From Gemmatimonadaceae bacterium (GTDB lineage: Bacteria; Gemmatimonadota; Gemmatimonadetes; Gemmatimonadales; Gemmatimonadaceae): 64,000 nt of DNA. A model generated the notes under the pieces. The model saw only the letters and a list, made by a program, of their open reading frames with translations, ran no database searches and was not told the origin of the DNA. The stretch's first letter is position 1; each line of letters opens with the position of its first letter. Positions 1-64,000 of this stretch are shown piece by piece. The position numbers and the translations under genes are program-made. The DNA lies in contig JAIEMN010000008.1 in NCBI GenBank assembly GCA_019752115.1, positions 62,001 to 126,000 on the forward strand. Reading direction: 5' to 3'.

Positions 1-1628
<1,628 letters not shown>

Positions 1629-1650
1629 TGGCCGGTCGAAAGGGGCGTGG

Positions 1651-1678
1651 TTGCAGCAAAATTCACGCCAATTAAGAT
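1651..1678 (+). promoter_or_regulatory. Possible promoter of the TerC-family gene
   Basis: The 108-base gap between divergent kdsB and the TerC gene is AT-richer than its surroundings. It holds TTGCAG (1651-1656) and TAAGAT (1673-1678) with a 16-base spacer, about 60 bases before the TerC start. This is a weak pattern match only. Confidence 0.35.
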
Positions 1679-1736
1679 ACCCGGTTCGGCGGCTGAAGGC
1701 AAACAGGTCGCACGTCGTCACTTCCAACGCTTCGGC

Positions 1737-2714
1737 ATGCCCACATCGTGGTGGATCGGCTTCAACGCCCTGGTCCTGTTCCTGCTGGCGCTCGACCTCG
1801 GGGTGTTCAACCGAAAGGCGCACGCCGTGTCGGTTCGGGAAGCCCTGTCGTGGAGTGCCGTGTGGGTGACGCTGGCCATCGGCTTTGGCGGCTGGATCGG
1901 CCTCGAGATGGGGCGGGCGTCGATGCTGGAGTTCTACGCCGGCTATCTCGTCGAACAGGCGCTGTCGGTCGACAACCTGTTCGTCTTCATCCTCATCTTC
2001 GGCTATTTCCGCATCGCGCCGGAACTACAGCATCGGGTGCTGTTCTGGGGCATCCTCGGCGCGCTGCTGATGCGCGGCGCGATGATCGGCGCCGGCGCCG
2101 TGCTGATCGAGCGGTTCCACGCGATCATCTACGTCTTCGGCGCGTTCCTCGTCTACACCGGCATCAAGATGGCGTTCGGTGGAGACAGCGAGATCGAACC
2201 CGAGGCGAACCCGGTCATCAAGTTCGTGCGCAAGGTCCTGCCCGTCACGGCCCAGTTTCACGGCGAGCGCTTCTTCATTCGTGAGGCGGGCCCTGGCGGC
2301 GTCATGCGTCGCACCGCCACGCCGCTCTTCGTGGTCCTGATGCTCGTCGAGACCACCGATGTCGTGTTCGCGCTCGACTCGATTCCGGCAATCTTCGGGG
2401 TCACGCGCAATCCCTTTCTGGTCTACACGTCCAACGTATTCGCCATTCTCGGGCTGCGGTCGATGTACTTCGTGCTCGCCAGCGTGATCGGCAAGTTCCA
2501 CCTGCTCAAGTACGGCCTGTCGGTCGTGCTGGCGTTCGTGGGCGTGAAGATGCTGCTGTCGGAGACGTACCCGATCAGCATTGGCGTGTCCCTGGGCGTG
2601 GTCGCGGGCGTGCTGCTGACGAGCGTGCTCCTGTCGCTGGTGATCAAGCCCAGCGAGGAGATCGAGGAGATCGCCGAAATTGCCGAGACGTTCGTGGAGC
2701 ACGATCCGAAGTAA
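1737..2714 (+). CDS. TerC/Alx-family integral membrane protein
   Basis: A 325-residue polytopic inner-membrane protein with roughly eight or nine hydrophobic segments. It has the family's acidic membrane motifs: SVDNLFVFILIF near residues 75-87 and TTDVVFALDSIPAIFGVT near 200-217. Alx/TerC proteins are implicated in manganese homeostasis or tellurite resistance; the substrate here cannot be told. It is transcribed away from kdsB and converges on pabA with only 18 bases between. The start is MPTSWWIGFN at 1737; the longer open frame upstream is antisense to kdsB. No ter operon partners are present, so an Alx-like manganese role is the likelier guess. Confidence 0.88.
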   Translation: MPTSWWIGFNALVLFLLALDLGVFNRKAHAVSVREALSWSAVWVTLAIGFGGWIGLEMGRASMLEFYAGYLVEQALSVDNLFVFILIFGYFRIAPELQHRVLFWGILGALLMRGAMIGAGAVLIERFHAIIYVFGAFLVYTGIKMAFGGDSEIEPEANPVIKFVRKVLPVTAQFHGERFFIREAGPGGVMRRTATPLFVVLMLVETTDVVFALDSIPAIFGVTRNPFLVYTSNVFAILGLRSMYFVLASVIGKFHLLKYGLSVVLAFVGVKMLLSETYPISIGVSLGVVAGVLLTSVLLSLVIKPSEEIEEIAEIAETFVEHDPK

Positions 2715-2732
2715 GCGGCGCGTCGGGGCCGC

Positions 2733-3320
<588 letters not shown>

Positions 3321-3333
3321 GCGCCGTTGGGCC

Positions 3334-4263
3334 TCAGGAGCGCGGATGGAACTGCTTGTGGACACTCCGAAGATACTCACGATCGACGTGGGTGTAGATC
3401 TGCGTCGTCGCGATGTCGGCGTGTCCCAGCATCTCCTGCACCGCGCGCAGGTCGGCGCCGCCTTCCAGCAGATGCGTGGCGAAGGAGTGCCGCAGGGTAT
3501 GGGGCGAGACGGCCTTCTCGATACCGGCCTGCTCGACGTACTTCCGCAGGATCTTCCACGCGCCCATGCGCGTGAGCGGCTTCCCCTGCCCGTTCAGGAA
3601 GAGAATGCCCTTCCCCGCGCCCTTCTCGAGCACGGGGCGCAGTTCGCGCAGGTAGACGGCCACCGCGCCGATGGCCGATCGCCCGATCGGCACCAGCCGC
3701 TCCTTGCTGCCCTTCCCGAAGACGCGCAGCAACCCCTCTTCCAGCAGCACGTCCTTCACGGCGAGCCCGATCCACTCCGAGACGCGCAGACCGGCGCCGT
3801 AGGCCAACTCGAGCATCGCGCGGTCGCGAAAGGCGAGGCGCTCCTCCAGCTGCGGTGCCGCCAGCAGGCGGGTGACCTCGTCCACGCTCAACACCTCCGG
3901 GAGCGTGCGCCACCGTTGCGGTGAATCGAGCCGCTCGGTGGGATCGGTGTGCACGAGCCCCTCGGCCACGAGGATGCGAAACCAGGTGCGCAGCGCCGAG
4001 ATATTGCGCCGGATGGAGCTACCGGCGAGCCCCAGATCCTTGAGGTGGTACACGAACTCGCGCAGGCTGCCCGGCGTGATGTCCCGGGCGGTGGTGATGC
4101 CCTGCGCCCGCAGCCACGCGGCGCACCGGATCACATCGCGGCGATAGGCCTCGATGGTGCGCGGGGACGCCCCTTCTTCCAACTGCAACGCGTCCTCGAA
4201 GGCTTGCAGATGGAAGCCGCGGCGCAGCGCCTTGTCGTCGGTGTCGGCGGCGGGGGTACTCAC
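3334..4263 (-). CDS. xerD: Tyrosine recombinase XerC/XerD family
   Basis: A 309-residue site-specific recombinase, the right length for chromosome-dimer resolution by XerC/D. The SAM-like N-terminal domain covers about residues 15-105, followed by the catalytic domain with the full set R160, K187, H255-x-x-R258, H281 and nucleophile Y290. No phage or integron genes are nearby, so a housekeeping Xer role is likely; XerC versus XerD is uncertain. The start is GTG at 4263, which overlaps the dedA TGA as GTGA. A long open frame upstream is the antisense-free extension through dedA and is not coding. Confidence 0.9.
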   Translation of the reverse strand: MSTPAADTDDKALRRGFHLQAFEDALQLEEGASPRTIEAYRRDVIRCAAWLRAQGITTARDITPGSLREFVYHLKDLGLAGSSIRRNISALRTWFRILVAEGLVHTDPTERLDSPQRWRTLPEVLSVDEVTRLLAAPQLEERLAFRDRAMLELAYGAGLRVSEWIGLAVKDVLLEEGLLRVFGKGSKERLVPIGRSAIGAVAVYLRELRPVLEKGAGKGILFLNGQGKPLTRMGAWKILRKYVEQAGIEKAVSPHTLRHSFATHLLEGGADLRAVQEMLGHADIATTQIYTHVDREYLRSVHKQFHPRS

Positions 4264-4865
4264 GCGCCCCTCCGCCGCCGCCAGAGGAACCAGCCCCCGC
4301 CCATGGCGGCCAGCGCGAGGGCGACCAGCCCCACCGTTCGTTGCTGCTCGGCGATGCGGGCGAGCAAGGCATCGCTGTTCGCGCCGGCCCGAAAGGCCAG
4401 GACGCACACGAGCCCGTACCAGGCGCCTGACGCGATCGCCATGGCGATCAGGGCCCGGAGTGCCCCGATACCCAGCGCGCCCGCCACGGGGGGCACGACG
4501 GCCCGCACGGCCGGCAGAAAGCGACTGATGACCACCGCCACCATGCCCTGCGCGGCAAACTGTTCGGCGAAGCGCTCGGTGGCGCCGGCCGGGAAGAGCC
4601 GCGGTGCCCGGCGCTGCAGGAACGGGAGACCGTAGCGGTGCCCGACGCCATACATCGCCATCGCGCCCCCGATATTGCCGATCATGGTGGCGAGCCACAC
4701 GCCGAAGGCGGTGCCGTTGCCGCGGGCGGCCACAAAGGCCCCCAGCGCAATCACGGTGTCCGCGGGCAGCGGCGGGAAGATGTTCTCGGCGAACGCGGCC
4801 AGCAGCAGCGTGCCGTAGAGCAGCGGATCCGGGAGACCCGTGAGCCAGTCGAGGAGATCGTTCAG
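4260..4865 (-). CDS. DedA-family membrane protein with an apparent CTG start
   Basis: A DedA/SNARE-associated (VTT-domain) inner-membrane protein; the family includes undecaprenyl-phosphate and phospholipid flippases. The first ATG/GTG/TTG in frame is GTG at 4754, but that would delete a clearly coding, conserved stretch (ENIFPPLPADTVIALGAF) and the first helix. Reading upstream, the frame reaches CTG at 4865, whose CTGA overlaps the ispF stop exactly as neighbouring genes overlap by ATGA or GTGA. The resulting 201-residue protein begins (M)NDLLDWLTGLPDPLLYG. It has the RFLPAVRAVVPPVAG motif and a C-terminal hydrophobic helix ending in an Arg-rich tail. Confidence 0.82.
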   Translation of the reverse strand: MNDLLDWLTGLPDPLLYGTLLLAAFAENIFPPLPADTVIALGAFVAARGNGTAFGVWLATMIGNIGGAMAMYGVGHRYGLPFLQRRAPRLFPAGATERFAEQFAAQGMVAVVISRFLPAVRAVVPPVAGALGIGALRALIAMAIASGAWYGLVCVLAFRAGANSDALLARIAEQQRTVGLVALALAAMGGGWFLWRRRRGA

Positions 4866-5353
4866 CGGGGGAGAATGCTGGCGGTGGTCATCACGGCGAG
4901 GCCTTCCTCGCGCCCAATCCAGCCGAGCTGTTCGTTGGTCTTGCCCTTCACGAACACGTCTGCCGCCCCCACCTGCAACACCGTGGCCAGTCGCTCACGA
5001 ATGGCCTGCCGGTGCGGGCCAATCTTGGGGCGCTGCGTGATCACCGTGATGTCCACGTTGCCCACCCGCCATCCGGCGGCGTGCAGCCGCGCCACGGCGG
5101 CCTCGAGCATCACGACCGAGTCCTTCCCCTTGTTGGCCGCATCGGTATCGGGAAACATCTCGCCGATGTCGCCCAATCCGGCCGCCCCCAGAATGGCATC
5201 GGTGACCGCATGGCAAATGGCATCGCCGTCCGAGTGGCCGGCACAGTGCCGGTCACTCGGAATGTCGATGCCGCCGAGTCGCATGGGCCCGCCCTCGCCG
5301 AACCGATGCGAGTCGTAGCCGATGCCCACCCGCATGGGGAGGGTGCCGGTCAC
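4862..5353 (-). CDS. ispF: 2-C-methyl-D-erythritol 2,4-cyclodiphosphate synthase
   Basis: MEP-pathway enzyme forming the cyclic diphosphate on the way to isoprenoids, here needed for the menaquinone side chain and undecaprenyl. The metal-binding motif GYDSHRF (D14, H16) and the GHSDGDAICHAVTDAILGAA block are complete. The start is GTG at 5353, overlapping the mqnC stop as GTGA; an in-frame ATG six codons later (5335) is an alternative and matches the usual family N-terminus. IspD is encoded about 50 kb away in the same window. Confidence 0.95.
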   Translation of the reverse strand: MTGTLPMRVGIGYDSHRFGEGGPMRLGGIDIPSDRHCAGHSDGDAICHAVTDAILGAAGLGDIGEMFPDTDAANKGKDSVVMLEAAVARLHAAGWRVGNVDITVITQRPKIGPHRQAIRERLATVLQVGAADVFVKGKTNEQLGWIGREEGLAVMTTASILPR

Positions 5354-6387
5354 GCGGCGACCGTCGCCGGGGCGTCGGCGATGATGGAGTAGTCCTGCCG
5401 ACGCCGCGCGGGCGTGAAGCCGGCATCGATGATGAGCCGATCGAGCTCCTCCACCGTGGTGCGGTGCGTCGTGTTCGCCGCCGAGACCACGTTCTCTTCG
5501 ATCATCAGCGAGCCGAAATCGTTGCAGCCGAAGCGGAGCGCCATCTGTCCGACCTTCATGCCCATGGTGACCCAGCTCGACTGCAGGTTGGGCACGTTAT
5601 CGAGCACGATGCGTGAGATGGCGACGGTGCGGAGGTAGGTCACCGCGTCGGTCTTGGGCATGTGCGACAGCGTCGGCGTGTTCTCCGGCTGCAGCGGCCA
5701 GGTGATGAACGCCGTGAACCCGCCGGTGCGCGCCTGCAGATCGCGCACCCGCTGCAGATGCTCGATGCGCTCGGCGAGCGTCTCCCCGATGCCGTACATC
5801 ATGGTGACCGACGTCTTCATCCCTTCCTGATGCGCGAGCTCCATGATTTCGAGCCAACGATCGGCACCCGCCTTCTTGGGGGCGACGATGTCCCGCACGC
5901 GCTGCACGAGAATCTCGCCGCCGCCGCCGGGGATGGAGTCGAGCCCTGCCGCCTTGAGTTCGCGAATGACATCACGCGCTTCCATGCGGAAGCGCGTCGC
6001 AAAGAAGTCCACCTCACTCGGCGAGAAGCCGTGGATGTGAATGGGATGGTACTTCTTGATGTAGCGCATCAGGTCGAGGTACCACTCGAACGGGATGTAC
6101 GGATTGTGCCCGCCCTGAATGAGGATCTGGACGCCGCCGAGGGCTTTCGTCTCCTCGATCTTGGCGCCGATCTGCTCGAAGGAGAGCGTGTACCCTTCCC
6201 CGTTCTTCGGCCGCCGATAGAACGCGCAGAAGCCGCAGTCGGCCACGCAGACGTTCGTGTAGTTGATGTTGCGATCGACGATGTACGTCACGACCCCGTG
6301 CGGGTGCTTGGCCTGACGGACGCGATCGGCCTCCTGGCCGAGTTCCAGCAGGGGGGCATTCGTGTAGAAATCGAGCAGATCACGCAT
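5350..6387 (-). CDS. mqnC: Cyclic dehypoxanthinyl futalosine synthase (radical SAM)
   Basis: Radical SAM enzyme of the futalosine menaquinone pathway that cyclises dehypoxanthinyl futalosine. The 345-residue protein carries a canonical CX3CX2C cluster motif (C47, C51, C54) in VCVADCGFCAFYR, followed by QGGHNPYIPFEWY and SIPGGGGEIL. These features separate it from its paralogue MqnE encoded 0.9 kb upstream. It is transcribed after mqnA with an 11-base gap and overlaps ispF. The ATG at 6387 gives the standard N-terminus. Confidence 0.94.
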   Translation of the reverse strand: MRDLLDFYTNAPLLELGQEADRVRQAKHPHGVVTYIVDRNINYTNVCVADCGFCAFYRRPKNGEGYTLSFEQIGAKIEETKALGGVQILIQGGHNPYIPFEWYLDLMRYIKKYHPIHIHGFSPSEVDFFATRFRMEARDVIRELKAAGLDSIPGGGGEILVQRVRDIVAPKKAGADRWLEIMELAHQEGMKTSVTMMYGIGETLAERIEHLQRVRDLQARTGGFTAFITWPLQPENTPTLSHMPKTDAVTYLRTVAISRIVLDNVPNLQSSWVTMGMKVGQMALRFGCNDFGSLMIEENVVSAANTTHRTTVEELDRLIIDAGFTPARRRQDYSIIADAPATVAA

Positions 6388-6398
6388 GGGAAGTCGGG

Positions 6399-7247
6399 CT
6401 AGGCTGCGGGAAGAAACGCAAAGTTGCCATCGGGCACACGACCGGCCGACACGAGCCGGCGGAAGAATTCGGAGAGCCCGGCGAGATGCGGATAGGACAA
6501 GCGATAATCGAGGCCTGCGAAGTACTCGACGCAGGTCTCAAACGGCACGCCACTGGCCTCGGCGGCCTGACGGGAAAGCTCGGGAATGTTGGCGAGCCCC
6601 CAGTCGCGCGAGGTGAGCAGCGAGCCGTGCACGGACAACGCCTCGCGCACCGGCGTGGTGCGCTGCGCCACCCAGACGGCAAAGACAAACGGCAGCCCGG
6701 TCCACTGCTTCCAGACCGCACCCAGATCCTCGCGCCACGGATAGCGCTCGGCCCAGAGTCCGCCCCGGTTGGCCTCATCGAACATGCGCAGGGCCGCATC
6801 GCCGATCACGAGCCGGGCGTCGTGCACGTCGGCCTCGAAGGTGCCCAGATCGGCCAGCTCGGCGTTGCCCGGCACGAACTCGGGGCGGCAGCGCCAGACG
6901 TTCTCGAAGAGCAGTTCGAGCAGCGCGACGCTCGTCATGCTGCTCGAACTCACCACGACGCGGCGCCCGCCGAGATCGCGCGGGTCGCGCTTGCTGAAGA
7001 GCACCACGCTCCGGACCGGCCCATCGCTGGTGATCCCCAGTTCGGGGAGCAGCAGGAACTGCGTCGCGTCCTTCGCGTACTCGACCGCCGACACCACGCT
7101 CACATCGAGCTCCCCGGCCGCCATCAGGCGGTTCAGGTGCGTCGGCACGCCGTCCACGAGCGTCCCTTCGAACGGGACGATGCCCCGATCGATGCCGCCG
7201 TAAACCGGATAGCAGTTGATGTAGCGAATGCGGCCGACGCGGAGCAT
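6399..7247 (-). CDS. mqnA: Chorismate dehydratase
   Basis: First committed enzyme of the futalosine pathway: converts chorismate to 3-enolpyruvyl-benzoate. The 282-residue protein has a periplasmic-binding-protein-like fold without a signal peptide. It starts MLRVGRIRYINCYPVY and contains DVSVVSAVEYA and a SSSSMTSVALLELL ligand-binding loop. It lies between mqnC and mqnE, with a 16-base gap after mqnE. The upstream in-frame extension is Arg-rich antisense-like sequence, so ATG at 7247 was chosen. Confidence 0.93.
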   Translation of the reverse strand: MLRVGRIRYINCYPVYGGIDRGIVPFEGTLVDGVPTHLNRLMAAGELDVSVVSAVEYAKDATQFLLLPELGITSDGPVRSVVLFSKRDPRDLGGRRVVVSSSSMTSVALLELLFENVWRCRPEFVPGNAELADLGTFEADVHDARLVIGDAALRMFDEANRGGLWAERYPWREDLGAVWKQWTGLPFVFAVWVAQRTTPVREALSVHGSLLTSRDWGLANIPELSRQAAEASGVPFETCVEYFAGLDYRLSYPHLAGLSEFFRRLVSAGRVPDGNFAFLPAA

Positions 7248-7263
7248 GGGCAGTGAACGAAGG

Positions 7264-8454
7264 TCAGACCGTCGCGAGCGCGTCGGCCGCCGGCGCCTCG
7301 GCGCCGGTGTCCCCCTCCGGGAACTCCCGGAGGACATGGTAGAACGAATCGCGCTCGGCAGGCTGTTTCCCAGCCCCGCGGATGAGCGTGAGCAGCTGCG
7401 GCAGCGTCATCCCCTGCGGCGTGTGGGCGCCGACCGCGTGGTAGATCTTTTCGCGCACCACGGTGCCTTCGATGTCGTTCACGCCGAAGTGCAGCGCGAT
7501 CTGCGACACCGGCTGGGTCACCATGATCCAGTGCGACTTGATGTGCTCGAAGTTGTCGAGATAGAGACGGCCCACGGCCAGGTTGCGCAGGTCGTCCATG
7601 CCGGTCGTGGCCGTGCCGGTACGGCCGAGCGTGGTCCCGAGTTCGTTGTCGTCGGGGTGATATGCCAGCGGGATGAACGCGAGATAGCCACCCGTTTCAT
7701 CCTGCAAATCGCGGAGCATGGTGAGATGCTGCACGCGATCTTCGAAGGTCTCCACGTGGCCGTAGAGCATCGTGCAGTTGGAGCGGATGCCGAGCTGATG
7801 TGCCGTGCGATGCACGTCGATGTAGTCGGCGCCGCCCAGCTTCTTGTCGGCGATCTGCTCGCGCACTGCGGCGCTGAAGGTTTCGGCGCCGCCCCCCGGC
7901 AGCGTATCGAGGCCCGCTTCGCGCAGGGCGATCAGCACATCGGCGCGGCTCATCTTCTCGATGCGCGCGATGTGCGCGATCTCGACGGCGGTGAGCGCCT
8001 TGATGTGCACCTGGGGATGCCGCTGCTTGAGGGCGCGGAACATCTCCTGGTAGTACGCGAGCCCGGCCTGCATATCGAGGCCGCCCACGATGTGAAACTC
8101 GCGCGTGATGGTGCCATCGGCGCGATCGGACTCGGCGAGCACCTGCTCGAGCGAATAGCGGTACGCCCCCTCTTCCTTCGGCAGGCGCGCATACCCACAG
8201 AACACGCACGTCTTGCGCAGCACGCAGATGTTCGTGGGGTTGATATGCTGGTTGGCCGCGAAGGTGACGCGATCACCGTGCTTCGCGCGGTTGGCGGCAT
8301 CGGCCATGGCCCCGAGCCCCAGCAGGTCGGGGGTGCGGTAGAGCGTCAGGGCGTCGGCAAACGACAATCGCTCGCCGCGGACCAGCTTTTCGCCGATGGG
8401 GCGAAGCGCCGGATCCTGCAGGCGAGCGACATCAAAGGGCACAGCGTGTGGCAT
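7264..8454 (-). CDS. mqnE: Aminofutalosine synthase (radical SAM) with a non-standard cluster motif
   Basis: Radical SAM enzyme that joins the MqnA product with S-adenosylmethionine to give aminofutalosine. The 396-residue protein carries HIVGGLDM, TLPGGGAETF and SNCTMLYGHVE, which are MqnE hallmarks. Its cysteines read C77-x5-C83-x2-C86 (NICVLRKTCVFCGYAR), not the usual CX3CX2C; I rechecked the codons against the DNA. The ATG at 8454 gives MPHAVPFD. It is the first of the three mqn genes, 78 bases after fabF. mqnB and mqnD are not in the window. Confidence 0.92.
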   Translation of the reverse strand: MPHAVPFDVARLQDPALRPIGEKLVRGERLSFADALTLYRTPDLLGLGAMADAANRAKHGDRVTFAANQHINPTNICVLRKTCVFCGYARLPKEEGAYRYSLEQVLAESDRADGTITREFHIVGGLDMQAGLAYYQEMFRALKQRHPQVHIKALTAVEIAHIARIEKMSRADVLIALREAGLDTLPGGGAETFSAAVREQIADKKLGGADYIDVHRTAHQLGIRSNCTMLYGHVETFEDRVQHLTMLRDLQDETGGYLAFIPLAYHPDDNELGTTLGRTGTATTGMDDLRNLAVGRLYLDNFEHIKSHWIMVTQPVSQIALHFGVNDIEGTVVREKIYHAVGAHTPQGMTLPQLLTLIRGAGKQPAERDSFYHVLREFPEGDTGAEAPAADALATV

Positions 8455-8532
8455 CAGGACAGACCCGGGGTTCCGGCGCGACGACCTCTGGAGTGCTCCC
8501 CGTCGCGCGTCACCTCGATATATGTCCTGCAA

Positions 8533-9777
8533 TCAGTCGCCGTGCCACCCTCTTACGGCGATGGAGACGTTGTGGCCACCAAAGCCGGAGCTGTTCGACA
8601 GGGCGACCCGCACCTGGCGCTGCTTGGGCGTATTGGGGGTGACGTCCAGATCGCACTCCGGGTCCGGCGTGCTGTAGTTGATCGTGGGCGGGATGATCTG
8701 GTCCCGGAGGGCCAGCGTGCAGGCGATGAATTCCACCCCGCCGGCGGCGCCCAGCATGTGCCCGGTGGCCGACTTGGTCGAGCTCACGGACAGCGCGCGG
8801 GCGTGGTCGCCGAAGACGGCCTTGATGCCTTTGATCTCGTTCGGATCGTTGAGGGGCGTCGAGGTGCCGTGGGCGTTGATGTAATCCACATCCGTCGGGG
8901 CGATTTTCGCGTCGCGGAGCGCGCGCTTCATGGCCCGCTGGAGCCCTTCGTGCGCGTCGGGCTGGCCGGTGAGGTGGTACGCGTCGCCGGTGGCGCCGTA
9001 GCCGATGACCTCGCCGTAGATCCGCGCGCCACGCTGGCGGGCGTGTTCGAGCTCCTCGAGCACCACCACACCGGCCCCCTCGCCCAGCACGAAGCCGTCG
9101 CGGGTGGCATCGAACGGACGCGAGGCGGTAGACGGGGAGTCATTGCGCTCCGAGAGCGCCGTCATGTTCCCGAATCCGCCAATCGCCATGGCACACACCG
9201 ACGCCTCGGCGCCGCCGCAGATCATCACGTCGGCATCGCCGTACTTGATGGTGCGGAACGCCTCGCCGATGGCGTGCGCGCTGGTCGCGCACGCCGACAT
9301 GGTCGCGTAGTTGGGGCCCTTGGCGCCAAAGCGCATGGAGACCACACCCGCCGCAATGTCGGCGATGTACATCGGGATGAAGAACGGCGAGATGCGCTTG
9401 TTGCCCGACGTCATGAGGACCGAGTGCTGGTCCTCCATCGTGTTCAGGCCGCCGATCCCACTGCCGATGATGACGCCGGTCTCTTCCGGGTTGTAGTTCT
9501 TCCCGTGTTCGAGACCGGCATCGGCCATGGCCTGCACCGAGGCGGCCATGGCGTACTGGGTGAACAGGTCCGCCCGCTTGGCTTCCTTGCGGTCCATGTA
9601 CAGACCGACGTCGAAGCCCTTCACTTCACAGGCGAAACGGACCTTGAAGGTGCTGGCGTCGAACTTGGTAATGTCAGCGCCTCCAGACACCCCACCCAGC
9701 AAGGACTGCCAGGTCGTCGCCACGTCGTTGCCGACGGGCGTGACGGCACCCAACCCCGTGACGACGACCCGCCGCAT
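8533..9777 (-). CDS. fabF: Beta-ketoacyl-ACP synthase II
   Basis: Elongating condensing enzyme of type II fatty-acid synthesis. The 414-residue protein has the complete Cys-His-His triad at C163 (SACATSAHAIG), H303 (NAHGTST) and H340 (KSATGHMLGAAGG), the numbering seen in E. coli FabF. The ATG at 9777 shares its A with the acpP stop (TGATG); a TTG one codon upstream is possible but less likely. It is the last gene of the fab cluster and is read directly after its substrate carrier, ACP. Confidence 0.97.
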   Translation of the reverse strand: MRRVVVTGLGAVTPVGNDVATTWQSLLGGVSGGADITKFDASTFKVRFACEVKGFDVGLYMDRKEAKRADLFTQYAMAASVQAMADAGLEHGKNYNPEETGVIIGSGIGGLNTMEDQHSVLMTSGNKRISPFFIPMYIADIAAGVVSMRFGAKGPNYATMSACATSAHAIGEAFRTIKYGDADVMICGGAEASVCAMAIGGFGNMTALSERNDSPSTASRPFDATRDGFVLGEGAGVVVLEELEHARQRGARIYGEVIGYGATGDAYHLTGQPDAHEGLQRAMKRALRDAKIAPTDVDYINAHGTSTPLNDPNEIKGIKAVFGDHARALSVSSTKSATGHMLGAAGGVEFIACTLALRDQIIPPTINYSTPDPECDLDVTPNTPKQRQVRVALSNSSGFGGHNVSIAVRGWHGD

Positions 9778-10016
9778 CAACCGCCGACCTTCGCCTCGAG
9801 GTACGCGATGGCGTCGCCGACCGTGCGGAGCTTCTCGGCATCCTCATCGGGGATGTCGATGTTGAACTCCTTCTCGAACTCCATCACCAGTTCGACGATG
9901 TCGAGCGAGTCGGCGCCGAGGTCTTCGATGAAGCTCGCCTCGGGCGTGAGCTTCTCGCGCTCCACCCCGAGCTCCTTCTCGATGATGTCCTTGATCTTCG
10001 ACGCGTGATCCGACAT
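9777..10016 (-). CDS. acpP: Acyl carrier protein
   Basis: A 79-residue acidic carrier for fatty-acid intermediates. The phosphopantetheine site is S37 in [15 protein letters not shown] good Shine-Dalgarno-like AGAGGAA lies about 11 bases before the ATG at 10016. The preceding 136-base gap from fabG is the longest within the cluster. It contains a GC-rich imperfect hairpin near 10098-10118, which may set the high ACP level relative to its neighbours. The open frame upstream of 10016 is not ACP-like. Confidence 0.97.
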
Positions 10017-10152
10017 GGGAACGGTTCCTCTGAAGTTGGTAAGGGAAGATGGGGAACTTAGCCGTTGCGAGGCGCCACTGGGAGGCCCGGCGCCCATCCC
10101 GCGCCCCGCCGGGGCGGGTTGGGGGCGGACGGATCGAGCAACCCGAGGCGCT

Positions 10153-10923
10153 CTACATCACCAGGCCGCCGTCCACCACAAAGACCTGCCCGGTCACGTA
10201 ACTGGTCAGGTCGGAAGCGAGCACAACCACCATGCTCGCGATGTCCTCGGGGGTCCCGAGGCGCTCGAGCGGAATCCCCGCACTGAGCGTGCTGCGGGCC
10301 TCCGGGGTCATCGCGGCCGTCATATCGGTCTCGATGAAGCCGGGGGCCACCACGTTGGCCAGAATGTTCCGCGAGGCCAGCTCCTTGGCGATGGACTTGG
10401 TCATGCCGATCAAGCCCGCCTTGCTGGCCGCGTAGTTCACCTGTCCCTTGTTGCCAATCAGGCCGACCACGCTGGCGATGTTGATGATGCGCCCCCACCG
10501 GCGCTTCATCATGCCGCGCGTCGCCGCCCGGCAGGTCGCAAAGGCGCCGCGCAGGTTGGCGTTGATCACGGCGTCCCAGTCGTCGTCCTTGAGGCGCATC
10601 ATCAGGTTGTCGCGCGTCAGGCCGGCGTTGTTCACCAGGATGTCGAGCGCGCCGAACTCCTTCTCCACCGCCTCGACCAGCGCGGTCGCCTGCGCCACGT
10701 CGCTCACATCGGCGGCGAAGCCGCGCACGTCGGCCCCCGTGGCGGCGGCGATCTCGGCGGCGGCTTCCTGCGCCTTGGCCAGATCGCGGCCCGTCACGGC
10801 GACGCGGGCGCCTGCGTTGGCGAGCGCCGTGGCGACGGCGCGGCCGATGCCGCGCGTCGAGCCGGTGACGAGCGCCACGCGCCCGCCCAGCTGAATGGTG
10901 AGACCCTGCGAGGGCGTACTCAT
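10153..10923 (-). CDS. fabG: 3-oxoacyl-ACP reductase
   Basis: NADPH-dependent short-chain dehydrogenase that reduces beta-ketoacyl-ACP. The 256-residue protein has the nucleotide motif [12 protein letters not shown] near residues 20-31, NNAG at 98-101 and the catalytic S151, Y164, K168 (YAASK). It sits between fabD and acpP, which separates it from the many FabG-like paralogues. The ATG at 10923 was chosen; it follows the fabD stop by 7 bases. Confidence 0.95.
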
Positions 10924-10930
10924 GTCCGTC

Positions 10931-11881
10931 TCAGCTCCGTGCGGCGGAAAGGTCCTGCAGCAGCTTCTCGACTTCGGCCACGGTGCCACACGAGGCGGTC
11001 TTGACGCCCGGGGCGATGCGGCGGGCGAGCCCGGTGAGCACCGCGCCGCTGCCGATCTCGAGGAAGAGGGCCTCGGGATGACGGGCTGCGAGTTCGCGCA
11101 TGACGCGCGTCCACTGCACCGGGGCCGTCAGCTGCTGCACGAGCAGCGCCCTGGCGGTGGCGGCGTCGGTGATGGCCTGCGCGTTGACGTTCGCGACCAC
11201 CGGCACCGACGGATCCTGCCACACCTCGGCATCGAGCGCGGTCGTGAGGCCGGCCACCGCCGGCTCCATGAGCGGCGAATGAAACGCGCCGCTCACAGGC
11301 AGCGGCAGGCACCGCTTGGCCCCGGCTTCCTTGGCGAGTTCCATCGCGCGCTCCACGCCTGCGACTTCGCCCGAGATGACCACCTGCTCTTCGCTGTTGT
11401 AGTTGGCCGGCACGACGAGCCCGCGCTCGCGGCTGGCCTGCGCGCACAGGTCGTCGATCGAGGCGGTGAGCACGCCCAGAATGGCGGCCATGGCGCCCGG
11501 TCGTGCGACCCCCTGCTCGTACATGAGCGTGCCGCGCTGGCGCACGATGCGCGCGGCGGCAGCGAGATCGAGCGTGCCCGCGCAGTGGTACGCCGAGAAC
11601 TCGCCGAGCGAGTGACCGGCGGCCGCCCGCAGCTGGGGGCCGACGGCGTCGCGCACCACCGCCCACACCGCCGCGCTATGCGCGAGCAGCGCCGGCTGGG
11701 CATTCAGCGTGCGCGTGAGCTCATCGGCCGGCCCTTCGAAGGCGAGCGTCGACAGCGCGGCCCCAACGGCGTCATCGACCGTCTGAAAGGCATCACGGGC
11801 GGCGGGAAAGGCCTCGTAGAGGTCCTTGCCCATGCCGACCTTCTGAGAGCCCTGCCCGGGCAGCAGGAGGACGATTTCCAT
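10931..11881 (-). CDS. fabD: Malonyl-CoA:ACP transacylase
   Basis: Loads malonate onto ACP. The 316-residue protein has the catalytic S91 in GHSLGE and H201 in GAFHSPLMEP, with the LLPGQGSQKVGMG oxyanion-loop start. Residues and length match the family. It lies 35 bases downstream of fabH. The ATG at 11881 is the only sensible start. Confidence 0.96.
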   Translation of the reverse strand: MEIVLLLPGQGSQKVGMGKDLYEAFPAARDAFQTVDDAVGAALSTLAFEGPADELTRTLNAQPALLAHSAAVWAVVRDAVGPQLRAAAGHSLGEFSAYHCAGTLDLAAAARIVRQRGTLMYEQGVARPGAMAAILGVLTASIDDLCAQASRERGLVVPANYNSEEQVVISGEVAGVERAMELAKEAGAKRCLPLPVSGAFHSPLMEPAVAGLTTALDAEVWQDPSVPVVANVNAQAITDAATARALLVQQLTAPVQWTRVMRELAARHPEALFLEIGSGAVLTGLARRIAPGVKTASCGTVAEVEKLLQDLSAARS

Positions 11882-11916
11882 GGCGTAGCGAGTGGTGAAA
11901 ACGGACCGCGTGCCGC

Positions 11917-12915
11917 TCAGAAGCGGACGACGGCCGAGCCCCAGGTGAACCCGGCGCCGAATGCCGCAAAGAGCACCGTCGAGCCTTCCTTCACGCGGCC
12001 CTGCTCCATCGCGTCATTGAGCGCGATGGGGACCGACGCGGCGGACGTGTTGCCGTAGCGATCGACGTTCACGAACACCTTGTCCATCGAGATCCCGGCG
12101 TGCTTGGCCGTCGCTTCGATGATCCGGATGTTCGCCTGATGCGGGATCAGCAGGTCGATGTCGGCGGCGGTCAGGCGGGCGGCGTCGAGTGCACGATCGG
12201 TGGATTCGGCCATCGAGCGTACGGCGTGCTTGAACACCTCACGCCCTGCCATGTGGATGTAGTGCTCCTTGTGCTCGAACGACTCGGGCGAGAACGGCTT
12301 GGCCCCGCCGCCGGCGGGACGCCACAGCAGCTCGGCGAGCGCGCCATCGGAGCGCATGAAGGTCGACAGAATGCCCTTCGTGCCGCCGCGCTGCGGCGTG
12401 CGACGGAGCACCGTCGCGCCGGCGCCGTCGCCGAACAGGATGCACGTGTTGCGATCGGTCCAGTCCACGATGCTGCTCAGCTTTTCGGCGCCGATCACCA
12501 GCACGGTGTCGGCCGATCCGCTGGCGATGAGCGACTCGCCCACGATGGCGCTGTAGAGCCAGCCGCTGCAGGCGGCGCCGAGATCGAACGCCGCCGCGCG
12601 CGTGCACCCCAGCGCCGTCTGCACTTCCACGGCCGTGGACGGGAGCAGATGGTCGGGGGACGCCGTGCCGAGGATGATCGTATCGATTTCGCCGGGCTGG
12701 ACGCCGGCCTTGGCCATCGCCTGCCGCGCGGCCTCGGCCGAGATCGAGGTCAGCGATTCGCCTTCCCCCGCGACGTAGCGCTGCTTGATGCCGGTGCGCT
12801 CGACGATCCACTGATCGTCGGTCTCCACGCCCATCGCGGCGATGTCGTGATTGGTGACGGCGCGCTTGGGCACGGCATGGCCGGTGCCGGCGATGTAGGC
12901 AAACGGACGCTTCAT
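11917..12915 (-). CDS. fabH: Beta-ketoacyl-ACP synthase III
   Basis: Initiating condensing enzyme that joins acyl-CoA to malonyl-ACP and sets the primer type. The 332-residue protein has the triad C116 (GAACSGWLYS), H259 (IPHQANIRI) and N289 (GNTSAAS). The ATG overlaps the plsX stop as ATGA. Whether it prefers straight or branched primers cannot be read from the sequence. Confidence 0.96.
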   Translation of the reverse strand: MKRPFAYIAGTGHAVPKRAVTNHDIAAMGVETDDQWIVERTGIKQRYVAGEGESLTSISAEAARQAMAKAGVQPGEIDTIILGTASPDHLLPSTAVEVQTALGCTRAAAFDLGAACSGWLYSAIVGESLIASGSADTVLVIGAEKLSSIVDWTDRNTCILFGDGAGATVLRRTPQRGGTKGILSTFMRSDGALAELLWRPAGGGAKPFSPESFEHKEHYIHMAGREVFKHAVRSMAESTDRALDAARLTAADIDLLIPHQANIRIIEATAKHAGISMDKVFVNVDRYGNTSAASVPIALNDAMEQGRVKEGSTVLFAAFGAGFTWGSAVVRF

Positions 12916-13964
12916 GCGGCAGTCGTGCTGGAGGTCGCGGACGCCGTCGCCGAGGGCATCGATTCCGCCAGGCGGCGGCCGATTTCCTCGGTCATGCCGG
13001 ATTCGTGGGCGCGCAGCGCCACGGCGATGGCGTTCTGAATGGCGCGCGGCGAGCTCTTGCCGTGCGAGATGATCGACACCCCGCGCACGCCGAGGAGCGG
13101 CGCGCCGCCATGTTCATCGGGATCGATCTGCGTCAGCTGCTTGGCGATGGCGTGCGCGTCGAGGTTCGCGACCTGCGACACCATGCCGATGATCATCGGG
13201 CCGATGCTCTCGTAGAACTTGAGCAGCACATTGCCGACGAACCCGTCGCAGACGACGACGTCGATGGTGCCGCGATCGCAGCGGCCCTTCGGGATGTCGC
13301 GCCCTTCGACGTTGCCCAGGAAATTGAGACCGGCGCTGGCCAGCCGCTGATGTGCGTCCTTGACCGCGGCATTCCCCTTCTCCGGCTCTTCGCCGATGGA
13401 GAGGAGCCCGACGGCGGGATTCTCTCGCCCGAGGAGCGCGTGCGCGTAGACGGTGCCGATCCGCGCGAACTGGACCAGCTCTTCGGCTGAGCAGTCCACG
13501 TTGGCGCCCGAGTCGAGCACGAGAACCGGCTGCCGGGCCGTCGGGAAGACGGTGCCGATGGCCGGGCGCGTGAGGCCGGGGTGCAGCTTGAGGAGCACCA
13601 GCGAGGCGGCCATCTGGGCGCCGGTGTTGCCGGCGGAGACGAAGCCCTGCGCGTGGCCTTCGGCGACGCGCTTGAGCCCTACGACCATGGAGCTATTGGT
13701 CTTGCCGCGCAGCGCGACCGACGGCTTGTCGGTCATCTCGATGACCTCGGGGGCCTCGATGATGGCGAGGCGCTCCCGGACATGACGAATCGAGGCGAGC
13801 TCGCCGCTGAACAACGCGTCGAGTTCCGCCTCGATGACGGCCGTTTGGCCGACGAGGTCGATGTGGTGCTGCGGGGGGAGCGCGGCGAGCGCCTGGAGGG
13901 CGCCGGCGATGGGGGCCCGGGGAGCGAAATCGCCCCCCATGGCATCCACGGCAATGCGCGCCAA
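12912..13964 (-). CDS. plsX: Phosphate acyltransferase PlsX
   Basis: Converts acyl-ACP to acyl-phosphate, the donor for PlsY in phospholipid synthesis; a peripheral membrane enzyme. The 350-residue protein has AVDAMGGDFAP, GFVSAGNTGA and a VLVLDSGANVDC motif. The start is TTG at 13964, two bases after the rpmF stop; no ATG or GTG precedes the conserved IAVDAMGGD. The Ser/Thr/Ala-rich C-terminal tail overlaps the fabH start. PlsX beside rpmF and fabH is a widely conserved order. Confidence 0.95.
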   Translation of the reverse strand: MARIAVDAMGGDFAPRAPIAGALQALAALPPQHHIDLVGQTAVIEAELDALFSGELASIRHVRERLAIIEAPEVIEMTDKPSVALRGKTNSSMVVGLKRVAEGHAQGFVSAGNTGAQMAASLVLLKLHPGLTRPAIGTVFPTARQPVLVLDSGANVDCSAEELVQFARIGTVYAHALLGRENPAVGLLSIGEEPEKGNAAVKDAHQRLASAGLNFLGNVEGRDIPKGRCDRGTIDVVVCDGFVGNVLLKFYESIGPMIIGMVSQVANLDAHAIAKQLTQIDPDEHGGAPLLGVRGVSIISHGKSSPRAIQNAIAVALRAHESGMTEEIGRRLAESMPSATASATSSTTAA

Positions 13965-13966
13965 GC

Positions 13967-14149
13967 TTACGCTTCCTGCGCCGTTACCCGCTGCTCACCC
14001 GCATAGTACCCGCATTCCGCGCAAACGCGGTGCGGGCGCTTGGCCGAGCCACACTGGGGGCACGACTGGATGACGATGGCGGGCGCAGCCTTGTGCGTAT
14101 TGCGGGCGCGCTTCCGCCGCTTGGAGGTACGGCGCTTCGGTACGGCCAT
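13967..14149 (-). CDS. rpmF: 50S ribosomal protein bL32
   Basis: A 60-residue basic ribosomal protein. It begins MAVPKRRTSKRRKRARNTH and has the zinc-binding pairs CPQCG and CAECG. It lies in the standard DUF177-rpmF-plsX arrangement, which links large-subunit assembly with lipid synthesis. The ATG at 14149 is the only start consistent with the family. Confidence 0.97.
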   Translation of the reverse strand: MAVPKRRTSKRRKRARNTHKAAPAIVIQSCPQCGSAKRPHRVCAECGYYAGEQRVTAQEA

Positions 14150-14186
14150 GGGACTCTGACCTGAACGTTCGGGACAAGAAGGACCG

Positions 14187-14696
14187 TCAGGGCTCGTCGC
14201 GCAGAGCGCGCAGCGACTCCCAACGGGGATCTGACGGCGGGGGACAGCTGCACTCCCCCGTATTGCGATCGGCACCACAGGACGGACACAGGCCCTTGCA
14301 GTCGTCCTTGCAGAGCGCAAACGCCGGCACCGCCAGCAACCACTCTTCGCGCACTACCGGACGCAGATCGAGCTCGCGTTCGTTCGCCGGAATCGGAAAG
14401 ACATCGTCTTCTTCGGCTTCGTCCACTCCGGACTGGGCGAAGATCCACTGCACATCTTCCGAGACCTGCAAGGTGACGGCGGTCAGGCAGCGCCTGCACT
14501 CGCTCGTCGCCGTGCCATGGAACCGGCCGCTGAAGTAAAAGCGACCATGCCCCGCGCTGGAGAGCCGGCCGGACACGAACACCCCGGCTTCCGCCGGACG
14601 CGTGTCCTCGGCTTCCCACACCGGATCGCCGGACTCGAGCAGACCATCGACGCTCTCGGCACGGGCTTCCAGACTCCGGATGTCAAAGCACAGCAT
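14187..14696 (-). CDS. DUF177/YceD-family protein
   Basis: A 169-residue acidic protein of the YceD family, which is linked to 23S rRNA metabolism and almost always precedes rpmF. It has the C-x2-C pair in SECRRCL and a cysteine-rich C-terminal block (CKGLCPSCGADRNTGECSC). The family is thought to act with ribosome assembly, but its biochemical role is not settled. ATG at 14696 fits the family start (FDIRSLEARAESVDG). No Shine-Dalgarno precedes it, and a promoter-like -10 lies only 8 bases upstream, so the mRNA may be leaderless. Confidence 0.85.
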   Translation of the reverse strand: MLCFDIRSLEARAESVDGLLESGDPVWEAEDTRPAEAGVFVSGRLSSAGHGRFYFSGRFHGTATSECRRCLTAVTLQVSEDVQWIFAQSGVDEAEEDDVFPIPANERELDLRPVVREEWLLAVPAFALCKDDCKGLCPSCGADRNTGECSCPPPSDPRWESLRALRDEP

Positions 14697-14704
14697 AGCC
14701 GTGA

Positions 14705-14733
14705 AACGTAGAGCGGCCGTCCCCGTGACACAA
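14705..14733 (-). promoter_or_regulatory. Putative promoter of the DUF177-rpmF-fab operon
   Basis: On the minus strand TTGTGT (14733-14728), a 17-base spacer and TACGTT (14710-14705). The same TTGnnn-17-TAnGTT layout appears before hup, mdh and nuoA. The -10 ends 8 bases before the DUF177 ATG, which would give an almost leaderless transcript. Confidence 0.45.
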
Positions 14734-14823
14734 GGGCTCGTCCGAGTATTCTCGCGTTGGGAACATGGCTTTAAGTGGAGCCCGGACGCAGAGTTACGCC
14801 GGGCCCCACGGCAGAGCCGGAAA

Positions 14824-15246
14824 TCAGGCGATGACGTCGGCTTCGGCGAAGAAGAAGCGCGCCTCGCGGGCGGCGTTCTCATCCGAGTCCGAGGCGTGGA
14901 TCGCGTTCTTCCCCTTCGACTCGGCGTACAGCTTGCGCACCGTGCCCTCGGCGGCTTCGGCCGGGTCGGTGGCGCCGATCGCCGTGCGGAGCGACGCCAC
15001 GGCGTCGTCCTTCTCGAGGATCATCGGCATGCACGGGCCGCTGGTCATGAACTCCACGAGCTCGCCGAAGAACGGGCGCGCCTTGTGGACCTCGTAGAAC
15101 GCGCCCGCCTGGGCGGTCGTGAGGTGCATGACGCGCGCGGCCTTCACCTTGAAGCCCTGCTTTTCGAGCAGCGCGATGATATTGCCCGCATTGCCGGCGC
15201 CAAAGGCATCCGGCTTCACGATGGTAAGCGTATGACGACCGGCCAT
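14824..15246 (-). CDS. ndk: Nucleoside diphosphate kinase
   Basis: Phosphorylates NDPs to NTPs through a phospho-histidine. The 140-residue protein has the active-site H117 in [13 protein letters not shown], with the final motif ending EIxx-like ARFFF, and an N-terminal [10 protein letters not shown]. The ATG at 15246 is preferred over a TTG five codons upstream. It is separated from sucD by about 100 bases containing a GC-rich hairpin and from the fab operon by the promoter region. Confidence 0.96.
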
Positions 15247-15275
15247 GGTCTGATTTGGCAAGAGGTTAGATGCAA

Positions 15276-15305
15276 CGCGGCGGACACCGTGAGGCGTCCG
15301 CCGCG
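15276..15305 (-). terminator. GC-rich hairpin after sucD
   Basis: A 10-base perfect stem (CGCGGCGGAC paired with GTCCGCCGCG) with a 10-base loop, 45 bases downstream of the sucD stop. No U-tract follows on the minus strand, so it may be a 3'-end stabiliser rather than an intrinsic terminator. Confidence 0.5.
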
Positions 15306-15349
15306 CGCAAGATAACCACCCCGGGACGTTCCGGGAGCGGGCCGGCCCT

Positions 15350-16222
15350 TTAGGCGAGCCGCGCCTTGATCAGCTCCACGAAGTCCACCGGGCGCTGGGC
15401 GACGCCCATGCCGGCGGCCTTGAAGGCGTCGATCTTCTCGGCGGCCGTCCCGGCCGAACCCGAGATGATGGCGCCCGCGTGGCCCATGCGGCGGCCCGGC
15501 GGGGCCGTCTGACCCGCGATGAAGCCCACGACCGGCTTGGTCATGTGCTCCTTCACGAAGGCAGCCGCTTCCTGCTCGTCGGTGCCACCGATTTCCCCCA
15601 TCATGGCCACGGCCTTCGTGTTCGGATCCGCCTCGAACGCCTTGAGGCAGTCGATGAAGTTCGTGCCGTTGATCGGGTCGCCACCGATGCCGACGCACGT
15701 GCTCTGGCCGATCCCGGCCTTGGTGAGCGCGTTCACGACCTCGTAGGTGAGCGTGCCCGAGCGGCTCACGACGCCCACGTTGCCGGGAGCGCAGATGCGG
15801 CCCGGAATGATGCCGACCTTGGACTGGCCCGGCGTGATGAGCCCCGGGCAGTTCGGGCCGAGGAGGCGCGCGCCCGACTCCTTCACGTACGGGTACACCT
15901 TGGTCATGTCGAGGACCGGCACGCCTTCGGTGATGCAGACGATGAACTTCACGCCCGCCGCCGCGGCTTCCATGATCGCGTCGGCCGCGAACATGGGCGG
16001 CACGTAGATCACCGACGTATTGGCGCCGGTGGCCTGCACCGCGTCATGCACGGTGTCGAAGATGGGCGCGGTGCCCTCGAACACCTGCCCGCCCTTTCCG
16101 GGCGTCACACCGGCCACGACCTTGGTGCCGTACTCGATCATCTGCTTGGCATGGAACGAGCCGTCGCGGCCCGTGATGCCCTGCACGATCAGCTTGGTGC
16201 TGTTGTCGATGAAGATGCTCAC
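15350..16222 (-). CDS. sucD: Succinyl-CoA synthetase alpha subunit
   Basis: TCA-cycle enzyme converting succinyl-CoA to succinate with nucleotide phosphorylation. The 290-residue subunit has the phosphorylated H248 in [12 protein letters not shown], the CoA-binding Rossmann start ([15 protein letters not shown]) and GPNCPGLI. The start is GTG at 16222, overlapping the sucC TGA as GTGA. Confidence 0.97.
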
Positions 16223-17364
16223 GCGGCACCTCCCTTCGTCGCGAGTTCCACCGCGCGCTGCACCGCCGAGTCCATGTCGCTGGACGCGGAGAAGCCGTTC
16301 TCCTGCAGGATCTTCAACGCCAGCTCCTCGTTGGTGCCGGTGAGACGGATGACGATGGGCACCTTCAGCGGGTTCGCCTTCGTGGCCGTGACGATGCCGT
16401 TGGCCACGTCATCGGTGCGCGTGATGCCGCCGAAGATGTTGAACAGGATGCACTTCACGTTCGGATCGGACGTGATGATGCGGAGCGCATTCACGACCTT
16501 CTCCGGATTCGACGAGCCGCCGATGTCGAGGAAGTTGGCCGGATCACCGCCGTAGTACTTCACGAGGTCCATCGTGGCCATGGCGAGACCGGCGCCGTTC
16601 ACGACGCAGCCCACGTTGCCATCGAGCTTGATGAACGTGAGGTTCGCATTGCGGGCATCGACTTCGCTGGGCGCTTCGCTCGATTCGTCGCGCAGGGCGG
16701 CGATCTCGGGGCGGCGATCGAGCTCGTTGTCGTCGATGACCATCTTGCCGTCGACGGCGATGAGCTCACCAGCGGGCGTCATGACGAACGGGTTGATTTC
16801 GGCCAGCGAGCAGCCCGCGCTCATGAACGCGGTGTAGAGCTGCTGCATGATCTTCGCGGCCTGACGCGCGAGCTTGACGTCCTTGTACAGGAAGAAGCCC
16901 ATGCGCATCGCCTCGAACGGCAGGAGGCCGTAGCGCGTGTCGACCGGGTGATAGAGGATCTTCTCGGGCGTGGTCGCCGCGACTTCCTCGATGTCGATGC
17001 CGCCGGCGGCGGACACCATGAAGACCGGCTTCTTGGTCGCGCGGTCGACGATGATGCCGACGTACGCTTCCGAGCCGATGTCGGCCGCCACCGTCACGAG
17101 CACCTTCTCGACGGTGAGGTCCTTGATCGTCATGCCAAGGATGGCCGTGGCCTTCTCCTTCGCGGCCTCCGGCGTGGGACAGAACTTGACGCCACCGGCC
17201 TTGCCGCGACCACCGGCATGCACCTGGGCTTTGACCATGACGGCGGTGCCATACTTCTTGGCAATGGCCTCCGCCTGTTCGGGCGTCGTGGCGACTTCGC
17301 CGGGCGGGATCGGCACGCCGGCCGCCCGCAACAGCTCTTTCGCCTGATACTCGTGTAGGTTCAC
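16219..17364 (-). CDS. sucC: Succinyl-CoA synthetase beta subunit
   Basis: Nucleotide-binding ATP-grasp subunit of succinyl-CoA synthetase. The 381-residue protein opens [18 protein letters not shown] and has [17 protein letters not shown] and [10 protein letters not shown]. The start is GTG at 17364, with a good GGAGAG 5-6 bases upstream. It is the first gene of sucCD, about 66 bases after the UPF0182 gene. Confidence 0.97.
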
Positions 17365-17430
17365 GCGCTCTCCAAGGACTGGGGAATGTCAGCGGTATGC
17401 TAGGGGGTGTACATCCAGCTCGCCACTCGT

Positions 17431-20010
17431 CTACGGCGGAGGGCGACGTAACGTGGAGCCCAGACTGTCGAAGGCCGCACCAAAGGCCGTCCAGTCTCCG
17501 CGTTGCATCGCGCGCCGCATGACGTCGTACAGGCGGGCGGCCTCCCCATCGGAGGAGACCGACCCACTCGCCGCCGCGGGAGGTACCCCGCCCGACGGCC
17601 GCTCGCCGATGGCCACGAGAGCCGCGGCGAGCGTCCCTCCGGCCCCGGTATGCTGCCCGTCCGTCAGCGCCACCCGCGCAATCGCCGGTGTGCCATCGGC
17701 CCGGGTCGTCTGCGTGACCTGCATGAGCAGCGGGCCACGTGTGGTCATCAGCGCCTGCACCGGGCCCCGTCGACGGCGCGCGTCCCGCTTCGCCGTGGCC
17801 GCTGGCGTCGCGACGGTATCGTCGCTGGCCTGCAGCGCCTCGAGCGCGCTCCGCCACCGGATCGACGGCGCCGACGTGGGGTGCCACCAGGTCGTGCGCG
17901 CGGCACCGCCGGTGACGACGGCGACGCCGTCAAGTTCCTCGGTTTCGTCGAGGAGGGGGACGCTCCACGCGAGGATTCCCGCGCCCGCCGCGCCGTCGCG
18001 CACCACATATGGGGCGGGTGCGGTACGCGCCAGGAGACTGTCGGGGAGATGGCGCACGGTCGGCCCGTCCAGCCGCGACCCGAACCGGGCGAACGTGCGA
18101 ATCTGGGCGGCAGCGCTCTCGGTGGCCGGGGGCAGCTGATCGGCCAGCCCGGGCGGTAGCGCGCTCACGGGCGTAAAGAGCACCGGCAGCCGGGTCATCC
18201 ACGTGCGCGTGATCGCGTCGGGGCGCGCGCTCGGCACGAGCTGCACGCGGCCGGTGGTCGCATCGACCAGCGCCGTCGCCGCCAGCTTGAAGTAGCCGTA
18301 CCAGTGGTCGTTGATGGCCCAGCGTTGGCTCAACGGATAATGATCGGAGACGCTGTAGAGCTGTACGGCCCAGTAGAGCCGCTCCTCGTGCCGCACGGGG
18401 AGCACATCGGCGCCCTGTACGAAAATGGGGGCGAGCCGCGTGAGGCGATCGCGGACGTCGCGATGCGTCACGAGCACCGGGGCGTGGGTCTCGCCGGAGT
18501 CGGCGGCAAGCAGGTCGGCATCGCGCAGCGCCCACGCGTGCGCCAGGCGCTGGCGCCGCGACGCGAGCGACGGCGCCGGGACGTCGCTCGCGGCTCGTTC
18601 GGTGAGCAGGCGTGCGCCCTCGAGTCCGGGACCGACCAGCGGCCAGGCACCACGCGCGTCGTCATCGGCCGGGGCGAGATCGAGCGTACTGTCGCGCAGC
18701 ACCGGCCGCGTGGCGTCGGCCACGAACAGCCGCCACCGTTCGCTGCTCGCCACCGGGCGTCGGACGACGAGCCCGGTCAGACGATGATCGATGATCGTCC
18801 AGCCGACGGGCGCGGCATCGACCAGGCGATTGCTGGTCGCCGGCTCGGCGGCAGGACGGTCGGCGCTGGCCGCCGACGCATCGCCGAGCGCCTGTCCGAG
18901 GGCCGTGCGATCCCACAACGACGCGTCATCCCCGAGCGTGGCCAGCGTGGCCACCGGCGCGCGCTCGATGCGGCGCGGCCGGACGCTGTCGGTCAGCGCA
19001 CTCGGTTCGGGGCCGAGCGAATCCGACGCCAATCGCATGGCATCCACGTCGTACGCGCGCCGGCTGAAGAGCGTGCGCGATGCCACGTAATCCTGGTCCC
19101 GCTTGGCCGGATCGCCCAGCAGATCGCCGCGCGCCAGCACCGCCGGCGCGACCTGACGCAGGCCGATGGCCCCGACGAGCACCAGCGTGAGCGTGACGAA
19201 CGCCGCGCGGAGCTGCCCCACCCACCCGGTGCGCAGAATGATCGCGGCCGCGATAGCGCAGGCGTAGGACAGGACAAAATCCACGCGGAGCGTCACGCGA
19301 TGATCCACGTGCAGAAAGAGCCCATCGGGACCACTGCCCTGCTGCAGCAGGTCGAATGCGTCGAGTCGATAGCTCCACGCCAGGAGCAACAACACCACGG
19401 CTCCGAGCGCGCTGAGGTGCCGACGCACGTGGTTCGACGCGGTCAGGCGACGCCCTTCGAGCCGCAGTGAGCGCGTCAGCGCGTACAGCACCAGCACGAG
19501 CGCGGTCATGGCCACGATCGCCACCAACGACCAGAGATACAGCGTCTCCTCGAGCGGCAACCAGTAGACGTAGAACCCGAGGTCGCGATCCAGAATGCCC
19601 TCGATCTCGCCGAAGGGCAGCCCGTGGCGCGCGAGCGCGAGGTCGCTCCAGTTGGTGATGGGCAGCGCGAGTACGGCGCCGATCACGAGTGCGGCGATCA
19701 GCGTGGCTGATGACAGGCGCTGCGCCGGCACCATGGCCACGAACTCGATGTTCGCGACCCGCGAGGGGATGGCGACGGCCTGAATCGTCCGCCGCACCGC
19801 ATGGAGATTGGCCCACGCGAACAGCGAGCCGGCCAGCCACGCCCCGCCCTGCAGCACGAGGGAGTCGATGACCTGCTCCCAGAACAGCCCCGGGACCCCC
19901 ATCGCGGCGAACCACGCGTGGTCGACCATCAACGCCGTCACCGTGCGCCCCACGAGGAGGAGCCCGGCGATCGTCGCGAGCGCGATCAGCAGCCAGCCGC
20001 GAATGCGCAT
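17431..20010 (-). CDS. UPF0182-family large membrane protein
   Basis: An 859-residue protein with about seven N-terminal membrane helices (residues 1-300), then a long exported or soluble region. Within that region the segment RLYWAVQLYSVSDHYPLSQRW resembles the conserved UPF0182 core. The family occurs in actinobacteria, cyanobacteria and others and has no established function. The C-terminal third is Ala/Pro/Arg-rich and looks poorly conserved. ATG at 20010 begins with a membrane helix. The gene follows a phosphohexomutase gene by 21 bases, so the two are probably co-transcribed; nothing more can be said of its role. Confidence 0.75.
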   Translation of the reverse strand: MRIRGWLLIALATIAGLLLVGRTVTALMVDHAWFAAMGVPGLFWEQVIDSLVLQGGAWLAGSLFAWANLHAVRRTIQAVAIPSRVANIEFVAMVPAQRLSSATLIAALVIGAVLALPITNWSDLALARHGLPFGEIEGILDRDLGFYVYWLPLEETLYLWSLVAIVAMTALVLVLYALTRSLRLEGRRLTASNHVRRHLSALGAVVLLLLAWSYRLDAFDLLQQGSGPDGLFLHVDHRVTLRVDFVLSYACAIAAAIILRTGWVGQLRAAFVTLTLVLVGAIGLRQVAPAVLARGDLLGDPAKRDQDYVASRTLFSRRAYDVDAMRLASDSLGPEPSALTDSVRPRRIERAPVATLATLGDDASLWDRTALGQALGDASAASADRPAAEPATSNRLVDAAPVGWTIIDHRLTGLVVRRPVASSERWRLFVADATRPVLRDSTLDLAPADDDARGAWPLVGPGLEGARLLTERAASDVPAPSLASRRQRLAHAWALRDADLLAADSGETHAPVLVTHRDVRDRLTRLAPIFVQGADVLPVRHEERLYWAVQLYSVSDHYPLSQRWAINDHWYGYFKLAATALVDATTGRVQLVPSARPDAITRTWMTRLPVLFTPVSALPPGLADQLPPATESAAAQIRTFARFGSRLDGPTVRHLPDSLLARTAPAPYVVRDGAAGAGILAWSVPLLDETEELDGVAVVTGGAARTTWWHPTSAPSIRWRSALEALQASDDTVATPAATAKRDARRRRGPVQALMTTRGPLLMQVTQTTRADGTPAIARVALTDGQHTGAGGTLAAALVAIGERPSGGVPPAAASGSVSSDGEAARLYDVMRRAMQRGDWTAFGAAFDSLGSTLRRPPP

Positions 20011-20031
20011 CTCAGCGCTGCGTGTGGGGCG

Positions 20032-21411
20032 TCAGGGGGTGACGCCCTGCTCGCGCAACCACGCTTCCATGATGCCGCGAATCTCGGCGAGCCGCTCCGG
20101 CGTGCGTGCCTCGTAGCGCGCGACGATCACCGGCTGCGTGTTCGAGGCGCGGAACAGGCCCCAGCCGTCGCCGAAGAGCACGCGAACGCCGTCGACATCG
20201 ATCACGTCGTAGAGCCCCTTGAAGTGCGGGACGGCCTTGCTCATGATCGCGAACTTCGTGGCTTCGTCGGTATCGATGCGAATCTCCGGCGTGCTCACGA
20301 ACGGCGGCACGTCGGCGAGCAGTTCATCAATCCGCTGACCGGCATCGGCGATGATCCGCAGCAGGCGCGCTGCGGCGTACAGCGCGTCATCGTGCCCATA
20401 GAAGCCTTCGGTGAAGAACATGTGCCCCGACATTTCACCGGCGATGGGCGCATGCGTCTCCTTCATCTTGTCCTTGATGAGGGAGTGTCCGGTCTTCCAC
20501 ATCACCGCCTGACCGCCCGCCGCGGCGATGCCGTCCATGAGTGCCTGCGAGCACTTCACGTCGAAGATGATCGGCTGTCCCGTGCCGGTGCGCGCGAGCA
20601 CATCCCGCGCGTAGAGCAGCAGGATATGATCGCCCCAGATGATCCGTCCCGACGCATCCACGACGCCGATGCGGTCGGCGTCGCCGTCGAAGGCCACGCC
20701 GATTTCGGCGCCGTGCTGCTTCACCGCGGCGATGCAGTCCTCGAGGTTCTCGGGGACCGTCGGATCGGGGTGATGATTGGGAAACGTGCCGTCGCTTTCG
20801 GTGAAGAGGCCGATGCCCTCCACGCCGAGCGCTTGCATCAGCTGCGGGGCGACGAGCGCACCGGCGCCGTTGCCGCAGTCATAGACCACCTTGAGCGGCG
20901 TGCCGTCGGCGTGGCGGAGCGGGCCGATCTTCTGGGCGATGTCGGCGACGTACCGATCGATCACCTCGACATGCCGCACGTGCCCCTGCCCGCTCGGGAA
21001 GACGCCGGCGACGATGTACTGATACAGCGTCTGGATATCGGCGCCGTGCAGCGACCCGGTACCGAGACACATCTTGAACCCGTTGTACTCAGGCGGGTTG
21101 TGGGAGCCCGTGATCTGAATGCCGCCGACCACCGGCTCGTGATGCAACGACCAGTAGAGGAGCGGCGTGGGGACGACCCCCACATCCACCACATCCACGC
21201 CGCTTTCGGTCAGACCGCGGACGAGCGCGTCGCGCAGCGCGGTGCCGCTGGGGCGATTGTCTCGACCCACCGCCACGGCGCCGCTGATCCCGCGCTGGGC
21301 GAGGAGGGCCGCATAGGCGCGGCCAAGGCCGTAGGCCACCTCATCGGTGAGGTCCTGGCCCACGATACCGCGAACGTCATACTGCCGGAAAATGGTCTGG
21401 CTGATCGACAT
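20032..21411 (-). CDS. manB: Phosphomannomutase/phosphoglucomutase
   Basis: A 459-residue alpha-D-phosphohexomutase that interconverts hexose 1- and 6-phosphates for glycan precursors. The phosphoserine is S103 in TGSHNPPEYNGFKM, the metal loop is D242-G-D244-A-D246, the sugar-binding loop is GEMSGHMFF and the phosphate site is RASNTQP. The dual-specificity AlgC-like class is likely, because it opens FRQYDVRGIVGQDL. ATG at 21411 was chosen. The 5' side is pyrimidine-rich with no Shine-Dalgarno, and a hairpin separates it from nuoN. Confidence 0.9.
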   Translation of the reverse strand: MSISQTIFRQYDVRGIVGQDLTDEVAYGLGRAYAALLAQRGISGAVAVGRDNRPSGTALRDALVRGLTESGVDVVDVGVVPTPLLYWSLHHEPVVGGIQITGSHNPPEYNGFKMCLGTGSLHGADIQTLYQYIVAGVFPSGQGHVRHVEVIDRYVADIAQKIGPLRHADGTPLKVVYDCGNGAGALVAPQLMQALGVEGIGLFTESDGTFPNHHPDPTVPENLEDCIAAVKQHGAEIGVAFDGDADRIGVVDASGRIIWGDHILLLYARDVLARTGTGQPIIFDVKCSQALMDGIAAAGGQAVMWKTGHSLIKDKMKETHAPIAGEMSGHMFFTEGFYGHDDALYAAARLLRIIADAGQRIDELLADVPPFVSTPEIRIDTDEATKFAIMSKAVPHFKGLYDVIDVDGVRVLFGDGWGLFRASNTQPVIVARYEARTPERLAEIRGIMEAWLREQGVTP

Positions 21412-21427
21412 GGGAAGGAATTGGAAG

Positions 21428-21457
21428 GGTCCCGGAGAGACGATTGCCGCCGGGACC
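21428..21457 (-). terminator. Hairpin between nuoN and the phosphohexomutase gene
   Basis: An 8-base perfect stem (GGTCCCGG with CCGGGACC) and a 14-base loop lie 10 bases after the nuoN stop. Downstream sequence is pyrimidine-rich (CTTCCAATTCCTTCCC) but not a run of T. Probably ends or tapers the nuo transcript. Confidence 0.45.
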
Positions 21458-21466
21458 GGGTCATTC

Positions 21467-23038
21467 CTACGGGGCGCCGGGGGTCGCCGCCGTCTGCAAG
21501 CGAATCCTGCCACCGTTGGGCCCGTCGGTCGAGGGGGCGCGCGGGGAGGAGGTGGAGGCCTGACGGGCCACCTGCACCAGCGGCGTGGGATAGAGCCCCA
21601 GCACCAGCAGGGTCACGGCAGCCACGCTGATGATCGCGCGGAGAATCGGGGCCGTGGTGGGCAGCGGCTGCCCCTCGGGACGCGGCCGCATGAACATCGC
21701 CGAGATCAGGACCAGGTAGTAGCCCGCCGAGATCGCACTGGTCACCACCAGAATGACCGAGAGGATCGTCTGCGGCGACGACGCCTGCAGCGCCGCCTGC
21801 AGGATGTACCACTTCGCGAAGAAGCCCATGCCACCCACGAGCGGCATGCCGAGCAGCGCGAGCAGGAACACCGCCATCGCGCTCGCGAGCCATGGCCGCA
21901 CCATCCACAGGCCCGCGATGTCATCGATCGTGAGCGACAGGTCGCGACCATTGCTCACCGTGACGAGCACCGCAAAGGCGCCCATCGTGGCCAGCGTATA
22001 CGACACCGCATAGAAGACGATGGCGGCCGTGCCGGCTTCGGCGCCGACGAGCACCGCAACCAGCAGATAGCCGGCATGGGCGATGCTCGAATAGGCGAGC
22101 ATGCGCACCACCTGCCGCTGCGAGAGGGCGAGCACGTTGCCGACGATCATGGTGATCGCGGCGAGCCACCAGACGCCGAGGTGCCAGCGTGGCGACGCGG
22201 CGGCCAGCGCTTCGATCATCACGCGCGCGAACGCCGCGAACGCGGCGGTCTTGACCGTCGCCGACATGAATGCCGCGATGGGAAGCGGCGCGCCTTCGTA
22301 GACGTCGGGGGTCCAGAGATGGAACGGGGCCGCCGCCACCTTGAACGCGAGCCCGACGAGCAAGAGCGCCGTGCCAAGCACCAGGAGCGGCGAGAGGTCC
22401 GGATGGGCCGTGATCCACTCGGCGATATCCACCAGCCGCGTGCTGCCGGTGGCACCGTACAACAGGGCCATGCCATACAGCAGGAAGCCGGTCGACACGG
22501 CGCCGAGCAGGAAGTACTTGATGGCCGCTTCCGCGCCGCGCGCGCTGCGGCGATTGAGCCCCGCGAGCACGTAGATCGCCAGCGACATCAACTCGATGCC
22601 GAGGAAGATGAACATCAGATCGCGCGCGGCGGCCAGCACCATCATCCCCACGGCGGCGAGCAGGACCAGCACCGGCGCCTCGGGCGCATACGCGCCACTG
22701 CGCCGATGGTCGGCCTCCATGAGCCCGAGCGTGGCGGCGGTGCCGGCGAGGATCACGAGGTCCATGGCCCAGCGGAAGCCGTCACCGGCGAGCCGCAGGT
22801 CCGCGGTGCCGGGGGCGTTGTCGCCCCACGAAATCCCGACCACGACCGCGGCAAAGAGGCACAGCGCGAGGCCGATCTGCACCATGGTGCCGGTGCGTTC
22901 CCCGCCCTCGGCGAGATCGACCCGCGCGACCGCGGGCCGCCACACGGCCAGGAGCAGCATGAGCATGGCTCCGGCGCTCAGCAGCATCTCGGGCGCGAGG
23001 GCGCGCAGGAGCGCGCCGGCGGACACGAGGTCGCTCAT
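21467..23038 (-). CDS. nuoN: NADH-quinone oxidoreductase subunit N
   Basis: Proton-pumping antiporter-like membrane subunit of complex I. The 523-residue protein has about 14 helices, with the proton_antipo_M region around GLEL-like IFLGIELMSLAIYVLAG and the broken-helix motif VRMLAYSSIAHAGYLL. It is the last gene of the 14-gene nuo operon; the ATG overlaps the nuoM stop as ATGA. Confidence 0.96.
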   Translation of the reverse strand: MSDLVSAGALLRALAPEMLLSAGAMLMLLLAVWRPAVARVDLAEGGERTGTMVQIGLALCLFAAVVVGISWGDNAPGTADLRLAGDGFRWAMDLVILAGTAATLGLMEADHRRSGAYAPEAPVLVLLAAVGMMVLAAARDLMFIFLGIELMSLAIYVLAGLNRRSARGAEAAIKYFLLGAVSTGFLLYGMALLYGATGSTRLVDIAEWITAHPDLSPLLVLGTALLLVGLAFKVAAAPFHLWTPDVYEGAPLPIAAFMSATVKTAAFAAFARVMIEALAAASPRWHLGVWWLAAITMIVGNVLALSQRQVVRMLAYSSIAHAGYLLVAVLVGAEAGTAAIVFYAVSYTLATMGAFAVLVTVSNGRDLSLTIDDIAGLWMVRPWLASAMAVFLLALLGMPLVGGMGFFAKWYILQAALQASSPQTILSVILVVTSAISAGYYLVLISAMFMRPRPEGQPLPTTAPILRAIISVAAVTLLVLGLYPTPLVQVARQASTSSPRAPSTDGPNGGRIRLQTAATPGAP

Positions 23039-24606
23039 CGATTCACCGACATCGAGGGAGACGCATACGGTGCGTTCGGACCGAACTGCACCGCCTCGAG
23101 CACCGTGTTGGTGCCGAGGGCCAACGGACGCAGCACCGGCGCCGGCGCGATGCCCAGCGCCACGATGGCGGCGAGCACCAGACCGAGCGCGACACGCTCA
23201 CGTCCCGAACAATCCGTCATGGACGCGGTGCGGGCACCGGCCGGACCAAAGAGAAGCTGCTGGACCGCCCGCAACCCATAGGCGGCGGCGATGACCACGC
23301 CGGCCGTCGCAATGAGCGTGTGGGTGGGCTTCGTCTGGAAGGCGCCGAAGAGCACGATCCATTCGGCCACGAACCCGCTCGTCCCCGGCAATCCGATCGT
23401 CGCGAGCATGGCGACGGTCAGCGCCAGGCCGAAGAACGGGGCACGGGCGGCGATGCCGCCGAACTGCGACAGCTCGGTGCTGCCCGTGCGATCCTCGAGC
23501 ATCCCGGCGAGCAGGAAGAGGGCGCACGTGGTCAGACTGCTGTTCACGATGCTCATCGCCGCGCCTTCGAGGCCGGGGCCGGTGAACGCCACCGCGCCCA
23601 GCATGATGAAGCCCAGGTGGCTGATCGAGCTGTAGGAGATCACCCGCTTGAGATCGCGCTGCGCGAGCGCGACGAACGCGCCGTACAGGATGCCGATGAG
23701 TGACAACACCAGCAGGGTGTTCCGCAAGGGCGCCCACGCGAGGCCCGCCGGGAAGAACGGCAGCACGAAGCGGAGAATGCCGTACGCCCCGACCTTGAAG
23801 CCGATCGTGACGGCCGCGAAGGTGGGCGCGGCCTCCTGCGCATCGGGCAACCACGTATGGAACGGCACGAGCGCTGACTTCACGGCGAACGCCGAGAGAA
23901 ACGCCAGCGCGAGGAAGAGCTGCGTCCGCGGCGTGAGTGTCTGCAGGGCGAGGTGATCCCAGCCAAAGCTGTTGGCGCCACCCAGATTCCAGAGCGTGAT
24001 GATCGCCACCAGCATCAGCAGCGATCCCACCAGCGTGAACAGCACGTAGCGCAGCGCTGCCCGCGAGCGACCGGCGGTGCTCCACACCCCCACCAGCAGG
24101 TACGTGGGGATCAGCATGAGCTCCCACGCGAGATAGAAGACCAGCAGATCGAGTGCGACGAAGACGCCGACCAGACCACTCGTGAGCAACAAGGCCAGCG
24201 CCCCGAACGCCGGAGTGCGCACCCGGACGTTGTTCCACGCACCCAGCAGCGTGATCGGCAGCAGCACCACCGTCACCACGACGAGCGGCATGGAGAGCCC
24301 GTCCACGCCAAGACTGATCGACGCGCCAAGATCGGACAGCCACGGCAGGTCGATGCGCGCCTGCCATCCCTTCTTCGCGGCGTCGAAGAGCGTGAAGAGC
24401 ACGAGGCCGAGGAGCGCCTCCACGATGAGCGCGCCCAGGGTGAGGACACGGGCATCGGGGCCGCCGCTCGGGGCTTCGGCGCCGGATTCGTCGCGCGACA
24501 CGTCGCGACCCAGCAGGCGAACCATCACGGCGGCGATTACGGGCCACACCAGCAGCGCCAGCAGCACCCAATGCTGCGCGCCCATGGAGAGCAAGGCGGT
24601 GCGCAT
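23035..24606 (-). CDS. nuoM: NADH-quinone oxidoreductase subunit M
   Basis: Proton-pumping subunit of complex I, 523 residues and about 14 helices. It has the conserved glutamate in YLAWELMLIPTYLL, the KSALVPFHTWLPDAQEAAPT motif and KRVISYSSISHLGF. Its start shares one base with the nuoL stop (TGATG). Confidence 0.96.
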   Translation of the reverse strand: MRTALLSMGAQHWVLLALLVWPVIAAVMVRLLGRDVSRDESGAEAPSGGPDARVLTLGALIVEALLGLVLFTLFDAAKKGWQARIDLPWLSDLGASISLGVDGLSMPLVVVTVVLLPITLLGAWNNVRVRTPAFGALALLLTSGLVGVFVALDLLVFYLAWELMLIPTYLLVGVWSTAGRSRAALRYVLFTLVGSLLMLVAIITLWNLGGANSFGWDHLALQTLTPRTQLFLALAFLSAFAVKSALVPFHTWLPDAQEAAPTFAAVTIGFKVGAYGILRFVLPFFPAGLAWAPLRNTLLVLSLIGILYGAFVALAQRDLKRVISYSSISHLGFIMLGAVAFTGPGLEGAAMSIVNSSLTTCALFLLAGMLEDRTGSTELSQFGGIAARAPFFGLALTVAMLATIGLPGTSGFVAEWIVLFGAFQTKPTHTLIATAGVVIAAAYGLRAVQQLLFGPAGARTASMTDCSGRERVALGLVLAAIVALGIAPAPVLRPLALGTNTVLEAVQFGPNAPYASPSMSVNR

Positions 24607-26627
24607 CAGTGCCCCGCCAGCGTGAGGGCGGCGATCAGCACGATCGCACCGCCGGCCAGCAGCCAGGCATACTTGCCCACATCGCCATCCTGCACCTGCC
24701 TGCCAAAGAGCGACGAGACCCCACGGAACAGCGCACCGACCGCTGTGAACGTGGCGTCAATGAAGCGATCGATCCCGCGAGCGAGCACCGTGTCGGAGAA
24801 CCAGGCCACCGGTCGGACCACGCCCGCCTGCACGGCCGCGTCCACACCGTAGGCGCGGGCGAGCAGGCTCGTGTCTTCCGGGGAGTGCGCCTTGTCCTCG
24901 AGCGGCTTCCGGTACAGCACGAGGGCGACGACGATGCCGAGCAGGGCCGTGCCGGTCGCGATGCCCACGAGCAGGAGTTCCGTGCCATGGGCCACTGGCT
25001 GCGCCGGCGCGAGCCGGGTCGCCGCGCCGGCGACCACTGGTGCGAGCCAGTGCTCGAGTACGCCGACCCGTCCCCAGGGGAGGAGTTCGGGGAGATTGAG
25101 CCAGCCCCCACCCAGCGTCAGCACCCCGAGGAGCAGCACCGGGACCGTCATGATGAGCGGCGCCTCGTGCAAGGCCCCCCGCTCCGCTTCACCGGTGCGG
25201 TTGCTGCCGAAGAAGGTGAGCAGCACCAACCGCGTCATGTAGATGGCGGTGAGCAGCGCCGTGAGAATGCCCATGCCGTACGCCGCGTACAACACGGTGC
25301 TGCCGGGGATCCCCAGCAGCGACCCGCTCGCCAACGCGGAGCCCCCGGCGCGGGCGAAGACCGACGACAGGATCTCGTCCTTCGAGAAAAACCCGGCCAG
25401 CGGCGGCACGCCCGCGATGGCGAGCGTGGCCAGGGTCATCGCACCGGCCGTGGCCGGCATGAAGCGCGCGAGGCCGCCCATGTTGCGCATGTCCTGCGCA
25501 TCCTCGCCGTCGCGATGCGTGTGATGATACGCGTGATGCATGGCGTGAATCACCGAGCCCGCGCCCAGGAAGAGCAGCGCCTTGAAGAAGGCGTGCGTGA
25601 CCAGGTGGAACACGCCCGCCGTGTAGGCGCCCGAGCCAACGGCCACGAACATGTAGCCGAGCTGCGAGACGGTGGAGTACGCCAGCACCTTCTTGATATC
25701 CCACTGCCGGAGCGCAATGGTCGCGGCATAGAGCGCCGTGACCGCGCCCACCAGCACGACCACCAGCGACGCGTTCGGCGCCGCCGCAAAGATCGGCGAG
25801 GCGCGCGTCACCATGTACACGCCCGCCGTGACCATCGTGGCCGCATGGATCAGCGCCGACACCGGCGTCGGGCCGGCCATGGCGTCGGGGAGCCAGATGT
25901 ACAGCGGGATCTGCGCGCTCTTGCCCACGCAGCCGAGCAGCAGGAACATCGCGATCGTATACGACATCGGGTGGTTCACCAGCTGCCCGACGTTGTAGTG
26001 CGAGGTGACGAAGTCGAGATGCTGGTTGGCCGAGTAGATGAGGAACATCGCCATCAGCAGGCCGAAGTCGCCGATGCGATTCACGATGAACGCCTTGCGT
26101 CCGGCTTCGGCATTGGCGCGCTCGCCAAACCAGAACCCGATGAGCAGGTACGACGCCAGGCCGACGCCCTCCCATCCCAGGAACATCACCGGGTAGTTGG
26201 CGCCCAGCACCAGGACGAGCATGAACGCGACGAACAGGTTGAGATACGCGAAGTAGCGCGCGTAGCCCGCGTCGTCGCGCATGTACCCGACGGAGAAGAG
26301 ATGGATGAGCGAGCCGACGCCGGTGATGACCAGGAGCATCACCATGCTCAGCTGATCGAGCTGCAGCGTCCACGCGATGTTGAACTCGGCCATCGGCATC
26401 CAGTCGCCCAGCGACACGATGACCGGGTCACCGAAGGCGACGCGCATGCGCATGAAGAGCGCGACGGCGAGGGCGAACGCACCGATCACGACGCCCGGGC
26501 CGATCACGGTGACGAGCGGATGGCGGGCCGTCCCCTTCTCGCCGCGACCGAACAGGGCGATCGCGCCGTTGATCAGGAAGCCGATCAGCGGGAGGAAGAC
26601 GACGAAGGGCAGCAGCTTCGGGATCAT
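24606..26627 (-). CDS. nuoL: NADH-quinone oxidoreductase subunit L
   Basis: Largest proton-pumping subunit with the lateral C-terminal helix, 673 residues. It has the [17 protein letters not shown] glutamate motif, the lysine-containing [31 protein letters not shown]-type block and [16 protein letters not shown] His-rich insertion ([19 protein letters not shown]) precedes the DMRNMGGL motif. The start [17 protein letters not shown] at 26627 overlaps the nuoK stop as ATGA. Confidence 0.96.
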
Positions 26628-26917
26628 CCGCGGAGCGTCCGGAGGTTCGACAGGTCCACCGTACCGAAGTGGCGGAAGATCGAAATGATGATCGCGAGCC
26701 CCACGGCCGCTTCCGCAGCCGCGATGGTCATGACCATCACGACAAAGACGTGCCCGGTGACGTTGTGGAGCTTCGCGAGCGCCACGAAGCTCAGGTTCAC
26801 GGCGTTGAGCATCAGCTCGGCGCACATGAAGAGGATGATCGCGTTCCGGCGGGTGAGTACCCCCATCACGCCGATCACGAAGAGGATCGCCGAAACGATC
26901 AGCGCGTCGTTGATCAT
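26624..26917 (-). CDS. nuoK: NADH-quinone oxidoreductase subunit K
   Basis: A 97-residue three-helix membrane subunit of complex I, in the proton channel next to NuoN/J. The conserved glutamates are in [13 protein letters not shown] and [11 protein letters not shown]. Flanked on both sides by ATGA overlaps with nuoJ and nuoL. Confidence 0.97.
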
Positions 26918-27420
26918 GCCTGCGCCTTCCGCTTGGCAAGGAGAACGGCGCCGACGACGGCCACCAGCAACACGAGGCTGGTCAGTTCGAAGGCGACGAG
27001 GTAATCCGTGAACAGCGAGGCCGCGACCGGCTCCACGACGTTCTCGCTCGGGGCGGCCAGCGGCAGCGTCGGGAGCGACTCCCGCCGCACGACCAGCAGG
27101 TTGGCGAGCAGCGCGAGCCCCACGAAGCCGGCGCCGAGCCGTGCCGGGAGCCCGCGCAGATCCGAGATGCCGTCGCGTCCGAGATTGAGCAGCATGACCA
27201 CGAACACGAACACCACCATGATCGCCCCGGCGTACACGAGCACCTGGACGGCGCCCACGAACGGCGCATCCAGCATGACGTACAGCCCGGCGAGTGCAAA
27301 CATCACGTTCACCAACCAGAGCGCGGCCGGCACGGGGTTCTTGCGCGTCACGAACAGCAGCGCGCTCACGATGGCGAGCAGCGCGAAGAAGTAGAACTGG
27401 AACTGGTAGAAGCCGTTCAT
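26914..27420 (-). CDS. nuoJ: NADH-quinone oxidoreductase subunit J
   Basis: A 168-residue membrane subunit with five helices. It carries the conserved [17 protein letters not shown] stretch that forms the pi-bulge helix in complex I. Overlaps nuoI and nuoK by ATGA at each end. Confidence 0.96.
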
Positions 27421-27914
27421 TCGCCCTTCGGATCGGCGGGGTCCCAGAGCTCGCTGACCGGGTGGGTCTGGCTGGTCAGGCGCTCGAGATCGTAGATGAA
27501 GCTCGCCCGATCGTACTCGGCGTTCTCGTAGTGGCGACCGACATGAATGGCCTCCTCCGGGCAGACTTCCTGGCAGTAGCCGCAGAAGATGCAGCGGAAC
27601 TCGTCGATCTCGAACACGAGCGGATACCGGTTCCCCTGCTCGTCCTCACCGGGGGTGAGCTTGATGCAGTTGGCCGGGCACACGGTCGGACAGAGGCCGC
27701 AGGCCACACACTTGGCCTTGCCATCCTCGGTGGTGAGCATGCGGTGCGTGCCGCGCCACCGCGGCGAGAGATCCCACTTGGTCTCGGGATACTCCATGGT
27801 GACCTTGTGCGGGTCCACCAGGTGCTTGAAGGTGACCGCCATGCCCTTGAGCGTGGAGCGGACGTAGCTCACGCGCTCGAGTGGCCGCTCCATGACCTTG
27901 ACGCCGATCGCCAT
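27417..27914 (-). CDS. nuoI: NADH-quinone oxidoreductase subunit I
   Basis: A 165-residue iron-sulfur subunit on the peripheral arm that carries clusters N6a and N6b. Two ferredoxin motifs are complete: C69-C72-C75-C79 and C108-C111-C114-C118. The ATG at 27914 shares a base with the nuoH stop (TGATG). The long upstream frame is the antisense-free extension through nuoH and is not coding. Confidence 0.97.
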
Positions 27915-29245
27915 CAGTGGCCTCCCTCGATGGCACCCGGCGTTCCGGTGGCCAGTTGTTTCCGTGCGACGTCGAGCCCGCGGGCACGCATCCGGGCCAG
28001 ATCGGTGGCCCCGACGCGCGCGCTGGCGGGGCTGATGAGCTTCCCGCGATCGAGCCAGCGCAGCAGCACGGTGATCACCACCACGTTGAGCCCGAGGAGC
28101 GCGAGCGAGAAGAGCGGCCCGCGGGCCACCCCCATCGCGTCGAGCGCGAGCGTGGCCCCCGCGATGAGCACGATATAGAAGAGCGCCAGCGGCAGCATGA
28201 TGCTCCACCCCAGCGACATGAGTTGGTCATAGCGGAACCGCGGGAGCGTCCAGCGAATCCACATGAAGAGGAACAGGAAGGCCCCCACCTTGGCGGCAAA
28301 GGCCAGCAGCGTCACGACCGTCTTCACGACCGTGAACGGCGGGATGTTGTCCCACTGCGTGAACGGCAGATCCCAGCCACCTAGAAAGAGCGTGGCCGTC
28401 ATCCCGCTCACGGTGATCATGTTCGCATACTCGGCGATGAAGAACATCGCGAACTTCATCCCCGAGTATTCCGTGTGGTAGCCGGCCACGAGTTCCGATT
28501 CGGCTTCGGGGAGGTCGAACGGGAGGCGATTGGTCTCCGCAAAGGCCGCGACCAGAAACGTGAACCAGGCCACGGTGAGCGACAGGATGTTCCAGCCCAT
28601 GCTCGCCTGCTGCTGCACGATAGCCGACAGCGAGACGTTGCCGGCGAGCAGCAGCACGGGAATCGTGGACATGCCCATGGCGATCTCGTACGAAATCATC
28701 TGCGCACTCGAGCGCAGGCCGCCGAGCAGGGCGTACTTGTTGTTGGAGCTCCACCCGGCGAGTACGATGCCGTACACCCCGAGCGACGAGATCGCGAGGG
28801 TAAACAGGAACCCCACCGGCAACGGCGCGACCGCCATGTCGATGAGGCCCCACGGCGTCGGGAGCGGCGCGGCGATCGGTAGCACCGCCCAGGTGACGAG
28901 GGCCGGCACGAAGGCGAGTGCCGGCGCGAGGATGAAGAGGACCTTGTCGGCGAAGGCCGGGTTGGTCTCTTCCTTCATGAAGTTCTTGAGACCATCGGCC
29001 ACCGGTTGCAGGATGCCACCCGGGCCGAGCCGGTTGGGGCCTCGCCGATCCTGAATCCAGGCCGCGATCTTGCGCTCGGCGAGCGTCAGCAACGCCACCG
29101 AGACCAGCACGACGGCAAAGACGATGAGCATCTTCACCGCGCTCGCGAGGACGAAGGTCCCGATGGCTTCCGGCGCCTTCTGCGAATCCGCCAGCGGGAA
29201 CCAGCGGGCGAGGTCGAGCGCCGGCAGCACCGATAGCGTGCTCAT
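27914..29245 (-). CDS. nuoH: NADH-quinone oxidoreductase subunit H
   Basis: A 443-residue membrane subunit at the quinone site. It has the ERKIAAWIQDRRGPNRLGPGG motif region, FAETNRLPFDLPEAESELV and GYHTEYSGMKFA, all diagnostic. Its C-terminus runs about 60 residues beyond the last helix, longer than in E. coli. The ATG at 29245 overlaps nuoG as ATGA. Confidence 0.96.
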   Translation of the reverse strand: MSTLSVLPALDLARWFPLADSQKAPEAIGTFVLASAVKMLIVFAVVLVSVALLTLAERKIAAWIQDRRGPNRLGPGGILQPVADGLKNFMKEETNPAFADKVLFILAPALAFVPALVTWAVLPIAAPLPTPWGLIDMAVAPLPVGFLFTLAISSLGVYGIVLAGWSSNNKYALLGGLRSSAQMISYEIAMGMSTIPVLLLAGNVSLSAIVQQQASMGWNILSLTVAWFTFLVAAFAETNRLPFDLPEAESELVAGYHTEYSGMKFAMFFIAEYANMITVSGMTATLFLGGWDLPFTQWDNIPPFTVVKTVVTLLAFAAKVGAFLFLFMWIRWTLPRFRYDQLMSLGWSIMLPLALFYIVLIAGATLALDAMGVARGPLFSLALLGLNVVVITVLLRWLDRGKLISPASARVGATDLARMRARGLDVARKQLATGTPGAIEGGH

Positions 29246-30822
29246 GCCGTCACTCCGGATGCCGGCGTGGCCGGTTCCTGCAGGACGGGGAGCCCGCGCA
29301 GACCGAGCCCCTCGTAGTCGAGCCCCGCGAACGGCGCGTGCGTGGCCGCGAGGGCCGCGAAGACCTCCTGCGGCAGGAAGAAGCGCGCGTCGCCACCGAT
29401 CGCCGCGAAGAGATCCGCCAGCACGTACCAACTCGGCCGGGCGATGCCGGGCGCCGTCTTGGCCTGCAGGAAGCGTTGCACGCGGCCGCGCAGGTTGGTG
29501 AACGTGCCTTCTTCTTCCAAGGTGTTCGTGATCGGCAGGACCACGGCCGCCTTGGCGGCGAGCGCCGCGGGCAGCACGGTGCCGAGCGCCACGACGGCAC
29601 TGGCGCGCGCGAGCGCGTCGGCATCGTGCTCGGTCAGGGCATCCCCCGCCACCAGCAGCACGTCGCCGTCACGCAGCGCCGCCGCCGCGGAGGCGACCTC
29701 CACGAAGCCCAGCGCGCGGGCCCCGGTGGCATTCGCGGCGCGCTCCTCGCGCAGGGCCAGATCGGGCACGCCGGGGAGCGGGAACGCCTCACCACGCTCG
29801 ACGCGGAATGCCCCCTGCCCGCCCACCGTGGTGATGACGCGCTCGAGCAGGAACAGCGCTTCGTTCGAGAGATTGGGCGACGCCAGCACGACCACGCGCG
29901 ATCCCTGCAGCGTGCGCGCCGCCGCGGCGATGGCATCCTCCCAATCGGTGATCTGCAGCGAGGCGCCCACGCGCACGAGCGGCTGCTCCACGCGATCGCG
30001 TCGGTTGAAGTCGCGATAGCTCAGGCGCCCGACTTCGCACATGTAGTAGTGATTCACCGCCTCGTTCGGGCGCGGCTTGAGGCGCACCGCGACGTTGTCG
30101 CGCGTCTCGGCGACCGCGTTGCACCCCTGGCTGCAGCCGGTGCACACGGTGGGCGCCCGATCGAGCTCCCACGCGCGCGCGCGGTTCAGGAAGTCCTTGG
30201 AGAGCAGCGCACCCACCGGGCAGAGATCGATCACGTTCCCGGCCCACGGATTCGTGAGGTCATGCCCCTCGGCCTTGCCGATGAAGGCGCGATCCCCGCG
30301 CTCGGACACGTTCAGCACCGGATCCTGCGCGACGTCGCTCATGAAGCGCACACAGCGCGTGCAGAGGATGCAGCGGTTCTGCACGTACAGCACGTCGCCG
30401 CCAAAATCCTCCACCGGATTGAACCGCTTGGGCTCACGATACCGGGAGTCCGCACGCCCTTCGGCAAAGGTGTAGTCCTGCAGCTCGCACTCGCCGGCCT
30501 GATCGCAGATCGGGCAGTCGAGCGGATGGTTGATCAGCAGAAACTCCAGCACGCCCTTGCGCGCTTCCTGCGCCTTGGCCGAGTGCACGTGCACGACCTG
30601 GCCCTCGCCCACCGTGGTGGCGCAGGCGGGCGCGAGCTTCGGAAACTTCTCGACTTCGACGAGGCACATGCGGCACACGCCGGCCACCGGAAGCCCCGGA
30701 TGGTAGCAGTAGTGCGGGATGAGCACGCCCGCCGTCTTCGCGGCCTCGAGAATCGAGGTGCCATCGGGGACGGTGACCGGGCGTCCTTCGATCGTGCAGT
30801 TCACCAACTTTACGTCTGCCAT
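29242..30822 (-). CDS. nuoG: NADH-quinone oxidoreductase subunit G
   Basis: Iron-sulfur subunit of the peripheral arm. The N-terminal 2Fe-2S ligands are C39, C50, C53, C67. The His-Cys cluster is H99, C103, C106, C112. Next comes a ferredoxin-type CILCTRC block, then a molybdopterin-family 4Fe-4S segment (CTGCSQGC). At 526 residues it is far shorter than E. coli NuoG (about 900), with a reduced molybdopterin-like domain. ATG at 30822 is preferred over a TTG one codon earlier. Confidence 0.94.
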   Translation of the reverse strand: MADVKLVNCTIEGRPVTVPDGTSILEAAKTAGVLIPHYCYHPGLPVAGVCRMCLVEVEKFPKLAPACATTVGEGQVVHVHSAKAQEARKGVLEFLLINHPLDCPICDQAGECELQDYTFAEGRADSRYREPKRFNPVEDFGGDVLYVQNRCILCTRCVRFMSDVAQDPVLNVSERGDRAFIGKAEGHDLTNPWAGNVIDLCPVGALLSKDFLNRARAWELDRAPTVCTGCSQGCNAVAETRDNVAVRLKPRPNEAVNHYYMCEVGRLSYRDFNRRDRVEQPLVRVGASLQITDWEDAIAAAARTLQGSRVVVLASPNLSNEALFLLERVITTVGGQGAFRVERGEAFPLPGVPDLALREERAANATGARALGFVEVASAAAALRDGDVLLVAGDALTEHDADALARASAVVALGTVLPAALAAKAAVVLPITNTLEEEGTFTNLRGRVQRFLQAKTAPGIARPSWYVLADLFAAIGGDARFFLPQEVFAALAATHAPFAGLDYEGLGLRGLPVLQEPATPASGVTA

Positions 30823-30829
30823 CAACGCC

Positions 30830-32157
<1,328 letters not shown>

Positions 32158-32158
<1 letters not shown>

Positions 32159-32709
32159 TACTTCAGCTCCGACAGAATCCGCGGCACCGACTCGGGTGTC
32201 ACGGACTCGATGAAATCGTTGTTGATCATGACCGGCGTGGCAAAGCCGCACGCGCCGAGGCACTCGACCTCGATCACCGTGTACTTGCCGTCGGCGCTGG
32301 TGAGCCCCAGATCGCCGCAGCCGGTGTGTTCCAGGAAGCTCTTCACCACGTCTTCGGCGCCGCACACGTTGCAGGGCGTGGTGGTGCACACCTGGATGAA
32401 GTGACGCCCAACCGGGTGCTGATGGTACATCGTGTAGAAGCTCACGACGCCCTTGATGTACGCCGGCGTGATCTCGAGACACTGGGCGATCTCTTCGATC
32501 CCCTTCTCGCTCACCCAGCCGCGCGCGTCCTGCAGCATCCAGAGCGCCGGGAGCAGCGCGGCCTGCTTGGTGGGGTAGCGTGAGAGAATCGTGTCGAGCT
32601 GCGCGCGCGCCGCGCCGACGAAGACCGGCTCATGCGGTTCGTCGTGGTGATGCCCGTGCGGTGGGGCGGCCACGAGGGCGCCGCCGCTGGCGGAGGGGCC
32701 GTGGCTCAC
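32158..32709 (-). CDS. nuoE: NADH-quinone oxidoreductase subunit E
   Basis: A 183-residue thioredoxin-fold 2Fe-2S (N1a) subunit with ligands C108, C113, C150 and C154. It carries an N-terminal extension of about 30 residues that is His/Pro-rich (PPHGHHHDEPHEP). The start is GTG at 32709, overlapping the nuoD stop as GTGA. Confidence 0.95.
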
Positions 32710-34022
32710 CGGTCGATCTCTCCCATCACGATATCAATGCTGGCGTTGATGGCGATCACGTCGGAGAGGAGGTGTCCCTCCACCATCTTCGGGATCGCGC
32801 TCAGGTTCACGAACGACGGCGGGCGGATGCGCCACCGCACCGGCTTGGACGAGCCGTCGGAGACGAAGTAGTAGCCCTTCTCGCCCTTGGGGCTTTCGAC
32901 GGGCACGTAGCACTCGCCCACCGGCGGCCGCGGCCCTTCCATGACGAGCTTGAAGTGATGGATCATCGATTCCATCTCGCTCGTCGCCTTGTGCTTGGGC
33001 GGCAGGATGAGCCGCGGGTCGTTGATGTTCACCGGGCCATCGGGGAGCCGCTGGATGGCCTGCTCGAGAATGCGCACGCTTTGCCGCATCTCCTCGACCC
33101 GGACGAGGAAGCGGTCGTACACATCGCCCTGCGTGCCGACGGGCACGTCAAAGTCGTAGGTCTCGTAGTCGAGGTACGGGACATCCTTGCGCACATCGTA
33201 CGGCACGCCCGAGGCGCGCAGCATCGGGCCCGACAGCCCGGCGTTGATCGCGTCGGCCGGTCCGAGGGCACCGAGGCCAACCGTACGGCCGGCCCAGATG
33301 CCATTGGTTTCGAGCATCCGCACCGCTTCTTCCAGCGTCTTGGGGAAGTTGCGGACGAAGGCCTTGAGCCCATCCATCCAGCCATCCGGGATGTCGGCCG
33401 CCATGCCGCCCACCCGCGTGGCCGTCGTGGTGAGCCGTGCGCCGACCCACCCTTCGAGCAGGTTGTACACGTTCTCGCGTTCCTGATACAACCAGAGGAA
33501 GGGCGTGAACGCGCCGATGTCGACCGACGTGGTCCCGAGCCAGACGAGGTGCGAGATGATGCGCGAGAGCTCGCAGAGGATGACGCGCAGCACCTTCGTG
33601 CGCTCGGTCATCCCGACGCCGAACAGCCGTTCGGCGCCCAGCACGAACGCGACGTTGTTCCCCGGCGAGTTGAGATAGTCTTCGCGATCCGTCCAGGGAA
33701 TGATCTGGTTGTACTGGCGATACTCGCCGATCTTTTCGAAGCCGCAGTGCAGATAGCCGATGTGCGGAATGCAGCGTACGACGGTTTCGCCATCGAGCTC
33801 GAGCACCAACCGCAGCACGCCGTGCGTGGCCGGGTGCTGCGGGCCGATGTTGATGAGCATGTGATCGGCGTCGAGCTCAGGCTCGGGCGTGTGGGCCATC
33901 GGGGCCTCGAGGGCCACCGCGGCACCGCCCTGCGCCACCAGCGGCGCCCGCAGGGGCTGGCCCTGTGCATCCACGCCGCTCGTCCCGAGCGCGACTTCGA
34001 TCGTTCGCCGAGGGGCCGTCAT
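32706..34022 (-). CDS. nuoD: NADH-quinone oxidoreductase subunit D
   Basis: A 438-residue hydrogenase-like subunit at the quinone cavity. It has NIGPQHPATHGVLRLVLELDGE-type start (shown at 61-81 here) and RGEDYLN-like DREDYLNSPGNN. About 45 N-terminal residues precede the family core. ATG at 34022 is chosen: GGAGGGTGA lies upstream and the nuoC stop is one base away. A GTG at 34031 in frame is an alternative that would overlap nuoC by 8 bases. Confidence 0.95.
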   Translation of the reverse strand: MTAPRRTIEVALGTSGVDAQGQPLRAPLVAQGGAAVALEAPMAHTPEPELDADHMLINIGPQHPATHGVLRLVLELDGETVVRCIPHIGYLHCGFEKIGEYRQYNQIIPWTDREDYLNSPGNNVAFVLGAERLFGVGMTERTKVLRVILCELSRIISHLVWLGTTSVDIGAFTPFLWLYQERENVYNLLEGWVGARLTTTATRVGGMAADIPDGWMDGLKAFVRNFPKTLEEAVRMLETNGIWAGRTVGLGALGPADAINAGLSGPMLRASGVPYDVRKDVPYLDYETYDFDVPVGTQGDVYDRFLVRVEEMRQSVRILEQAIQRLPDGPVNINDPRLILPPKHKATSEMESMIHHFKLVMEGPRPPVGECYVPVESPKGEKGYYFVSDGSSKPVRWRIRPPSFVNLSAIPKMVEGHLLSDVIAINASIDIVMGEIDR

Positions 34023-34023
34023 G

Positions 34024-34737
34024 TCACTCACCCTCCGAGCGATGGCCGGCTTCGCCGCGATGCGACAGCCGCTCCTTCATGTCCGCCGGCAGCTGATCGT
34101 ACGCCTCGGCGATGCTCAACTCGTTCATCGAGTAGCGCGCTTCCGGTTCCGCGGCGAGGGTCTGCTTGAGCTGCTCCGCGCGCGAAAAGCGCCCGCGCAG
34201 CGGGAAATCCTTCCGCAGCGGATGCCCTTCGCGGTACCCCTCCCACATGAGGAGCCGGCGCAGATCGGGATGCCCCTCGAACGTGACGCCGAACATGTCG
34301 AAGCACTCGCGCTCGAGCCAATCGGCCCCACTGTAGATGTCGATCACGCTGGCCACGCTGAGCGGGCCGCGCTTGGGGAGCTCGACCTTGAGGCGCAGGA
34401 AGCGCCGGCGCGCCAGTGCGCGCAGATGCCATACGACTTCGATCGGGCGCTCCGGCGTGCGGTACTCCACCGCCGTCACGTCCACGAGGTAATCGTACTG
34501 CTCCACGTCGTGCAGCCAGCGCACGACGGCATGCAGCGATTCCCGGGCCACGAAGACCACCGTATCGCCCCAGATGACTTCGACGCGCGTGATGGCGCTG
34601 CCGAACTGCGCGCGCAGAGCGGCCGCGCTGGGATTCTCGTCACCGCCGGTGTGCGGCGGGATGATGCTCGCGGAGGTCAGCGCCGCCGCTGCTGCGGGGG
34701 TCGGCGTGGTGGCGGCGGCCGGTACGGGAACGGTCAC
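34024..34737 (-). CDS. nuoC: NADH-quinone oxidoreductase subunit C
   Basis: A 237-residue peripheral-arm subunit. The core has [12 protein letters not shown], the [20 protein letters not shown] motif and LRKDFPL. The first 35 residues are an Ala/Pro/Thr-rich low-complexity tail not needed for the fold. The start is GTG at 34737, overlapping the nuoB stop as GTGA. Confidence 0.95.
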
Positions 34738-35360
34738 GGCGCCGACCGGGTCTGATGCACCGAGTTGCCGAACGGTTCGGACAGCTCGTCGATGCGTGAC
34801 GGCGGAATGTAGAGCTGGCTCGACGGGTCGGGCTCGATCTCCACGTGGCGCGCGCTATCGCGCAGCCGCTCCTGCATGACCTTCTTCTGCAGCATCATGA
34901 TGCCGTGCATCAGCGCTTCCGGGCGCGGCGGGCAGCCGGGCACGTAGACGTCGACGGGAATGATGGTGTCGATCCCCTGCACCACGGCGTAGTTGTCGAA
35001 CATGCCGCCGGTGGAGGCGCAGGCGCCCATGGAGATGACCCACTTGGGCTGCGGCATCTGCTGGTAGATGCGACGCAGGACGGGCGCGAGCTTGAGCGGC
35101 ACGCGGCCGGCGCAGATGAGCACGTCCGCCTGGCGCGGCGAGTACGCGAGGCGCTCCATGCCGAAGCGCGACAGGTCAAAACGACTCGCCGCGGTGGACA
35201 TGAATTCGATGGCGCAGCAGGCGGTGCCGAAGGGCATGGGCCACAACGAGCCGGCGCGCGCCCAGTTGACGAGCAGGTCGAGCCGGCTGGTGACCCAGCC
35301 GTCCTGCGACCCTGGATCCACCTGCACGAGGCGGCTGTCCCGGGCGGGGGTTAATCCCAC
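34734..35360 (-). CDS. nuoB: NADH-quinone oxidoreductase subunit B
   Basis: A 208-residue subunit that carries the terminal N2 cluster with ligands C48, C49, C114 and C143 ([29 protein letters not shown]). The start is GTG at 35360, read inside the last codons of nuoA (10-base overlap). Its C-terminal 30 residues extend beyond the family core. Confidence 0.96.
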
Positions 35361-35758
35361 GAAAGGGCTCCCTTCTTCCAGACGTAGATGAAGCCAACGA
35401 GGAGAATGAGCGCGAATACGAGCATCTCCCCGAAGCCGAAGAACGAGATCTGTCCGGCCGGACAGGCGCCGCCGGCGAGCGGGACGGTGCAGGAGAGCTG
35501 CCGGTACTGGACGCCCCAGGGGATCATGAACACCGTCTCGATATCGAAGACGATGAAGAGCATGGCGACCAGGTAGAACTTCACCGAGAATCGCTCACGC
35601 GCGTCGCCCAGGGGGCTGATGCCCGATTCGTAGGGCTGGGTCGTTTTGACCGGCGTGGGCTGCGGTTTCACCGTGAGGTGCGCGATGCCCAGGATGAGCA
35701 CCGCGTTGAGCAGGACAAACGCCAGCAACAACAGGACCGGCAGATAGGAGCGAAGCAT
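35351..35758 (-). CDS. nuoA: NADH-quinone oxidoreductase subunit A
   Basis: A 135-residue three-helix membrane subunit. It has [20 protein letters not shown] and [21 protein letters not shown], both diagnostic. It is first in the nuo operon; the leader upstream contains the operator and promoter described separately. ATG at 35758 is the family start. An insertion with two Cys ([16 protein letters not shown]) sits between helices 2 and 3. Confidence 0.96.
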
Positions 35759-35807
35759 CGCGAAAGGCAGCGGGACGACGGGGTCGAACCTGGGGAGTGC
35801 GCTGACT

Positions 35808-35825
35808 TCGTGAAAATATTCACAA
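35808..35825. promoter_or_regulatory. Rex-like or CRP/FNR-like operator in the nuo leader
   Basis: An 18-base dyad TCGTGAA-AATA-TTCACAA. It differs at one position from the Rex pattern TTGTGAA-N4-TTCACAA, and equally at one position from the CRP pattern TGTGA-N6-TCACA. It lies 50-67 bases before the nuoA ATG and about 13 bases downstream of the putative -10, a position suited to repression. Rex senses NADH/NAD and controls nuo in some Gram-positives; which regulator acts here is inference. Confidence 0.55.
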
Positions 35826-35837
35826 AAGCACACGTCC

Positions 35838-35866
35838 AACCTATGTGAGGGACCGGAAACCCTCAA
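35838..35866 (-). promoter_or_regulatory. Putative nuo operon promoter
   Basis: On the minus strand TTGAGG (35866-35861), a 17-base spacer and TAGGTT (35843-35838), matching the TTGnnn-17-TAnGTT layout seen before DUF177, hup and mdh. A second, weaker arrangement with a -10 of TATTTT overlaps the operator itself. Confidence 0.45.
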
Positions 35867-35893
35867 CGGCATGGGAAATAAAAGGTTGGCTAA

Positions 35894-35905
35894 GTAACCG
35901 GTTAC
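35894..35905. promoter_or_regulatory. 12-base perfect palindrome GTAACCGGTTAC
   Basis: Perfect dyad about 28 bases upstream of the putative nuo -35, where an activator could sit. No protein is known to me for this sequence and chance occurrence is quite possible. Confidence 0.25.
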
Positions 35906-36088
35906 CGCGCGTTCGGCCGCCGACCGCCCCGGTGGGCCCGGCAGGCCCCGCCTCCGACCCCCCACCGACCCCGCCCGTGGCACGGAGGGGCGGCGGTCCC
36001 TAGCTTTCCGCCCGCCGCTTCCGAGAGGCTCAGGACCTGAGGGTCCGAGGCCCCCCGCCCTGTCCCACTTTCTCGCCGACATCACCCC

Positions 36089-36643
36089 ATGGGGCTCTGC
36101 TCAGATCGCTGGATCACGCGCATGGCGCGCGAACACGGCATGATCGAACCGTTCGAGGATCGCCAGGTGCGTCAGGGCGTGATTTCCTACGGCGTCAGCT
36201 CCTACGGCTACGACATGCGCGTGGCGCGGGAGTTCCGCATCTTCACGAACGTGCTGAACTCCATCGTCGATCCGAAGAACTTTGATCCGAAGAGCTTCGT
36301 GGAGTACGAAGGCGACGTGTGCATCGTGCCGCCGAACTCCTTCGCGCTGGCGCGCACCGTGGAGTACTTCCGCATTCCGCGCAACGTGCTCACGCTCACC
36401 GTGGGCAAGAGCACGTATGCCCGCTGCGGTATCATCACGAACGTCACGCCGTTCGAGCCGGAGTGGGAAGGCTACGTGACGCTCGAGATCTCCAACACCA
36501 CGCCGTTGCCGGCCAAGATCTACGCCAATGAAGGCATCGCCCAAGTGGTGTTCTTTACCGGCGATGAAGAACCCGAAGTGAGCTACGGCGACAAGAAGGG
36601 CAAGTACCAGGGGCAGCACGGCGTCACGTTGCCGCGGATCTGA
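36089..36643 (+). CDS. dcd: dCTP deaminase
   Basis: Deaminates dCTP to dUTP on the route to dTTP. The 184-residue protein opens with [19 protein letters not shown] and carries the catalytic glutamate E133 in [18 protein letters not shown] plus GKSTYARCG. Mono- versus bifunctional (dUTP-hydrolysing) type cannot be decided. It is one of only two plus-strand genes and converges on the SARP regulator with a 20-base 3' overlap. Confidence 0.94.
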
Positions 36644-38111
36644 GCCCCGCAAACCAGTGCGCCAGTGCCGGGCGTCCGGCACTGGCCTGCAGTTCCCAGG
36701 CGCGCGCGCGCCGGTCGTCGCCGGCCTCCCGGAGCAGCTGCACCAGCTGCAGCACCGGAGGGGCAAAGATGTCATTGACCGATGGCGGCATGCCCTCGAT
36801 CAGCTGCACCTCCAACGCGGCGATCTGTTCACTGCGGCGCCGTGCCCGCACGCGGTCGTAGCCACCCACGCCCTCCGCGTCCCACGCCTCGCGATAGACG
36901 GCGGCATCCGGCAGCGCCGGGGCCCGTTCGCGCTCGGCCAACGCCTCGCCCGTGCGCCCGGTGCGCTCGAGGATGGCAATCAGTCGCTCCCGCGCGGGTC
37001 GGTGCCGCGGATCGAGGCGCAGCGTCTCGCGCACCGCGGCTTCAGCGCCCTCGACGTCGCCGACCTTGAGCCGTGCGGCGGCCAGTGAACTGAGCACGTG
37101 CGGAATATCGGGCTCCAGTCGAGCCGCCATCTCCATCTCGAGCAGCGCCTCCTGGTGCCGCCCGGCGAGGCCGAGCCAGACGCCATAGAAACGTCGCCCT
37201 TCGGCATACTCCGGCTCCTTGAAGGCGGCGGTGGCGAACTCCCGCCCGGCGCGTTCAAAGTCGTCGTTGAGGTACAGCGCCTGCACGCCCAGATGGACAT
37301 GCGGAATCGCCAGCGTCGGATCGAGCGACGCGGCGCGATGGCTCAACTCGATCGCGCGCCCGAAGGTGGGGGTGAAGTCGGCGTACGCCCCACGCCGTGC
37401 GGCGACGGCATAGTAGTTGGCAAGCCCGGCCAGCGCCGACGGGTATGCCGGATCGATCTGCAGCGCGCGCTCGAACCAGCGGCGACTCTGTTCGAGCTCA
37501 TCGGGCGCGCCGCCGTGCGCCGCCCGCAGGAAGAAGTAATGGCCGCGCAGATAGCAGGTGTACGGATCCATCGCGTGCGGATGCGCCGCGCGCGGCGCGG
37601 GCTCCTCGCGGGCGAGCAGATCCGTTCCCGAGCGGGCAATGGCGCGCAGGCGCTCCCGCTCGCTGTCCAGCCACGCGTTGAACGGCGCGGCGTCGTCGAT
37701 GGTGAACCCGTGAAAGGGCGCGATGTCGCCGATCGCGGCGCGCCGCAGCTGCTCGTCGCCGCGCTCGAGATCGAGTGCGTCACACCCCACCACGCGCGGA
37801 TTGATGCCGAGGAGCCGCTCCCCCAGCGAGACGATGGCATCATTGCCGAGCACCTGTCGCACGGCGTACAGGGCGTTGCGCAGGCCGCGACGCGCCTGCT
37901 CCTCGGTGGCGGAGGGCCAGAGGCACTGCATGATCTGCTCGCGCGGCTGCGCGCCACGCGGGCGGGCGAGGAGCAGCAGCGCGAGCAGCGCCAGCGGGCG
38001 CGGCTGGGTCAGCGCGGCGGCCTCGGCGACGTCGCGCGTGGGCGGGCCGGTGCGCTCCAGCAGCACCGGCCCGATGACGCGCAGGCGAAACGGCGTCTCA
38101 TGTGACGACAG
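36624..38111 (-). CDS. SARP-type transcriptional regulator with TPR repeats, apparent CTG start
   Basis: A regulator whose first 90 residues form a winged-helix of the SARP/OmpR type ([15 protein letters not shown], then [11 protein letters not shown] and a [16 protein letters not shown] recognition region). A bacterial-transcriptional-activator segment and about five TPR-like repeats (residues 180-400) follow. The first conventional start is GTG at 38066, but that removes the first conserved beta strands. In frame upstream, CTG at 38111 is preceded by GGGAGGGGGAT, an ideal Shine-Dalgarno, giving [10 protein letters not shown] and 495 residues. The gene follows the beta-helix lipoprotein gene by 33 bases. 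Its signal and targets are unknown. Confidence 0.75.
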
Positions 38112-38144
38112 ATCCCCCTCCCGGCGAGCAGCGCCTCGCGTATG

Positions 38145-39599
38145 TCAGGAGCACGGCTTGGTGGGATTGTACGGCGCCACGCGGTCGTTGGCGATGGTAG
38201 CCTTGTTCACGATGAGCGTATTCCCGAAACCGTCCGGATGCGCAAACCAAGCGCGCGCCCAGGGCGCATCCGGCCCCAGTTCGAGCGCGATGGTGGAGTT
38301 GCGGGCGAACGGTGTGTTCGCCAGCCCGAGCCCCGTGGTGTGCCGCACGAACGCCACGTAGAGATCGGTTTGGCAGGAGTTGATGAAGGCGTTGTTGGTC
38401 GCGGTGACGACGGCATCGCCTCGCAGCAGCGTACCGGCCACCGGAAATCCCGCTTCGATGATGAAGCCAAAGCGATTGTTGCGAAGCGTGTTGCCGACCA
38501 CCTGCACGCGCGAGGTCCCCTGCACATTCGGCGCGTTGATGCCGATGGTCGCGATGCGGATCCCGGTGCCGACAGGCACGCGCTGATGGCCGCTGATCTC
38601 ATTGGCGGTAATCGTCGCCTGGATCTCGGAGACCGTGGGCGGGACAAACTGATTGATCCCCGAGGGGACGGGGAGCACTGTCGCGGGCACGATCAGGATG
38701 CCGGGAATGCCGCCCTGTGTCAGCGTATTGCGATCGACGGTGAAGACGCCAGGCCCGGCCAGACAGATATCGCACGTTTCACCGGGGCCGCTCGAGTAGT
38801 TGCGCTGCACGGTCGCCGACCCGCCGCGCAGATCCACGCGCTCGGTGAAATTGCCTTCGAAGCTGTTGCCGCGAATGACGAGGTTATTGGCGCGAAGGCT
38901 GAGGATGCCTTTCCCGGCGGTGACCGAATCGGCGGCGGCGTGCCCGGAGCGCAGGACGAACCGTTCAATGACGGCCCCGTCGCCCCCCGAGCCGTTCTCG
39001 CTGTTCACCAGGATCAGCGGCTCGGACACACCGGTTTGCGTGGTGCCGCCAACGATGGTGAGCGCCGGGCGGGCGATCAGCGTCGTGGCGGCCGACGCAC
39101 TCTGCGACACCGGCCCGAGCGCCCGGTCGAGACTGTCGGTGGGGATGGCGTAGGCCCCGCGCAGCGTCACGTCTCGCATGTCGAGGCGCAGCGGGAGCGC
39201 CTCGAGCAGCGTATCGGTTCCCGCGGTGCTCCCCACGTACGTGCCCGCCGGCACGAAGATGGTGATGCGGCACGCGCCCGCCGGCTTGGCGGCGCGGAGG
39301 CGCCGGGCCTCGGCGAGGGCGTCGGTGATGCGGCGGAAGGTTACGCCATCGTTGCGGGTGACGCTCTGGTCCACGCGCAGGGTGGTGACGAACCCGCCCC
39401 GTTCCTCGAGCGCCGCGCGCTCACTGGGGGCGATGGAGACGGGCGCACCGGCGCCCGGTTCGCAGACATCGAGTCGCGCGTCCGGCACGGTGCCGGGATT
39501 CACGGCATCACTGGCACCGCAGGCCGCGGCCAGCGCCAACGGCAGGGTGCTCACAAACCACTGGGCTGGCCAGGCCAGCCGGCGACGTCCATTCCGCAC
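38145..39599 (-). CDS. Secreted beta-helix protein, probable lipoprotein
   Basis: A 484-residue exported protein with no recognised enzymatic function. Residues 1-27 form a signal peptide ending LALAAACGAS, a weak lipobox with C27 as possible lipid attachment. Residues about 60-150 contain RITDALAEARRL and IFVPAGTYVG, reminiscent of pectate-lyase-type beta-helix entry. Residues 200-440 are rich in short NxFxGNxT-like beta turns (VIRGNSFEGNFTERVDL, TITANEISGHQ), typical of a right-handed parallel beta-helix. The start is GTG at 39599 after GGGGGG. Adhesin, glycan binding or a degraded polysaccharide lyase are all possible. Confidence 0.7.
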   Translation of the reverse strand: MRNGRRRLAWPAQWFVSTLPLALAAACGASDAVNPGTVPDARLDVCEPGAGAPVSIAPSERAALEERGGFVTTLRVDQSVTRNDGVTFRRITDALAEARRLRAAKPAGACRITIFVPAGTYVGSTAGTDTLLEALPLRLDMRDVTLRGAYAIPTDSLDRALGPVSQSASAATTLIARPALTIVGGTTQTGVSEPLILVNSENGSGGDGAVIERFVLRSGHAAADSVTAGKGILSLRANNLVIRGNSFEGNFTERVDLRGGSATVQRNYSSGPGETCDICLAGPGVFTVDRNTLTQGGIPGILIVPATVLPVPSGINQFVPPTVSEIQATITANEISGHQRVPVGTGIRIATIGINAPNVQGTSRVQVVGNTLRNNRFGFIIEAGFPVAGTLLRGDAVVTATNNAFINSCQTDLYVAFVRHTTGLGLANTPFARNSTIALELGPDAPWARAWFAHPDGFGNTLIVNKATIANDRVAPYNPTKPCS

Positions 39600-39672
39600 A
39601 ACGCCCCCCGGTTCAGGTTCGGCGACAATGTCCGAATCCCCGAGCCGGGGGCAAAAGACGGGAGCTAGACGC

Positions 39673-39693
39673 CGCCGCTCACGGTGAGCGGCG
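39673..39693 (-). terminator. Hairpin after the DsrE-like gene
   Basis: CGCCGCTCAC and GTGAGCGGCG pair around a central G, in practice an 8-base stem with a 5-base loop, 27 bases after the stop at 39720. A loose T-rich stretch (GTCTTTTG) follows about 15 bases later. Possible transcription end before the beta-helix gene. Confidence 0.45.
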
Positions 39694-39719
39694 TGTCTGC
39701 CGCCGGAATGGGCGACCGG

Positions 39720-40337
39720 TCAGCCGCCGGCGTAGATGTACCGGCAGCCGCGGTCCTGCGCCTGCTGTAGCGTGACGACCATCGCGGGGACGACCTCGAC
39801 CCCCGGCAGCAGATTCGCCTTGATCTCATCGGCGAAACCGTTGCGCAGCGTCTGGTCGGCCTTCTGAGCCTCGCTCAGAAAGCGCTGCCACGAGGCGCGG
39901 ATCGAGTTGTTGCAGGCGAGGCAGATGACGCCGCGCGAAACGAGCCCCGCGATGGTGGCCGCCTGCGGATTCCTGGCCCCCGGTGCGCCCATGACTTCGC
40001 CGATCGTGGGGTACTTGGCCCAGAGCGCATCGTTGAAGAACCAGCCGATGGAGCGGCCGTTGAGCCCGATCACGACGGTGGACTCGGCGTCGCTCAGACC
40101 GTAGGTGGTCTTCTGCGTGTCGAGGAAGGTTTGCCCCCACCGCACCGCCTGCCCGTCGGTGGGCATGTGCGAATGGAAGAGCACCTTCTGCTTGCCGGTG
40201 AGCCGCTTCATCCAGGGCTCGTCACCCGGTTGCGGGCGATCAACCGATTCCGCGTGCGCGGTCGTGCTGCCAAGGCCGAGCGCAGCTCCGAGCGTGGCGA
40301 GCCGCGAGAGAAAGGTGCGACGATCGTTCGAGCTCAT
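39720..40337 (-). CDS. Tat-exported DsrE-like protein
   Basis: A 205-residue protein with a twin-arginine signal (SSNDRRTFLSRLATLGAALGLGSTTAHA, shown here in pieces: RRTFL then a hydrophobic run and an AHA cleavage site near residue 29). The mature part has VVIGLNGRSIGWFFNDALW and GVICLACNNSIRA, resembling DsrE-fold proteins found beside sulfur or cytochrome genes. The likely functional Cys lies in CLACNN. Tat export suggests folding or cofactor binding before export. It overlaps the TsdA-like gene by ATGA. A sulfur-handling role is inferred from the neighbour and fold only. Confidence 0.65.
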   Translation of the reverse strand: MSSNDRRTFLSRLATLGAALGLGSTTAHAESVDRPQPGDEPWMKRLTGKQKVLFHSHMPTDGQAVRWGQTFLDTQKTTYGLSDAESTVVIGLNGRSIGWFFNDALWAKYPTIGEVMGAPGARNPQAATIAGLVSRGVICLACNNSIRASWQRFLSEAQKADQTLRNGFADEIKANLLPGVEVVPAMVVTLQQAQDRGCRYIYAGG

Positions 40338-41155
40338 TTGACGAGGGAGTCGGGGGAAATACGCCGCTTGAGCAGCGGCCGTACGGGAGGCAGCGGTTTT
40401 CCGGCGGCGCGGGCCCCATCAGTAGCATACGCGACATCGGCCGGTGCGTCGCCCTTGGGCCAGTCGCGTTCCTTGCCCGGATGATCCTGACGCGCCTGAC
40501 GTAGGACATACGCGGCCACATCGGCGGCCTGTTGATCCGTGAGCGTGATCGTGTGATCGAAGGGCATGTTGTGGCGCACGAACGTGGCGAACGTGTACTG
40601 CCGCGCCATGCCGGCGCCGATCGAAAAGCTCGCCGCGCCCCAGAGGGCGGGACCGGTGGGGAGCCCCTGCCCGTTCGGGCCGTGGCAACGGGCGCACGTC
40701 GCGGTGAACACGCGCCGACCGGCGGTTGCGCGCCCGGCCTGCTTCACCGAGTCCACGCCCGCGGGCCGTGGCGCCGCACGCAATGTCTCGAGGTAGGCCA
40801 CCATGTCGCGCATCTCGCGGCCATGCTCCGGTAGCATCTTGCCCGCCAGGCTGCGCGCAATGCACTCGTTGATGCGCCGCTCGATGGTCTCCTCGTAGCC
40901 CGGCCGGGACCGGTACCGCGGGTAGCGGGCCACGCTGCCGAGCCACGGCATGGCGGTGGCTCGCGTGCCGTTGTCGAGGTGGCAGCTGATGCAGCGGAGG
41001 CCATTGCCGCTGTGGTGCGGCAGGGAGTCGCGAAAATTGGTGAGCAGCGCCAACCCGCGGGCCGCATCGCCGCCACTCGCGGGGGGCGTCAGCTGCGCCC
41101 GCAGTGGCGTGGTACTCGCCAGGAGCATGGAGAGCGCGAGGAGTCGGCGACGCAT
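40334..41155 (-). CDS. TsdA-like diheme c-type cytochrome
   Basis: A periplasmic 273-residue protein with a signal peptide (residues 1-20, cleavage after PLRA) and two heme sites: C55-x2-C58-H59 and C154-x2-C157-H158. Between them YPRYRSRPGYEETIERRINEC matches the thiosulfate dehydrogenase TsdA pattern, including C98, which corresponds to the unusual cysteine heme ligand of that enzyme. Further matches are RSLAGKMLP, SFSIGAGMARQ and NMP. TsdA oxidises thiosulfate to tetrathionate (or the reverse). Substrate is untested; other diheme cytochromes remain possible. Confidence 0.72.
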   Translation of the reverse strand: MRRRLLALSMLLASTTPLRAQLTPPASGGDAARGLALLTNFRDSLPHHSGNGLRCISCHLDNGTRATAMPWLGSVARYPRYRSRPGYEETIERRINECIARSLAGKMLPEHGREMRDMVAYLETLRAAPRPAGVDSVKQAGRATAGRRVFTATCARCHGPNGQGLPTGPALWGAASFSIGAGMARQYTFATFVRHNMPFDHTITLTDQQAADVAAYVLRQARQDHPGKERDWPKGDAPADVAYATDGARAAGKPLPPVRPLLKRRISPDSLVK

Positions 41156-41182
41156 CTGTGCAATATGTGCCCGGAACAGCAA

Positions 41183-41210
41183 ACGGGTGAGATCGTGGGA
41201 TCTCACCCGT
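41183..41210 (-). terminator. Strong hairpin after sdhB
   Basis: A 12-base perfect stem (ACGGGTGAGATC with GATCTCACCCGT) and a GTGG loop, 28 bases after the sdhB stop. It is followed on the minus strand by TTTGCTGTT. It separates sdh from the TsdA-like gene and most likely ends the mdh-sdh transcript. Confidence 0.7.
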
Positions 41211-41237
41211 GTGCCGTACCGATCCCTGCGGTGAACG

Positions 41238-42011
41238 TCAGCCCGAACCGGCAACCGCGCGCGGTTCCTGCCGCCGCGCACTCGCCGCGAGGTAGTCGCG
41301 GTTCATGCGCTTGATCACGTCGATCGAGATCTCCTTCGGGCAGGCTTCCTGGCACTCGCCGGTGAGCGTGCAGTGGCCGAAGCCCTCGAGGTCCATCTGT
41401 TCGACCATGCCGAGCGCGCGCTTGTCCCGCTCCGGCTGGCCCTGCGGCAGGAGGCCGAGGTGCGTGATCTTGGCCCCGGTGAAGAGGGCGGCCGAGGCAT
41501 TCGGGCACGCCGCCACACAGGCGCCGCAGCCGATGCAGGCGGCGGCATCCATCGCCTCTTCCACGACATCCTTGCCGATCAGGATCTCATTGGCGTCGCG
41601 GGCGCCGCCGGTGTTCACCGACACATAGCCGCCCGCCTGGATGATGCGGTCGAAGGCCCCGCGATTCACCACGAGGTCCTTGACGATCGGGAACGGCGAC
41701 GCGCGCCACGGTTCGACCGTGATGATGTCGCCATCCTTGAAGGCGCGCATGTGCAACTGGCAGGTGGCCGCGCCCTTCCACGGCCCGTGCGCCTGCCCGT
41801 TGATCATCATGGCGCAGGAGCCACAGATGCCTTCGCGGCAGTCGTGCGCAAAGGCGACCGGCTCCTTCCCTTCGAGCGTGAGCTTCTCGTTCAGCATGTC
41901 GAACATCTCGAGGAACGACATGTCGGCGCTGACGCCATCCAGATCGTAGGTCTCGAGCTTGCCCGGCGCGCTGCTCGCCGGCTGACGCCACACGTTGAGC
42001 GTGATCTTCAT
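41238..42011 (-). CDS. sdhB: Succinate dehydrogenase iron-sulfur subunit
   Basis: A 257-residue three-cluster subunit that passes electrons from SdhA to the membrane. The 2Fe-2S site is CREGICGSC plus a later Cys, and the two ferredoxin blocks are [12 protein letters not shown] and [12 protein letters not shown]. The sequence is of the class that pairs with a single large cytochrome b subunit. Start ATG shares a base with the sdhA TAA (TAATG). Confidence 0.95.
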
Positions 42012-43924
42012 TACTTGTAGCTCCGCGTGGAGAGGTGCACGTTCTCGTACACCAGCGGTTCCTTGTTGAGAATCGGGGCCTTGCCTTCACCGGCGTACTC
42101 CCACGCGGCGACATACGCGTACTCGTCGTCGTTGCGCTTGGCCTCGCCCTCGTCCTGGTACTCGGTGCGGAAGTGGCCACCGCACGATTCTTCGCGATGC
42201 AGCGCGTCGCGGCACATGAGCTCACCGAGCTCGATGAAGTCGGCCACGCGACCGGCGTTCTCGAGGGCCTGGTTGAGCGAGTCGGCACTGCCCGGCACGT
42301 TCACGTTCTGGCGATACTCGTCCTTGAGCGACTGGATCAGCCCGATGGCCTTCGTGAGCCCCTCCCGGTCGCGCGCCATGCCGCAGTACTCCCACATGAT
42401 CTTCCCCAGCTCCTTGTGGAAGCTGTCGACCGTGCGCTTCCCCTTGATGCTCAGGAACTGCTTCGTCTGCGCCTTGATCGCTTCTTCGGCAGCGCGGAAC
42501 TCGGCGTGGGAATTGTCGACCTTGGCCAGCTTGGTCCCCGCGAGGAAGTCGCCGATCGTGTACGGCAACACGAAGTAGCCGTCGGCGAGCCCCTGCATGA
42601 GCGCCGAGGCGCCCAGACGGTTCGCCCCGTGATCGGAGAAGTTCGCCTCACCGGCAACGTGCAGACCGGGGATGGTGCTCATGAGGTTGTAGTCCACCCA
42701 GAGGCCGCCCATCGTGTAGTGCACGGCCGGGTAGATGCGCATCGGCACTTCGTACGGATTCTCGTCCGTAATGCGCTGATACATGTCGAACAGGTTGCCG
42801 TAGCGCTCGGCGATGGTCGCCTTGCCCAGGCGCTTGATGGCGTCGGCAAAGTCGAGATACACGCCGAGCCCACCCGGGCCCACGCCGCGTCCATCGTCGC
42901 ACGCTTCCTTGGCGGCACGCGACGAGATGTCACGCGGCGCGAGGTTGCCGAAGCTCGGATACTTGCGCTCGAGGTAGTAGTCGCGCTCCGACTCGGGGAT
43001 CTGCGACGGCGGCCGGTTGTCGCCGCGCGCCTTGGGCACCCACACGCGCCCGTCGTTGCGGAGCGACTCCGACATGAGCGTCAGCTTGGACTGATGCTCG
43101 CCGTGCACCGGAATGCACGTCGGATGGATCTGCGTGTAGCACGGGTTCGCAAACGCCGCGCCCTTCTTGTGCGCGCGCCACGACGCCGTGACGTTCGAGT
43201 ACATGGCGTTCGTGCTCAGGTAGAACACGTTGCCGTACCCGCCGGTCGCCAGCACGACGGCATCGGCCGCGTGCGACGAGATCTTGCCCGTGAGCAGATT
43301 GCGCGAGACAATGCCGCGCGCATAGCCGTCCACGAGCACCACATCGAGCATCTCCTCGAAGGTGTACATCTGCACCTTCTTGAGCGCGATCTGGCGCTCG
43401 AGCGCCTGATAGGCGCCAATGAGCAGCTGCTGCCCGGTCTGGCCGCGCGCGTAAAACGTGCGCGACACCTGCGCACCGCCGAACGACCGGTTCGCCAGCA
43501 GGCCGCCGTACTCGCGCGCGAAGGGCACGCCCTGCGCCACGCACTGGTCGATGATGTTCACCGACACCTGCGCGAGGCGATACACGTTCGCCTCACGGGC
43601 GCGGAAGTCGCCGCCCTTGATCGTGTCGTAGAACAGGCGGCGGACCGAGTCGCCGTCGTTCTGATAATTCTTGGCGGCGTTGATGCCGCCCTGCGCGGCG
43701 ATCGAGTGCGCGCGCCGCGGCGAATCGTGGTAGACGAAGCACGACACCTGATAGCCGAGTTCGGCCATCGTGGCGGCCGCCGAGGCACCGGCCAGGCCGG
43801 CGCCGACGACGATGACATGGTGTTTCCGCTTGTTGGCGGGGTTCACCAGCTTCATCGAGAACTTGTGCTGGTCCCACTTCTGCTCGAGGGGACCGCTGGG
43901 GATCTTGGCGTTCAGTTCGAGCAT
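42011..43924 (-). CDS. sdhA: Succinate dehydrogenase flavoprotein subunit
   Basis: A 637-residue FAD subunit that oxidises succinate. The FAD-linked histidine is H73 in [11 protein letters not shown] and the dinucleotide motif is [13 protein letters not shown]. The R-x-x-G substrate loop and GGLWVDYN are present. Length and sequence fit the Bacillus/Wolinella-type enzyme. ATG at 43924 lies one base after the sdhC stop. Confidence 0.95.
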
Positions 43925-43925
43925 G

Positions 43926-44618
43926 TCAGTTGGCCTCCACGGCGGGAACGGAGGCCTCGGGGAAGAGACCAAGGACCGCGGCGACCGGCACGGCCATGAA
44001 GCCGAGCGCCACCACGATCGCGATGACCACGGAGAGCTTGCGCTTGAGCGGCTGCGTGGACGGACGCGCCACACCGAGCGTGCGCGCCACGGCCCACGCG
44101 CCGTGATACAGGTGCAGCCCGAGGAAGCCCACGGCGAGGACGTAGAAGCCCGCCACGAGCGGATTCGCGAGGCCGGTCCGCAGGTTGTTGTACGGATCGA
44201 GATGCACGAACTGCGGGTGCACCGTGCCCAGCGTCATGTGCAGGATGTGAAACACGATGAAGACCACGAGGAGCACGCCGCCCCAGCGCATCGTCTTGGC
44301 CGCGAGCGTGGTGACCTGCGGCTTGCGCACCTGGTACTTCTCAGGGCGCGCCTTGTTGGCAATCATCGTGAGCTGATACGCCGCGACCGCGTGCAGGATG
44401 ACGCTCAGCAGCAGCACGGCGCGCACGGCATACAGCGCGGGCATGCTGATGCGCAGCAGCTGCGCGTAGTGCTGCATCTTGAGCGGGGCATCCGGATAGA
44501 ACATCTGGAGGTTGCCCGCCATGTGGCCGATGACGAAGAGGATGCCGATGATCCCCGTCACGGCCATCACGATCTTCTTGCCGATCGTGCTCTGCCAGAA
44601 CCGAGTGAGACCGAACAT
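43926..44618 (-). CDS. sdhC: Succinate dehydrogenase cytochrome b558-type subunit
   Basis: A 230-residue five-helix membrane anchor, consistent with a diheme single-subunit anchor. Histidines in [22 protein letters not shown] and LHLYHGAW are candidate heme ligands. Diheme anchors work with menaquinone, in keeping with the mqn genes. ATG at 44618 was chosen; a GTG at 44651 would add 11 residues (MTAPVSTSTLP). Confidence 0.9.
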
Positions 44619-44678
44619 AGGTAGGGTTGATGTGGAAACCGGCGCCGTCACCGAGGTGAGGGCGCCGGCTTCGACAGG

Positions 44679-46803
<2,125 letters not shown>

Positions 46804-46804
<1 letters not shown>

Positions 46805-47283
46805 CAGCGCTCCGCCCCGGTGGGCGCCGCGCCGGCCGACTTTGTTGGATCGACCCAGGCGCGCTCGCCGTCCACATAGTGCTCGCGCTTCCAGATTGGC
46901 ACGCGCACCTTGAGCGCCTCGATGATCGCGCGGGCGCTGTCGCAGGCCTCGGCACGGTGGGCGTGCGCGGCCACGATGGCGACACTCGCCTCGCCGATCG
47001 ACAGGGTGCCGAGCCGGTGCTCCAGGGCCACACGGAGCCCCGGCTGGGCGTCGCAGACCTCCTGCGCCACGGCCGCCAACTCCGAGGCGGCCATGGCCTC
47101 GTAGGCCTCGTAATCCATGCCGGTGACGGGGCGGCCATCGTTCAGGTCGCGGACGGTACCCACGAAGACCGACAGCGCGCCCACGCCAGGCGCCTGCGCC
47201 CGGGCGATCAGCGTCGTGACATCGATGGGCGCGTGCACAATGGCCGCATGCACCACGCCGAAGGTCGGTCCGGTGGTGGACAT
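46804..47283 (-). CDS. moaE: Molybdopterin synthase catalytic subunit
   Basis: A 159-residue large subunit that, with MoaD, inserts sulfur into precursor Z. It has FVGTVRDLNDGRPV, MDYEAYEAMA, HRLGTLSIGE and the active-site PIWKREHY lysine motif. It lies three bases after moaD and overlaps moaA. No moaB, moaC or molybdoenzyme gene is in the window. Confidence 0.95.
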
Positions 47284-47286
47284 GCG

Positions 47287-47529
47287 TCAGCCCCCGGCCA
47301 CTGGCGGGATGACGGCCACTTCGTCCGCCGCCTGAATCACGGCCTCGCCCTTCGCCCAGCGTTGATTGATGGCAATCAGCGGCTTGGGAGGCAGACGGTC
47401 GCCGCCGGGGAGCGCGCGCAAGGCGGCCACGAGCTCGGCGGTGGTGCACGGCGCCGTGATCGGGACGTCGAGGGTGCGTGACCCCAAGGCGTCGGCGTAG
47501 GACGCGAAGAGCAGGACGGGAATGCCCAT
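47287..47529 (-). CDS. moaD: Molybdopterin synthase sulfur carrier subunit
   Basis: An 80-residue ubiquitin-like carrier ending in the Gly-Gly (PPVAGG) needed for thiocarboxylate formation. It starts MGIPVLLFASYADALG. A large GC-rich hairpin lies 18 bases before its ATG, so its expression may depend on read-through or be dampened by the structure. Confidence 0.93.
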   Translation of the reverse strand: MGIPVLLFASYADALGSRTLDVPITAPCTTAELVAALRALPGGDRLPPKPLIAINQRWAKGEAVIQAADEVAVIPPVAGG

Positions 47530-47547
47530 GACGGTGGCAAGATAGCC

Positions 47548-47582
47548 ATGAGGCCCGGCATACACAGTATGCCGGGCCTCAT
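47548..47582 (-). terminator. Long hairpin between the HU-like gene and moaD
   Basis: A 16-base perfect stem (ATGAGGCCCGGCATAC with its complement) with a three-base loop, 39 bases after the HU-like stop and 18 bases before the moaD ATG. No U-tract follows. It could end the HU transcript, act as an attenuator for moaDEA or protect an RNA end. Confidence 0.65.
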
Positions 47583-47620
47583 CGCATGGTGATCAGCGCG
47601 GCCACGGCCGCGCGCAGCGT

Positions 47621-47953
47621 TCAATCGTCGTCGTGATCGTCGTCGAGCATGTGCTCTTCGACACCAGCGACCATCGCCCGTAACTCCTTGCTGGGCTTGA
47701 ACACCGGGACAGGACGAGCGGACACTTCGACGGGCGAGCCGGTGCGCGGATTGCGCGCCATGCGCGTCTTCCGCTGCCGGATCTTGAACGTGCCGAATCC
47801 GCGCACTTCGATGTTCTTCTGCTCCTGCAGCGCTTCCTTGATCGCATCAAGGAACGCGTCAACGACGCGCGCGCAGTCTTTCTTGGAAATCGTTGGCCCA
47901 GCCGTCCGTGCGATGCGCGCCGTGACGTTCTCGACCAGATCGGCTTTGGTCAT
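47621..47953 (-). CDS. HU/IHF-family DNA-binding protein with acidic tail
   Basis: A 110-residue nucleoid protein. The core has VDAFLDAIKEALQEQKNIEVRGFGTF, then the DNA-intercalating arm with RMARNPRTGSPVEV and the Pro-containing PVPVFKPSKEL. The C-terminus is unusually acidic (EEHMLDDDHDDD), unlike the basic or neutral tails of most HU/IHF. ATG at 47953 gives the family start MTKADLVE. HU versus IHF cannot be distinguished. Confidence 0.92.
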   Translation of the reverse strand: MTKADLVENVTARIARTAGPTISKKDCARVVDAFLDAIKEALQEQKNIEVRGFGTFKIRQRKTRMARNPRTGSPVEVSARPVPVFKPSKELRAMVAGVEEHMLDDDHDDD

Positions 47954-48063
47954 GGGATCTACCAGAGGGGCAGCAACGCGGGGTGGTGGAGGTACCTCGC
48001 GCCGCACTTGAGGTCCGCTGACCGGCCGGGAAGACCGCCGCGAACGCCGAACGAAGCTTTGCG

Positions 48064-48092
48064 AACGTATGACCTTAGTGCATATCAGTCAA
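48064..48092 (-). promoter_or_regulatory. Putative promoter of the HU-like gene
   Basis: On the minus strand TTGACT (48092-48087), 17-base spacer, TACGTT (48069-48064). The -35 is the best of the four similar promoters found. It implies a leader of about 105 bases. It lies in the 153-base gap after carA. Confidence 0.5.
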
Positions 48093-48106
48093 GCGGTTGG
48101 CTCACT

Positions 48107-49219
48107 TCACCCACGTCGCCGCTTGAGGGCTGACAGGAACTGGTCAAACAGGGGGACCGCATCGTGCGGCCCCGGGGCGGCTTCGGGGTGGTACTGGACC
48201 GCAAAGATCGGGAGCTCCCGATGCCGCAGCCCTTCCACCGTGCCGTCATTCAGGTTCACGTGCGTCACAGCCAGATCGGGCGCGCCCTCGACCCCGTCCG
48301 GCGAGCCGACGACCGCGAACCCATGGTTCTGGGACGTAATGAGCACTTGGCCCGTGGCGAGGTCCTTGACCGGCTGATTTCCGCCCCGGTGGCCGAAGGG
48401 CATCTTGGCGGTCCGGCCGCCGAAGGTGATGCCGAGCAGCTGGTGCCCGAGGCAGATGCCAAACATCGGAATGCGCTCACCGGCGATGGCCTTGATCGCC
48501 GCGGGGGCGTACGTCACCGCCTCCGGGTCGCCGGGGCCATTTGACAGGAAGACGCCGTCGGGATTCATGGCCAGCACCTGTTCGGCAGGCGTATCCGACG
48601 GCACCACGGTCACGCGGCAGTCGTGCGCTTCAAAGAGGCGCAGGATGTTCCGCTTGATGCCGTAGTCGTAGGCCACGACATGGAAGGTCGCTTCGGCCTT
48701 GCCCCACTGATACGGCTCGCGGGTGGAGACGACCGTGGCGAGGTCGAGCCCCTCCATGCTCGGGCAGCTGTCGAGGGCGCCCAGCGCTTCCTTCGTCGGG
48801 CTGTCGCCGGCTCCGATGACGCCCCGCATGACCCCGCGGCTGCGGAGATGCTTGGTGAGGCGGCGGGTATCGACTTCGGTGAGCACCGGGACATTCGCCG
48901 CGCCCAGCCAGGCCGGGAGGCTGCCGGTGGCGCGCCAGTTCGAGTACGTCGGCGACAGCTCACGGCAGATGACGCCGGCGACCTGCGGGTGCTCGGACTC
49001 GGGGTCGTCGGTGTTGATCCCGTAGTTGCCGATCTGCGGCGCCGTCATGACGACGATCTGCCCACGGAAGGACGGGTCGGAGAAGGTCTCCTGATACCCC
49101 GTCATATTGGTCGTGAACACGACCTCGGCGACGGTGGGGCCAGCCGTGCCCACGAGACGGCCGAGAAAAAGGGTTCCGTCCTCGAGGAGGAGGAACCCCT
49201 TGATCGGGTGCGTGTCCAC
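48107..49219 (-). CDS. carA: Carbamoyl-phosphate synthase small subunit
   Basis: A 370-residue glutaminase subunit that provides ammonia to CarB for pyrimidine and arginine synthesis. The catalytic residues are C256 (GICLGHQ), H344 and E346 ([10 protein letters not shown]). The N-terminal domain has the [11 protein letters not shown] motif. The start is GTG at 49219, 8 bases after secG. carB is not in the window. It is the last gene of the comF-gap-pgk-tpiA-secG-carA set. Confidence 0.96.
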
Positions 49220-49226
49220 CGCGCCC

Positions 49227-49628
49227 TTACTGCTTGGCGGGGGCGGCCGGCGTCGCCGGCGCGGTCGCCGGAGCGGCCTGCTGCGTCAGCGGTGCCGACG
49301 GCGCCGCGCTCTTGTTGCCGGAGGTGGGCGCGGCCGGCGCGCTGGCCGGCGCCGTGGCGCCGAGCTTGTCGAGCACCGACTTGGGCGCCGTGCCCCGGGT
49401 GCTCATGATCTGCAGGATGAACGCGAGACCGAGGAAGATCCCGCCGCACCACCAGCTCGCCTTGGTCAGCAGGTTGCCCGCCTGACGCGTGCCGATGACC
49501 GAGTCTGCCGAGGAGCTGGCGCCGCCGAAGCTGGCCGCAAGACCACCACCCTTCCCCGACTGGAGAAGAACGGCCGCCGCGAGGACGATCGCGTCGAGGA
49601 TGAGCAGCACGAGCAGGAACGTGTACAT
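49227..49628 (-). CDS. secG: Preprotein translocase subunit SecG with long tail
   Basis: A 133-residue SecYEG accessory subunit with two membrane helices (residues 1-20 and 55-75) separated by [16 protein letters not shown], typical of SecG. A C-terminal tail of about 45 residues is Ala/Pro/Thr-rich (with [18 protein letters not shown]) and adds roughly half again to the usual 75-90 residues. It follows tpiA by 140 bases that contain three hairpins. Confidence 0.88.
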
Positions 49629-49655
49629 GGCAGGAACGGAGACCAGAGTTGAGGA

Positions 49656-49677
49656 GTGAATCGCCCCGGCGATTCAC
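49656..49677 (-). repeat. Perfect inverted repeat upstream of secG
   Basis: GTGAATCGCC-CC-GGCGATTCAC, 10-base arms with a two-base centre, 28-49 bases before the secG ATG. It could be a protein operator or an RNA hairpin in the leader of secG. Confidence 0.5.
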
Positions 49678-49710
49678 CCGAGCCTCGAAACTTCGCGGAG
49701 CGGCGCGATT

Positions 49711-49743
49711 GGGGCAAGTCCTTCCGGTGACGGCGCTTGCCCC
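49711..49743 (-). terminator. Hairpin after tpiA
   Basis: Stem GGGGCAAG with CTTGCCCC and a 17-base loop, 26 bases after the tpiA stop. A further stem GACCGGG with CCCGGTC (49753-49770) overlaps the stop codon itself. No U-tract. Confidence 0.4.
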
Positions 49744-49768
49744 CTGCCACCGGACCGGGCGGCCCCGG

Positions 49769-50524
49769 TCAGGCCCGGACGATGCTGGCCCAGCTGTCGG
49801 CGTCCAGCGAGGCCCCGCCCACGAGCAGCCCGTCCACGTCCGGGGCGGCCAGCAGCGTGCTCGCGTTCCCCCGGTTGACCGAGCCGCCGTAGAGGATCGG
49901 AATGCTCGCCGCGACCTTCTCCCCGACGCGCGTGCCGAGTGCCCGGCGCAGCACCCCGTGGATCTCGCTCGCATCCTCGGGGGTGGCGGTGCGACCCGTC
50001 CCAATGGCCCAGACGGGTTCGTACGCCAGCATGATCGTGGCGATCTGCGCGTCGTCCAGTTCCGCGAGGCCGGCCGAGAGCTGACGCTCCACGACCATGG
50101 CCGTCTGCCCGGCTTCGCGCTCGGCGAGTGTTTCCCCGACGCAGAGCATCGGGATGAGCCGCCCCTGCGCGATCAGCGCCATCTTCTTGGTGGTCTGCGC
50201 ATCGGTCTCGCCGAAGACATGGCGACGCTCCGAGTGGCCGACCAGCACGACGCGCGCGCCCACATCACGCGCCATCAGCACGGAGTTCTCACCGGTGAAC
50301 GCGCCCTGGGCCTCGGTATGAACGTTCTGCACACCGGTCCAGATCTCGGGGCGCTCCTTGAGGCCGTCGATGACGGTGGTGAGCGTGATCGCCGAGGGGA
50401 AGAAGATCAACGTACGGTCGTTGAGCTTGGGGACCTGGGCGAGAAACCGCTGCAGGAAGGCACGCGCGTCGGTCGGCGCATGATTGAGCTTCCAGTTCGC
50501 GGCGATGATGGGCTTGAGATACAT
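49769..50524 (-). CDS. tpiA: Triose-phosphate isomerase
   Basis: A 251-residue TIM-barrel enzyme that interconverts DHAP and glyceraldehyde 3-phosphate. The catalytic K12, H98 (GHSERR) and E170 (AYEPVWAIGTG) are present, with the phosphate loop YGGSVN. It follows pgk by 18 bases. Confidence 0.97.
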   Translation of the reverse strand: MYLKPIIAANWKLNHAPTDARAFLQRFLAQVPKLNDRTLIFFPSAITLTTVIDGLKERPEIWTGVQNVHTEAQGAFTGENSVLMARDVGARVVLVGHSERRHVFGETDAQTTKKMALIAQGRLIPMLCVGETLAEREAGQTAMVVERQLSAGLAELDDAQIATIMLAYEPVWAIGTGRTATPEDASEIHGVLRRALGTRVGEKVAASIPILYGGSVNRGNASTLLAAPDVDGLLVGGASLDADSWASIVRA

Positions 50525-50542
50525 GGCTGGGTTCGAAGGAGA

Positions 50543-51739
50543 TCAGGCGCGATCGAGCGCCGACACGCCGGGGAGATCCTTCCCCTCGAGGAATTCGAGC
50601 GACGCCCCACCACCGGTGGAGACATGCGACATCTGCGACTCGAGCCCCGCTTCGGCCACGGCGGCCGCGGAGTCTCCGCCGCCGATGATCGTGGTCGCGC
50701 CCTTGGCCGTCGCGGCGGCCATGGCTTCGGCGACGCCGCGCGTCCCGGCATCGAACGGCGGCTTTTCGAACACCCCCATCGGGCCGTTCCAGAGCACCGT
50801 CTTGGCGCTTTCGACGAGGGCGCGATACTGCGTCACAGACGCCGGCCCGATATCGAACATCGCCTGCCCGGCGGGAATGCGATCGGCGTTCACCGCGCTC
50901 GCCTCGGCGCCGGCGTCCATGCCGGGCGCGATCGTCGCATCCACTGGCAGCACGAGCTTGTCACCAGCGCGCGCCAGCAGATCCTTGGCCATGTCGAGAC
51001 GATCGGGTTCGACGAGCGAGTTCCCCGTTTCGAAGCCCATCGCACGGAAGAAGGTGCACGCCATTGCGCCACCGATGAGGAGCTTGTCCACCTTGGGGAG
51101 CAGCGCCTCGACCACGTCGATCTTGCCCGAAATCTTGGAGCCGCCCAGGATGGCGACGAACGGCCGCTGCGGATTGGCCAGCGCGCCGCCGAGGTAGGCG
51201 AGCTCCTTCTCCATCAGCAGACCGGCGACCGCCGGGCGGCAGAACTTGGTCACGCCCGCCGTGCTGGCATGCGCACGATGCGCGGCGCCGAACGCGTCGT
51301 TCACGTAGAAGTCACCGAGCTGCGCCATCTGGTACGAGAGCGCCTCGTCGTTCTTCTCTTCGCCCGGCAGGAACCGCGTGTTCTCGAGCAGCAGCACTTC
51401 GCCGGGCTCGAGGTTCTGCGTCGCTTCCACGGCGCGCTCGCCGACCGTCACGTCGAGGAAGTGCACGGGGCGCGGGAGCAGCTCCTTCAGCCGATCGGCG
51501 ACGGGCTTGAGCGAGTACTTGGCTTCCGGCGCTCCCTTGGGACGGCCGAAGTGCGCCATGAGGACGACACTCGCGCCCCCGTCGAGCAGCGTCGTGATCG
51601 TGGGAAGGGCGGCCGTGATACGCGTATCGTCGGCGACCTTGCCGGCCTCGTCGAGCGGGACATTGAAGTCGACGCGCACGAGCGCGCGCTTGCCCTTGAG
51701 CTCAGCGGGGGTGAGGTCGCGAATGGTCTTGGTGGTCAT
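50543..51739 (-). CDS. pgk: Phosphoglycerate kinase
   Basis: A 398-residue glycolytic kinase. It has the N-terminal substrate-binding [11 protein letters not shown] and [25 protein letters not shown] and the C-terminal nucleotide motifs GGDSAAAV and [16 protein letters not shown] at 51739 gives MTTKTIRDL. It lies between gap and tpiA in the usual glycolytic order. Confidence 0.97.
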
Positions 51740-51769
51740 CGAAGGCGGGACGGAGAACAATGCAAACGA

Positions 51770-51802
51770 CCCACGCCGAGGTCACCATGATCTCGGCGTG
51801 GG
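51770..51802 (-). terminator. Hairpin between gap and pgk
   Basis: An 11-base perfect stem (CCCACGCCGAG with CTCGGCGTGGG), 11-base loop, 20 bases after the gap stop, followed by GTCGTTTGCATTGTT. Probably partial termination or an RNA-stability element that raises gap relative to pgk. Confidence 0.55.
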
Positions 51803-51822
51803 CAGTTCAAGTCACAGCGGGA

Positions 51823-53705
<1,883 letters not shown>

Positions 53706-53709
53706 GCCA

Positions 53710-54591
53710 TCACCCGCGCGGGGCGTCTGGCGCCGGCGGTCCAGCGTGCCCCAGAGCGCGCCACATCACCTCGCGCGAGGGCTCCTCGCCGAACCAGCAG
53801 TGAAAGGCGGCCGCCCCCTGCTCCACCAGCATGCGCAGGCCATCCTCGGCGCGCAGACCACGTGCCGCGGCGGCGCGCGTCCAGGCGGTGCCCTGCTCGC
53901 GATAGACCAGGTCGTACACGGCCGTCTCGGCGCCAAGCGGCTCGATGGCCACCGGAAGCGCGTCGTCGCGCATGCCAACCGGCGTGGTGTTGATCACGAG
54001 GGCGGCGTCGCGCACGACGCGGTGCAGCTCGACCTCGTCGGGGCCGAGTACGGTGCCCGACAAGCCGACGCGGGCCAGCAGCGCTTCCGCGCGCGCGGGC
54101 GTCCGCGCACTGATCGTGAGTGCCCGCACGCCGCGCTGCGCCAGCGCCACGCACACCGCGGCGGCCGAACCACCGGCGCCGAGGAGGACCACCGGCCCGG
54201 TGATGCCGTTTGGCGCGAGCGCGTCGATCGTGGCGAGGGCGCCGTCCACATCGGTGTTGTGACCCAGGAGCGCGCCGTCCTCGAACCAGAACGTGTTCAC
54301 GGCTCCCGTGCGCGCGGCCATGGGCGAGACCTGCGCGCACCGCTCGTACAGCAACTCCTTGAGTGGCACGGTGGCATTGCCGCCGATCCCGGCGGCCGCG
54401 CAGTGGGCCAGCGTGGCGTCGAGCGCGTCCGGCGGCGTGTCGAGGCGCTCGTAGGTCAGCGCGAGGCCGGCGTGCGCCAGCGCGGCGTTCTGAAAGACGG
54501 GCGAACGCGATTGCGAGATGGGGTGCCCGAGAATGACGAGGCCACGCGGCCGTTCGCGCGCCGTCAGCGGCCCGCGCGCGACCTCAGGCAT
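53710..54591 (-). CDS. aroE: Shikimate dehydrogenase
   Basis: A 293-residue NADPH enzyme of aromatic synthesis; its pathway end product chorismate is the MqnA substrate. It has ISQSRSPVFQNAAL, K78 in NATVPLKE and D114 in NTDVDG, the catalytic pair, plus LLGAGGSAAAV. Start ATG at 54591 overlaps the phosphatase gene end by 8 bases. Confidence 0.93.
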   Translation of the reverse strand: MPEVARGPLTARERPRGLVILGHPISQSRSPVFQNAALAHAGLALTYERLDTPPDALDATLAHCAAAGIGGNATVPLKELLYERCAQVSPMAARTGAVNTFWFEDGALLGHNTDVDGALATIDALAPNGITGPVVLLGAGGSAAAVCVALAQRGVRALTISARTPARAEALLARVGLSGTVLGPDEVELHRVVRDAALVINTTPVGMRDDALPVAIEPLGAETAVYDLVYREQGTAWTRAAAARGLRAEDGLRMLVEQGAAAFHCWFGEEPSREVMWRALGHAGPPAPDAPRG

Positions 54592-55048
54592 GCGGCGGCG
54601 TCCGCCCCGCGATGATGCGATCGAGCACCCGCCCGATCTCCTGCTCGAGCTCCTGGTAGGTCCCCCGGTAGACATCGAGATCGCCGCCGAAGGGGTCGCT
54701 CACGGCGCGCGCGTGTCCGGAGCCGTACGCGGTGAGCAGATGGCTCCGCCCCGTGCCCCCGAGTGCCTCGGCGCGTTCGAGATGGTGCGGGCCCATGGCC
54801 AGCAGCAGATCCGCGCTCGCCACGAGCTCGGGCGACAACGTGCGCGCACGATGCTCGCCGAGGTCCATGCCATGTTCGAGCGCGACCAGCAGCGACCCAT
54901 CGGAGGCGGGCGCATCGGGCCACGCGCTCGTGCCCGCGCTGCCGACGGTGACGTCGGGAATGCCGCGCTCCGCAATGAGTCGGCGCGCGATCGCTTCCGC
55001 GAGCGGGCTGCGACAGGTGTTGCCGGTGCAGATGAAGAGCAGATGCAT
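54584..55048 (-). CDS. Low-molecular-weight phosphatase, YwlE/arginine-phosphatase-like
   Basis: A 154-residue phosphatase with the C-x5-R loop C7-TGNTC-R13-S and the general acid loop DPFGGD. Residue T11 in the loop is the one that in Bacillus YwlE favours phospho-arginine over phospho-tyrosine (tyrosine-specific members have a bulkier residue there). The neighbour tsaC (ywlC) is also a ywl-cluster gene in Bacillus. No arginine kinase (mcsB) is in the window, so protein-arginine specificity is inferred. Confidence 0.8.
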   Translation of the reverse strand: MHLLFICTGNTCRSPLAEAIARRLIAERGIPDVTVGSAGTSAWPDAPASDGSLLVALEHGMDLGEHRARTLSPELVASADLLLAMGPHHLERAEALGGTGRSHLLTAYGSGHARAVSDPFGGDLDVYRGTYQELEQEIGRVLDRIIAGRTPPHA

Positions 55049-55061
55049 CGCGAGGCCGGAT

Positions 55062-55751
55062 TCAGGTATCGCCGATGAGGTCAGGCACACAGTCACGGAG
55101 CTGCGCCGCCGAGAGCACGCCTGGGCGAATGACGCGCGGACGGCGACCGGTGCAGTCCACGACCGTGGACGGGGGCGACGGCGCCAACCGACCGCCGTCG
55201 AGCACGCGCAGCAGACCGCGGTGGATGGCTTCCGGCCACTGCTGCACAATCTCAGAGGCGATCATGGCCGGCGGTACCCCGGGGCGATTGGCGCTCGTGC
55301 TGGTGATGGGTTCGCCATAGGCGGCCAGCAAACGGCGCAGTCCCTCATGCGGTGTCCACCGCACGGCGACTCCGCCCTCGGGACCACGAAGCCGCGGGTG
55401 CACCCGATGATCGCCGCCACGCAGCACGAGCGTGAGCGGCCCCGGCCAGAAGCGGGCCGCCAGATGGGCGGCATAGGTCGGCAGGTGCAGATCGAGACGG
55501 CCGACCTGCGCCGGGTCGCCGATGAGCAGCAGGAACGGCTTGCCGGGCGGACGCCCCTTCAGCTGCACCAGTGCTTCCACGCTGTCGTGATCGACCGCGG
55601 TGCCGAAGCCGTACACGGTTTCGGTGGGATAGGCGAGCACGCGCCGTTCCGCGAGGTGCAGGATCGTGTCGCGCAGCGACGCCTCCACCTCGACCGGCGA
55701 CCAGAACGGAACCGTCAGTGCGTCACGCATGCCGTGCCACGTGTCGCTCAC
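55062..55751 (-). CDS. tsaC: L-threonylcarbamoyladenylate synthase (TsaC/Sua5 family)
   Basis: A 229-residue YrdC-domain enzyme that makes threonylcarbamoyl-AMP for the t6A37 tRNA modification. It has the YPTETVYGFG ATP/Thr site, KGRPPGKPF and ITSTSANRPG. It lacks the extra C-terminal Sua5 domain, so TsaC type is likely. The start is GTG at 55751, overlapping ispD as GTGA. Confidence 0.93.
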   Translation of the reverse strand: MSDTWHGMRDALTVPFWSPVEVEASLRDTILHLAERRVLAYPTETVYGFGTAVDHDSVEALVQLKGRPPGKPFLLLIGDPAQVGRLDLHLPTYAAHLAARFWPGPLTLVLRGGDHRVHPRLRGPEGGVAVRWTPHEGLRRLLAAYGEPITSTSANRPGVPPAMIASEIVQQWPEAIHRGLLRVLDGGRLAPSPPSTVVDCTGRRPRVIRPGVLSAAQLRDCVPDLIGDT

Positions 55752-56527
55752 TCGGGGAGCATGCTGAGGGCCTCAGCCCGCGCGAAATCGCCTTCTTCGG
55801 TGATCTTCATGCCGCGTTCACTGCCGCGCACGACGACCACCTTGCGGCCAAGCCGCTCGCAGAGGGCCGCGTCATCGGTTGCTCCCACGCGATCCCGACG
55901 CGCCGCAATGTGCGCCTCTTCGAGCATGAGTCGCGGAAACGCTTGCGGGGTCTGGGCACGCCACAGATGCGTGCGATCGACGGTGCGCACGATCTCGCCG
56001 GCCTCATTCACCTCTTTGAGCGTGTCCACGACGGGCAGCGCCGCAATGGCCCCGTGGCCTTTGCGCGCCTCGGCAATCACCCGATCAATCGTGCCGTCGG
56101 TGACGAGCGGCCGTGCAGCATCGTGCACCACGGCGATGCTCACTTCCTCGGGGAGATCCTCGAGCCCATTCACGACGCTTTCGTGGCGTTCGCTGCCGCC
56201 CACACTCACCAGCAGGCGATCCACGTCGCACTGGAACAGCCAGGGTGGCGGATCCGCGGCGTACGCCTTTGGCAACACCACCACCACCACCGCCACATCG
56301 GGGCGCGCCATGAAGGCCTGCACGCTGTGCAGCAGCGCCGGCTTGCCCGACACCCAGCGGAACTGCTTGAGTTCGGTGCTCCCCGTGCGCTTGCCCGAGC
56401 CGCCGGCGACGATCACCACGCCGACATCGCGCACGACCTCGTCGGCGGGGCTGGCCCCGTCAGCGCGAGAGGCCACCACCGGCGGTGGGATGATCCGGCG
56501 CGGAGCCGGCAGGGCGTCATCAGTCAT
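55748..56527 (-). CDS. ispD: 2-C-methyl-D-erythritol 4-phosphate cytidylyltransferase
   Basis: MEP-pathway cytidylyltransferase, partner in the pathway to IspF. The 259-residue protein has VIVAGGSGKRTG, IAVVHDAARPLV and DRTHLWRAQTPQAF, and D228-type ATDDAALCE. An N-terminal extension of about 35 residues precedes the domain and may be over-annotated. The ATG at 56527 overlaps radA as ATGA. Confidence 0.93.
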   Translation of the reverse strand: MTDDALPAPRRIIPPPVVASRADGASPADEVVRDVGVVIVAGGSGKRTGSTELKQFRWVSGKPALLHSVQAFMARPDVAVVVVVLPKAYAADPPPWLFQCDVDRLLVSVGGSERHESVVNGLEDLPEEVSIAVVHDAARPLVTDGTIDRVIAEARKGHGAIAALPVVDTLKEVNEAGEIVRTVDRTHLWRAQTPQAFPRLMLEEAHIAARRDRVGATDDAALCERLGRKVVVVRGSERGMKITEEGDFARAEALSMLPE

Positions 56528-57966
56528 GCATGTCTTCCGGCAGGGGTTCCTGCATTCGTGCCCGCAAAGGTGTCCGCATCCTTGCCGACGGTGCGCTGCA
56601 GGACATCCCCGAGGGTGCGGACGCCGATCAGGCGAATGTCCCCGGGGGCACGCCGCGGCAGCGCGCGATCCGAAAGATAGGCACTCGTCATCCCCAGCTT
56701 GGCCGCTTCGGCGAGGCGACGCTCCACCTGCGAGACCGGGCGCACTTCACCGCCGAGGCCCAGCTCGCCGAGAAAGATGGCCTGCGCGGGCAGTGGGCGA
56801 TCGACGACACTAGACGCGAGGGCCGCGACCACCGCGAGATCCACGCTCGGTTCCTGCACCCGCATCCCGCCCACCACGTTGCAGAACACATCGAGTTGCG
56901 CGCACGAGAAGCCGCCGCGCTTGTCCAGCACGGCGAGCAAGAGCGCGAGTCGTCGCGCATCAATGCCGTTGGCCACGCGTTGCGGCGTGCCGAAGCCGGC
57001 CCGTGCGGCGAGCGCCTGCACCTCCACCAGCACCGGCCGGGTGCCCTCCATGAGCGCACACACCGCGCTGCCGCTGGCGACCTCGCGGCGGTCACCGAGA
57101 AAGAGTGCCGACGGATTCTCGACCGGAATGAGGCCGGTGCCGACCATGCGAAAGACGCCGATCTCATCGACGCTACCGAACCGGTTCTTCGTGGCGCGCA
57201 GCACGCGATGATCGAGCGTGCCATCCCCCTCGAAGTACAGCACCGTGTCGACGATGTGTTCGAGCGTCTTGGGACCGGCAATCCCGCCACCCTTGGTGAC
57301 ATGGCCAATCACGAACACGGCGGTGCCGGTGTCCTTGGCAAAGCGCATCAGCCGCGCCGCACACTCGCGCACCTGCCCCACGTTGCCCGGTGCGCCTTCC
57401 AGCAGTTCGGTGTGGACCGTCTGGATGGAGTCCACGATGAGCACACTGGGGCGCTTGCCATTCGGGAGCGCCTGCGAGGCCGTCGCCAGAATGGTTTCGA
57501 GCGATGTTTCGGTGTAGAGCGACACGCCGCTGGCATCTTCGGCCAGGCGATCGGCGCGCAGCCGTACCTGGAGCGCGCTTTCCTCGCCGCTCACGTAGAG
57601 GGCGCTCTGCCCCGCACTTTCGAGGCGCGCCGCCACCTGCAGCAGCAGCGTGCTCTTCCCGATGCCCGGCTCGCCGCCCACGAGCACCATGGACCCGGGC
57701 ACGATGCCGCCGCCCAGCACAAAGTCGAATTCGTCGAGCCCCGTGCGCCAGCGCGGCGTGGCGGCGGCCGTGACGGTGCCCAACGTGACCGTGTTGCCGG
57801 CGATGCCCGCCGCCGCGCGCGCGGCGGTGCGCTTGCTGACCGGCGCGGCGGCGACGACTTCCTCGCCCAGTGTGTTCCAGGCGCCGCAGCTTTCGCAGCG
57901 GCCGGCCCACTTGGGATACTCGGCGCCGCACTCGGTGCAGCGATAGACGGACTTGGCCTTCGCCAT
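56524..57966 (-). CDS. radA: DNA repair protein RadA
   Basis: A 480-residue branch-migration ATPase. It has the N-terminal zinc finger (C10, C13, C24, C27), Walker A GGEPGIGKS at residues 97-105, the RadA signature K260-NRFG and a C-terminal Lon-like domain (LPAQAIFLGELGLGGEVRPV in pieces). ATG at 57966 is preferred over the M four codons earlier. It lies 19 bases after dnaB. Confidence 0.96.
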   Translation of the reverse strand: MAKAKSVYRCTECGAEYPKWAGRCESCGAWNTLGEEVVAAAPVSKRTAARAAAGIAGNTVTLGTVTAAATPRWRTGLDEFDFVLGGGIVPGSMVLVGGEPGIGKSTLLLQVAARLESAGQSALYVSGEESALQVRLRADRLAEDASGVSLYTETSLETILATASQALPNGKRPSVLIVDSIQTVHTELLEGAPGNVGQVRECAARLMRFAKDTGTAVFVIGHVTKGGGIAGPKTLEHIVDTVLYFEGDGTLDHRVLRATKNRFGSVDEIGVFRMVGTGLIPVENPSALFLGDRREVASGSAVCALMEGTRPVLVEVQALAARAGFGTPQRVANGIDARRLALLLAVLDKRGGFSCAQLDVFCNVVGGMRVQEPSVDLAVVAALASSVVDRPLPAQAIFLGELGLGGEVRPVSQVERRLAEAAKLGMTSAYLSDRALPRRAPGDIRLIGVRTLGDVLQRTVGKDADTFAGTNAGTPAGRHA

Positions 57967-57985
57967 CAGCAGGACCACGCCGCCA

Positions 57986-59482
57986 TCAGAACGGCGTGCC
58001 GCTGAAGTCGTCGGGCCCCTTCACGAGTCGCGGGCCCCCATAGCCGCCCCCACCGCCGAGCTCCGGCGGCGGCTGCCGGTTCGAGAAGTTGTCGAAGCGC
58101 GTGTACTGCTTGTGGAAGTAGAGCCGCGCACTGCCGATCGGGCCGTTTCGCTGCTTGCCGATGATGATTTCGGCGCGGCCTTCCACGCTCGGATCCTTGA
58201 GCCGGCCGTTCTCATCGCGTTCGGCGTACACTTCCTGCCGGAAGATGAACATGATGACGTCGGCGTCCTGCTCGATGGCGCCCGACTCACGCAGGTCGGA
58301 GAGCTGGGGGCGCCCCTTGTCGTCGCCGGTGCGCTGTTCGGGTGCACGCGAGAGCTGCGACAGCGCCACGACGGGCACGCCGAGTTCCTTCGCGATGGCC
58401 TTGAGGCCACGCGAGATCTGCGAGACTTCCTGCTGACGGTTCTCCACGCCGGCGGGTCCGGTCATGAGCTGCAGGTAGTCCACGATGATGAGCCCGAGAT
58501 CGTGATCCTTCTTGAGGCGTCGCGCCTTGGCGCGCATCTCGAGAATGGTGATGCCGGGGGTGTCGTCGATGAAAATGGGCGCATGGCTCAGAATACCAGC
58601 CGCCTGCGCGAGACGTGGCATCGATTCGTCGAGCGCTCTACCACCTTTACGCAACGCCTGCGCGTCGATGAGCGCTTCCGACGCCAGCATACGCTGCACG
58701 AGCGACTCCTTGCTCATTTCGAGCGAGAAGAACGCCGTGGGTACCTTGGCGGTAATGGCCGCGTGCTGCGCGATATTGAGCGTGAACGCCGTTTTGCCCA
58801 TCGACGGACGCGCGGCCACGATGATCAGGTCGGCCGGCTGGAAGCCCGACGTCATCTGATCGAGTTCGGTGAAGCCGGTCGGCACCCCGGTCACCGTCTG
58901 ATCGCGCTGCGCGAGCGCCTCGAGCTTCTCCATGGCGGGCCACAGCAGCTCCTTGATGCGCGTGAAGCCCGTCTTCTCCTTCTGCTGCCCCAGCGAAAAG
59001 ATGCGGGACTCGGCGGCATCGAGGAGATCCGACGCCGGCAACCGCGACTCATAGGCTTCGGTGACGATCTCGGTGCTGACTTCGATGAGGCGCCGCAGCA
59101 GCGCCTTCTCCTTCACGATGCGTGCGTGATACTCCACGTGCGCCGCCGTCGGCGACGCGTCGAGGAGGAAGGCGATGTACTCGCGCCCGCCGGCGTGTTC
59201 GAGTTCCTGCTTCTGCTCGAGCTCCGCCGCCAACGTGATCGGATCGACGCCGGTGCCGCGCTCCGTGATGGCGACCATGGCCCGGAAGAGCCGACGATGC
59301 CCTTCCAGCCAGAACATCGTGTCGTCGACATGTTCGGTGACGCGCATGATCGCGTCGGGGTCGAGCAGCATGGCGCCGAGCACCGCCTGCTCGGCTTCAC
59401 GCGACCAGGGCGCGCCACGTTCCTTGAACGGATCGCGCGCGGCCACTTGCTGATTCGAAACGGGAACCGGAAGACTGGTCAT
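57986..59482 (-). CDS. dnaB: Replicative DNA helicase
   Basis: A 498-residue hexameric helicase. The N-terminal DnaB domain (about residues 28-130) is followed by the RecA-like motor with Walker A ARPSMGKTAF near residues 224-233 and VDYLQLMTG Walker B. The C-terminus carries a Gly-rich tail (ELGGGGGYGGPRLV). No intein is present. ATG at 59482 is one base after the uracil-DNA glycosylase stop. Confidence 0.96.
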   Translation of the reverse strand: MTSLPVPVSNQQVAARDPFKERGAPWSREAEQAVLGAMLLDPDAIMRVTEHVDDTMFWLEGHRRLFRAMVAITERGTGVDPITLAAELEQKQELEHAGGREYIAFLLDASPTAAHVEYHARIVKEKALLRRLIEVSTEIVTEAYESRLPASDLLDAAESRIFSLGQQKEKTGFTRIKELLWPAMEKLEALAQRDQTVTGVPTGFTELDQMTSGFQPADLIIVAARPSMGKTAFTLNIAQHAAITAKVPTAFFSLEMSKESLVQRMLASEALIDAQALRKGGRALDESMPRLAQAAGILSHAPIFIDDTPGITILEMRAKARRLKKDHDLGLIIVDYLQLMTGPAGVENRQQEVSQISRGLKAIAKELGVPVVALSQLSRAPEQRTGDDKGRPQLSDLRESGAIEQDADVIMFIFRQEVYAERDENGRLKDPSVEGRAEIIIGKQRNGPIGSARLYFHKQYTRFDNFSNRQPPPELGGGGGYGGPRLVKGPDDFSGTPF

Positions 59483-59483
59483 A

Positions 59484-60548
59484 TCAGGACACACTGGGGC
59501 CGGCGGCGTCGCGCGCCGCGTCGAGGACGCGCCGCGCGAGCTTCACATCCTCCCACGTCGGGCGCTTCCACGCCTCGTTGCGCAGCAGGGCCGCCGGATG
59601 ATAGGTCACAATGAGCGGGACGCCGTGATAGCGATGAATCTGCCCGCGGAGCTGGCCGATGCCGGTCGTGGTCTGCATTAGCGTCTGCGCGGCGAAGCGC
59701 CCCCAGGCGATGATCACCTTGGGCTTCACGAGCTCGATCTGTCGCAGCAAGTACGGCTGACAGGCGGCGACTTCGTCGGGGAGCGGATCGCGATTGCCGG
59801 GCGGACGGTGCTTCAGGACGTTGCAGATGTAGACCCCGTCGCGCGTGAGCTGAATGGCGCCCAGGATCTTGTTGAGCAACTGGCCGGCTTCGCCCACGAA
59901 CGGGCGTCCCTGTTCGTCTTCGTTGGCGCCCGGCGCTTCGCCCACGCAGAGCACCTCGGCCTGCGGATTGCCCTCGCCGGGCACCGCGTTGCGTGCCGTC
60001 TTGTGGAGGCCGCACCGCTGACAGGCGGTGACGTGCGCGGCGATGTGCTCCAGCGTGGTGCTGGCCGCTACTTCGGGGAGCAGCTCGGCCACCTGCAGCC
60101 GGCCGGCTTCCAGCCCCGCGGGCGCGCCCAGCGCCGCCAGCCACGGCGGCAGCTCGGTCCGGCCGCCAGCGGCTGGCACGGGGACGGGGGCCGGCCGGGC
60201 GCCCTGCGGGGCCTCCGCCTGCAAGGTGCTGCGCCAGTCGGTGCTGGCGTCGCCACTGAAGCGGACCGACGGGGCTGGGGGCGGTGCTGCGGCCGGTGCG
60301 GACTCGGGTGCGTCCGCCGCCGTCTCGGGGCGGCTTTCGAGTCGCGAGGCCGCACGGGCTTCCGCGCGCGTGTCCGCACGCGTGTCCGCACGCGAATCGC
60401 CGCGCGTCTCTGCCCGCGCGGCCGACGCCCCCCGCACGCCCACCATGCGCATCACGTCCTCGACTGACAGCGTGTCGAGCACGAACTCGGACTCACCGAG
60501 TTCGCGGCGTTGCTCGAGATAGCGCCGCAGGCGGTCTTTGGCGTCCAC
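59484..60548 (-). CDS. Uracil-DNA glycosylase, type 4-like, with long linker
   Basis: A 354-residue protein whose C-terminal 200 residues are a family 4 uracil-DNA glycosylase. It has [47 protein letters not shown] and the YHPAALLR motif, with four cluster Cys. The first 35 residues form a helix; residues 40-140 are a low-complexity Ala/Arg/Asp/Pro linker encoded by short tandem repeats. The start is GTG at 60548. Such N-terminal extensions are seen in UDG fused to a polymerase-like region; no partner is apparent here. Confidence 0.88.
60358..60417 (-). repeat. Degenerate 12-base tandem repeat in the udg linker
   Basis: GTGTCCGCACGC occurs twice in tandem (60370-60381, 60382-60393) with degenerate copies on both sides, encoding [14 protein letters not shown]-like repeats. 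Likely slippage-prone coding DNA of no fixed function. Confidence 0.7.
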
Positions 60549-60581
60549 GCGAAGGAGAGCCCGGAAGGAACGTGAGGGGGA

Positions 60582-60622
60582 GAAAACGCGCCGCGCCGGG
60601 ACGAGGGTCTCGGCGCGGCGCG
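60582..60622 (-). terminator. Rho-independent terminator after rpoZ
   Basis: A 12-base perfect GC stem (CGCGCCGCGCCG with its complement) and 12-base loop, 22 bases after the rpoZ stop, followed directly on the minus strand by TTTTCT. The only hairpin in the window with a clear U-tract. Confidence 0.85.
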
Positions 60623-60644
60623 GGGACTACGACGCCGACTGGCT

Positions 60645-60851
60645 TCAGGCCGTCGGGCGGCGCGGCACGACCTTGTACTCGATCGACCCGCCGGAGAGCT
60701 CCTCGAGGGCGCGCGTCGTCAGCTTCTTCTCGTGCAGCGAGCGGTCGCGGGGAAATTCGTTGAGGCGGCGCGCAAACTTGGCCGCGATGAGCACACTCAG
60801 ATACTTGTTGGCCGCGTGCTTCGATACTTCGGTCGGCGTAAACACCTGCAT
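60645..60851 (-). CDS. rpoZ: RNA polymerase omega subunit
   Basis: A 68-residue omega subunit. The pattern KYLSVLIAAKFARRLNEFP and KKLTTRALEELSGGSIEY matches the RpoZ family, and it lies next to gmk as in many bacteria. Omega aids core assembly and, with beta prime, ppGpp sensing. ATG at 60851 lies three bases after the gmk stop. Confidence 0.9.
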   Translation of the reverse strand: MQVFTPTEVSKHAANKYLSVLIAAKFARRLNEFPRDRSLHEKKLTTRALEELSGGSIEYKVVPRRPTA

Positions 60852-60854
60852 ACG

Positions 60855-61502
60855 TCAGTCGCCCCTGCTGAAGACGTGAATTTCCTGTTCGAGCTGCGCG
60901 ATGAGCGCCTCGACCTGCGCTTCGACTTCCTGCACCCGGTCGTGGCGCAGCCCTTCGGCATCAATGATGGCACTCACCTGCTTCACGGCCCGCTCGAGGT
61001 CGTCGTTCACCACCACGTAGTGATAGTGTCCCACTTCCCCCAGTTCGGCGCGCGCGTTTCGCAGACGCACGAGCAACCGCTCGCGATCTTCGCTCTTCCG
61101 CGCCGTGAGGCGGCTTTTTAGCACCTCGCCGGACGGTGGCAGCACGAAGATCAGTACCGTTTCGGGAAACGCGAGATGGAACTGTCGCGCCCCCTGCACG
61201 TCGATATCCATGAGTACGTGCCGGCCACTGGCCAACACATCCCGCACCTGTGAGCGCAGGGTCCCATAGTAATTCCCGTGGACCTCAGCCCATTCGGCGA
61301 ACTCGCCCGCATCCCGTGCGGCCAGGAACGCCTCTGGAGAGAGGAACCGGTAATCACGCCCGTCCACCTCACCTTCGCGGGGGGCGCGCGTCGTGCAACT
61401 GACAGAATAACCCAGGTCGGCACGCCGCTCCAGCAGACGGCGCGCGATTGTTGTCTTTCCGCCACCGGACGGGGCGGACAGGATGACCGGAAAGGTGGTC
61501 AT
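60855..61502 (-). CDS. gmk: Guanylate kinase
   Basis: A 215-residue kinase that makes GDP. P-loop SAPSGGGKTT at residues 9-18, GMP-binding VSCTTRAPREGEVDGRDY and the LMDIDVQGA region. ATG at 61502 overlaps the yicC stop as ATGA. Confidence 0.97.
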   Translation of the reverse strand: MTTFPVILSAPSGGGKTTIARRLLERRADLGYSVSCTTRAPREGEVDGRDYRFLSPEAFLAARDAGEFAEWAEVHGNYYGTLRSQVRDVLASGRHVLMDIDVQGARQFHLAFPETVLIFVLPPSGEVLKSRLTARKSEDRERLLVRLRNARAELGEVGHYHYVVVNDDLERAVKQVSAIIDAEGLRHDRVQEVEAQVEALIAQLEQEIHVFSRGD

Positions 61503-62374
61503 TCGAGGTTCTCGACCTGCTCGCGGATCCGTTCCAGCTCCTCCTTCAGTCCGACGACTTCATGGAGGATGGCCGCATCGGCGGCCTTACTGCCCGTGGT
61601 ATTCGCCTCGCGCAGCATTTCCTGAAGCAGGAAACCGAGCCGCTTCCCGACGGGTTCGCCGTCGGCCTCCGCCAGGGCGCCCCGAAAGGCCGCCAGATGC
61701 GAGTGAAAGCGATCGAGCTCCTCGGCCACGTCCATGCGGTCGGCCAGAATCGCGATCTCCTGCGCCAGCCGCGTTTCGTCGATGGTCAGCCCCTCGGTCA
61801 GCTCACGGACGGAGGCTCGCAGCCGGTCACGATGCGCCACCAGCCGCTCCGGTGCGCGCGCGCCAATGCGCTGCAGCGCCCCTTCGATCACATCGAGCCG
61901 CTGACGCAGCACGGTGGCCAGCCGATGGCCTTCTTCGGCCCGGGACTTCGCGAGCGCCTCGAGGGCGCGATCCACGATGCCGACGAGCTCCTCCACGGTG
62001 CCCGTCGCATCGTCCTCCCGGGTCGCCGCGAGCACGTCGGGCATGCGCAGCACGCTCGCGAGGTCCACGCCGCCGGCGAGCGCGTAGCGATCCACCAGTG
62101 TCTTGAGCTGCGTCACCACCGCCGCGAACCGCGCCTCGTCAATTGCGATGGGCGAGTCGGTCAGGCGCTCCGCGCGCGCCGAGAGGGTGACGTGCCCGCG
62201 GCTCACCTTGAGCCGCATCGCTTCGCGCACGTCCGTTTCCCAGCGCGAAAAGCTCCCCGGGAGCTTGATGCTGGGCGAGAAGAATCGGTGGTTGACCGTG
62301 CGCACATCCACGATCACCCGCAGCGATCCGACGGTGCCTTCGGCTTGGCCGAAGCCAGTCATGGAGCGAATCAT
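61499..62374 (-). CDS. yicC: YicC-family endoribonuclease
   Basis: A 291-residue protein of the YicC family, linked to RNA cleavage/decay and commonly next to gmk. It opens MIRSMTGFGQAEG, has VNHRFF and SRGHV, and a C-terminal DUF1732 region with EANTTGSKA and VVGLKEELERIREQVENLE. ATG at 62374. It is first of the yicC-gmk-rpoZ set. Confidence 0.92.
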   Translation of the reverse strand: MIRSMTGFGQAEGTVGSLRVIVDVRTVNHRFFSPSIKLPGSFSRWETDVREAMRLKVSRGHVTLSARAERLTDSPIAIDEARFAAVVTQLKTLVDRYALAGGVDLASVLRMPDVLAATREDDATGTVEELVGIVDRALEALAKSRAEEGHRLATVLRQRLDVIEGALQRIGARAPERLVAHRDRLRASVRELTEGLTIDETRLAQEIAILADRMDVAEELDRFHSHLAAFRGALAEADGEPVGKRLGFLLQEMLREANTTGSKAADAAILHEVVGLKEELERIREQVENLE

Positions 62375-62449
62375 GCTGGCGGCAATGAAACGCGTCCCGA
62401 GAGCAACGTCAACCATACGCGACGCTCAGGGGGCATGAGCCGGACGTGT

Positions 62450-64000
62450 TCAGTTGAAGAAGGTCCAGCGCATCCCGTACAGCTGGACCGCCGGCGGCAT
62501 CGTGATGCCGCGAATCTGTTCGTACGCCCCGCCGGTGAGGTTGCGGTACTCGTAAAACAGGGTGGCCTGCTGGATGCGGATCTCGAGCAGCCCGGTGACC
62601 ACCTGCGCCACCTCAGTCACCTGCAGCTCCGGCGTCGCCACGGTGCCGTAGTTGAACGGTACGCCGTCGCGCCGGTCGTACATGATGCGCGTGTTCAGGC
62701 CAAACTCGCCCTTCGGAAAGCGCTTGCGCCAATCGGTCACGACAGCGAGCTCCGCATGCACCGCGGTGCGTGGGCGATTGTACTGACCGGTGTTCCAGCG
62801 CACCGCCTGCAGGTCCATCTGGATGGCTTTGTACAGGATGCCCTGCGCGGACGCGAGAATCCCCTGCGACGGCGCCGCGGCAATCTCGATGTTCGGCAAC
62901 CCGAGCAGCGGCAGGTTCTGATACACCGCGCGATCGGTCCTGATCAGCCCACCGCCCAGCCACAGGCGGCGGAAGCGCACGGCGGCTTCGGCGCGCGATG
63001 CATTGTTCACCGGGCGCAACGTGGAATCGTTCGGACTGCGCCGGCTGTACGCGGTCGTGAGGCGGAGCCACGCCAGCGGCTGCACCCGCACGAACGCTTC
63101 GGCCCGCTCGGTCGAATCCCGTCCGTTCCGCTCCACCCACAGCCCCGCGTCGAGCATGCCGAGCGAGTAGCTGCCGCGCAGCGCGGGGGCGTGCTGGCTG
63201 TACCCCGGCTGAACGCGCAGCCGGTCGGTCAGCGACAGCTGCCAGTTCCGTCCGCGATACCCCACCGCCGCGACCTGCTGCGTCCGACCGGTGACGGTGT
63301 CCATCTGAATCTTCGTCGTATCCTTGCCGACGATGAGCACGCTGTCCTTGTTGTCGATCTTGCTGCGCAGCGCCTGCACGAGCGCCTGCGCCCAGAACCC
63401 GCGCGTGGTGTCGCCGTAGCCCAGTCGCAGGTAGCCATCGCGCCGTTGGCCCTTGAAACCCGGGAGGTCGGTAAACCCTTCACGCGCCGTGTGTGGATCG
63501 CGGTCGCGCGAGACGGCCTGCGCGAAGAGGTCCACGCTCATCTTGCCGCGCGACCATCCGGTGCGAAACAGGAATCCCTGGAGCGTGCCGTCGCCGCGTC
63601 CGCGCGAGACGCCACTGGTCGTGAACGCCGAGACGCGACCGGTCTGCGTTGCCACCTGCTGTCCGCCCAGCTGCAACAGCATGCCGTTGCGCCAGCGGCG
63701 CGCGAACTGGCCACGAAACGCGTTGGTGTTCAGATCGCCGGTGAAGATGTCCACGCGGGTGTACGGAATCGTCTTGGTGACGGTCCAGGTGCGCATCCAC
63801 ACCCGCACCTCACCCGGCGTTCGCTCGATGACCAGTTCGTCGAGCGTCCAGAGCGCGATGTCGGTCAGATCCTCGAGCCCGCGGCTGCGCGATCCGATGG
63901 GATCGAGTTCTACGCCGTCGAGGAACAGGCGGAGTCGCGCGCCATCGCCCAGATAGGTGGCCGCGTGCAGCCCGGCGGTCCAGCCGCTGCGATAGGTCGT
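62450..64000 (-). CDS. Outer-membrane beta-barrel protein with plug-like segment, 5' truncated
   Basis: The window shows 516 codons and the stop; the start lies beyond 64000. The visible N-terminal part (LRLFLDGVELDPIG, SRGLEDLTDIALWTLDELVIER) resembles a TonB-dependent receptor plug. It is followed by amphipathic strands (YTRVDIFTGDLNTNAFRGQF) and ends in the aromatic-rich YGMRWTFFN, as outer-membrane barrels do. No TonB box is visible because the start is missing. Substrate unknown; it could also be a secretin-like or other barrel. Confidence 0.65.
   Translation of the reverse strand, partial: TTYRSGWTAGLHAATYLGDGARLRLFLDGVELDPIGSRSRGLEDLTDIALWTLDELVIERTPGEVRVWMRTWTVTKTIPYTRVDIFTGDLNTNAFRGQFARRWRNGMLLQLGGQQVATQTGRVSAFTTSGVSRGRGDGTLQGFLFRTGWSRGKMSVDLFAQAVSRDRDPHTAREGFTDLPGFKGQRRDGYLRLGYGDTTRGFWAQALVQALRSKIDNKDSVLIVGKDTTKIQMDTVTGRTQQVAAVGYRGRNWQLSLTDRLRVQPGYSQHAPALRGSYSLGMLDAGLWVERNGRDSTERAEAFVRVQPLAWLRLTTAYSRRSPNDSTLRPVNNASRAEAAVRFRRLWLGGGLIRTDRAVYQNLPLLGLPNIEIAAAPSQGILASAQGILYKAIQMDLQAVRWNTGQYNRPRTAVHAELAVVTDWRKRFPKGEFGLNTRIMYDRRDGVPFNYGTVATPELQVTEVAQVVTGLLEIRIQQATLFYEYRNLTGGAYEQIRGITMPPAVQLYGMRWTFFN

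Follow-up and report, generated by a model that had tools for sequence, protein, structure and literature searches.

Two overlapping genes in a Gemmatimonas-like bacterium are predicted to encode TsdA, a diheme cytochrome c, and an exported cysteine protein of the DsrE fold. We propose that they form a two-gene periplasmic thiosulfate/tetrathionate module in which the DsrE-fold partner acts as a carrier or co-catalyst through Cys142, a reading on which our own judgement is evenly balanced. Both genes lie on the minus strand of the window, by which we mean the whole 64,000-nucleotide stretch of DNA that was analysed. The earlier note had described an ATGA-joined pair of open reading frames, and both frames were found exactly in place. 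The features are as follows.

39720..40337, minus strand: dsrE-like, TSD-related gene for a predicted Tat-exported single-domain DsrE-fold protein of 205 aa (TAT signal; profile and fold comparison)
40334..40337, minus strand: ATGA overlap of the tsdA stop codon and the dsrE start codon (ORF coordinates)
40334..41155, minus strand: tsdA-like gene for a predicted exported diheme cytochrome c of 273 aa (two CXXCH motifs, PF21342, PF00034, match to A. vinosum TsdA)
41183..41210, minus strand: 12-bp terminator-like palindromic hairpin between sdhB and tsdA (hairpin search)
41238..44651, minus strand: succinate dehydrogenase genes sdhC-sdhA-sdhB, which keep their place upstream of the pair across the genus (gene order; context)

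By every sequence test applied, the cytochrome encoded at 40334..41155 is TsdA. Its first heme motif (CISCH, residues 55–59) has Cys98 as the predicted sixth ligand, and its second (CARCH, 154–158) has Met197, with Asn196 just before it. The protein scores above the Pfam cut-off for the SoxA-TsdA domain PF21342 (37.1 bits against 27) and for the cytochrome c domain PF00034, and its best matches in the PDB are the A. vinosum TsdA structures 4wqc and 4v2k (E about 1e-34). The TsdA-type cysteine heme ligand that had been proposed at C98 is borne out at the level of sequence: in an ungapped alignment C98, R84, R94 and S102 fall on A. vinosum Cys123, Arg109, Arg119 and Ser127 (precursor numbering), which form or stabilise the Cys-S-thiosulfonate (PMC4423706). 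Among 37 homologues from the fetched loci, C98, M197, R94 and S102 are each kept in all 37 and both CXXCH motifs are invariant; position 84, read by eye, is Arg or Lys among relatives. The heme 2 methionine is strictly conserved in TsdA (PMC5146829). The residue preceding it is Asn in 33 of the 37 homologues and Ala in the other four. This site affects the direction of TsdA, but an Asn to Lys swap failed to convert the enzyme (PMC5146829), and we therefore read no reaction direction from Asn196.

The second protein had been described as Tat-secreted and DsrE-like, with a CLACNN motif. Secretion agrees with its RR-containing TAT signal, which scores over the cut-off of its profile. The DsrE assignment comes from profile and fold comparison and not from Pfam: neither the protein, at E values up to 10, nor the genome has a match to Pfam DsrE (PF02635), and membership of that family was rejected. 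A partner-family profile built from 42 relatives finds two structures of the DsrE superfamily, MTH1491 (E 3e-4) and ST0148 (E 5e-4). An AlphaFold2 model of the partner (mean pLDDT 90.3) matches 2pd2 and 1l1s in the PDB with TM scores of 0.88 and 0.83 by target length, and further matches are DsrE/F-like 3mc3, DsrE 3pnx, 2qs7 and TusC 2d1p_C, so that the predicted fold is DsrE/TusD. The fold thus stood and the CLACNN motif is present, but no relative conserves both of its cysteines. C142 is Cys in 93 of 93 family members and C139 in one, the window protein itself; the conserved feature is therefore one cysteine rather than a CxxC pair, and CLACNN as a redox dithiol was rejected. The gene has no dsrF or dsrH neighbour, and its product is exported, unlike the cytoplasmic three-gene DsrEFH heterohexamer. 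A PHROGs search found nothing.

A more specific relationship than 'DsrE-like' came from NCBIfam NF052225, named 'thiosulfate dehydrogenase', which matches the partner at 2.2e-12 and 46.9 bits. The family cut-off is 300 bits and membership was rejected, but sequence comparison indicates that the partner is a distant homologue of this dehydrogenase, TSD: the same invariant Trp, Trp and Cys align in both families (W42, W106 and C142 here; W71, W139 and C198 in the TSD protein L062). In L063, a full NF052225 member is followed by a solute-binding protein and then DoxDA, which matches the order AFE_0042-0043-0044 in A. ferrooxidans (PMC2754497), and the 25-kDa TSD has been traced to AFE_0042 (PMC6335251). 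From this gene order and the family name, and not from the AFE_0042 sequence, we infer that NF052225 is the AFE_0042-type TSD family. A predicted TSD structure (pLDDT 87.6; the underlying alignment includes rows of the window family) has ST0148 as its best PDB match (E 2e-3, probability 1.00), and the model thus gives TSD a DsrE-like fold. The tsd-sbp-doxDA order is absent from the window. The A. ferrooxidans genome has been described as being without TsdA, and a related protein there is reported to oxidise thiosulfate (PMC6335251).

The pair is conserved well beyond the window. A search of 395 Gemmatimonadota genomes returned a partner homologue in 178 and a match to TsdA or another cytochrome in 275. 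Among the matches listed, the genus has 22 close dsrE orthologues, and 20 of them immediately follow tsdA on the same strand; of the other two, one is 3.4 kb from tsdA and one is on a broken contig. The adjacent pair occurs in at least 54 genomes, of 136 with a TsdA match among the matches listed. Of the refuting conditions named in the earlier note, two were checked and neither held: C98 is kept among relatives, and the two genes are co-conserved. The genus keeps the order mdh-sdhC-sdhA-sdhB-tsdA-dsrE, and the two of its genomes that have no DsrE match also lack the close TsdA (best E 4e-54 and 6e-38). Because the cytochrome matches A. vinosum TsdA so strongly, partner orthologues stand at 60–68% and gene order is conserved, we do not attribute the pair to chance. 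On a tree of 93 rows every member of the window clade (21 rows, support 100/100) is linked to tsdA apart from a single row, which lies at the end of a contig. The tsdA-linked label changes 16 times on this tree, whereas shuffles give 30.4 and none of 500 goes as low, a clustering that is inflated by near-copies among the rows.

We rejected obligate coupling. In a sister genus (L125, L127; G393, G281) a 56–60% TsdA orthologue stands at another locus, with no dsrE there, so the partner is not indispensable to TsdA. Many members of the partner family in Gemmatimonadota, including two unlinked paralogues in this genome, lie away from tsdA, which indicates that the fold family has other uses. Unlinked DsrE-like Tat paralogues adjoin GMC oxidoreductase and multicopper oxidase genes (L054, 4504-6863; L049, 4191-6877), a hint of such other uses. 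One genome has two tandem DsrE-like genes before tsdA, the reverse of the usual order (L055, 4406-6446).

The earlier note had also suggested a link between the pair and the respiratory chain encoded around it. This part of its interpretation is not supported by the analysis; what it said on TsdA identity, the Cys ligand, export, the DsrE-like fold and the coupling of the two genes held. The terminator-like hairpin between sdhB and tsdA suggests that tsdA-dsrE is a separate transcription unit, so that the pair probably does not share a transcript with sdhCAB or the other respiratory genes around it. One such hairpin was found against a mean of 1.0 in shuffles of the whole region, although the shuffled hairpins did not necessarily have a 12-pair stem. 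Comparable strong hairpins occur in three relatives (L003, L005, L012), with none of note in several others. Given these hairpins, we treat the respiratory neighbours as context rather than as demonstrated partners, and the sister-genus tsdA at another locus without dsrE likewise speaks against the tie. A search for a Sox pathway in the genome gave only sub-threshold matches to SoxB, and similar matches were seen in 10 of 14 control genomes.

True TSD genes, scoring 334–421 bits against NF052225 (395–421 bits in Bosea, Bradyrhizobium and Methylobacterium), also lie near tsdA in other phyla. In Bosea, TSD adjoins a TsdB-TsdA fusion. On two Bradyrhizobium plasmids and one Methylobacterium plasmid, TsdB and TsdA are within about 2–5 kb of TSD, and in the last a cbb3-type oxidase follows these genes. 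The order is TSD-SBP-TsdB-TsdA in G1068 and TSD-SBP-YeeE-like-cytochrome/TsdA fusion in G937, where SBP, TsdB and YeeE were named from their sequences without a family search. Overall, TsdA was present within about 5 kb in six of the ten true-TSD loci seen; in L063 the stretch read has DoxDA and no TsdA. DsbD, DsbA, TlpA or thioredoxin genes also occur at true TSD loci, and in G1031 and G1079 TSD and sulfite-oxidase-like genes are at most a few kilobases apart. A molybdopterin sulfite-oxidase-like gene and a small c-type cytochrome were seen near the TSD genes of L083 and L084. One contig, L015, binned as Klebsiella pneumoniae but probably a mis-named or contaminated MAG of doubtful host, has genes for TsdA, a SulP-family permease and a DsrE-like protein. 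The TSD proteins of Alphaproteobacterial plasmids (L059, L058, L129, L130) bear the annotation 'transcriptional initiation protein Tat', a misnomer for the Tat signal, or 'hypothetical protein'; their genes have TsdB, TsdA, Dsb/thioredoxin and solute-binding protein genes as neighbours. The window is therefore one of several places with the pairing, which turns up in both Gemmatimonadota and Pseudomonadota. Searches of open-licence papers that covered TsdA together with DsrE or TsdB, the Gemmatimonadota and the Tat misnomer brought up none on a TsdA/DsrE pairing.

How might the two proteins work together? Sequence is the basis for the TsdA family, its ligands and active-site residues, the DsrE fold, the invariant cysteine, the export signals, co-conservation and the distant homology to TSD. 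In the proposed module, the Cys98/His heme of TsdA would be the site where thiosulfate and tetrathionate are interconverted, with a Cys-S-thiosulfonate as intermediate, and electrons would leave for a cytochrome acceptor by way of heme 2 (His158/Met197). Cys142 of the Tat-exported partner would accept or donate a thiosulfate group as Cys142-S-S-SO3-, exchanging it with TsdA or with tetrathionate. Precedents exist for both cysteines: a thiosulfonate on the ligand cysteine is a published intermediate of TsdA (PMC4423706), and DsrE3A of Metallosphaera forms a Cys-S-thiosulfonate from tetrathionate and then passes it to TusA (PMC4175335). Thiosulfate exchange with the TsdA reaction is the simplest role for a protein that has a DsrE fold and a single invariant cysteine, shares the compartment and is encoded with TsdA. 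Cofactor-free carriage of thiosulfate, physical contact between the proteins, the electron acceptor and the direction of the reaction are what we infer beyond this. Against a carrier, a downstream acceptor would be expected and none was identified, SoxB matches in the genome all falling below threshold. The sister-genus TsdA that stands without dsrE, the many family members away from tsdA and the thiosulfate oxidation reported for a related protein in A. ferrooxidans (PMC6335251) also count against the model. A broader and more tentative idea, which we think possible but somewhat improbable, is that TSD and heme TsdA make up a single recurring system, one half each, in which a Tat-exported carrier swaps covalent thiosulfate with the cysteine ligand of TsdA. 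If true, the system would parallel DsrE/TusA trafficking, but in the periplasm, and would account for the missing electron acceptor of TSD.

The main rival to the carrier model is that the partner oxidises thiosulfate in its own right, as a dehydrogenase of the A. ferrooxidans TSD kind, condensing two thiosulfates at Cys142, with the TsdA-type cytochrome mainly as its electron acceptor. Its homology to NF052225 and the clustering of true TSD genes with TsdB/TsdA cytochromes favour this, as does the report that TSD makes tetrathionate but reduces neither ubiquinone nor horse cytochrome c (PMC6335251); the acceptor of TSD still carries a question mark in a 2024 review (PMC10859504). However, the cytochrome keeps all the catalytic residues of TsdA and is thus unlikely to be a mere electron acceptor, and the match to NF052225 falls far short of its cut-off. 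DsrE folds are also not known to hold a redox cofactor, which counts in the same direction, and we consider this explanation unlikely. The decay of the TsdA thiosulfonate to an S-sulfane on the ligand cysteine (PMC4423706) and the DsbD, DsbA, TlpA or thioredoxin genes at true TSD loci would suit a maintenance factor that strips sulfane or thiosulfonate from the Cys98 heme ligand for repair or assembly, outside turnover; but characterised TsdAs work in vitro without such a protein, and the true TSD of L063 is accompanied by DoxDA while TsdA is absent from the stretch read, making such a role quite improbable. That the two genes are mere neighbours, the DsrE-like proteins of the phylum serving a different role, would fit the many paralogues that adjoin unrelated genes (GMC oxidoreductase, multicopper oxidase, peptidase, metallophosphatase) but is very improbable given the tight same-strand linkage among the matches listed, the clustering of linked rows on the tree and the recurrence of the pairing in Pseudomonadota.

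Compared with known systems, the cytochrome resembles TsdA of A. vinosum and C. jejuni in its two c hemes, SoxA-TsdA domain, Cys ligand, active-site Arg and Ser and conserved heme 2 Met. The residue before this Met is Asn, as in C. jejuni (Asn254-Met255) and unlike A. vinosum (Lys208-Met209; PMC5146829), whose Lys208 gives way to Asn196 here. Unlike known TsdA, it has no tsdB neighbour in the window, and a DsrE-fold gene occupies the next position. The Gemmatimonadota pair shares the TsdA half of TsdB-TsdA systems (for example, the solved cytochrome 5lo9), which TSD adjoins in Bosea and G1068, but is without TsdB in place. The partner shares with TSD/AFE_0042 a Tat signal, a predicted DsrE-like fold and the invariant Trp-Trp-Cys positions, but is only ~20% identical, lies far under the family cut-off, lacks the N-terminal extension and insert of TSD and has no solute-binding protein or doxDA neighbour. 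In fold and conserved Cys it resembles the DsrE/TusD superfamily carriers (ST0148, MTH1491, DsrE, TusC, DsrE3A), with the tetrathionate chemistry of DsrE3A as a mechanistic model by analogy; it differs in being Tat-exported rather than cytoplasmic, in lacking a Pfam DsrE match and in having a cytochrome as its mate, not TusA, DsrF/H or TusB/C.

With this pair a candidate thiosulfate/tetrathionate module is proposed for Gemmatimonadota, a phylum common in soil on whose TsdA the papers we found offer little, and a DsrE-like fold is now assigned, by prediction, to TSD. TSD and TsdA have been described so far as separate, unrelated routes from thiosulfate to tetrathionate. Their recurrence side by side in other phyla suggests that these two 'alternative' enzymes may work together, and since a conserved gene pair holds relatives of both, and Alphaproteobacterial plasmids have true TSD next to TsdB-TsdA, such cooperation is directly and cheaply testable.
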